From Fusobacteriia bacterium 4572_74 (GTDB lineage: Bacteria; Fusobacteriota; Fusobacteriia; Fusobacteriales; Fusobacteriaceae), in NCBI GenBank assembly GCA_002084825.1, contig NBMF01000005.1, forward strand, positions 1-34,959: a stretch of DNA of 34,959 nucleotides, given 5' to 3'. Both the position numbers and the translations under genes were made by a program. Position 1 is the stretch's first letter, and each line of letters starts with the position of its first letter. This document shows positions 1 through 34,959 of this stretch, piece after piece. The notes below the pieces were generated by a model. The model saw only the letters and a list, made by a program, of their open reading frames with translations. It did no database searches and was not told the origin of the DNA.

Positions 1-3
1 TCC

Positions 4-495
4 TTATAGATAATTTTCCTCTTTATATGCAAATATTTTTTGATCTGGATATCCTATAGAAATTATGCAGAGCACTCTTTTATTATCTGAGATTTCCAAA
101 ATTTCTTTAACTATCTCCTCTGCATCTCCTCCGTCTTTAGTGAACCTATTCTTCATCTGTACCCAACATGACCCCAGCCCTTGATTACAAGCCTCTAATT
201 GAATGAATGTTGATGCTATAGAGCAGTCCTCTACCCAAGTGTCGGAGATTTCTTCATTTCCTACTACAGCAATGCATGTAGGAGATTCTGCCAAAAATAG
301 TCCCCCCTTTGGTTTTACCATAGATAATTTTTTTAAGATCTCTTTATTTTCTATTACCACAAATTCCCATGGTTTTTTATTTTTTCCACTAGGAGCTACT
401 TTCCCGGCAGCTAATATTTGTTTTATTTTTTCTTCTTCTACTTTTTTTTCTTTATATTTTCTGATACTTCTTCTCTCCAACAAAACTTTTAACAT
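4..495 (-). CDS. Small nitroreductase family protein
   Basis: Probable FMN-dependent NAD(P)H oxidoreductase of the nitroreductase fold, 163 residues and complete at both ends. Visible family marks are the N-terminal RRSIRKY segment (FMN phosphate contact) at residues 8-14, the APSGKNKKPWEFVV segment around 34-47, and a C-terminal half with CSIASTFIQLEACNQGLGSCW. At 163 residues it is a short member of the family; many are 170-220. The start is supported by AGGAG directly before the ATG and a GGGGG run just further upstream. It lies downstream of the rpsA terminator, so it is probably its own unit, served by an extended -10 box at 536-544. The substrate cannot be told from sequence. Confidence 0.88.
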   Translation of the reverse strand: MLKVLLERRSIRKYKEKKVEEEKIKQILAAGKVAPSGKNKKPWEFVVIENKEILKKLSMVKPKGGLFLAESPTCIAVVGNEEISDTWVEDCSIASTFIQLEACNQGLGSCWVQMKNRFTKDGGDAEEIVKEILEISDNKRVLCIISIGYPDQKIFAYKEENYL

Positions 496-535
496 CTCCT
501 AATCCCCCTTAAATATCTTTAAATTATTTAGTAAG

Positions 536-544
536 AGTATACCA
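536..544 (-). promoter_or_regulatory. Extended -10 promoter of the nitroreductase gene
   Basis: The minus strand reads TGGTATACT, which is a TGn extended -10 joined to a good -10 hexamer, about 40 bases before the start codon and just after the rpsA terminator. No convincing -35 hexamer is seen. Confidence 0.5.
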
Positions 545-591
545 TAAAATTCAAATTACTCTTATATCCTATTTCGGTTTCTTATCCATTT

Positions 592-621
592 AAAAAAAGG
601 AGATGACCTAAGTCATCTCCT
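592..621 (-). terminator. Intrinsic terminator after rpsA
   Basis: A perfect 10-bp stem (AGGAGATGAC with GTCATCTCCT, 4-base loop) is followed on the minus strand by seven T. It sits 25 bases after the rpsA stop and ends the ptsI-ptsH-ispH-rpsA operon. Confidence 0.92.
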
Positions 622-646
622 AATAATATATTTTATAATTTTAAAA

Positions 647-2257
647 TTATTCAGTCATTCCATATTTCTTTAATAATTCTGCATCTTCATTTTTGTCAGC
701 ATCTAATTCTATCTTCTTGATAGATAATTTTACCTTTTGATCAGCAGCTGAGATTTCAATAACTTCAGCAGTTACTTCTTGACCAACTTCAAATTTTTCT
801 TTTAAATCTTTAACGAATTCTTTTGAAACTTGAGAGATATGGATCATACCATCTAAACCATGTCCCATATCGATGAAGATTCCGAAGTCAGCTATACTAG
901 ATATTTTTCTAGTAACTATACTTCCTACTCCTACTTCTTCAGACAAAATATCCCAAGGACTCTTAGTTAATTGCTTGATTCCACCTTTGATTTTTTTGTT
1001 TTCTTTATCAATAGCTAAGATTTGGAATTCTACCTTATCCCCTACAGATAATTTGTTCTCTAATTTAGTCCAAGCGAAATCAGATGTATGGATAAATGCA
1101 TCTATTCCCTCTTCAACTTCAACGAAAACTCCGTAAGGTTTAGTATCAACTATTGTTCCAGTTGCTTTATCTCCCTCTTTGAATTTCTCATCAATAACAA
1201 CCCAAGGATCTACGCTTAATTGCTTGATTCCTAATTTTAATTTTTTGTCTTCAGAGTTTAAATCTAAGATTCTAACTTGTACTTTATCTCCAGCTGAAAT
1301 AAATTCACCTAAGTTAATTTTTTTATTATTCCAAGAAAAATCAGATATATGAACTAATCCTTCGATTCCATCTTCTAATTTAACGAAAGCTCCAAATTTA
1401 ACAATTTTAGTAACTTCTCCTTCAACAGTAGTATCTACAGAATATTTATCTGCTGCTGTTGCCCAAGGATCTTGTGATAATTGTTTGATAGATAATTTAA
1501 GACTCTTCTTTTCAGCATCTAATGTAATGATTTGAGCCTTAATCTTATCTCCTGTTTTATATAAAGTATTTAAATCGTCTACCTTACCCCATGAGATTTC
1601 AGAGATATGGATAAATCCTAATACATTTTCTACTCTTACAGATAATCCAAACTTTAATACACTCTTAACTTCTACTTCAACGATTTGATTTTCACTCAAT
1701 TTAGCAAATGCTTCTGCTTCTGCCATAGCTACTACGTCTCTTCTAGAAACTAAAACTTTCTTTCTATTTCTTTCTGTTTTAATATCTTTAACTATAACTT
1801 CTACTTCTAAACCAATTACATTTTCTGTAGAGTCTTTTCTTATTTGAGATAAAGAATTAGGCATAAATGCTGAGTGAGACATTATTTCTACTATGTATCC
1901 ACCATTTACTTTTCTTACTATTTTTCCAGTTACTACTTCTTTATTTTCAAGGGCAGCTTCTAATTTAACTACAGCTTCCTCTTGTACAACTGCTCTTCTT
2001 GATACTTTAATATGTCCTTCATCATCACTATCTTCAGTAATAGCTACTCTGATCATATCTCCTACTTCAAATTCAGTAATCTCTTCAGTTCTAACTATTC
2101 CTTCAGTAGCTCCTTTTATATCTAAGTAAGAATAATCTCTTTCCTTACTAATTATTTCAGCATCTACTATTTCTCCTCTTTGTACCTGCTTTGGTGCATA
2201 TTGATTTAACATTTCCTCAAAGCTTAATTCCTCAAAATTATCTGTGTTATCAACCAT
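647..2257 (-). CDS. rpsA: 30S ribosomal protein S1
   Basis: RNA-binding ribosomal protein that helps place mRNA on the 30S subunit. The 536 residues hold six S1 (OB-fold) repeats at about 26-88, 108-173, 190-259, 277-347, 361-430 and 444-515. Repeats 3 to 6 carry the typical core G-FV-hydrophobic-GLVHIS. Six repeats and this length match the Gram-negative S1 type (about 557 in E. coli) rather than the shorter Gram-positive form. The ATG overlaps the last 8 bases of ispH in another frame, and the AGGAGG ribosome site lies inside the ispH end, so translation is probably coupled. In several Fusobacterium and clostridial genomes IspH and S1 domains are one fused protein; here they are two. Confidence 0.95.
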   Translation of the reverse strand: MVDNTDNFEELSFEEMLNQYAPKQVQRGEIVDAEIISKERDYSYLDIKGATEGIVRTEEITEFEVGDMIRVAITEDSDDEGHIKVSRRAVVQEEAVVKLEAALENKEVVTGKIVRKVNGGYIVEIMSHSAFMPNSLSQIRKDSTENVIGLEVEVIVKDIKTERNRKKVLVSRRDVVAMAEAEAFAKLSENQIVEVEVKSVLKFGLSVRVENVLGFIHISEISWGKVDDLNTLYKTGDKIKAQIITLDAEKKSLKLSIKQLSQDPWATAADKYSVDTTVEGEVTKIVKFGAFVKLEDGIEGLVHISDFSWNNKKINLGEFISAGDKVQVRILDLNSEDKKLKLGIKQLSVDPWVVIDEKFKEGDKATGTIVDTKPYGVFVEVEEGIDAFIHTSDFAWTKLENKLSVGDKVEFQILAIDKENKKIKGGIKQLTKSPWDILSEEVGVGSIVTRKISSIADFGIFIDMGHGLDGMIHISQVSKEFVKDLKEKFEVGQEVTAEVIEISAADQKVKLSIKKIELDADKNEDAELLKKYGMTE

Positions 2258-3125
2258 TACAACGTCCTCCTAATAATATACTTTCTATTTTTTCAACTAT
2301 TTCATCAGGTGTGGAAGCACCTGCTGTTATACCTATTTTATCACCTTTTTCAAACCATTTAAAATCTAGGTCTTCATAAGTTTGTACCAGATAGCTTTTC
2401 TCATTTATCTCTTTAGATATATTGTATAATTTTTTTGTATTTGAACTATTTTTTCCACCTATAATGAGCATCACATCTACTTCCGTAGAAAGTTTTTCTA
2501 CCGCTTTCTGCCTTTCAAAAGTAGCCCCGCAAATAGTATTTCCAACCTTACAGTTTTCATATTTATTTTTTATGTATTCAGTTATCTCCTTATAGAGATT
2601 TTTATTCAAAGTGGTCTGAGCTAATATATAGTATTTTTCTGATTCCTTAAATTTTATTTTTTTTAATTCCTCAAAATCTTTTACTACTTTTACATCATAT
2701 CCGAAAGATATTATCCCCCTTACCTCAGGATGAAATTCATCTCCTATAAAGATGATTTTATATCCATTTTTTTCATGGTTTATAAGTTCTTCCCTACTTC
2801 TTTTTACAAAAATACACGCTACATCATATATTCTAACATTTTTTTGATTTAAAATCTCATATATTTTTTTTATTGTCCCATGAGCACGAATTATTATAGA
2901 ATCTCCTTCACAAATTTCATCTCTTCCCTCTAGGACTTCTTCCTCTGTGACAACTACAATACCCTTAGACTTTAGACGTTCTATTACTTGTTCATTATGA
3001 ACCAACATCCCTAGCATATATATTTTTTGATCTGATTTTATGGCTTCAGCCAGATCTACAGCCTCTTTTACACCAAAACAAAATCCCATTTTCTCCGCTC
3101 TTTTTAATATATAATTATTCTTCAT
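2250..3125 (-). CDS. ispH: 4-hydroxy-3-methylbut-2-enyl diphosphate reductase
   Basis: Last enzyme of the MEP isoprenoid pathway: reduces HMBPP to IPP and DMAPP with a [4Fe-4S] cluster. The three cluster cysteines are present at C16 (GFCFGVKEA), C104 and C199 (NTICGAT). Substrate residues H43 (LVHN), H82 (RAHG), H132-E134 (HPEV), the NSSN segment at 226-229 and S271 are also in place. The 291-residue length is normal for a stand-alone enzyme. One oddity: the segment around the second cysteine reads DVACIFVK where the family usually has DATCPFVK. The gene overlaps ptsH by 11 bases and rpsA by 8 bases, so it sits inside a coupled operon. Confidence 0.95.
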   Translation of the reverse strand: MKNNYILKRAEKMGFCFGVKEAVDLAEAIKSDQKIYMLGMLVHNEQVIERLKSKGIVVVTEEEVLEGRDEICEGDSIIIRAHGTIKKIYEILNQKNVRIYDVACIFVKRSREELINHEKNGYKIIFIGDEFHPEVRGIISFGYDVKVVKDFEELKKIKFKESEKYYILAQTTLNKNLYKEITEYIKNKYENCKVGNTICGATFERQKAVEKLSTEVDVMLIIGGKNSSNTKKLYNISKEINEKSYLVQTYEDLDFKWFEKGDKIGITAGASTPDEIVEKIESILLGGRCNG

Positions 3126-3384
3126 TAAAGGTGTCTACTTCTACTAACTTTTTTAGTGCTTCTAATGCCGCACCTTCATCTTCACCATCGGCTGTAATAG
3201 TTAATGTTCTTCCCTGCTCTGCAGCCAGTAACATAAGTCCCATAATACTTTTACCATTGATCTCTTCATCGTCACAAATAACCATTATCTCTGAATCATA
3301 TTCAGTAGCTGTCTGTACAAATAATGAAGATGGTCTTGCATGTAGTCCTGCTTTATTTTTAATCTCTACATCTATCGTTTTCAA
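3115..3384 (-). CDS. ptsH: Phosphocarrier protein HPr
   Basis: HPr of the PEP:sugar phosphotransferase system, which passes phosphate from enzyme I to the EIIA domains. It has 89 residues. The phospho-accepting histidine is H15 in GLHARP, and S46 in the NGKSIMGLM segment is the usual site of regulatory HPr kinase. The start codon is TTG: it fits the family N-terminus and has GAGGTGAT a few bases upstream, while no ATG lies near. The first 26 bases overlap the end of ptsI and the last 11 overlap ispH. The order ptsI-ptsH is the reverse of the common ptsH-ptsI order. Confidence 0.94.
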   Translation of the reverse strand: MKTIDVEIKNKAGLHARPSSLFVQTATEYDSEIMVICDDEEINGKSIMGLMLLAAEQGRTLTITADGEDEGAALEALKKLVEVDTFNEE

Positions 3385-5128
3385 CTGTAATCACCTCTAT
3401 ATATTCTTTTAAAATCTCTTTAACTTCCTTTCCACTGTTACAATTTAGTAATTTAGGTTTTAATTTATTTTGTAGATCGCTACTATTCATCCTTAAAATC
3501 ATTCTTTTGGCCATGGGTATATATGTAGATAACATACTAAATCTATCTATTCCAAAACTCATAAGGGCTGCTATAGCCATTGGATCATTAGCCATCTCTC
3601 CGCAAACACTTATTTTTTTCTTTTGTCTTATAGCTTCTTTGGCTATATAATTTATAGTTCGAAGAACTGCAGGTTCAAAATAATCATTTAAATAAGCAAC
3701 ATCAGCACTGAGCCTGTCTGCCGCCATCACATACTGAGTTAAGTCATTGGTTCCTAAACTAAAAAAATCTACATATTCTGAAAATTTGTCTATCAAAAAT
3801 GCTGCAGAAGGTACTTCTACCATTATCCCCGTTTCTATATAATCGGAATATTCTAAACCCTCATTATCTAATTCTTTTTTTACTGAAATCAGTATTTTTT
3901 TTATTTGAATTATCTCCTGCAGATTAGAGATCATAGGGAACATAACCTTAATTTTTCTATCCTTTGCAACTCTTAAGATTGCCCTTAACTGAGTTCTAAA
4001 TATATTTTCGTGAGCTAGAGTAAACCTGATCCCTCTAAATCCTAAAAATGGATTCCCTTCAAAGGGCATTTCATAGTAAGGAAGTTGTTTATCTGCACCT
4101 ATATCAAGAGTTCTTATGGTAAGTTCCCTCTCGCCCTGCAATTTCTCTACTTTTTTATAAGCTCTTTCATATAATTCTATCTGCTGTTGTTCTGTAGGGA
4201 AAAACTTACTTTCCATATATAAAAATTCTGTTCTAAGAAGTCCTACACCATCTGCCATACTATTATTTAGAGATAGAAGATCTGTTATCCCTCCAATATT
4301 AGCATTCAAAATCACGTTTATACCATCTTTAGTTATAGCAGGTAATCCCTTTAATTTTTTATTTTCTTCTCTTACAGCTTCTAACTTTGCTTTTTCCTTC
4401 TTGTATTCTATAATTTGCTTATCTGTAGGGTCTTTAATTACACAAGGATCACCTTTTCTAGTATCTAATATTATCTTATTTTCCCATTCCATTTGAGTTA
4501 CATTTTTTACCCCCATAAGGGTAGGGATTCCAAAAGTCTTGGCCAAAATAGCTACATGGGAGGTTGCTCCACTATATTCAGTAACTATTCCCAATAAGTT
4601 AATATTATCATGATGCATCTTAAATAGTTCCGAAGGTAAGATTTCTTTGGTTATCAAAATTTTATTATCCAATTCATGTAATTCACAGTTTTCAACCATC
4701 AATTGACCTATTATCTTTTCCCCGACATCTTGAATATCCACAGCTCTTTGTTTGAAGACAGGATCTTTCATATCTTTAAACATATCCACATAAAATTCCA
4801 CTACATCTGCTACAATTTTTTCAATATTAACTAATTCTAATTTTAATCTTTTACCTATTTCTGACATTAATACGGGGTCATCTAATATCATAAGATGTAC
4901 ATTTAGAATCTTTAAATCATTACTTTTTACCTTTCCTTTTAATGATGATTTTAAAAATTTAAGCTCTTGTTTGGCATCCTTTATAGCTACCTCAAACCTC
5001 TTTATCTCATCTTCTAACATATGTGGTTCTATCTTATACTCTTCCAATATCGCCTGTTTTTTCCTTCTTAGATATGGTTCCCCTATTACTATACCTTCAA
5101 AAATAGCCTTTCCCATGATCTTTTCCAT
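3359..5128 (-). CDS. ptsI: Phosphoenolpyruvate-protein phosphotransferase (PTS enzyme I)
   Basis: Cytoplasmic enzyme I of the PTS; takes phosphate from PEP onto a histidine and hands it to HPr. The phosphohistidine is H191 in SGATSHVAIL, R299 lies in GVGLLRTEFLY, and the active cysteine is C509 in SVCGEMAND. Domains run in the usual order: HPr-binding N-terminal part, the phosphohistidine domain (about 145-225), then the PEP-binding barrel (about 255-545). The 589 residues are slightly longer than the usual 570-575, the excess being at the C-terminus that overlaps ptsH. The start has AAGGGG about seven bases upstream; an in-frame ATG four codons later is possible. It is the first gene of the operon. 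Confidence 0.96.
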   Translation of the reverse strand: MEKIMGKAIFEGIVIGEPYLRRKKQAILEEYKIEPHMLEDEIKRFEVAIKDAKQELKFLKSSLKGKVKSNDLKILNVHLMILDDPVLMSEIGKRLKLELVNIEKIVADVVEFYVDMFKDMKDPVFKQRAVDIQDVGEKIIGQLMVENCELHELDNKILITKEILPSELFKMHHDNINLLGIVTEYSGATSHVAILAKTFGIPTLMGVKNVTQMEWENKIILDTRKGDPCVIKDPTDKQIIEYKKEKAKLEAVREENKKLKGLPAITKDGINVILNANIGGITDLLSLNNSMADGVGLLRTEFLYMESKFFPTEQQQIELYERAYKKVEKLQGERELTIRTLDIGADKQLPYYEMPFEGNPFLGFRGIRFTLAHENIFRTQLRAILRVAKDRKIKVMFPMISNLQEIIQIKKILISVKKELDNEGLEYSDYIETGIMVEVPSAAFLIDKFSEYVDFFSLGTNDLTQYVMAADRLSADVAYLNDYFEPAVLRTINYIAKEAIRQKKKISVCGEMANDPMAIAALMSFGIDRFSMLSTYIPMAKRMILRMNSSDLQNKLKPKLLNCNSGKEVKEILKEYIEVITVENDRCRD

Positions 5129-5161
5129 ATACTTACCCCTTTTAATTTATTATTCCCTATA

Positions 5162-5190
5162 ATTATATTCCATTTTGGTAGTTTTTTCAA
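5162..5190 (-). promoter_or_regulatory. Sigma70 promoter of the ptsI operon
   Basis: On the minus strand TTGAAA (5185-5190) and TATAAT (5162-5167) are separated by exactly 17 bases, 34 bases before the ptsI start. This is a near-consensus housekeeping promoter for ptsI-ptsH-ispH-rpsA. Confidence 0.88.
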
Positions 5191-5194
5191 GAGC

Positions 5195-5210
5195 TACTAT
5201 AATTATAGTA
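5195..5210. promoter_or_regulatory. Perfect 16-bp palindrome next to the ptsI promoter
   Basis: TACTATAATTATAGTA reads the same on both strands. It ends four bases upstream of the ptsI -35 box, where an activator or repressor could bind. It is AT-rich, so chance is possible, but a perfect 16-mer at this place is a reasonable operator candidate. Confidence 0.45.
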
Positions 5211-5282
5211 AGAATATTTAGTGCTTAATATTATAAATAATACCTTATCTTATCTTTTACTTTTCCGATATATAAAAATTGA

Positions 5283-5316
5283 TAAAAAAATAGAGTTTTC
5301 AATTAGAAAACTCTAT
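5283..5316 (-). terminator. Intrinsic terminator after the DUF1667 gene
   Basis: An 11-bp perfect stem (ATAGAGTTTTC with GAAAACTCTAT, 5-base loop) is followed on the minus strand by a T-run. It lies about 10 bases past the DUF1667 stop and closes the glpA-like operon. Confidence 0.9.
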
Positions 5317-5325
5317 CTTTTTAAC

Positions 5326-5670
5326 TTACATATTTCTTGTTATTACTATATTTACTCCTGTATCAAAAATATTTTCACTAACTATATCTCCCATTTTAAC
5401 TGGAGATTTAACCTCTAAGGTATTTATTAAATCCATACATTTAAAATTTAATTCTTTCGGGATATCTCCCGCTGTTTTTACCGGCACCCTGTTGTGGATC
5501 CCACCTGATATTTTAATGGTAGAAGTTACCACACGAGTAGGAGCAGTTAATTCTTTTTTACCGTATATAGCTCCTCTAGGACATTTGTTCCCTGTTGTTT
5601 TATAGTCATTTTGTTCGTCTACTTCTATATGACATCCCATTGGACAAACTATGCATATTAGTTTTTTCAT
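5326..5670 (-). CDS. DUF1667 protein, partner of the glycerol-3-phosphate oxidation module
   Basis: A 114-residue protein with an N-terminal cysteine group C6, C9, C13 and C30 (CIVCPMGC then NKCPRGA). This is the hallmark of DUF1667 and could bind an Fe-S cluster or zinc. The segment ELTAPTRVVTSTI after the last cysteine is also typical. No signal peptide, so it is cytoplasmic. Proteins of this family are encoded next to GlpA-type dehydrogenases and FAD/NAD oxidoreductases in Thermotoga, clostridia and fusobacteria, and the same three-gene order is seen here, with an 11-base gap to the oxidoreductase. A role as an electron-transfer subunit is inferred, not proven. Confidence 0.85.
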   Translation of the reverse strand: MKKLICIVCPMGCHIEVDEQNDYKTTGNKCPRGAIYGKKELTAPTRVVTSTIKISGGIHNRVPVKTAGDIPKELNFKCMDLINTLEVKSPVKMGDIVSENIFDTGVNIVITRNM

Positions 5671-5681
5671 CTTTTCTCCTC

Positions 5682-6935
5682 CTATCTCTTTATTGTAACT
5701 TCTATTTTATTTGTATTAATTTTATCCATGAAAATCTTTGGAATCATTATTTTTTCCATCTCTCCGGGAGCCATATGAGGTTTTTTCAAACTCATTATCG
5801 TTTCATCCCCACATCTTACCTCTAGTTTTACATCTTTCAATACTTCTCTGACTCTCATAAATATTTCTAACCCTTTATCTATGTTTTCTTTTCTAAACTT
5901 TTGAGGAACTGTATAGCTGATTCCATTCGTTCCATCTATCTCTATAAATTCTTCATTTCTTTTAATTTCATTTTTTATATATTTTGCAGCATTCATTCCT
6001 GCTCTTCTAGATTCAGCACTTACGAAATCTACTAAGTCATGTACATGAACTACATTTCCACATGCAAATATTCCTTCAATAGATGTTTCCATAGATTCAT
6101 TTACAATAGGACCAGATGTTCTTCTATCTAATACAATTCCTGCATTTCTAGAAAGGTCATTTTCTGGAATTAATCCTACTGATAATAATAGTGTATCCAC
6201 ATCATAGTTAATTTCTGTTCCTGGAATAGGTTTTCTATTTTCATCTACCTTTGCCACTGTTACTCTCTCTAATCTACCGTCACCTTTTATATTTGTAACT
6301 GTATGACTGAGTAATAATGGTATATTATAATCTTCTAAACACTGTACTATATTACGTGTAAGTCCACCTGAGTAAGGCATAAGTTCTACTACTGCTTCTA
6401 CTTTTGCTCCCTCTAATGTCATCCTTCTAGCCATAATAAGTCCGATATCTCCAGATCCTAGGATAATTACTTTTTTACCTACCATGTATCCTTCCATATT
6501 TACAAACCTTTGAGCTGTTCCTGCTGTAAATATTCCTGAAGGTCTATCTCCTGGGATAGCTATAGCTCCCCTAGTTCTTTCTCTGCATCCCATAGCTAGG
6601 ATTATAGCTTCCGCCTCTATTTCCATATATCCATCTGTAGAGTTGATAGCTTGTATTTTTTTATCTTCACTTACATCTAATACCATCGTATCTAATTTAT
6701 ATTCTATTCCCTCTTCAGTCATTTGATGAATAAATCTTTGAGCATATTCAGGCCCTGTAAGTTCTTCTTTGAACTCGTGTAATCCAAATCCATTGTGAAT
6801 ACACTGTTGTAAGATCCCTCCTAACTCATTATCTCTTTCAATAATAAGTATCTCTTTAACTCCATTTTTTTTAGCTTCTATTGCTGCAGCCAGCCCTGCC
6901 GGTCCACCACCTAATACTACTAATTCATATTTCAT
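5682..6935 (-). CDS. FAD/NAD(P) oxidoreductase of the glycerol-3-phosphate module
   Basis: Pyridine nucleotide-disulfide type flavoprotein of 417 residues. The FAD site is GGGPAGLAAA at 9-18 and the NAD(P) site is ILGSGDIGL in the middle of the protein. GILQQCIHNGFGLHEF and the GCRERTRG motif place it with the flavoproteins that accompany GlpA-like dehydrogenases. A CGN segment near the C-terminus contacts FAD. It probably passes electrons between the GlpA-like partner and NAD or another carrier; the direction cannot be read. The ATG has GAGGAGG at a good distance. A palindromic repeat lies just upstream of this ribosome site. Confidence 0.88.
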   Translation of the reverse strand: MKYELVVLGGGPAGLAAAIEAKKNGVKEILIIERDNELGGILQQCIHNGFGLHEFKEELTGPEYAQRFIHQMTEEGIEYKLDTMVLDVSEDKKIQAINSTDGYMEIEAEAIILAMGCRERTRGAIAIPGDRPSGIFTAGTAQRFVNMEGYMVGKKVIILGSGDIGLIMARRMTLEGAKVEAVVELMPYSGGLTRNIVQCLEDYNIPLLLSHTVTNIKGDGRLERVTVAKVDENRKPIPGTEINYDVDTLLLSVGLIPENDLSRNAGIVLDRRTSGPIVNESMETSIEGIFACGNVVHVHDLVDFVSAESRRAGMNAAKYIKNEIKRNEEFIEIDGTNGISYTVPQKFRKENIDKGLEIFMRVREVLKDVKLEVRCGDETIMSLKKPHMAPGEMEKIMIPKIFMDKINTNKIEVTIKR

Positions 6936-6948
6936 CTATTTCCTCCTC

Positions 6949-7132
6949 ACTCTTCCTCTTAGGTTTCTCGATTCACGAATATTAAAATTAATTCTAGTTA
7001 GAATGAATTTTAAATATGATAAAGAAACCTAAGCTAAATAATTAAACTATGATTTCCCTTTTGACATCGTAAAATTTTTATTTACTAAAAATAAATTTTC
7101 ATACTCCTCAATCGGGAGAATCCACAATAAGG
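6949..7132. repeat. Palindromic dispersed repeat, copy 1
   Basis: The 232-base gap between the glpA-like gene and the oxidoreductase gene holds a structured repeat. CTTAGGTTTCT (6958-6968) pairs perfectly with AGAAACCTAAG (7023-7033). Inside it ATTCTA-GT-TAGAAT and flanking AT-rich arms extend the palindrome. Three blocks are shared in the same order with the region after dnaK (18483-18553): ACTCTTCC...GGTTTCTCGATTCA (6949-6975), a 22-base AT-rich block (7004-7025, one mismatch), and GAGAATCCA with ATAAGG (7116-7132). No terminator U-tract is present. It looks like a small palindromic element of the MITE or REP kind. Confidence 0.7.
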
Positions 7133-7167
7133 AAAGAGTTGTCTTTTAATTTTTTATTCTAATGAAT

Positions 7168-8601
7168 TTATTTTTTAGTTTCTCCAGTTAATATGTATGA
7201 ATCTGCTTTATCTAATACAATTTCTTCTAAGCTTTTTCCTAATTCACGAGCTAAGATCTCTTGTATTCTAGGTCCACAGAATCCACCTTGACATCTCCCC
7301 ATTCCTGGTCTACATCTTTTTTTAACACCATCTACTGTAGTTGCTCCTACATTTCTATGGATAGAATCTACTATTTCACCCTCAGTGATACTTTCACATC
7401 TGCATATCATAGTTCCATATCTATTGTCTTCTGCTATTAATTCTGCTTTTTTTGAAGCAGTTTCAGTTATAAATTCATAGTGTTTTCTTCTATTAGGTTT
7501 AAATTCTTTATTTAATTCTACATTTCCTAAGATCTTTTTAGCTATCTCTACTACATCTGCTGCAATAGCTGGAGATGATGACAATCCCGGTGATTTTATC
7601 CCCGCTACATCTATAAATCCTTTAGCTCCTTCTACCTCTTCAATTATAAAATCACCTGTACTAGGCTGTGCTCTAAGTCCTGCAAAATTTCTTATACCTT
7701 CTCTAAAATTTAACTCTTCTATAGATTTCAATGCATGTTCTCTTACAAAATCTAATCGATCTGATGTAGTAGCTAAGTTCTTTCTGTCATTTAAATCTTC
7801 TGCATCTGGTCCTGCTAATACATTCCCATGAACTGTGGGAGTTACTAAAACACCCTTTCCTAATTTAGTTGGACATTGGAATATAACATGATTAACTAAT
7901 TCCTTTTGTGTTTTATCTAAAACAAAATATTGTCCTCTTCTAGGAATTATTTTAAATGTTTCCTCTGCTACCATTCCATGAATTTTATCTGCATATACTC
8001 CAGAAGCATTTATAATACATCTAGTTTCATAATTTTTTTGATTTGTGATTACTCTGTATCCACCTTCTATTTTTTCTATATCCAAAACTTCTGTATTTAA
8101 GTCTAATTTCACTCCATTATCTACAGCATTTTCCATAAGGGCTATAGTCATTTCCCATGGTCCTACTATCCCCCCTGTAGGAGCTAATAGTGCTGCAACT
8201 GCACTTTTATTTATCTTTGGTTCAATTTTTTGCAATTCATCTTTTTCTATTATTCTTACTCCTGGAATCTCATTTTCTATTCCTCTTTCTAATAATTCCT
8301 CTATATGTTCTCTTTCCTCTTCACTGTTTGCAACTACCAATGATCCTATTCTTTTGAATGGAAAGTCTAATTCTTCACTTAATTTATCAAACATTGCATT
8401 TCCCAAGGCATTATATTTAGCCATTAAGGTTCCTTCTGTAGCATCATATCCCGCATGTATAATAGCCGAATTAGCCTTAGTTGTTCCATTAGCTACATCT
8501 GTTTCCTTATCTAACACCACCACATTCAAATTATATTTTGAAAGTTCCCTTGCTATAGATCCCCCTATTACTCCTGCTCCTACTATTAAAATATCTTGCA
8601 T
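7168..8601 (-). CDS. GlpA-like FAD-dependent glycerol-3-phosphate dehydrogenase with [2Fe-2S] domain
   Basis: Flavoprotein expected to oxidise glycerol-3-phosphate to dihydroxyacetone phosphate. The 477 residues begin with the FAD motif VGAGVIGGSIAREL (7-20), continue with a DAO-type domain, and end with a BFD-like [2Fe-2S] domain: C400 and C402 (CRCESITEGEI), then C430, C437 and C442 (GRCQGGFC). This build matches the anaerobic GlpA or LhgO/GlpO-like proteins found with DUF1667. The start is fixed by AAGGAGGT five bases upstream. It is the first gene of an operon with the FAD/NAD oxidoreductase and the DUF1667 protein. Expression probably passes a leader terminator at 8641-8694. A related 2-hydroxyacid oxidase role is possible but less likely given the neighbours. 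Confidence 0.85.
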   Translation of the reverse strand: MQDILIVGAGVIGGSIARELSKYNLNVVVLDKETDVANGTTKANSAIIHAGYDATEGTLMAKYNALGNAMFDKLSEELDFPFKRIGSLVVANSEEEREHIEELLERGIENEIPGVRIIEKDELQKIEPKINKSAVAALLAPTGGIVGPWEMTIALMENAVDNGVKLDLNTEVLDIEKIEGGYRVITNQKNYETRCIINASGVYADKIHGMVAEETFKIIPRRGQYFVLDKTQKELVNHVIFQCPTKLGKGVLVTPTVHGNVLAGPDAEDLNDRKNLATTSDRLDFVREHALKSIEELNFREGIRNFAGLRAQPSTGDFIIEEVEGAKGFIDVAGIKSPGLSSSPAIAADVVEIAKKILGNVELNKEFKPNRRKHYEFITETASKKAELIAEDNRYGTMICRCESITEGEIVDSIHRNVGATTVDGVKKRCRPGMGRCQGGFCGPRIQEILARELGKSLEEIVLDKADSYILTGETKK

Positions 8602-8640
8602 TGCTACCTCCTTAAAAATAACTAAATCTAATTTTTATTT

Positions 8641-8694
8641 AAAAACAAAAATAGCTGAACAAAACAGAATATGTATATTCCGTTTTGTTCAGCT
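8641..8694 (-). terminator. Leader terminator (possible attenuator) before the glpA-like gene
   Basis: A 20-bp stem with one mismatch (8653-8672 with 8675-8694) is followed on the minus strand by ATTTTTGTTTTT. It lies between a sigma70 promoter (8731-8759) and the glpA-like start, about 40 bases from the ribosome site. It may end mgtC transcripts, but its place downstream of the promoter fits control by antitermination, as with GlpP in Bacillus glpD. Confidence 0.8.
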
Positions 8695-8730
8695 CTCTTC
8701 ATCTCTAGCTTCTATTTAATTTATGCCGTA

Positions 8731-8759
8731 ATTATACACTATAACCTTTATTTTTACAA
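8731..8759 (-). promoter_or_regulatory. Sigma70 promoter of the glpA-like operon
   Basis: Minus strand: TTGTAA (8754-8759), 17 bases, TATAAT (8731-8736). The predicted start lies about 120 bases before the glpA-like ATG, so the transcript has a leader that includes the strong hairpin and U-tract at 8641-8694. Confidence 0.78.
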
Positions 8760-8804
8760 TTTTTTATTTTAAAAATGTATTTTTTCTTATTTTGACTCTT
8801 TTTA

Positions 8805-9521
8805 TTAATTAATCCGAGTCAGACTTATGACCTCTTCAAACTTTCCTATGATATTGAAAAAATATTTTGAGCTGACATATCTAGGCAATGAAAAGTGCAT
8901 TATTTTTTTTATAATAATATTTTCCCCTTCATCTATCTCGCTTATTTTTTTGTCCACCAATATCTTTATATCCTTTTCCTTAGCAATCTCCTTAATTACA
9001 CTCTCTAAGTCGTCACTATGTTCATATTCTAAGATTATTTTTTTTATCTTCCTCTTATCAATAAATGTTGTTTCAAATTTCTTTATTAGATATGACAGGA
9101 ATAGTATCATGACAGAAGCTGGAAGTATAAAGTAATAAAATCCATATCCTATTCCTATCCCTAATACTGCCACCAGCCAAAGAGTTGCTGCAGTAGTAAG
9201 ACCTTTAACCTTATCTCCTCCTGTCATAATTACCCCAGCACCTAAAAATCCTAGCCCTGATATAACTTGTGCTGTTAATCTTGTGGGATCAGCTTTTAGA
9301 CTTGTAATATCTAAACCTACTGCTGCTGTTTTATTAGATATCATAAGTTGGATCACAGATACTATCGCTGCTCCTGCACAGGCCAACATATTTGTCTTCA
9401 TCCCTGCAGGTTTTCCCCTGCTTTTTCTCTCTAACCCAAACAACCCACCAACTACACAGGCTATAAATAATCGAAGCATAAATTCATAAAAATCCATTCC
9501 ATAAAGCGTCATTACCATCAT
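8805..9521 (-). CDS. MgtC/SapB family membrane protein
   Basis: Inner-membrane protein of the MgtC/SapB family, 238 residues. The N-terminal two thirds (about 10-145) has the family pattern: a helix then GGLFGLERKSRGKPAGMKTNML, then QVISGLGFLGAGVIM and GLTTAATLWLVAVLGIGIGYG, with about five membrane segments. The rest (about 155-238) is soluble and ACT-like, as in many family members. Family members are tied to low-magnesium survival and some modulate the F-type ATP synthase; here the role is unknown. Two start ATGs are adjacent; GGGAGTGG lies upstream. It stands alone between the HAD terminator and the glpA-like promoter, with hairpins in the short leader. Confidence 0.9.
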   Translation of the reverse strand: MMVMTLYGMDFYEFMLRLFIACVVGGLFGLERKSRGKPAGMKTNMLACAGAAIVSVIQLMISNKTAAVGLDITSLKADPTRLTAQVISGLGFLGAGVIMTGGDKVKGLTTAATLWLVAVLGIGIGYGFYYFILPASVMILFLSYLIKKFETTFIDKRKIKKIILEYEHSDDLESVIKEIAKEKDIKILVDKKISEIDEGENIIIKKIMHFSLPRYVSSKYFFNIIGKFEEVISLTRIN

Positions 9522-9538
9522 CTATCCACTCCCTGCAC

Positions 9539-9573
9539 GGGCTACCCTAGCCCTAATCTATCCTCAACGGATA
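9539..9573 (-). promoter_or_regulatory. Two small hairpins in the mgtC leader
   Basis: Upstream of the mgtC start the minus strand can form TATCC-GTTGA-GGATA (9559-9573) and GGGCTA-GGG-TAGCCC (9539-9553). This stretch is clearly richer in GC than other gaps in the window. It is too short for a known magnesium M-box, and its function is unknown. Confidence 0.4.
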
Positions 9574-9587
9574 CCATCTACTAAATT

Positions 9588-9627
9588 TTAAAAAAGAAGC
9601 TTTGTATATCCTAATCTACAAAACTTC
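9588..9627 (-). terminator. Intrinsic terminator after the HAD phosphatase gene
   Basis: An 11-bp stem including one G-U pair (9596-9606 with 9617-9627) is followed on the minus strand by TTTTTTAAAA. It lies 11 bases past the HAD stop and ends the glpQ-TRAP-HAD operon. Confidence 0.85.
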
Positions 9628-9637
9628 CTTTTAATTT

Positions 9638-10432
9638 TTATTTTAAATTTTCATATATTGTCTTTACCGATTCAAATATATAGGTCGGTAAAATATTAGA
9701 AGTTTTTACATCTTCTTCTGTAGCTTCCCCTGTAAGCACCAAGATAGAATCTATCCCAGCATTTTCTCCTAACTTCATATCTGTATACAGCCTGTCTCCT
9801 ACCATAATAACATCTTCTGGTTCTAACTTATACTTATCTAAAATAGACTCTATTATAAGTTTATTCGGTTTACCTATAATCTTAGGAGCTACACCTGTAG
9901 CTGCTTCAAACATCTTTATCATAGCACCGGTATCCGGCATACTCTTTCCCATAGGTAAAGGGCATATATAATCTGGATGGGTGGCTAAAAATTCCACTCC
10001 ATCCTTTATATAATCACAGGCTATCCAGATTTTTTCATAGGTTAAAGTGGTATCAAATCCCAATACCACATAGTCTGGATTACAGTTTCTATCTTTAACT
10101 AAAGTAAATCCATTTTCTCTAAACTCAGCCTCTAAATATTCATTTCCTAATAAATAAATTTTAGCTCCTGGTTTAAACTTATTTATGTAGATCCTGGTTG
10201 CTTCACCGGAAGTAAATATCTTATCCTCTTCCACTTCAAATCCCATTTTTTTTAACTTTTCACAATAAACTCCACTGTTTTTAGAAGAATTATTAGTTAA
10301 AAATACAAAGTTCTTTCCTATTTTTTCTATATGTTCTAATAATTCAATAACACCATCTATAAAATGGTCTCCTAAATAGATAGTTCCATCCATATCAAAT
10401 ATAAAGCATTTTTTATTTTTCAATTTACACAT
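9638..10432 (-). CDS. HAD-IIA (NagD-type) sugar or glycerol phosphatase
   Basis: Cytoplasmic haloacid dehalogenase phosphatase of 264 residues. Motif I is FDMDGT with nucleophile D13 and acid-base D15; motif II is FLTNNSS with T46; the lysine is in IGKPNKLII; motif IV is MVGDRLYTDMKLGENAGI. The C2-type cap between motifs II and III and the length place it in the HAD-IIA group (NagD, AraL, phosphoglycolate or glycerol phosphate phosphatases). It is the last gene of the operon, with a 7-base gap after dctM. The GlpQ neighbour makes glycerol phosphate a plausible substrate, but this is context only. Confidence 0.87.
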   Translation of the reverse strand: MCKLKNKKCFIFDMDGTIYLGDHFIDGVIELLEHIEKIGKNFVFLTNNSSKNSGVYCEKLKKMGFEVEEDKIFTSGEATRIYINKFKPGAKIYLLGNEYLEAEFRENGFTLVKDRNCNPDYVVLGFDTTLTYEKIWIACDYIKDGVEFLATHPDYICPLPMGKSMPDTGAMIKMFEAATGVAPKIIGKPNKLIIESILDKYKLEPEDVIMVGDRLYTDMKLGENAGIDSILVLTGEATEEDVKTSNILPTYIFESVKTIYENLK

Positions 10433-10439
10433 AATTCAT

Positions 10440-11726
10440 CTACCCCAGTAAATTTGGTATAAACATAGCTATAGGTGCTGAATAAGTAAGAACCAACAAC
10501 ACTATCATTAAAGCTACTATAAACGGTATTATTTCTTTTACAAAATCATCTAATTTGACGCCGACTATGGTACAGGTCGTAAACATCATAGATCCAAATG
10601 GAGGAGTTATTCCACCAATCATAATATTAACTATTAAGATTACTCCAAAGTGAATAGGATCTATTCCCATACTAGTTACTGCTGGTACTAATAGTGGTGC
10701 CAATATAATAAGCGCTGCTCCACCCTCTATAAACATTCCTATGAATAATAATAAGAAATTTATAATTATTAATAATACAAATTTATTATCTGTAAAATCC
10801 ATCAAAAATGTTGTGATAGATTGAGGTATTCTTTCTAAAGTCAGATAGTAACCAAATACTTTAGCTCCTATAATAAGGAACATAACCGATCCAGTACCAT
10901 ATACTGTATCTTTTAAAATAATTGGGATATGTCTAAACTTTAGTTTTTTATATACAAATGTTCCTATTACTACACAAAATAATACGGCCATTCCTCCTGC
11001 TTCTGTAGGAGTGAATAGACCAAAACGCATTCCTAATATAATACCAAATGGAATTAATAATGCCCAAATAGAATCTTTAAACTGGATAGCTATCTCCTTA
11101 GGAGTCGCCATTTTATCTCTTGATGGTAAATACCCTCTTTTTTTAGAGATTATATGAACAGTTATCATAAGTGCTAATGTCATCAATATCCCAGGTGTAT
11201 ATCCTGCCAAAAACATCCTTGATACAGATACATTGGCTATCAATGCATAGATAATCAAGTTTGTTCCAGGTGGTATTACTGGACTGACAGAAGATGAAGC
11301 TGCCGTTACTGCTGCTGAAAAGGGGGCACTAAACCCTCTTTTTCTCATTTCTGGTACTAATATTTTGGATTGCATAGCTGCATCTGCATTAGCAGATCCT
11401 GAAATACCACCCATCATCATACTTAAAACTACATTTACCTGAGCTAATCCACCGGCCATATGGCCTGCTAATACTTCTGCCATTGCCATCAAACTATTAC
11501 TGATTCCAGAATAGTTCATTACCGATCCTACCATTATAAAAAACGGTACTGCTAGATATGGAAACGATTCGATAGATGTTACATATCTTTGCATGATCAT
11601 GTTCATTGACATAATATTATCTACGAAGATAAAATAATACATCGATGCACCCATTAATGCAAAGGCTATCGGTATGTTTAAAAAAAACAATATAAATAAA
11701 ATTATTATTGGATAAAAACCTTCCAC
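10440..11726 (-). CDS. dctM: TRAP transporter large permease DctM
   Basis: Large membrane subunit of a tripartite ATP-independent periplasmic transporter, which uses the sodium or proton gradient to import a solute delivered by a DctP binding protein. The 428 residues are nearly all hydrophobic helices (about 12) and have the normal length. Family segments include GGISGSANADAAMQSKILVPEM and the mirrored MIGGITPPFGSMMFTTC near the C-terminus. The start is GTG, with AGGAAGTGAG upstream; no ATG is available nearby. It lies 24 bases after dctQ and is followed by the HAD phosphatase. Confidence 0.94.
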   Translation of the reverse strand: MEGFYPIIILFILFFLNIPIAFALMGASMYYFIFVDNIMSMNMIMQRYVTSIESFPYLAVPFFIMVGSVMNYSGISNSLMAMAEVLAGHMAGGLAQVNVVLSMMMGGISGSANADAAMQSKILVPEMRKRGFSAPFSAAVTAASSSVSPVIPPGTNLIIYALIANVSVSRMFLAGYTPGILMTLALMITVHIISKKRGYLPSRDKMATPKEIAIQFKDSIWALLIPFGIILGMRFGLFTPTEAGGMAVLFCVVIGTFVYKKLKFRHIPIILKDTVYGTGSVMFLIIGAKVFGYYLTLERIPQSITTFLMDFTDNKFVLLIIINFLLLFIGMFIEGGAALIILAPLLVPAVTSMGIDPIHFGVILIVNIMIGGITPPFGSMMFTTCTIVGVKLDDFVKEIIPFIVALMIVLLVLTYSAPIAMFIPNLLG

Positions 11727-11750
11727 TTTCTCACTTCCTTTTCGACTAAA

Positions 11751-12233
11751 TTATTTTTTTTCTATTTTTCTTTGCTCATCCATAAATAAAATTATATCTT
11801 TGACCAAAAATTCTAATGAATAGAAAGACATCAATCCGAATGAAACTACTATAGATGAGTTGATATATACGTAAGATATCTCTAATGCCGCAGTAATCTT
11901 ATCTGACTCTATTGTATAATTGTAACTCAAGTAAAATAGAGTTGTAGTTAAAACAAATAAAAAACTATAGATTATTAATTCTAAAACCCTTCTTCCTTTA
12001 AATGGAAGTGCTTGTGTTAAAACTTCTACCCCTATCAACGCTTTTTCTTTATATGATGCTGTAGCTCCTAAAAATACAGTCCATATAAAACATCCTACCG
12101 ATACCTCTTCAATCCAAGCAAATTGAATTCCAAAACCATATCTTAAAATAACGTTCGTTATTACAGATAGCACTGTTACACTTATCGTTATACTTCCCAG
12201 AATTGTTTCTATATTTCTAAAGAAATTTTTCAT
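11751..12233 (-). CDS. dctQ: TRAP transporter small permease DctQ
   Basis: Small membrane subunit of the TRAP transporter, which holds the binding protein and large subunit together. It has four membrane helices and the family segments NVILRYGFGI, WIEEVSVGCFIWTVFLGATASYKEKALIGVEVL. The start chosen here is the ATG giving MKNFFRN, 160 residues, which fits the family N-terminus and has GGGGTGG three bases upstream. The reading frame stays open to an in-frame ATG four codons earlier and a TTG six codons earlier, so the start is uncertain by a few residues. A structured gap separates it from dctP. Confidence 0.9.
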   Translation of the reverse strand: MKNFFRNIETILGSITISVTVLSVITNVILRYGFGIQFAWIEEVSVGCFIWTVFLGATASYKEKALIGVEVLTQALPFKGRRVLELIIYSFLFVLTTTLFYLSYNYTIESDKITAALEISYVYINSSIVVSFGLMSFYSLEFLVKDIILFMDEQRKIEKK

Positions 12234-12250
12234 ATTCCACCCCATATTCA

Positions 12251-12323
12251 ATTATCTTTAATATATATAAGATAATCGTGAACAGTCGGTGATAAATTCC
12301 TACCACAACTAGTCACGATTATC
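12251..12323 (-). promoter_or_regulatory. Competing stem-loops between dctP and dctQ
   Basis: On the minus strand GATAATCGTGA pairs perfectly with TCACGATTATC (11 bp, 31-base loop; 12271-12281 with 12313-12323). The ATTATCTT that follows can instead pair with AAGATAAT right before dctQ. The two structures share bases and exclude each other. No U-tract follows, so it is probably an mRNA stability or translation control element, not a terminator. Confidence 0.6.
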
Positions 12324-12357
12324 GAATTATATCTTTAATTTTTTGATTCTTTTCTTA

Positions 12358-13229
12358 TTATTTAGCTCTGATTACTTTTAATTCTTTTTGAATTTCATCA
12401 TAAATTCCAGGAGTCCACTTAGGGAATTTAGAGAATACTTTAGCTGTTTCTACATTGAATGCAGGTAGATCTACCTCATTAAATTTAACTCCTAATTCTT
12501 CTAACTTAAAGTTAAAGAAACATTTTTTCTAACTTCATATATTTTAGTTCCATAGATAGTCATAAGAGATCCTTCTAACCCATCTACGACACCTTGTTGA
12601 ATTCCGCTATATACTTCTGTAAATGGTAATGGAGTAGCATTGGCTCCCATTGCATCTAATGTATACATATATAATTGACTGTTTGGTACTCTTATTTTTA
12701 ATCCTTTAAGATCTGCAGGAGTCTTAACTACTTTATCTGTTAACATACTTCTGAATCCAAATAAGTAATCTAAAGATAATACTTTGATTCCTTTTTCATC
12801 TGCTTTATCTTTTAATTTTTTTACTAAATCTGATTGAGTCATTGCTAAATATTCATCAAAACTCTTGTATAACATAGGTCCATTGATAGCATTAAAATCA
12901 GGTACATAGTCTCCTAAGAAATTAAGTCCGTCTACTGATATCCAGTTTGCTCCACTAACTACTTGTTCCATACTATCTTTTCCAATTGGTAATTGTCCAC
13001 CAGCGTATACTTGGATCTCAATATTACCATTAGATCTTTCTTTAATCTTTTCAGCTACTCTTACCAATGATTTAGCTGTTTGTTCATCTTGTACAAATTT
13101 AGTACTTAACTTAATAACTACATTCTTTTCGCCACTTTCTGTTGCTGCTGGTTTTTCTTTTTTTCCACAACTAACAAATAACATAGTAGCCGCTATTAAC
13201 AACATTAACATTTTTAAAACTTTCTTCAT
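12358..13229 (-). pseudogene. dctP: TRAP transporter substrate-binding lipoprotein DctP, disrupted
   Basis: Periplasmic solute-binding subunit of the TRAP transporter, broken near its 3' end. The first 240 codons are intact: a lipoprotein signal with C21 (LFVSCGKK), then the DctP fold with GLKIRVP (R180, the family arginine that binds a substrate carboxylate) and LPFTEVYSGIQQGVVDGLEG. After KNVSLT the frame runs into LS and a stop at 12501-12503. From 12507 another frame encodes KLEELGVKFNEVDLPAF...VIRAK, which is the normal C-terminal end of DctP. The two parts add up to about 289 residues against 325-340 for the family, so some 40-45 codons are missing at the joint together with a frame change. 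It could be a real deletion or an assembly fault. Confidence 0.85.
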
Positions 13230-13286
13230 TTTTTCCCCCCTATTATCTAATTTTTTATTTTAATAAAATATTTCTTATTAACAAAT

Positions 13287-14375
13287 TTATTTATTTAAGA
13301 AGTTTACTGCTTTATCAGTAAAGTCTGTAAATACTCCATCTACTCCAACTTCATTATAAAATATATCCAGCATATCTTCAAAATCCGATGCATATGCAGG
13401 TATTCTTCCTTCATCTAATCTAAATGTATAAGGATGTACTTCCATTCCAAATTTATGAGCATCACTTACCATATTTGTAATAACTAAATGATCTTTTGTA
13501 GATTCATTTGTTACAAGCATTGGTTTCCAAGGACCTATTCCATCAGCATATTGAGATATTTTTTCCATTCCACCATCTTCAAACATCCAATCATAGTCAT
13601 AAGGAACTGCTTTTCCACCTTCGTATACCATAGTTTCATTCCAGCTAGTTTCTGCTATTAATTGTATTAATTTTACATCCATACCAAATTTTGGTAATAA
13701 TTCTGTCTTTAAACGCACAACTTCATTAGGGTCAAAGCATTGTAAATAAACTAAATCACTTTTTTTAGTATAACCGTATTTTTTAAGAACTTTTAATACA
13801 GCAACACTTATATCTTTTCCTTCATTTCTATGAAACCAAGGTGCTTTGATCTCTGGATAAATTCCAATGTTTTTACCTGTACTTTTATTTAATCCTTGGA
13901 TCAATTCAATTTCTTCAGCTAAAGTATGAACTTTAAAAGTTGATTTCCAAATTGGAAATCTTTCAGGGAATCCTGCTACTGTTTTTCCATCTTTAACATT
14001 AAACCCTTCAGTCATTTTAAGACCTTTTATCTCTTTCAATGTGAAGTCAATAGCATAATATCTACCATCTTCTCTCTTTCTATTTGGATAAGCTGTTGCT
14101 ACGTTAGTTACTCTATCTAAATAATGATCATGTAATACTACTAATTTATCATCCTTCGTCATAACTACATCTTGTTCGATATAATCTGCTCCCATTGCAT
14201 ATGCCATAGATTTTGCTGCCATACTATGTTCAGGAAGATAACCACTAGCCCCTCTATGAGCTACTACAATTTTCTTTGTTTCTTTTGTGTTTTCCATTTT
14301 TTTCTGTCCTGCAACATTCGTAGTGCTACACCCCACTAATGCCAATACTAATAATAAACCAATTATTTTTTTCAT
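13287..14375 (-). CDS. glpQ: Glycerophosphodiester phosphodiesterase lipoprotein
   Basis: Envelope enzyme that splits glycerophosphodiesters (such as glycerophosphocholine or glycerophosphoethanolamine) into glycerol-3-phosphate and an alcohol. The signal ends in a perfect lipobox LVGC with lipid-bearing C16. The GDPD domain follows: VAHRGASGYLPEHS (H40, R41, E49), IEQDVVMTKDDKLVVLHDH (E67, D69, H82). At 362 residues, and with the long insertion of the GlpQ/protein D type, it resembles periplasmic GlpQ rather than short cytosolic UgpQ. GAGGGGGAGAG stands before the ATG. It begins the operon with dctP-dctQ-dctM-HAD, and a 240-base leader with a terminator-like hairpin lies upstream. Confidence 0.93.
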   Translation of the reverse strand: MKKIIGLLLVLALVGCSTTNVAGQKKMENTKETKKIVVAHRGASGYLPEHSMAAKSMAYAMGADYIEQDVVMTKDDKLVVLHDHYLDRVTNVATAYPNRKREDGRYYAIDFTLKEIKGLKMTEGFNVKDGKTVAGFPERFPIWKSTFKVHTLAEEIELIQGLNKSTGKNIGIYPEIKAPWFHRNEGKDISVAVLKVLKKYGYTKKSDLVYLQCFDPNEVVRLKTELLPKFGMDVKLIQLIAETSWNETMVYEGGKAVPYDYDWMFEDGGMEKISQYADGIGPWKPMLVTNESTKDHLVITNMVSDAHKFGMEVHPYTFRLDEGRIPAYASDFEDMLDIFYNEVGVDGVFTDFTDKAVNFLNK

Positions 14376-14521
14376 CTCTCCCCCTCGATATAATGTAATA
14401 AATAATTATCTTTTCATAAAACCAATATAATTCTGATTGTTTTCAACATTTTTCTTTCTGACTCTCTTTAACAACTGATATTTTAACGTTTTTATGAAAT
14501 TAATAATTTTTCGGCAAAAAT

Positions 14522-14577
14522 AAAAAAAAAGGTTATTAAAAAGAAATCGTATGCAACCACACAATCCGTCATAACCT
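14522..14577 (-). terminator. Leader terminator or small RNA end upstream of glpQ
   Basis: On the minus strand AGGTTAT (14571-14577) pairs with ATAACCT (14530-14536). Inside, ATTGTGT and ATACGAT can pair with two wobble pairs. A run of nine T follows directly. It lies about 40 bases downstream of a sigma70 promoter and 145 bases before glpQ, so it is either an attenuator of the glpQ operon or the end of a small RNA of about 100 bases. Confidence 0.65.
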
Positions 14578-14620
14578 GAACTCTATTTACTCTAGGTGTA
14601 TTTATTTTTGTCTTATATTA

Positions 14621-14649
14621 AGAATATGACATATATATTAAAAAGTCAA
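14621..14649 (-). promoter_or_regulatory. Sigma70 promoter upstream of glpQ
   Basis: Minus strand: TTGACT (14644-14649), 17 bases, TATTCT (14621-14626). It points toward glpQ, and the hairpin with U-tract at 14522-14577 follows it. Confidence 0.65.
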
Positions 14650-14751
14650 GAAAATTGTTCATTTTAATTAATATATAGTGTTTTTTTTTAAAACGTTTTA
14701 CTTTGTTTTGGGTCTTTAAATTGATTTTCATTATAAAAATCAATTTTTATA

Positions 14752-14780
14752 ATATAAAAAACCACCTTTGAGGTGGTTTT
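14752..14780 (-). terminator. Intrinsic terminator after the lipoprotein gene
   Basis: A perfect 10-bp stem AAAACCACCT/AGGTGGTTTT with a 3-base loop (14758-14780) is followed on the minus strand by TTTTTTATATTAT. It ends the yajC-lipoprotein unit, 7 bases past the stop. Confidence 0.9.
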
Positions 14781-14786
14781 AATTTT

Positions 14787-15302
14787 TTATTTCTTTTTAA
14801 ATACAAATATTGCTGCTACTGCTACTAATATAGCTCCTAAAATTCCAAAAAGAGTTTTATTACTGCTACTCTCTTCAGCTGGAGTTTCTACTTTTACAAC
14901 TTTAGTCTCAGTTTCTGTTTTGGCTATTTGTTTATCTACATCTGTATCTACAGTTTCATCTACAGATGTCTCCATCACTACTTCCACTGGAGCTAATTTT
15001 TCCTCTACATCTATTTCTTTCTCAACAGGTTCAGGAGTATATTTAATTTGTTTTACCGACTTTTTCATCAATTTTTTTACCGGTTCTGACACCAACTTAT
15101 AGTCTTTATCAGTTAAAACTGGCTTTTCAATTTCTACCTTAGCTACTTCAGTTGTTTCTACTACAGTTTTTTCTACAGGTACTACACTTTCATCCTTAAC
15201 TACTGCTACTTCCACTACAGTTTCTTTTTTTACCGTTTGATCTTTATTAGAGCAACTTATCAATACTCCTGTTATAACTAAAATCAACATTATCTTCTTC
15301 AT
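14787..15302 (-). CDS. Unknown lipoprotein with a C-terminal membrane helix
   Basis: Family not recognised. The 171 residues start with a lipoprotein signal (lipobox LISC, C17), continue with about 125 residues of charged, Val-, Glu- and Lys-rich sequence with many VE, TE and VK steps and almost no aromatic residues, and end with SSSNKTLFGILGAIL...KKK, a single membrane helix at about 148-168 with a basic tail. A protein anchored by lipid at one end and by a helix at the other could lie along one membrane or bridge two. The middle is probably extended or coiled. AAGGAGGT lies upstream of the ATG. It is 35 bases after yajC, so it may share its promoter. Confidence 0.75.
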   Translation of the reverse strand: MKKIMLILVITGVLISCSNKDQTVKKETVVEVAVVKDESVVPVEKTVVETTEVAKVEIEKPVLTDKDYKLVSEPVKKLMKKSVKQIKYTPEPVEKEIDVEEKLAPVEVVMETSVDETVDTDVDKQIAKTETETKVVKVETPAEESSSNKTLFGILGAILVAVAAIFVFKKK

Positions 15303-15337
15303 GATCGACCTCCTTTTATTAGAATTATTCTCAATTA

Positions 15338-15640
15338 TTACAATACTTTTCTTATGGAATCTTTTACAAAAGTAAGTCTAACTCCTTTGTCTACTCTGAT
15401 CACAATATATTGATCACTTACAGATACAACTTCGCCCTTGATTCCCCCAGAAGTTATAACATCTTTTCCAGGTTGTAAGGCATCTACCATCTCATCATGT
15501 TTTTTTTGTTTCTTTTTATTCGGTCTAATTAAAAACAAATAAAAAATCCCCCCCCATATAATAAGTGTTATTGCCATTCCTGTGTAACTAGATGTTTTTC
15601 CTGTTTGATCCGCTCCAAAAGCTAAAAAATTACTAAACAT
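15338..15640 (-). CDS. yajC: Preprotein translocase subunit YajC
   Basis: Small inner-membrane partner of SecDF in the Sec translocase. The 100 residues have one N-terminal helix (MAITLIIWGGIFYLFLIRP) followed by NKKKQKKHDEM and the family core LQPGKDVITSGGIKGEVVSV. The start chosen is the ATG giving MFSNFLAFG, with AAAGGAG nine bases upstream; the frame stays open 18 codons further but that extension has no ribosome site and is not family-like. It is transcribed toward the lipoprotein gene. secD and secF are not in the window. Confidence 0.93.
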   Translation of the reverse strand: MFSNFLAFGADQTGKTSSYTGMAITLIIWGGIFYLFLIRPNKKKQKKHDEMVDALQPGKDVITSGGIKGEVVSVSDQYIVIRVDKGVRLTFVKDSIRKVL

Positions 15641-15674
15641 ATCATACTCCTTTTTATTAAATTTAATTATATAA

Positions 15675-15683
15675 AGTATAGCA
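15675..15683 (-). promoter_or_regulatory. Extended -10 promoter of yajC
   Basis: Minus strand TGCTATACT is a TGn extended -10 box, about 35 bases before the yajC start and just after the dnaJ terminator. The -35 region is only AT-rich. Confidence 0.5.
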
Positions 15684-15732
15684 CTATATTTCACATTTTT
15701 AAAATTTTTTTTATACTCTCACTCAGGTATAC

Positions 15733-15763
15733 AAAAAAAGAGAAGATTTCCTTCTCCTTTTTT
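15733..15763 (-). terminator. Intrinsic terminator after dnaJ
   Basis: GAGAAG (15740-15745) pairs with CTTCTC (15751-15756), and A-T pairs extend the stem. Seven T follow on the minus strand. It closes the heat-shock cluster. Confidence 0.85.
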
Positions 15764-15775
15764 TATTTTTTATCT

Positions 15776-16918
15776 CTATTTAAATAAATCTTTTAATTTA
15801 TCAAAAAATCCTTCTTTCATACCTGTATTTTTATTCTTTAAACTACCTTCAAAAGCTTTCAATAATTTCTTTTGCTCTGAATTTAATTTTGTAGGAGTCT
15901 CTACTACTACTTTGACCAATTCATCTCCTACTCCTCTCCCTCTTGTACTAGGTATTCCTTTACCACGAAGTCTAAATACCTTTCCAGTCTGAGTCCCTTC
16001 TGGAATCTTTATCTTTATTGTCTCATCCAAAGTAGGAATTTGTATATCTCCTCCTAAAACAGCCTTGGTATAAGAAATAGGTACTTCACAAACAATGTCC
16101 GATCCATGTCTTTCAAATATAGCATGTTCTTTTACTTTTATAAATAGATATAGATCTCCATTTGGACCGCCATTTTCACTAGCTTCACCCATCCCACCTA
16201 ATCTAAGTCTTTGACCATCATCTATTCCGGCCGGAATTTTCACATTTTTTTCTACTTTTTCCTTCTCTATACCTGTACCATGGCAAGTAGGGCATGTTTC
16301 AGTAGGTATCACACCTTTTCCATGGCATCTATCACATTCCACTACATTTTCAAAATTTCCAAACATGGTTCTCTGAATCTCTTTTATTCTTCCATTCCCA
16401 TGACATTTAGGACAAGTTTTTGTACTTGTTCCTGGTTTTGCTCCAGTTCCGTGACAAGTATGGCATTCACCTTTTCTAAAATATTTCACCTCTTTTTCTG
16501 TACCCTTTGCAGCTTCTTCCAATGTAATCTCTACAGTATATCTAAGATCTGCACCAGGTTCTACACGTGGACCACGAGAACCTCCTCCACCAAAGAATGA
16601 ACCAAAAATATCTTCAAAACCTCCGGATCCTCCAAAGCCTCCAAAGCCTCCAAAGCCTCCGGCTCCTCCTCCACCTTGAGAAAACGCATCATGACCAAAT
16701 CTGTCATATTTTGATTTTTTTTCTCCATCTGAAAGAACTTGATATGCATCGTTTACTTCTTTAAATTTATGTTCTGCATCATCTTTTTCCTTTGCAGTTG
16801 CATTACTATATTTATCTGGATGATATTTCATAGCTTTTTTTCTATAGGCTTTTTTTATCTCGCTTTCACTGGCATCTTTAGATATTCCCAGCGTTTCATA
16901 AAAATCTTTTTTAGACAT
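15776..16918 (-). CDS. dnaJ: Chaperone protein DnaJ
   Basis: Hsp40 co-chaperone that delivers unfolded protein to DnaK and triggers its ATPase. The 380 residues hold a J domain (1-70) with the HPD motif at 33-35, a Gly/Phe linker (about 82-115), and a zinc domain with four CxxCxGxG repeats (cysteines at 152/155, 169/172, 195/198 and 209/212), then the substrate-binding part. All functional residues are present, so this is a type I DnaJ. AAAGGAG lies before the ATG. It is separated from dnaK by two non-chaperone genes on the same strand, and no terminator is seen between, so it may still be read from the hrcA promoter. Confidence 0.97.
   Translation of the reverse strand: MSKKDFYETLGISKDASESEIKKAYRKKAMKYHPDKYSNATAKEKDDAEHKFKEVNDAYQVLSDGEKKSKYDRFGHDAFSQGGGGAGGFGGFGGFGGSGGFEDIFGSFFGGGGSRGPRVEPGADLRYTVEITLEEAAKGTEKEVKYFRKGECHTCHGTGAKPGTSTKTCPKCHGNGRIKEIQRTMFGNFENVVECDRCHGKGVIPTETCPTCHGTGIEKEKVEKNVKIPAGIDDGQRLRLGGMGEASENGGPNGDLYLFIKVKEHAIFERHGSDIVCEVPISYTKAVLGGDIQIPTLDETIKIKIPEGTQTGKVFRLRGKGIPSTRGRGVGDELVKVVVETPTKLNSEQKKLLKAFEGSLKNKNTGMKEGFFDKLKDLFK
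16628..16661. repeat. Short tandem repeat in the DnaJ Gly/Phe linker
   Basis: The unit TCCAAAGCC, 9 bases, is repeated three times in a row, coding for the GFG-GFG-GFG run in DnaJ. Such a repeat could change in number by slippage without changing the frame. Confidence 0.7.
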
Positions 16919-16968
16919 TTTTTTCTCCTTTTTTCTTCTTCTTTTTTCCGTAAATTTATAATTATTTT

Positions 16969-17841
16969 TTAACCTTTGACCTTGATTTTAAAACTAGCTT
17001 TATATTTTTCTTGATCTTTTAATTTAAGAATTCCATCTTTTTCCTCTAATTTACCACTTGCATCAATAAAATCTGCTATTCCGTTCCACGGCTCTAAACA
17101 TACAAATTCTGCTCCTACTTTATTCCAAAATGCAATATATTCAAAATTACTATAGTCCATAGTTACAACTCTAGCATTTTTTTTACACTTCAAAGATACC
17201 TTTTTAGAATTTAAATCTTTAAATATAAGAGCATCATCTTTAAATAAATTTTCACTTAATTCTATTTTTTTACTGTCTTCTAAAAATTTTATGGTATTTC
17301 TAGATATATTTCTCCCCTCTAGAGGAAGTATTGAAGCTGTTTCATTTTTTTCAAATTCCAAATAATAATCAGAAATTTTAACGTTTTCATCTACAGGGGT
17401 ACTAAATGCGGGATGTGCTCCTATTGAAAAATACATCTCCTCATGGGATAGATTTTCTACCTTATATTCAATGGATAAACATCCATTTTCCAGACTATAC
17501 TCCATATAAAATTTAAACTCAAATGGATAATTTTTTAATGTTTTCTCATTTGATTCCAATAAAAAAATTATTTTGTCTTTTCCGTGGAAAGTAATTTCAA
17601 ACTCATTGTCTCTTGCAAACCCATGTTGTCCCATCTCATAAGTTTTTTCACAATAACTATATTTATTAGCTTTTAATCCTCCTACAATAGGAAATAAAAC
17701 AGGCGAAGTCCGTCCCCAAAATTCAGGGTCAGCATTCCACATAAATTCTTCATTATTTTCTATAAATTTTAAACTTTTTAACTCTGCACCATGACTATCT
17801 ATAGTAGCTTCTACAATTCCATCGGTTATTTTATATCTCAT
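16969..17841 (-). CDS. Aldose 1-epimerase family protein (LacX-like)
   Basis: Cytoplasmic mutarotase-fold protein of 290 residues, probably interconverting alpha and beta forms of an aldose or sugar phosphate. Family segments are SPVLFPIVGGL, GQHGFARDNEF, FSIGAHPAFSTP and VCLEPWNGIAD, giving the two histidines and the glutamate expected in the active site. Length is normal for the LacX subgroup. The start has AAGGAGAAT-like sequence upstream. It sits between the GNAT-like gene (35 bases) and dnaJ (50 bases) on the same strand, which is unexpected for a sugar enzyme. Substrate unknown. Confidence 0.88.
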   Translation of the reverse strand: MRYKITDGIVEATIDSHGAELKSLKFIENNEEFMWNADPEFWGRTSPVLFPIVGGLKANKYSYCEKTYEMGQHGFARDNEFEITFHGKDKIIFLLESNEKTLKNYPFEFKFYMEYSLENGCLSIEYKVENLSHEEMYFSIGAHPAFSTPVDENVKISDYYLEFEKNETASILPLEGRNISRNTIKFLEDSKKIELSENLFKDDALIFKDLNSKKVSLKCKKNARVVTMDYSNFEYIAFWNKVGAEFVCLEPWNGIADFIDASGKLEEKDGILKLKDQEKYKASFKIKVKG

Positions 17842-17876
17842 AGTTATTCTCCTTATTCAAAGTCTAACTTTTATAA

Positions 17877-18329
17877 TTATATCTCTTTGTTTAAATATAT
17901 ATCAGTTATATCATATCCCATTTTCTTATATACCGCTATATTTTTTTCATTATATCCATATGAATGAATATTAATTTTTTTTATATCCAATTCATTAGCT
18001 TTCTCTTCGATTAACTCGATAAACTCTAATTCATATTCTTTTTCTTGAAATTCTTCAAAAATACAAGTATTATTTACAAATATTTCATTGTTAAATTCAT
18101 TCATCCAAACAAATCCAACCTTAATTTCATCTTCATAGGCATTTAATAAATAATGGTTAGGAGTAGATATTCCATCTTTTAAAATTTCATCCAATGCTTC
18201 CTTAGATAGTTCTAGAGCCTCTCTTTCTGACCAATACCCGACCTTTATTTTATCCTTAGCATAATCAGCAATCATCTTTCCTTTTACCATATTAAAGTCT
18301 GTTTCTGACATTCTCACTAATTTTAACAT
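17877..18329 (-). CDS. GNAT-like acetyltransferase with a weak cofactor motif
   Basis: A 150-residue protein with the overall layout of the GNAT fold: VGFVWMN in the middle and a C-terminal IHSYGYNEKNIAVYKKMGYDITDIYLNKEI, the usual N-x-x-A-x-x-x-Y-x-K-x-G-Y motif B. The acetyl-CoA pyrophosphate loop (R/Q-x-x-G-x-G/A), expected around residues 93-98, is replaced by EEFQEKEYE, so acetyl-CoA binding is doubtful. AGGAGG lies nine bases before the ATG. It follows dnaK on the same strand after a 233-base structured gap. Target unknown. Confidence 0.72.
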   Translation of the reverse strand: MLKLVRMSETDFNMVKGKMIADYAKDKIKVGYWSEREALELSKEALDEILKDGISTPNHYLLNAYEDEIKVGFVWMNEFNNEIFVNNTCIFEEFQEKEYELEFIELIEEKANELDIKKINIHSYGYNEKNIAVYKKMGYDITDIYLNKEI

Positions 18330-18430
18330 CTATTATGTCCTCCTCTTTCATGCATTTTTTTTCCTTCATCCGTCCTCTTAGGCACCAATTGAAGTATATA
18401 AAAAATATATTCCAACACCATACAAGAAGA

Positions 18431-18466
18431 GAGGCTAAACCTTTTTTCAAGCTTAGCCCCCTCTTA
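18431..18466 (-). repeat. Hairpin between dnaK and the GNAT-like gene
   Basis: GGCTAA and TTAGCC (around 18433-18458) pair, and AGAG/CTCT-type flanks lengthen the stem to about 12 bp with a bulge. No U-tract follows in the direction of transcription, so it is not a normal terminator. It may protect the upstream dnaK message from decay. Confidence 0.5.
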
Positions 18467-18482
18467 TTCCTTTCAAATCCAA

Positions 18483-18553
18483 CCTTATGCTACCATGGAT
18501 TCTCTTTATCATATTTAAAATTTATGAATCGAGAAACCATAGGAAGGAAGAGT
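18483..18553. repeat. Palindromic dispersed repeat, copy 2
   Basis: This shorter copy lies right after the dnaK stop. In the orientation that matches copy 1 (here the minus strand) it has block A ending GGTTTCTCGATTCA (18525-18553), the 22-base AT-rich block B (18503-18524, one mismatch) and GAGAATCCA plus ATAAGG (18483-18504). Its ends ATGGTTTCTC and GAGAATCCAT can pair (9 of 10), so the hairpin is kept although the stem sequence differs from copy 1. About 30 bases inside and 85 bases between blocks of copy 1 are absent. Confidence 0.68.
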
Positions 18554-18562
18554 CATTCTAGT

Positions 18563-20392
<1,830 letters not shown>

Positions 20393-20566
20393 TTACCTCC
20401 TGAATTTTTGACACAGATTATACAGATAAATTCTTATTTTTATAGATTTTTTCATTTATAACACTGTGCAAATAATATTTAATTATATTTTTATTTTACT
20501 AATAAATTCTTATTTTCTCTACTTTCAACTAAACTTTGATTTCTTTATATTTAAAAAGATTTAGCA

Positions 20567-21124
20567 CTATTTTTTACAAACTTTTACCATTGAAGGTCTG
20601 ATTACTCTTTCTTTCATCTTATATCCTTTTTGTAATTCCATTATAATATGATCATTATCTATATTCTCACAATTTTCCGTCATTACAGCTTGATGTAAAT
20701 GTGGATCATATTCTTTTCCTACTGCCTCAATTGGTTCTACCCCTTCTGTATTCATGATCCCATGCATTTGAGATAGAGTCATCTCTACTCCTTTTACCAA
20801 TGCATCAAAATCTTTTGTTTCGACAGATGCAGCAACTCCTCTTTCAAGGTTATCCACTGCTTCTAATACTTTTAAGATTACTTTTTCTGAAGCATATTTT
20901 CTAAATTCCTCTAATTCATTTTGCTTTCTCTTAGTAAAATTTTGAAATTCTGCATTTTTTCTAACATATGCACTTTTCCAATCTTCAAGATCAGCCTCGA
21001 TCTTAGTCATTTTTTCTTCTAATGTTTCTTCAACTTTTTTCACTTCTTCTTGAGTTTCTTCTATTTTTTTCTCATTTAACGCCTCTTCTACTTTTTCTTC
21101 TTTAACCTTTTTTTTCTTACTCAT
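20567..21124 (-). CDS. grpE: Nucleotide exchange factor GrpE
   Basis: Exchanges ADP for ATP on DnaK. The 185 residues start with a Lys/Glu-rich region predicted to be a long coiled coil (about 1-85), followed by the family core NAEFQNFTKRKQNELEEFRKYASEKVILKVLEAVDNLERG and the beta domain with GVEPIEAVGKEYDPHLHQAVM and ending KGYKMKERVIRPSMVKVCK. The ATG overlaps the last 8 bases of hrcA (ATGAGTAA), so the two are translated in coupled fashion. GGAGAT lies upstream within hrcA. Confidence 0.96.
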   Translation of the reverse strand: MSKKKKVKEEKVEEALNEKKIEETQEEVKKVEETLEEKMTKIEADLEDWKSAYVRKNAEFQNFTKRKQNELEEFRKYASEKVILKVLEAVDNLERGVAASVETKDFDALVKGVEMTLSQMHGIMNTEGVEPIEAVGKEYDPHLHQAVMTENCENIDNDHIIMELQKGYKMKERVIRPSMVKVCKK

Positions 21125-22142
21125 AACTATCTCCTTTTTTTAGTGCTATTTTAATCATATTATTAACTTCTTCAGTAATATATTCTACCAAGCCTACAGT
21201 TTTAGAATAAGCCATCCTTTTCGGCCCTACTACTCCTATAATTCCTTGGGAATCACCATTTTTATAAAAAGAATATACAAAGCTAAAATCTTTTAGTGCT
21301 TTCATATTTAATTCATCCCCAAATACTACATACACCTCTCCTTGTTTATGCTCCCTTGTGCTGATCAACTCTTTAAATATTTCATCTAGCCCCTTTCGTC
21401 TATTAAAGATCTCCAAGGCTTCTTTGGCTTCCTCCACTGTTTTATTTTCAAATATAGTAGAAGCACCATTTATAAAAAATTCCCCCTCCATATCTTGATA
21501 TACTTTATCTGATATAGATTCAAATACTGGATTCCCTTTTTCCTTTACAAAATCCTCTATCTCAAAGGTATGGACTTCACCTTTAGATGATTTTTCATTT
21601 AATTTTATACATATATTTTTTAATTCTATCTCATCCATTGGGTTTTCAAAATGTATCTTTCTCGTCCTCACTGTAGAGTCATTCATTACTATCACAGCCA
21701 TAGCCATATAGTTGGTCACATGGACTAATTCAACTTTTTTTATTGTCTCATGACTTATGCTCGGTTCTAATACTATCCCTGCATAGGATGTTAATTTAGA
21801 CAATAAATTAGAAGTTTTTCTCAATATCCCATCAAATTCTCCTATTTTTTCATCATATATTTGATGTATTTTTTCCATCTCCTGCCTAGATAATTTTTCT
21901 ATCTTTAATAGTTCTGAAAGATAAAATTTATATCCTAGATCTGTCGGTATCCTTCCTGATGATGTATGGGTTTTCGATAGATAACCTAAATCTTCTAAAT
22001 CAGCCATTACGTTTCTAATGGTTGCCGATGAATACTCTATATTATATTTTTTTACTAATGTTCTAGAACCTATGGTCCCACCTGAAGTCAAGTAGTAATC
22101 AATTATCGCTCCTAACACTAGCTTTTCTCTATCTGTAATCAT
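21117..22142 (-). CDS. hrcA: Heat-inducible transcription repressor HrcA
   Basis: Represses the heat-shock genes by binding the CIRCE operator. It has an N-terminal winged helix (about 1-70, with TIGSRTLVKKY and SSATIRNVMADLEDLGYLSKTHTSSGRIPTDLGY split over the domain) and a GAF-like core. The start chosen is the ATG giving MITDREKLVLGAI, 341 residues, as in the family. A frame extension of 12 codons upstream would begin inside the CIRCE element and is rejected. GGAG and GGTGAAG lie just before the chosen ATG. It is the first gene of the cluster and so is probably autoregulated. Confidence 0.95.
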   Translation of the reverse strand: MITDREKLVLGAIIDYYLTSGGTIGSRTLVKKYNIEYSSATIRNVMADLEDLGYLSKTHTSSGRIPTDLGYKFYLSELLKIEKLSRQEMEKIHQIYDEKIGEFDGILRKTSNLLSKLTSYAGIVLEPSISHETIKKVELVHVTNYMAMAVIVMNDSTVRTRKIHFENPMDEIELKNICIKLNEKSSKGEVHTFEIEDFVKEKGNPVFESISDKVYQDMEGEFFINGASTIFENKTVEEAKEALEIFNRRKGLDEIFKELISTREHKQGEVYVVFGDELNMKALKDFSFVYSFYKNGDSQGIIGVVGPKRMAYSKTVGLVEYITEEVNNMIKIALKKGDSYE

Positions 22143-22167
22143 CTTCACCACTCCGATCAGCCAGTTG

Positions 22168-22194
22168 TTAGCACTCATTGGATTAGATTGCTAA
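22168..22194. promoter_or_regulatory. CIRCE operator (HrcA binding site)
   Basis: TTAGCACTC, nine bases, GATTGCTAA. This matches the CIRCE consensus TTAGCACTC-N9-GAGTGCTAA in 17 of 18 arm positions (one change, GAG to GAT). It covers the region just after the predicted transcription start and 26 bases before the hrcA start codon. Confidence 0.95.
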
Positions 22195-22203
22195 CTTATG
22201 ATG

Positions 22204-22232
22204 AGTATATAATTTTTTCTAAATTTTGTCAA
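22204..22232 (-). promoter_or_regulatory. Sigma70 promoter of the hrcA-grpE-dnaK cluster
   Basis: Minus strand: TTGACA (22227-22232), 17 bases, TATACT (22204-22209). The CIRCE element begins 10 bases downstream, so HrcA would block initiation. Confidence 0.93.
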
Positions 22233-22243
22233 TACTTTTTTTC

Positions 22244-22282
22244 AACAATTTAGCCACCTATCCCCTAGGTGGCTAAATTGTT
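22244..22282. terminator. Perfect 17-bp hairpin between the acidic-protein gene and the hrcA promoter
   Basis: A 17-bp perfect inverted repeat (22244-22260 with 22266-22282, loop of five) lies 38 bases past the stop of the 22321-22746 gene and 11 bases upstream of the hrcA -35 box. On the minus strand an A-run, not a T-run, follows. On the plus strand a T-run begins some eight bases after it. It probably insulates hrcA from read-through, but it is not a textbook terminator. Confidence 0.6.
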
Positions 22283-22320
22283 AGAATTATTTTTTTAACT
22301 AAAGATTAATTCTGCCTTTA

Positions 22321-22746
22321 TTATTTGCTTTCCTTGGCTATCTGTTCCTCTATTTCTTCTATTTCTTCAAATTTTTCATCAAAAAAACCACCAAACTCTT
22401 CCTCTATCTTCTCTTCATAAATATCCAAATTTCCATTAGGAGCTTCCATCTCATATACACAGTTAAAGTCATTGATATGACATAACTCTACCATAGCTTC
22501 AAATTTTTCTTCTTCTTCCTCTGCAGTAAATGTATATCCTACCCCTTTATTTCCATTTTCTTCCTCAAAATCATACAGTTCCCATTCCATTCCTGCATTC
22601 ATCCTTTTCTCAGATAATTCCTTAGCTAATTTTTCAGCTACCCCCTCTTTTACACAGACATATATATTACACATTACTTCATTTTCCATACCGCAAGTAA
22701 TCTTATATCCATCATTTGTCATTTCCATATAGTTAAATTTTTTCAT
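22321..22746 (-). CDS. Acidic protein of unknown function
   Basis: Family not recognised. The 141-residue protein (start MKKFNYMEM, with GGAGG five bases before the ATG; an upstream TTG in frame is not preferred) is very acidic, with runs such as EEEEEKFEAM and a Glu-rich C-terminus EEFGGFFDEKFEEIEEIEEQI. It contains four cysteines and no signal peptide or membrane helix. It looks like a soluble two-part alpha/beta protein (about 1-95) with a helical tail. An extended -10 (22806-22814) is upstream; the gene is a single unit between a terminator and the 17-bp hairpin. Confidence 0.7.
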   Translation of the reverse strand: MKKFNYMEMTNDGYKITCGMENEVMCNIYVCVKEGVAEKLAKELSEKRMNAGMEWELYDFEEENGNKGVGYTFTAEEEEEKFEAMVELCHINDFNCVYEMEAPNGNLDIYEEKIEEEFGGFFDEKFEEIEEIEEQIAKESK

Positions 22747-22805
22747 CTTTACCTCCAACTTTAATAATTAATATTCCCACAAAGAATGAATTAATTTTTT
22801 TCTAT

Positions 22806-22814
22806 ATTATACCA
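22806..22814 (-). promoter_or_regulatory. Extended -10 promoter of the acidic-protein gene
   Basis: Minus strand TGGTATAAT is a consensus -10 with a TGn extension, about 60 bases before the start codon and directly after the terminator at 22823-22859. No good -35 box is seen. Confidence 0.55.
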
Positions 22815-22822
22815 TATTCTAT

Positions 22823-22859
22823 AAAAAAAACGACTAAATCCATTTTTCAAATTTAATCG
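22823..22859 (-). terminator. Intrinsic terminator after the FAH-family pseudogene
   Basis: CGATTAAAT pairs with ATTTAGTCG on the minus strand (one G-U pair; 22831-22839 with 22851-22859) and eight T follow. It lies about 50 bases past the remnant's stop. Confidence 0.8.
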
Positions 22860-22911
22860 CTTACTTTCATTACTTTGATCCCTACTAAATTATAATAAAA
22901 ATTATGAGTTT

Positions 22912-23255
22912 CTATCTTTTCACTGTATTTTTTAATATCCCTATGGACTCTATCTCACATTCTATAACATCTCCATCTTTCAGATATTTCGGCGGATCAA
23001 ATGACATTCCTACCCCTGCTGGTGTTCAACCATAAGATCTCTAGCTAATATATCAACTTTTTCCTCTCCCTTCCAAAGTTTATCTAATTTTTCTATATCA
23101 CTTTTCTCATGGGTCTCGATAAAATCATTCATATCAAAAAATTCCTGACTTAACTCAACCTCGTTTATGGGTATTATTTTTTTTTCATCCTTTGTTAGTA
23201 TACCTATTTCTTCTAATCCTTCATATTTTTTTCTCTGTTATAACAATAATTTAAT
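22912..23255 (-). pseudogene. Fumarylacetoacetate hydrolase family gene, decayed
   Basis: Two pieces of one gene can be read in different frames. The upstream piece (to about 23023) reads KYEGLEEIGILTKDEKKIIP, like the N-terminal domain of FAH-family proteins, and stops in HQQG. The downstream piece, from about 23025 to the stop at 22912, reads [20 protein letters not shown] then [17 protein letters not shown], the usual family C-terminus. The metal-binding centre between them is gone: about 115 residues of coding remain where 240-300 are normal. At the 5' end the expected start codon is ATT at 23253-23255 and an in-frame TAA follows five codons later. The gene is dead; its original substrate was probably a 2-oxo acid. 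Confidence 0.82.
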
Positions 23256-23357
23256 AAAGTATACTCTTTTTTTCTTGTTTCCTGTCATTTTTTAAAGGAA
23301 AATATATAAAGTACCGTATTATCTATTATAACAAAATATTTTTTGAGAGGTGATTAT

Positions 23358-23531
23358 ATGTTAATCGTAATTTATAAAAATGGTGATATATATATTGGGC
23401 AAAAAGAATTTTATTTAAACAGTGAAGACAGCACTATCAAAGTAGGAGATCAAATAAGCAAACTTTCTGATATCAGCACAATTATAGCAGGCGACAGAAC
23501 TATCTATGGAGATACAATGGAAGCATTTTAA
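23358..23531 (+). CDS. Small protein of unknown function, 57 residues
   Basis: Not recognised. GAGAGGTGATT stands just before the ATG (23358), and a terminator follows the stop by 13 bases, so this is a well-formed small transcription unit. The protein (MLIVIYKNGDIYIGQKEFYL at the N-terminus) alternates hydrophobic and polar residues and looks like a small all-beta protein with a repeated turn pattern (KNGD, NSED, AGDR). No signal peptide, cysteine or membrane helix. It is the first plus-strand gene of the window and lies upstream of ppdK, separated from it by the terminator. An in-frame TTG five codons earlier is less likely as start. Confidence 0.7.
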   Translation: MLIVIYKNGDIYIGQKEFYLNSEDSTIKVGDQISKLSDISTIIAGDRTIYGDTMEAF

Positions 23532-23544
23532 GAAAAACTCACAG

Positions 23545-23574
23545 AGGAGCAGATTTTTTTCTGTTCCTTTTTTA
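23545..23574 (+). terminator. Intrinsic terminator after the 57-residue gene
   Basis: AGGAGCAG (23545-23552) pairs with CTGTTCCT (23561-23568) with one G-U pair, followed by a T-run. It separates the small gene from ppdK. Confidence 0.85.
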
Positions 23575-23713
23575 TTTTGTAGGTAAATAACAAATAAAAT
23601 CGTAAATAAATAATATGTGATGTTAAAGGTAAAAAAACACAAAATGTTTTATTGGTCATATTTTTATAAATTAATAATAAAATTTTATTTTAAAAATAAG
23701 GGAGGTATTTGTT

Positions 23714-26410
23714 ATGGGTGAAATTTATAGGTTCGGTAATGGAAAAGCCGATGGTGGAGCAGAGCTTAAAAATTTACTGGGAGGAAAGGGGGCCAATCTA
23801 GCTGAGATGGCCAAAATTGGTGTTCCAGTACCTCCTGGATTTACATTAACTACTGAAATGTGCAATCTCTATACTGCATTTGGGGAAAAAGCTCTCAAAG
23901 ATTCTATTTGGAATGACGTAAAAAATGGAATTCATGAAGTTGAAAATATTTTAGGGAAAAAATTTGGAGATTCTAAAAATCCATTATTATTTTCAGTTAG
24001 ATCTGGAGCTAGACAGTCTATGCCTGGGATGATGGATACAGTTTTAAATTTAGGACTCAACGATGAAATAGTAGAAGGATTAGCTACTATCACTAATAAT
24101 CCAAGATTTGCCTGGGACTCCTACAGAAGATTTATTCAAATGTATGGAGATGTGGTTTTGGGGATGACACCTGAATCCAAAGAGGATCTTAACCCCTTTG
24201 AAAAGATAATTGATAGCTATAAAAAAGATTTAAAGATAAAAACTGATCTCGATTTTGATGTGGAAAATCTAAAAATATTAGTGAGTAGATTTAAAGATAT
24301 TATACATAAACAGATGGGGATTCAATTCCCACAAGATCCATATAAACAACTATGGTTAGCTATATTGGCTGTATTTAGAAGCTGGATGAATGACAGAGCT
24401 ATCGCTTATAGAGCTATTGAAGGTATCCCATCTAATTGGGGAACTGCCGTAAATATACAATCTATGGTCTATGGAAATACTGGTTCTAATTCTGCTACTG
24501 GGGTGGCCTTCACAAGAAATGCTGCTACTGGTGAAAATTATTTTAATGGAGAATTTTTGATAAATGCCCAAGGGGAAGATGTAGTAGCTGGAGTCAGAAC
24601 TCCGTGGCAAATAACTAAAAAAGAATCTATTGAGTGGGCAGTACGAAATAATATTCCTATGGAAGAAAGGAGAAAAATTCATCCCTCTCTAGAAGAACTC
24701 ATGCCTGAAGTATATAAAGATCTCTATAAGATTCAAACAACATTGGAAGATCATTATACAGATATGCAGGATATGGAATTTACAGTGGAAAATAGAAAAC
24801 TTTGGCTCCTACAAACTAGAACTGGAAAGAGAACTGGTATGGCCATGATAAAGATAGCGATGGATCTCTATAATGAAAAGAAGATCGATTCAAAAGAAGT
24901 AATTAGGAGGATAAAACTCAGTAAGATTGATGAACTTTTGCATCCGGTATTTGATAGAGACAAAATAGATGTAGAAGTTCTTACCCGTGGACTACCTGCT
25001 GCACCAGGAGCTGCTGTAGGCCAGGTGATTTTCTTTGCTGATGAGGTAGAAAAGTATGAAAAAGCAATCTTAGTCAGACTAGAAACTTCACCTGAGGATA
25101 TTAATGGCATGAACTTAGCTCAAGGATTCCTTACTGTTCGTGGTGGAATGACCTCCCATGCAGCTGTAGTAGCCCGTGGGATGGGAAAATGCTGTATAGC
25201 TGGAGCCGGAGAGATAATTATTAATTATAAAAAAAGAAAATTTAAAGTAGGAGACAAAGTGTTCAAAGAAGGAGATTTTCTATCTCTAGATGGCAGTACT
25301 GGAATGGTCTACGAAGGCAAACTCGTTACCAAAGCTCCTAAATTAGATGATAATTTTCATCAAATTTTGGAAATTGCAGACAAGATAGCCAGAATGGAGG
25401 TCAGAGCCAATGCCGACACCCCAAAAGATGCCAAAAAAGCCATTGAATTTGGAGCTAAAGGGATCGGCCTTTGCAGAACTGAGCATATGTTCTTTGAAGA
25501 AGATAAAATTAAAGCTATGAGAGAGATGATATTAGCTCCCGATACAGAAGGACGTGAAAAGGCTCTAGCTAAGATGCTACCCCTTCAAAAGAAAGATTTT
25601 ATAGATATCTTTAATATTTTAAAAGAAAAACCTGTTACCATAAGATTATTAGACCCACCTCTCCATGAGTTTCTTCCACATACCAAGGAAAAACAAGAGA
25701 ATTTAGCTCATGAGATTAATGTTCCAGCTGGAAAAATTAGAGAAGCTGTAAACCATCTAAAGGAATCTAATCCAATGTTAGGACACCGTGGATGCCGTCT
25801 AGGGATCACTTATCCTGAGATCACCATTATGCAGACTCGAGCTATTATAGAGGCTGCACTGGAGGTTCATTCTAAAGGAATTGATGTCTCTCCTGAAATA
25901 ATGATTCCCCTTGTTGGAAAAGTAGAGGAATATAAATTACAAAAACAAGTGATCTTAGATACTATTATAAAGATCTTTGAAGAGAAAAAAGATACAATTA
26001 AATATAAGATAGGAACTATGATTGAAGTCCCCCGGGCTGCCCTTACAGCAGACAAAATCGCTCCAGAAACAGAGTTTTTCTCCTTTGGTACAAACGACCT
26101 AACCCAAATGACCTTTGGATATTCTAGAGATGATACGGGAACATTTTTACCCACCTATCTAAAACAGGGAGTATTGGATGTAGATCCGTTTAAAATAATA
26201 GACATTGAAGGCGTAGGACAACTCATGGATATTGCTAGTACTAAGGGACGAAGTGTCAATAAAAATTTAGAGATTGGAATATGTGGTGAACATGGAGGAG
26301 AACCTCACTCTATCAAATTTGTGAATGATCTAGGTTTTGACTATGTCAGTTGTTCCCCATATAGGATACCTATAGCAAGGCTGGCTGCCGCCAAGGCAGA
26401 GATAGAATAA
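23714..26410 (+). CDS. ppdK: Pyruvate, phosphate dikinase
   Basis: Reversibly converts pyruvate, ATP and phosphate to PEP, AMP and pyrophosphate, so it can feed PEP to the PTS or run as a pyrophosphate-using glycolytic enzyme. The 898 residues hold the nucleotide-binding domain (GGKGANLAEMAKIGVPVPPGF at 23-43, SVRSGARQSMPGMMDTVLNLG at 94-114), the phosphohistidine domain with H482 in GGMTSHAAVVARGMGKCC, and the PEP/pyruvate barrel ending with the catalytic cysteine in EIGICGEHGGEP. Length fits the family (870-900). GGGAGGT lies upstream of the ATG. It is a single gene between two terminators. Confidence 0.97.
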   Translation: MGEIYRFGNGKADGGAELKNLLGGKGANLAEMAKIGVPVPPGFTLTTEMCNLYTAFGEKALKDSIWNDVKNGIHEVENILGKKFGDSKNPLLFSVRSGARQSMPGMMDTVLNLGLNDEIVEGLATITNNPRFAWDSYRRFIQMYGDVVLGMTPESKEDLNPFEKIIDSYKKDLKIKTDLDFDVENLKILVSRFKDIIHKQMGIQFPQDPYKQLWLAILAVFRSWMNDRAIAYRAIEGIPSNWGTAVNIQSMVYGNTGSNSATGVAFTRNAATGENYFNGEFLINAQGEDVVAGVRTPWQITKKESIEWAVRNNIPMEERRKIHPSLEELMPEVYKDLYKIQTTLEDHYTDMQDMEFTVENRKLWLLQTRTGKRTGMAMIKIAMDLYNEKKIDSKEVIRRIKLSKIDELLHPVFDRDKIDVEVLTRGLPAAPGAAVGQVIFFADEVEKYEKAILVRLETSPEDINGMNLAQGFLTVRGGMTSHAAVVARGMGKCCIAGAGEIIINYKKRKFKVGDKVFKEGDFLSLDGSTGMVYEGKLVTKAPKLDDNFHQILEIADKIARMEVRANADTPKDAKKAIEFGAKGIGLCRTEHMFFEEDKIKAMREMILAPDTEGREKALAKMLPLQKKDFIDIFNILKEKPVTIRLLDPPLHEFLPHTKEKQENLAHEINVPAGKIREAVNHLKESNPMLGHRGCRLGITYPEITIMQTRAIIEAALEVHSKGIDVSPEIMIPLVGKVEEYKLQKQVILDTIIKIFEEKKDTIKYKIGTMIEVPRAALTADKIAPETEFFSFGTNDLTQMTFGYSRDDTGTFLPTYLKQGVLDVDPFKIIDIEGVGQLMDIASTKGRSVNKNLEIGICGEHGGEPHSIKFVNDLGFDYVSCSPYRIPIARLAAAKAEIE

Positions 26411-26432
26411 AAAAAATTATAGCTCATCGGAT

Positions 26433-26470
26433 AAAAAGTGGTTAAACAGTGTGTTTAATCACTTTTTATT
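26433..26470 (+). terminator. Intrinsic terminator after ppdK
   Basis: A 15-bp stem with one G-T wobble (26433-26447 with 26453-26467, loop of five) ends in a T-run. It is 22 bases past the ppdK stop. Confidence 0.88.
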
Positions 26471-26483
26471 GGGTAGGGCAATT

Positions 26484-26579
26484 ATGCTTTTAGGAACTAA
26501 AGAAGATGAAATTGGAATAATAGCTATGTTCTCCCAAATCACCTTATTAAGAATATCAATAAAATTAATATTAAAATAA
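26484..26579 (+). pseudogene. Possible gene fragment upstream of the EIIA-CBS gene
   Basis: A 31-codon open stretch reads MLLGTKEDEIGIIAMFSQIT then LLRISIKLILK and a stop. Its first 20 residues look like real protein with a conserved feel (a turn after GTKEDE, then a helix), and they vaguely resemble the segment before the C-terminal helices of PTS EIIA domains, such as the one encoded just downstream. It has no ribosome site. It may be the remnant of a larger gene or chance. Confidence 0.3.
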
Positions 26580-26643
26580 AACATACAAAAATAAAAAAAA
26601 ATTGTATAATAAAATATAAAATATAAAATTTTGGAGGTTATAT

Positions 26644-27567
26644 ATGAAATTATCAAGTTATCTAAATCCTAAGTGTATATATTTAGATTTAAAAGGAGAT
26701 ACCAAGGAAGATATTATCGGTCAAATGATCGACAATACAGCTAAACACGACAAAATATTCAATAAATCTGTGGATCTGATAAGAAAAGCTGTTTTTGCTA
26801 GGGAACTAGAAGTCTCTACTGCAATGGGAAGCGGTATTGCTATTCCTCATGCTAGAATAGATGGGTACGATGATATCCTTATCTCAATAGGTATCATGAA
26901 GGAACCTATTGAATGTGATATGGCAGATATGAGAAATAAAGATCAGGTAAAAATATTTTTTATGATCACTGCCGAAACTTTAAAGAGTAAGGTCATCTTA
27001 AAGATCATGTCATCTATCACTAAGATAGCACTCAAAGATAAAGATTTATTGGAAAAATTAAAAAATGCCAAGACAGGAACTGAAGTCTATGAACTTTTAA
27101 GTCATATCAATGTAAAGATTGAAAATAAGATCACTGCTGAAGATGTTATGGACCCTACTATAAGACCAGTGAGTCCTGATGATACTCTAGATAATATAGC
27201 TAGAAGGCTTATAATAGAAGAAAAACCTGGATTCCCTGTAGTTGACGAGAATAGAAATTTTTTAGGTGAAATAACAGAAAGGGAGCTTATCTCCTATGGA
27301 ATGCCAAACTATACCTCAGTAATGGATAACCTAAATTTCTTTACTATAGGAGAACCCTTCGAAGAATATTTGAAAAATGAAAAAACAGCCACAATTGGTG
27401 ACATTTACAGAAAACAAACAATGGTTGTAGATAGAAAAACTCCTATAATGGAAATATGTCTACTCATGGTAAACAAAGGCTTTACTAGAATATATGTGGT
27501 TGAAAATGGTAAATATTTTGGAACAATCTTAAGATCACACATAATTAAAAAAGTTTTACATATATAA
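26644..27567 (+). CDS. PTS EIIA domain protein with two CBS domains
   Basis: A regulatory-looking fusion of 307 residues. Residues 1-150 form a fructose/Ntr-type EIIA domain with the phospho-accepting H69 in GSGIAIPHARID. Residues about 162-307 form a CBS pair (EDVMDPTIRPVSPDDTLDNIARRLI, then GDIYRKQTMVVDRKTPIMEICLL), a module that often binds adenine nucleotides. No EIIB or EIIC genes are near, so it is unlikely to move sugar. Instead it is followed after 19 bases by an ArsB/NhaD-type transporter, which suggests it tunes that transporter in response to PTS phosphate flow and nucleotide level. TGGAGG lies upstream of the ATG. The function is inferred. Confidence 0.88.
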   Translation: MKLSSYLNPKCIYLDLKGDTKEDIIGQMIDNTAKHDKIFNKSVDLIRKAVFARELEVSTAMGSGIAIPHARIDGYDDILISIGIMKEPIECDMADMRNKDQVKIFFMITAETLKSKVILKIMSSITKIALKDKDLLEKLKNAKTGTEVYELLSHINVKIENKITAEDVMDPTIRPVSPDDTLDNIARRLIIEEKPGFPVVDENRNFLGEITERELISYGMPNYTSVMDNLNFFTIGEPFEEYLKNEKTATIGDIYRKQTMVVDRKTPIMEICLLMVNKGFTRIYVVENGKYFGTILRSHIIKKVLHI

Positions 27568-27586
27568 TTTTAGGAGGAAAGAAAAG

Positions 27587-28861
27587 ATGCAATTAACGAT
27601 AGGTTTAATTATATTTATAACAACATTTTATTTGATAATAACAGAAAAAGTTCCTGCTCCTATAGCCACTCTCTTAGGTGGTCTTTCCATGACACTTGTA
27701 GGGATTATAAACGAGCATGAAGCACTGCATGCTATTGGCTCACGACTAGAAATAATCCTCCTACTAGTAGGAATGATGATAATAGTTCATTTCATCTCAG
27801 AGACTGGGGTATTCCAATATTTAGCAGTAAAGGTAGCACAATTAGTTAAGGGGGAGCCCTTTCCCTTGCTGATACTTTTGGCAATAATTACGGCACTCTG
27901 TTCAGCATTTTTAGACAATGTAACCACTATTTTACTCATGGCACCAGTATCTATCTTACTGGCAAATCAGCTAAAAGTAGATCCATTTGTATATATTATG
28001 ACCCTTATAATGTCAGCCAATATAGGTGGATTAGCTACATTGATCGGTGATCCTACTCAGCTTATTATAGGAGCAGAGGGAAAACTTGGTTTCAATGATT
28101 TCTTGGTTAATACAGCTCCAATTTCCATTATTTCAATGATTGTGCTTCTTGTTACAGTTTATTTTATGTATGGTAGAAAGATGAAGGTCTCTAGAGATCT
28201 AAAAGCTAGAATAATGGAACTTGATGCATCTAGATCCTTAAAAAATATTAAATTGTTACAGGAATCAGCTACGATTTTTGCTCTAGTAATATTTGGATTT
28301 TTAATGAATAATTTCATTGATAAGGGATTAGCTATTATGGCTCTTACTGGTGCAGTTGCATTAATATTAATAACAAAAACAGAGCCTGTAGAAATTTTTA
28401 AACATGTAGAATGGGACACACTATTTTTCTTTATGGGATTATTTATGTTGATTCAAGGGATAGAATCCACAGGAATTGTAGATCTTATAGGAAATAAAGT
28501 TTTAGAAATAGCTGATGGTCATTTATATTATGCAACAACTATGATACTTTGGGTTTCGGCTGCTTTCACCTCTATTATAGGGAATGTAGCTAATGCCGCT
28601 ATGGTTTCTAAGATCATCCATTTTATGCTTCCTACTTTTTCAGAGGGAAATACTATAGCTCTTTGGTGGGCATTATCTATGGGATCGTTATTAGGCGGGA
28701 ACATCACTATTTTGGCATCAGCAACCAATGTGGTAGCTATAAACTCTGCTAATAAGGCAGGATGTAAAATCAGTTTTGGTAAATTTATGAAGTTTGGTCT
28801 CATAATAGCTGTCCAGACCTTAGTTATAGCTAATATCTATCTATTTTTTAAATATTTTTAA
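27587..28861 (+). CDS. ArsB/NhaD-type ion transporter
   Basis: Inner-membrane transporter of the IT superfamily, 424 residues with about 11 helices. Family segments are SAFLDNVTTILLMAPVSILLA, SANIGGLATLIGDPTQLIIG and a matching second half with TSIIGNVANAAM and GGNITILASATNVVA. Members exchange sodium for protons (NhaD), export arsenite (ArsB) or carry anions. No arsR or arsC is near, so arsenite export is not favoured; sodium/proton exchange would fit a sodium-using fusobacterium. AGGAGGAAAG lies before the ATG. It is cotranscribed with the EIIA-CBS gene. Confidence 0.87.
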   Translation: MQLTIGLIIFITTFYLIITEKVPAPIATLLGGLSMTLVGIINEHEALHAIGSRLEIILLLVGMMIIVHFISETGVFQYLAVKVAQLVKGEPFPLLILLAIITALCSAFLDNVTTILLMAPVSILLANQLKVDPFVYIMTLIMSANIGGLATLIGDPTQLIIGAEGKLGFNDFLVNTAPISIISMIVLLVTVYFMYGRKMKVSRDLKARIMELDASRSLKNIKLLQESATIFALVIFGFLMNNFIDKGLAIMALTGAVALILITKTEPVEIFKHVEWDTLFFFMGLFMLIQGIESTGIVDLIGNKVLEIADGHLYYATTMILWVSAAFTSIIGNVANAAMVSKIIHFMLPTFSEGNTIALWWALSMGSLLGGNITILASATNVVAINSANKAGCKISFGKFMKFGLIIAVQTLVIANIYLFFKYF

Positions 28862-28880
28862 ATATTTTTAAATATATAAA

Positions 28881-28920
28881 AAGAAGGTGACCCTTTTGGG
28901 TCGCCTTCTTCGATTTTTTG
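28881..28920. terminator. Bidirectional terminator between the transporter and pentapeptide genes
   Basis: A 13-bp stem with one G-U pair (28881-28893 with 28898-28910, loop TTTT) has T-runs in both directions, so it can end the plus-strand transporter unit and the minus-strand pentapeptide gene. Just upstream an 11-base AT-rich unit (AAATATTTTTA) is repeated in tandem at the end of the transporter gene. Confidence 0.88.
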
Positions 28921-28924
28921 TTTT

Positions 28925-29488
28925 TTATTCTATTTTAATATCAAAATCTCTTACTAAGCCCACCAAGTCAGGGAGGGAAAATTTAGCTCCTTTAATACGA
29001 TTTATCAGAGGGTTAATCCTATAATTAACAGCACCTTTAAAGTTAGCTCTCTCTAAATTACATTTATCAAAAGATGATCCCTCTAAATCTGAGTTATTGA
29101 AAACAGCCTGGCTAAGGTTGGTTTCAAAAAACAGACATTCTTTAAAAGTAGAATTTAAAAGATCGGTCTTTTGTAGATCTAACTTGCTGAGATCGCAGTA
29201 TTTTAAGTAGGAGTTATAAAAAGCAACCTCTATTATAAATTGATTGATGTGACTTAGATGGATACTGATTAGTTCAGAATTTTCAAAATTTACCTCTATA
29301 AATTTTGCATCATAGAAGGTAGAAGAAATTAACTGACACGATTTAAAAATACATTTTTCTAATGTAGTTCCATTAAAACTTATCTTATCAAAAGTTATAC
29401 CTCTAAAAACACAACTTAAAAATTCACTATTTTCAAAAGTTAATAGCTCTATATCTTCTTTGGTAAAGATCATATCTTCGTAATACAT
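28925..29488 (-). CDS. Pentapeptide-repeat protein
   Basis: The 187 residues form a series of pentapeptide repeats (pattern A/C/S/T/L/V, D/N, L/F, S/T/R, x) from about 20 to 155, for example FENSEFLSCVF and ANFKGAV, so it should fold as a right-handed beta helix. The C-terminal NYRINPLINRIKGAKFSLPD segment is shared with a group that includes McbG- and Qnr-related proteins, which imitate DNA and protect gyrase; this protein is not close enough on sight to claim that. No signal peptide or membrane helix, so cytosolic. GAGGAAGTGAT lies before the ATG. It is a single-gene unit. Confidence 0.87.
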   Translation of the reverse strand: MYYEDMIFTKEDIELLTFENSEFLSCVFRGITFDKISFNGTTLEKCIFKSCQLISSTFYDAKFIEVNFENSELISIHLSHINQFIIEVAFYNSYLKYCDLSKLDLQKTDLLNSTFKECLFFETNLSQAVFNNSDLEGSSFDKCNLERANFKGAVNYRINPLINRIKGAKFSLPDLVGLVRDFDIKIE

Positions 29489-29535
29489 ATATCACTTCCT
29501 CTAATATAATTTTTTTAATTATTTATTGTATGAAA

Positions 29536-29544
29536 ATTATATCA
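29536..29544 (-). promoter_or_regulatory. Extended -10 promoter of the pentapeptide gene
   Basis: Minus strand TGATATAAT, a consensus -10 with a TGn extension, about 50 bases before the start. A second TATAAT lies 16 bases upstream of it. No -35 box is clear. Confidence 0.45.
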
Positions 29545-29792
29545 TTTCCTATAAATTATATCTATTTGATTATTTTTTTTATAAATATAAAAAAATTTGA
29601 TATAGATTACTTATTTAAAACAGATATTTTCATTTTTTTATAATAAAAGTGATTTAAATGATTTTTAAAAAAATTAAAACAGCATTATACTAAATTTAAT
29701 TTATTGATTTTAGTGAAAAATTGTTCCTTTAAATAAGCTATAACAGATCGCGAGTAGTGAATAAAAGAACTTTTGTGTTGAAATATAGGTTC

Positions 29793-29821
29793 TTGACTTA
29801 AAATAGAAAGAAGGTTATGAT
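29793..29821 (+). promoter_or_regulatory. Sigma70 promoter of the OPT-PqqD unit
   Basis: TTGACT (29793-29798), 17 bases, TATGAT (29816-29821). The transcript would start about 46 bases before the OPT start codon. A short palindrome TTGTACAA follows the -10 box and could be an operator. Confidence 0.75.
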
Positions 29822-29873
29822 TGTTGTACAATATTGTGAAAATAAATTTTATTGAAATTTTAGGAGGAAAGAA

Positions 29874-31790
29874 ATGAACGAAATGAAACGTCAATTTAAA
29901 CCTTTTGTATCTATGGATACAGCGATGTCAGAAACTACAACAGTTTCTATAGGATTAGGAATCTTATTTGCAGTAATCTTTGCAGTATCAAATGTATATT
30001 TAGGGTTAAAAACAGGAATAACAATTGCAGCAGCAATTCCAGCTTCAATATTAGGAACAGGAATCTTAAAGGCAATATTTAAAAGAGATTCTATATTAGA
30101 AGCCAACTTAGTAGCTTCAGTAGCCGCAGTAGGAGAGTCTATTGCAGGTGGAATCATCTTTACACTACCGGCTATTATTATATGGGGACATGACTTAAGC
30201 ATGGTCTCTATTGGAATTATAACTATATTAGGTGGATTAATCGGGACTTTATTCGTAATTCCATTTAGAGAATATCTAATAGTTGAAGAACACGGAGTAT
30301 TGATGTTCCCTGAATCAATAGCAGCTTATGAGATCCTAGTAAATGCTAATAAAGGTGGAGAAGGATTTAAAACTGTATTGAAAGGTTTAGGAATCGGAGG
30401 AGCTTTCAAATTTCTATCTGGTGGATTAGGACTTTGGTCAGAAGGACCAGTTTGGGCTATTACAAAGTTGGGAACAGCTTTTGGATTTAGTGCAGTAGCA
30501 TCATTATTAGGAGTAGGATTTATCGTAGGAACTGGAGTAGCTATCTTAATGTTCTCTGGAGCATTATTAGCATGGTTTGGTTTCATACCATTAATTAAGT
30601 TTATAGGTGCCGGAGCTACAAGCCCTATATTCCCAGCAACTCAATTAATATCAGATATGTCAGCTATATCTATCTGGTCTAACTATATTAGATATATAGG
30701 TGCCGGAGCAGTAGCAACAGGTGGATTTATCTCATTAGCTAAATCAGCACCAGCTATCATCAGCTCTTTCAAAGAAGCTATAAAAGGTTTAAAAACAGAA
30801 AAAACTGCCCATAAAATTGAAAGACAACATATCGATACTCCACTAACATTTGTTGGAGCAGGAGCTATCGCAGTATTCTTAATAGTATGGTTATTACCAT
30901 TATCAGTAGGAATACCTAAAGTAGGATTTATCGTTTCATTCTTAGTAATATTCTTCTCATTCTTCTTCGGTGTAGTATCGGCTAGAATGACTGGAATCAT
31001 GGGTGCATCAAATAACCCTGTATCTGGAATGACTATCGCATCATTATTAGTAATCGCATCAGTTATCAAAGCATCTGGTATAGATCCTGAATTAGGAAAA
31101 ATCATGGCTATCATAGCTGCCGGTGTAGTTTGTATTTCAATTGCAACTTCTGGTGGAGTAGCACAAAGCTTAAAGCATACATACTTAATTGGTGGAACAC
31201 CAAAAAAAATCGAGTGGTCAATGTTTGCTGGATTAATAGTAGCAGCATTTGCAGCTGGTGGAGTAGTTCTTATGCTGCATAAAGCTTTTGGATTAGGATC
31301 AGCAGACGTTCCTGCACCTCAAGCTGGATTAATGAAGATGTTGTCTGAAGGTGTTATGACAGGAGAAATCCCTTGGACATTAGTTATTATTGGTGTAGCT
31401 ATCGGTATACTTATTAACTTCTTAGGATTACCTATCTTACCTATCGCTTTAGGATTATACTTACCAATTCAATTATCATCAGCTATCTTAACTGGAGCAT
31501 TGGTAAGAGAAGTTGTTGAGATGAAATTTAAGAAAAATTTAACAGAGCAAAAAAGAAGAATAGAGAAAGGTATCTTATTATCTTCTGGATTAGTTGCTGG
31601 AGATGCTTTAATAGGTATCTTATTAGCAATATTCATCACTTTAGGAAAGGATTTATCATCATTTGGAAGAAAATTTGGAGCTATCACTTCAAATTCTACT
31701 ATAGGATTTATAGTCTTCATAGCATTAGCCGTTTGGGTATATACCCAAGTAGTTTCTGGAAAATCTTCAGATGAAGAATTACCTGAATAA
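29874..31790 (+). CDS. OPT family oligopeptide transporter
   Basis: Inner-membrane symporter of the oligopeptide transporter family, 638 residues with about 15 helices, taking up short peptides or metal-chelate compounds. Family marks are the N-terminal YLGLKTGITIAAAIPASILG segment, EANLVASVAAVGESIAGGIIFTLPA and GASNNPVSGMTIASLL. The long loop at about 297-325 (KEAIKGLKTEKTAHKIERQ) is cytosolic and charged. Length is normal for bacterial members. AGGAGGAAAG lies before the ATG. The next gene, 39 bases downstream, encodes a PqqD-like protein. Specificity is unknown. Confidence 0.93.
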   Translation: MNEMKRQFKPFVSMDTAMSETTTVSIGLGILFAVIFAVSNVYLGLKTGITIAAAIPASILGTGILKAIFKRDSILEANLVASVAAVGESIAGGIIFTLPAIIIWGHDLSMVSIGIITILGGLIGTLFVIPFREYLIVEEHGVLMFPESIAAYEILVNANKGGEGFKTVLKGLGIGGAFKFLSGGLGLWSEGPVWAITKLGTAFGFSAVASLLGVGFIVGTGVAILMFSGALLAWFGFIPLIKFIGAGATSPIFPATQLISDMSAISIWSNYIRYIGAGAVATGGFISLAKSAPAIISSFKEAIKGLKTEKTAHKIERQHIDTPLTFVGAGAIAVFLIVWLLPLSVGIPKVGFIVSFLVIFFSFFFGVVSARMTGIMGASNNPVSGMTIASLLVIASVIKASGIDPELGKIMAIIAAGVVCISIATSGGVAQSLKHTYLIGGTPKKIEWSMFAGLIVAAFAAGGVVLMLHKAFGLGSADVPAPQAGLMKMLSEGVMTGEIPWTLVIIGVAIGILINFLGLPILPIALGLYLPIQLSSAILTGALVREVVEMKFKKNLTEQKRRIEKGILLSSGLVAGDALIGILLAIFITLGKDLSSFGRKFGAITSNSTIGFIVFIALAVWVYTQVVSGKSSDEELPE

Positions 31791-31829
31791 TAAAAATTAA
31801 TAAGCTATACTTAAAACAAGGAGTAAAGA

Positions 31830-32171
31830 ATGAAAAAAAATGAGGAAAATTTTCTAGATATTATCCCTATAAAACTTCATTTGGATTGTAAAAGACAGGA
31901 TGGGAACACCCATCTTGTCTTTACCCATACTAGTTTTCTTCAAAAAACTTTGAGGTGGATGACTAAAAAATCTAATACTAGTACTCTAGAATTGAATGGA
32001 TTGGGTAGTTTAGTATGGGAGAATATCGATGGAAAAAACACAATATATGACATCATTAATATTCTTTTGGAAATAGAGGAAGATAACTATGAATCTATGC
32101 AGCAAAGAGTATTTATGTTTATCAGAATATTAAAAAACAGAAAAATAATTGCTTTTAAAGAATTTGATTAG
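31830..32171 (+). CDS. PqqD-like protein paired with the OPT transporter
   Basis: A 113-residue cytosolic protein. The C-terminal two thirds has the PqqD fold pattern (a winged-helix peptide-binding domain, also called RRE in peptide natural product systems): STLELNGLGSLVWENIDGKN (about 52-71), TIYDIINILL, then EDNYESMQQRVFMFIRILKN ending KIIAF. The N-terminal third has short beta strands. No radical SAM enzyme, protease or precursor peptide is nearby, so it is an orphan of the kind also seen beside OPT transporters in some clostridia. GGAG is seven bases before the ATG. It may bind the N-terminus of an imported peptide or regulate the transporter; function unknown. Confidence 0.82.
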   Translation: MKKNEENFLDIIPIKLHLDCKRQDGNTHLVFTHTSFLQKTLRWMTKKSNTSTLELNGLGSLVWENIDGKNTIYDIINILLEIEEDNYESMQQRVFMFIRILKNRKIIAFKEFD

Positions 32172-32183
32172 AAGTATAATATC

Positions 32184-32228
32184 AGAAAAAAACTCCTATA
32201 AAACACAGTTTTGTAGGAGTTTTTTTCT
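32184..32228. terminator. Bidirectional terminator between the PqqD-like gene and the penicillin-binding protein gene
   Basis: A 13-bp stem with one G-U pair (32192-32204 with 32208-32220) has A-runs before and T-runs after it in both directions. It ends the OPT-PqqD unit on the plus strand and the penicillin-binding protein gene on the minus strand. Confidence 0.92.
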
Positions 32229-32252
32229 ATATCTTAATATCAATTTTAAACT

Positions 32253-34313
32253 TTAATTAAACCAACCTTTGACTTTTTTAAATATTTTTTCTGTAAATGT
32301 GTCTGGAACTTGTCCTTTTTTAAACAGGACTTCCCTCTTAAAGTTCTTAGGGACTCTCTTTATCTTTCCACTACGAATATCAATATTTCTACTGACTAAT
32401 TCTCCATTTTTGATATTTTCCTCGATAAAATCAAATGAAGTAGGAGTATATATACCCCTGTCAATCATTGTCTGATAGTAGTTTTTCCATAAAGGAGCTG
32501 CTATATGTCCACCGGAGGAACTATTTGGCATGGAGGTATTATCATCATAACCCATGTATACCACAGTAACGTAATCAGGGGTAAATCCAGCATACCAGGC
32601 AGATCTAAAATCATTGGAAGTTCCTGTTTTTCCACCCTGATCTACATGGAATCCATGTTGAGAATGTAATTTTGCTCTTTTTCCAGAGCCATATTCTACA
32701 ACTTTTTCAAGCATATAGGTCATGAGGGAGACATCTATAGAATCATAAATATTTTTCCCCTCTAAATCTTTATTTTCATAGATGATATTTCCATCTGTAT
32801 CTTCGATTCGGGTAATAAAAGAACTCTTGTGTGCAGAACCTCCATTGGCAAATGGAAGATATGAAGTAGCTAACTCTAATGGGGTGGCACTGGTAGAACC
32901 TAAAGCTATTGTAAGATCTTTTGTGAAATCTAGATTTACTCCTGTCTGATTAAAATTATTTATAACATTATCTATTTCCACATCACTTAACAACTTTACA
33001 GCCACTGTATTGACTGACTTTTCCAAGGATTGTATGAGAGTAATGTTTTTATACTTGGCATTACTATAGTTTTTAGGAGACCAATTACCATATTTAGTGT
33101 TGGAAGCATCTATAATTTGATTCATAGTATATCCTTTTTCTAAAGCCGTATAATATATAAATGGTTTAAAAGTAGATCCAATCTGTCTTTTAGCATCGAT
33201 ACCACGATTAAAGTTACCAGATCTATAACCTTTTCCTCCTACAAGACTCCTAACTTCTCCTGTTTTAGCATCTAAGGTAACCATAGCACCTTGTAGTTTT
33301 TTATTGGATTTAAATTTCGAATAATTTTCAAAGGTGTCCTTTGCAATTTTTTGCATATCATTATCTAAAGTAGTATATACTTTGAAGCCCCCTCGAGAAA
33401 AAATAGAAGGCTCCACTAGATCAATGAGTTTTTCTTCGACTATATCCATAAAATCAGGTGCTTTGGCAGATTCTCTTTTTCTTCTGCCATCTTTTACGAT
33501 AACAGTTATATTTCTGTCAGGAAAAAAAGTTTTTTTATAATCGGTTTCCATAACAAACTTATGTTTTATAGCGGTATCATATTCATTTTGAGAAATATAA
33601 TTTTGATTTAACATAAGTTTTAAAATAAGGTGGGTTCTTTTCATGGCAGCTTCTAAATTTTTTCTAGGATTATACATACCAGGTCTATTAGGAATACCCG
33701 CTAGCATAGCACTTTCAGCCAGATTAATCTTTGATATATCCTTATTAAAAATATCTTTGGCAGCTTCCCTGACACCATAAGATCCAGAGCCAAAATAGAT
33801 CTCATTTAGATATTTTTCTAAAATTACATCTTTAGAATAAATTCTTTCAATTTCTAATGTTATAATAACCTCTTTGAATTTACGAGTAAATGTACGCTCG
33901 TTAGATAAAAAAGCATTTTTAGCCAGCTGTTGTGAGATGGTACTTCCACCTTGAGCTATCCTCCCCTTAGAGAGATTAACTAGAACAGCTTTTCCAAGAC
34001 GCCATATATCTATTCCATGGTGGGAATAAAATCTTTTATCTTCCACAGAAATAAAGGCTTTTTGAAGAAAATCAGGGATATCTTTGATATCTGCATTTTC
34101 ACCTTTTTGTTTAGACAAATAATCTACAATATGTTGATCTTTATCATAGATGATAATTGGTTCCGAAGCTGTGTAGGAAGTAATTTTTCCTTTGACACTA
34201 AAATATGTAATAGTAGTCAATCCTATGAGTAAAAAGATTACTCCTAGGAGGGCAATAAATATTTTTTTTCTTTGTTTCCTTAAAAAATCAACAATTTTTT
34301 TTATATAATTCAT
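32253..34313 (-). CDS. Class A penicillin-binding protein (PBP1A type)
   Basis: Bifunctional peptidoglycan synthase, 686 residues, anchored by one N-terminal helix (about 18-40) with both enzyme domains in the periplasm. The glycosyltransferase (GT51) has EDKRFYSHHGID with catalytic E91 and GGSTISQQLAKN (122-133). The transpeptidase has the active serine S380 and K383 in GSTFKP, SVN at 433-435 and KTGTSND near 560. All catalytic residues are present. The length is on the short side of the family (PBP1a of E. coli is 850), lacking long insertions. The ribosome site is weak (AAAGGA 11 bases away). It is a single-gene unit with its own terminator and an extended -10 box. Confidence 0.95.
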   Translation of the reverse strand: MNYIKKIVDFLRKQRKKIFIALLGVIFLLIGLTTITYFSVKGKITSYTASEPIIIYDKDQHIVDYLSKQKGENADIKDIPDFLQKAFISVEDKRFYSHHGIDIWRLGKAVLVNLSKGRIAQGGSTISQQLAKNAFLSNERTFTRKFKEVIITLEIERIYSKDVILEKYLNEIYFGSGSYGVREAAKDIFNKDISKINLAESAMLAGIPNRPGMYNPRKNLEAAMKRTHLILKLMLNQNYISQNEYDTAIKHKFVMETDYKKTFFPDRNITVIVKDGRRKRESAKAPDFMDIVEEKLIDLVEPSIFSRGGFKVYTTLDNDMQKIAKDTFENYSKFKSNKKLQGAMVTLDAKTGEVRSLVGGKGYRSGNFNRGIDAKRQIGSTFKPFIYYTALEKGYTMNQIIDASNTKYGNWSPKNYSNAKYKNITLIQSLEKSVNTVAVKLLSDVEIDNVINNFNQTGVNLDFTKDLTIALGSTSATPLELATSYLPFANGGSAHKSSFITRIEDTDGNIIYENKDLEGKNIYDSIDVSLMTYMLEKVVEYGSGKRAKLHSQHGFHVDQGGKTGTSNDFRSAWYAGFTPDYVTVVYMGYDDNTSMPNSSSGGHIAAPLWKNYYQTMIDRGIYTPTSFDFIEENIKNGELVSRNIDIRSGKIKRVPKNFKREVLFKKGQVPDTFTEKIFKKVKGWFN

Positions 34314-34351
34314 TAAATAATCAGTCCTTTAATTTTATTTTTATCAACTAT

Positions 34352-34360
34352 ATTGTATCA
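34352..34360 (-). promoter_or_regulatory. Extended -10 promoter of the penicillin-binding protein gene
   Basis: Minus strand TGATACAAT, a TGn extended -10, about 40 bases before the start codon and just after the terminator of the DUF2914 gene. Confidence 0.45.
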
Positions 34361-34370
34361 TAAATATCAT

Positions 34371-34402
34371 AAAAAAAGGAGTTAGACATTTAGTCAACTC
34401 CT
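34371..34402 (-). terminator. Intrinsic terminator after the DUF2914 gene
   Basis: AGGAGTTGAC pairs with GTC-T-AACTCCT (one bulged base) and is followed on the minus strand by seven T, 22 bases after the stop. Confidence 0.85.
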
Positions 34403-34423
34403 CTTCCTATACTTTTTGATGAG

Positions 34424-34825
34424 TTATTCAACGTTAAAGTCTTTCTTAGAAAGAATTGTATCATCTTCATCGACTGCTTCTACAGACCATTTCCCAGATA
34501 AAAATAAATTTTTACTGGACCAAGTTCTCCATCTAGATCCTTTTATTTTCAATGGAACAGAAGCCATGAGGGTTTTTTCGCCATCCTCTTGAAGCAGATA
34601 CCAATTATGATAGATAGTTTTTTCTTCCCCTATATCTTTAAATTCAGTATAAAAATATCCTTGTGAATACAGTTTAAAAGTATCCATTATTTTTACAGGT
34701 TCTTTCTCTACAATTTCATTGGTTAAGACTGCTCTAGTCAGGCAACAAGAGTTTTCACCGTTGACCTTCCCGTAGGCTGTAAGAGTCCCAAGGATAATCA
34801 GTATACTTATTAATAATTTTTTCAT
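34424..34825 (-). CDS. Secreted DUF2914 protein
   Basis: The 133 residues begin with a cleavable signal peptide (about 1-22, ending near AYGKVNG), so the protein acts in the periplasm or envelope. The rest is a DUF2914 domain: CLTRAVLTNEIVEKEPV, FYTEFKDIGEEKTIYHNWYL, KIKGSRWRTWSSKNL and GKWSVEAVDEDDTIL, a beta-sandwich that often stands alone or at the end of envelope proteins. The function is not known. Cysteines at 27 and 28 could be oxidised or bind a partner. AAAGGAGG lies before the ATG. It is followed by its own terminator and then the penicillin-binding protein gene. Confidence 0.85.
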   Translation of the reverse strand: MKKLLISILIILGTLTAYGKVNGENSCCLTRAVLTNEIVEKEPVKIMDTFKLYSQGYFYTEFKDIGEEKTIYHNWYLLQEDGEKTLMASVPLKIKGSRWRTWSSKNLFLSGKWSVEAVDEDDTILSKKDFNVE

Positions 34826-34904
34826 AAATTTTCCTCCTTTTAAATCGTTAATTATATAAATTTGAGTTGTATAAAATATAGTGTATAGATATTATTCTAA
34901 TAAT

Positions 34905-34933
34905 ATTCTAACTTTAAATTGAAACTTTTACAA
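34905..34933 (-). promoter_or_regulatory. Sigma70 promoter of the DUF2914 gene
   Basis: Minus strand: TTGTAA (34928-34933), 17 bases, TAGAAT (34905-34910), about 80 bases before the start. The -10 box overlaps an AT-rich palindrome ATATTATT-CT-AATAATAT. Confidence 0.6.
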
Positions 34934-34959
34934 GTGCTTCTATAAAATTAAGAATATAA

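Follow-up and report, generated by a model that had tools for sequence, protein, structure and literature searches.

A PqqD-like protein encoded beside an OPT-family peptide transporter in Fusobacteriota and Bacillota

PqqD-like domains, or RiPP recognition elements (RREs), are treated as a signature of the biosynthesis of ribosomal peptide natural products, in which they bind leader peptides. Why, then, would a fusobacterial genome encode one directly after an oligopeptide transporter, with no modification enzyme beside it? The question arose from a sequence-only reading of a 34,959-nucleotide stretch of DNA (the window) from a Psychrilyobacter-like Fusobacteriota metagenome-assembled genome, which proposed that the two genes share one promoter and one terminator and that a peptide-binding partner or sensor of an uptake transporter would be a new use of this fold. 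We find that in many anaerobic bacteria this small protein is tied, gene beside gene, to a peptide-uptake transporter and often to a peptidase. This suggests that the fold has very probably been reused for feeding on peptides rather than for making them, although association is what the analysis demonstrates and function is inferred.

The window lies in a 62.65% complete draft genome whose nearest relatives are Psychrilyobacter-type Fusobacteriaceae. The two genes are on the same strand, 39 nt apart (Table 1), and the arrangement that had been described is confirmed. No terminator-like site lies between them on the coding strand. The proposed single promoter is plausible but unproven, as it is only a consensus match and such matches are no commoner in the window than expected by chance (18 found, 24.5 expected). 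No open reading frame (ORF) of at least 150 amino acids in the window carries a radical SAM CX3CX2C motif, no other complete ORF of at least 20 amino acids lies on the + strand between the end of the transporter gene and the terminator-like hairpin (precursor genes were not sought systematically downstream of other loci), and an Rfam search of the window found no RNA element. The PqqD-like protein has no transmembrane stretch. Both genes are under purifying selection within the genus (dN/dS about 0.1 for the PqqD-like gene and 0.11-0.15 for OPT).

Table 1. Features of the two-gene unit and its neighbours, and positions of a further small gene at other loci (L numbers denote examined loci)
Stretch	Position	Strand	Feature	Basis
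Window	29874..31790	+	OPT-family oligopeptide transporter gene (638 aa)	Pfam PF03169 3e-88; NCBIfam TIGR00733 303.4 bits over an equivalog cut-off of 182.5; ribosome-binding site AGGAGG just upstream
Window	31830..32171	+	OPT-type PqqD-like (RRE-fold) protein gene (113 aa)	Pfam PF05402 29.1 bits over a gathering cut-off of 23.4, residues 52-107; ribosome-binding site AAGGAG; PDB profile matches (text)
Window	31929..31976	+	Codons for the cationic amphipathic stretch (residues 34-49), predicted helix inserted between strands 2 and 3	Family alignment and hydrophobic moments; helix 36-45 in a low-confidence AF2 model
Window	32106..32108	+	Codon of Arg93	Family alignments (text)
Window	32185..32227	+	Intrinsic terminator-like hairpin ending the two-gene unit	20-pair stem, T-rich arm
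Window	29793..29821	+	Possible sigma-70 promoter (TTGACT-17-TATGAT)	10 of 12 consensus match, not above chance
Window	28925..29488 and 26644..28861	- and +	Left neighbours: a pentapeptide-repeat-like ORF, and a PTS-IIA/CBS-like protein followed by an ArsB/NhaD-type transporter	By reading only
L136	6330..6701		Further small gene
L219	4522..4881		Further small gene
L229	4312..4671		Further small gene
L238	3907..4257		Further small gene

The absence of any statistical association between the two genes had been named in advance as a result that would refute the proposal. We counted their adjacency in three genome samples. Among 98 Fusobacteriota genomes the PqqD-like protein occurs in 13, and OPT relatives of at least 52% identity occur in the same 13 (in one, G058, the OPT gene is split by a contig end; G numbers denote genomes in our samples). 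Every copy whose context was read follows OPT directly, sometimes with overlapping reading frames, and one genome (G002) has a second OPT without it. In 348 Bacillota genomes, 22 have a strong hit, of which 21 also have an OPT over the TIGR00733 cut-off, although only 40 of the 348 genomes do (Fisher p 1e-21); 16 are adjacent. In 391 genomes of one Bacillota class, which share only four carrier genomes with the previous sample, 82 of 88 copies lie directly downstream of OPT on the same strand and 84 of 86 carrier genomes have OPT (Fisher p 2e-69). Two of the six exceptions (G735 and G484) are contig breaks: one copy starts at a contig end and in the other an OPT fragment precedes it. These p-values treat related genomes as independent and so overstate significance, and phyla other than these two were not sampled. 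Searches of viral contigs and plasmids for the PqqD-like protein found nothing. The pairing is far beyond chance, contrary to the refuting result named in advance, and is not a peculiarity of this genome but a class-wide conserved operon.

The association is not absolute. Some OPTs of the same branch lack the PqqD-like gene (7 genomes in the 348-genome sample; G720, G776, G807 and others in the 391-genome sample), so it is not strictly needed for every OPT. Conversely, one carrier in the first Bacillota sample (G111) and two in the second (G531 and G546) have no detected OPT, although drafts may be incomplete. Where the genes have separated, most genomes still hold both, as in G210, G179, G431, G140 and G255.

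Evidence from trees is separate from these counts. An OPT tree of 51 sequences shows the PqqD link spread over one large part of the family, with losses and separate PqqD-free branches, and a tree of the PqqD-like proteins mirrors it (pairwise distance correlation r 0.82, reached in 0 of 2000 permutations). Part of that correlation comes from the shared ancestry of the organisms, but two details go beyond it. In the Fusobacteriota genomes G013 and G049, both proteins group with those of the Bacillota genomes G308 and G192 and not with other Fusobacteriota, and in all four the gene order is PepD dipeptidase, OPT, PqqD-like; the trio seems to have moved between phyla as a unit. In G210, G179 and G431 the PqqD-like gene has left the operon and follows a gene with copper-amine-oxidase N-terminal and NAGPA domains, while OPT is followed by an alanine-dehydrogenase-like gene. 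Nevertheless, these OPTs group with that of G331 with full support, and the PqqD-like proteins lie next to that of G331.

M20 dipeptidases are a recurrent third member of these loci, a feature that the sequence-only reading had not described. M20 genes lie on the same strand within 4 kb at 21 of 72 examined OPT-PqqD loci (about 30%), a lower bound because some stretches are short; the background rate was not measured, and in the window itself no dipeptidase is next to the pair. NCBIfam names the tested ones PepV (578-606 bits over 435) or beta-Ala-His dipeptidase/PepD type (553-573 bits over 344). Other loci have an M29 aminopeptidase or alanine dehydrogenase, and OPT genes without a PqqD-like neighbour also sit beside PepD-type or M29-type genes. 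In G140 the PqqD-like gene, of the OPT type, follows a cluster that reads as an Opp-type ABC peptide transporter with its binding protein (by sequence inspection, not by profile), and the OPT of this genome is on another contig. The common denominator is peptide import and hydrolysis. A possible fourth member is a further small gene (114-134 aa) encoding one hydrophobic N-terminal segment and a soluble part with weak winged-helix matches, with no NCBIfam hit and no Pfam hit over cut-off in the four tested. It sits right after the PqqD-like gene in seven loci (L136, L137, L219, L225, L229, L230 and L238) and after OPT in L236, where no PqqD-like ORF was called, often before an M20 or M29 peptidase.

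In two genomes (G445 and G410) the PqqD-like and PepV reading frames are continuous. We considered whether these open frames prove a physical fusion, but this idea was weakened by an internal ATG that keeps its own ribosome-binding site in both, such that both a joined and a separate product are possible. In addition, the PepV parts are 98% identical in protein behind PqqD parts that are 41% identical, whereas the OPT parts are about 71% identical in DNA, so a recombination boundary lies near the PqqD-PepV junction. An order-level search around G410 found three separate copies beside the two joined ones; the PepV open frame is therefore rare.

The protein has the PqqD/RRE core by sequence. All 32 aligned family members match Pfam PqqD (E<0.01) and none matches a helix-turn-helix (HTH) family. 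The family profile finds PqqD 3g2b (3e-5), PqqCD 5sxy and the RRE chains 9x90 (lasso RRE chain 9x90_B, 3e-5), 5v1u and 9x8z in the PDB. An AlphaFold model built from six sequences is of low confidence (pLDDT 57) and is used only as support, but its order of elements (two strands, helix, strand, three helices) is that of PqqD with an extra helix between strands 2 and 3, and the best Foldseek hits are to the TbiB1 RRE, with other RREs and PqqD further down. The extra stretch (TSFLQKTLRWMTKKS in the window) is net positive in nearly all members and has a high hydrophobic moment in most.

A second family-specific feature is a single residue on helix 3, the peptide-binding helix of RREs. Position 93 of the window protein is Arg in 97% of 78 unique OPT-type sequences, including the copies that left the OPT operon in G210, G140 and G255 and that of G531, in which no OPT was detected; the divergent copies in G111 and G546 have Ser and Lys. 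Eight other PqqD relatives from these Bacillota genomes have Asp, Glu or Asn there, and 3g2b and TbiB1 have Asp. By counting from the shared core Trp, this is the position of Asp79 in PadeB1, at which Ala costs about 28-fold in leader binding (Kd 5.3 to 150 nM; PMC5067487). The mapping rests on an ungapped alignment of helices 1-3 and not on a structure, and the use of this residue to separate the family from RREs of RiPP maturation is our own criterion rather than a published definition. The near-invariant Arg implies a different ligand from a RiPP leader, for example a peptide carboxylate or an acidic transporter segment.

The analysis establishes that the protein is co-encoded, co-inherited and co-evolving with one branch of bacterial OPT transporters in Fusobacteriota and Bacillota, often together with M20 dipeptidases, and that it belongs to the PqqD family by sequence; what it does is our inference. 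We hypothesize that it is a dedicated cytosolic, possibly membrane-surface-bound, accessory protein of peptide import. Its winged-helix core would bind an extended peptide segment in the groove between strand 3 and helix 3, as RREs do, and its cationic amphipathic helix would dock it to the membrane or to the inner face of OPT. The bound segment would be either the peptide just imported, which the protein retains and hands to the dipeptidase, or a cytosolic tail or loop of OPT, which it would use to gate transport. Delivery of a peptide to a protease has a precedent in PadeB1, which hands its peptide to the separate protease PadeB2 (PMC5067487). We consider this mechanism somewhat more likely than not, in the absence of binding, localisation or transport data and with the substrate of these OPTs unproven and supported only indirectly by peptidase neighbours, whereas we are highly confident that the protein belongs functionally with OPT, whatever the mechanism. 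Nothing suggests peptide modification. The sequence-only interpretation is thus partly supported: the protein belongs to the transporter and not to a RiPP cluster, but the data do not decide between partner and sensor, and a peptide hand-off or chaperone role fits the dipeptidase link at least as well as sensing.

Of the alternatives, a purely structural or assembly factor for OPT (folding, membrane insertion or stability) without a peptide ligand is unlikely but the strongest. Near-obligatory co-occurrence, tree congruence and a cationic stretch suited to a membrane surface or an OPT loop would fit, but OPTs of the same branch occur without the protein, and its position after the Opp-type cluster in G140 and in frame with PepV in two genomes points to peptides rather than to OPT alone. 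Slightly less likely still is a DNA-binding winged-helix autoregulator of the operon. RRE folds resemble HTH domains, non-RiPP ‘discrete lasso’ RRE hits may be DNA-binding (PMC7470986) and a small gene in an operon is a common place for a regulator. However, all 32 aligned members match PqqD and none matches an HTH family, the protein is co-retained and co-evolves with OPT even when unlinked from its operon, open-frame joins to PepV are unusual for a regulator, and its usual place is after the transporter, often touching or overlapping it.

A true RRE of an undiscovered RiPP pathway, acting with a distant radical SAM or other enzyme and with OPT importing or recycling the product, is very unlikely. 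The PqqD core and core Trp are kept and nearly all carriers have some SPASM protein. Action with a distant radical SAM enzyme had been named beforehand as the other outcome that would overturn the proposal, but SPASM radical SAM genes do not track the PqqD-like gene in Fusobacteriota: 50 of 98 genomes have one, including many non-carriers, and none was found in carrier G061, which is 81% complete (RiPP enzymes other than radical SAM were not examined genome-wide). The only SPASM genes close to a carrier locus, in G175, looked like a counter-example but are of the heme NirJ/Ahb type, and carriers such as G236 and G140 hold separate PqqD paralogues beside SPASM genes. The lack of a precursor ORF in the transcript and the Arg in place of the helix 3 Asp/Glu of RiPP RREs also argue against this reading.

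A more far-reaching possibility, which we regard as tentative and less likely than not, is that an ‘Arg-type’ branch of the RRE/PqqD fold serves nutrition instead of biosynthesis, catching peptides as OPT releases them into the cytosol and channelling them to an M20 dipeptidase, so that import and hydrolysis form one physical unit. Genome miners count PqqD-like domains as hints of new natural products; here, a large, well-defined subfamily is tied to peptide import and breakdown instead, with a one-residue signature and an inserted stretch that tell it apart. This could explain some unexplained stand-alone RRE hits, gives a poorly characterised bacterial transporter family a partner to test and makes the question of what else RRE folds do directly testable in cultured Fusobacteriota and Clostridia. 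A search of 5.39 million open papers, which excluded subscription papers and preprints, found none that treats PqqD-like proteins together with OPT transporters or dipeptidases. Gene-neighbourhood databases would show the pairing to anyone who looked, so we do not claim priority; the fold family is known and its setting here is new.

Several thousand stand-alone RRE-like proteins without lasso machinery, possibly DNA-binding or from unknown RiPPs, have been reported with RRE-Finder (PMC7470986), a pool into which such proteins may fall; we found no link to OPT or dipeptidases in that report and did not test whether these proteins are among its hits. The transporter is a clear member of the TIGR00733 branch of the OPT family, for which the family descriptions used here record no small soluble partner, and only some branches have one. 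With PqqD, the peptide chaperone of PQQ synthesis (PDB 3g2b and 5sxy), the protein shares the winged-helix core and the LDxxGxxxW...DG motif region. It differs in scoring far below the NCBIfam equivalog cut-off (TIGR03859, 20.7 versus 46 bits), in having no PqqA or PqqE nearby, in Arg for Asp on helix 3 and in the inserted amphipathic stretch. The discrete lasso-peptide RREs TbiB1 (5v1u) and PadeB1 are likewise stand-alone and are the nearest structures by fold search, and peptide delivery by PadeB1 is a mechanistic analogue. Here, however, there is no lasso protease or cyclase, the NCBIfam lasso model (NF033536) scores 20.9 versus 80 bits, D79 of PadeB1 corresponds to the near-invariant Arg, and the partners are a transporter and M20 dipeptidases.
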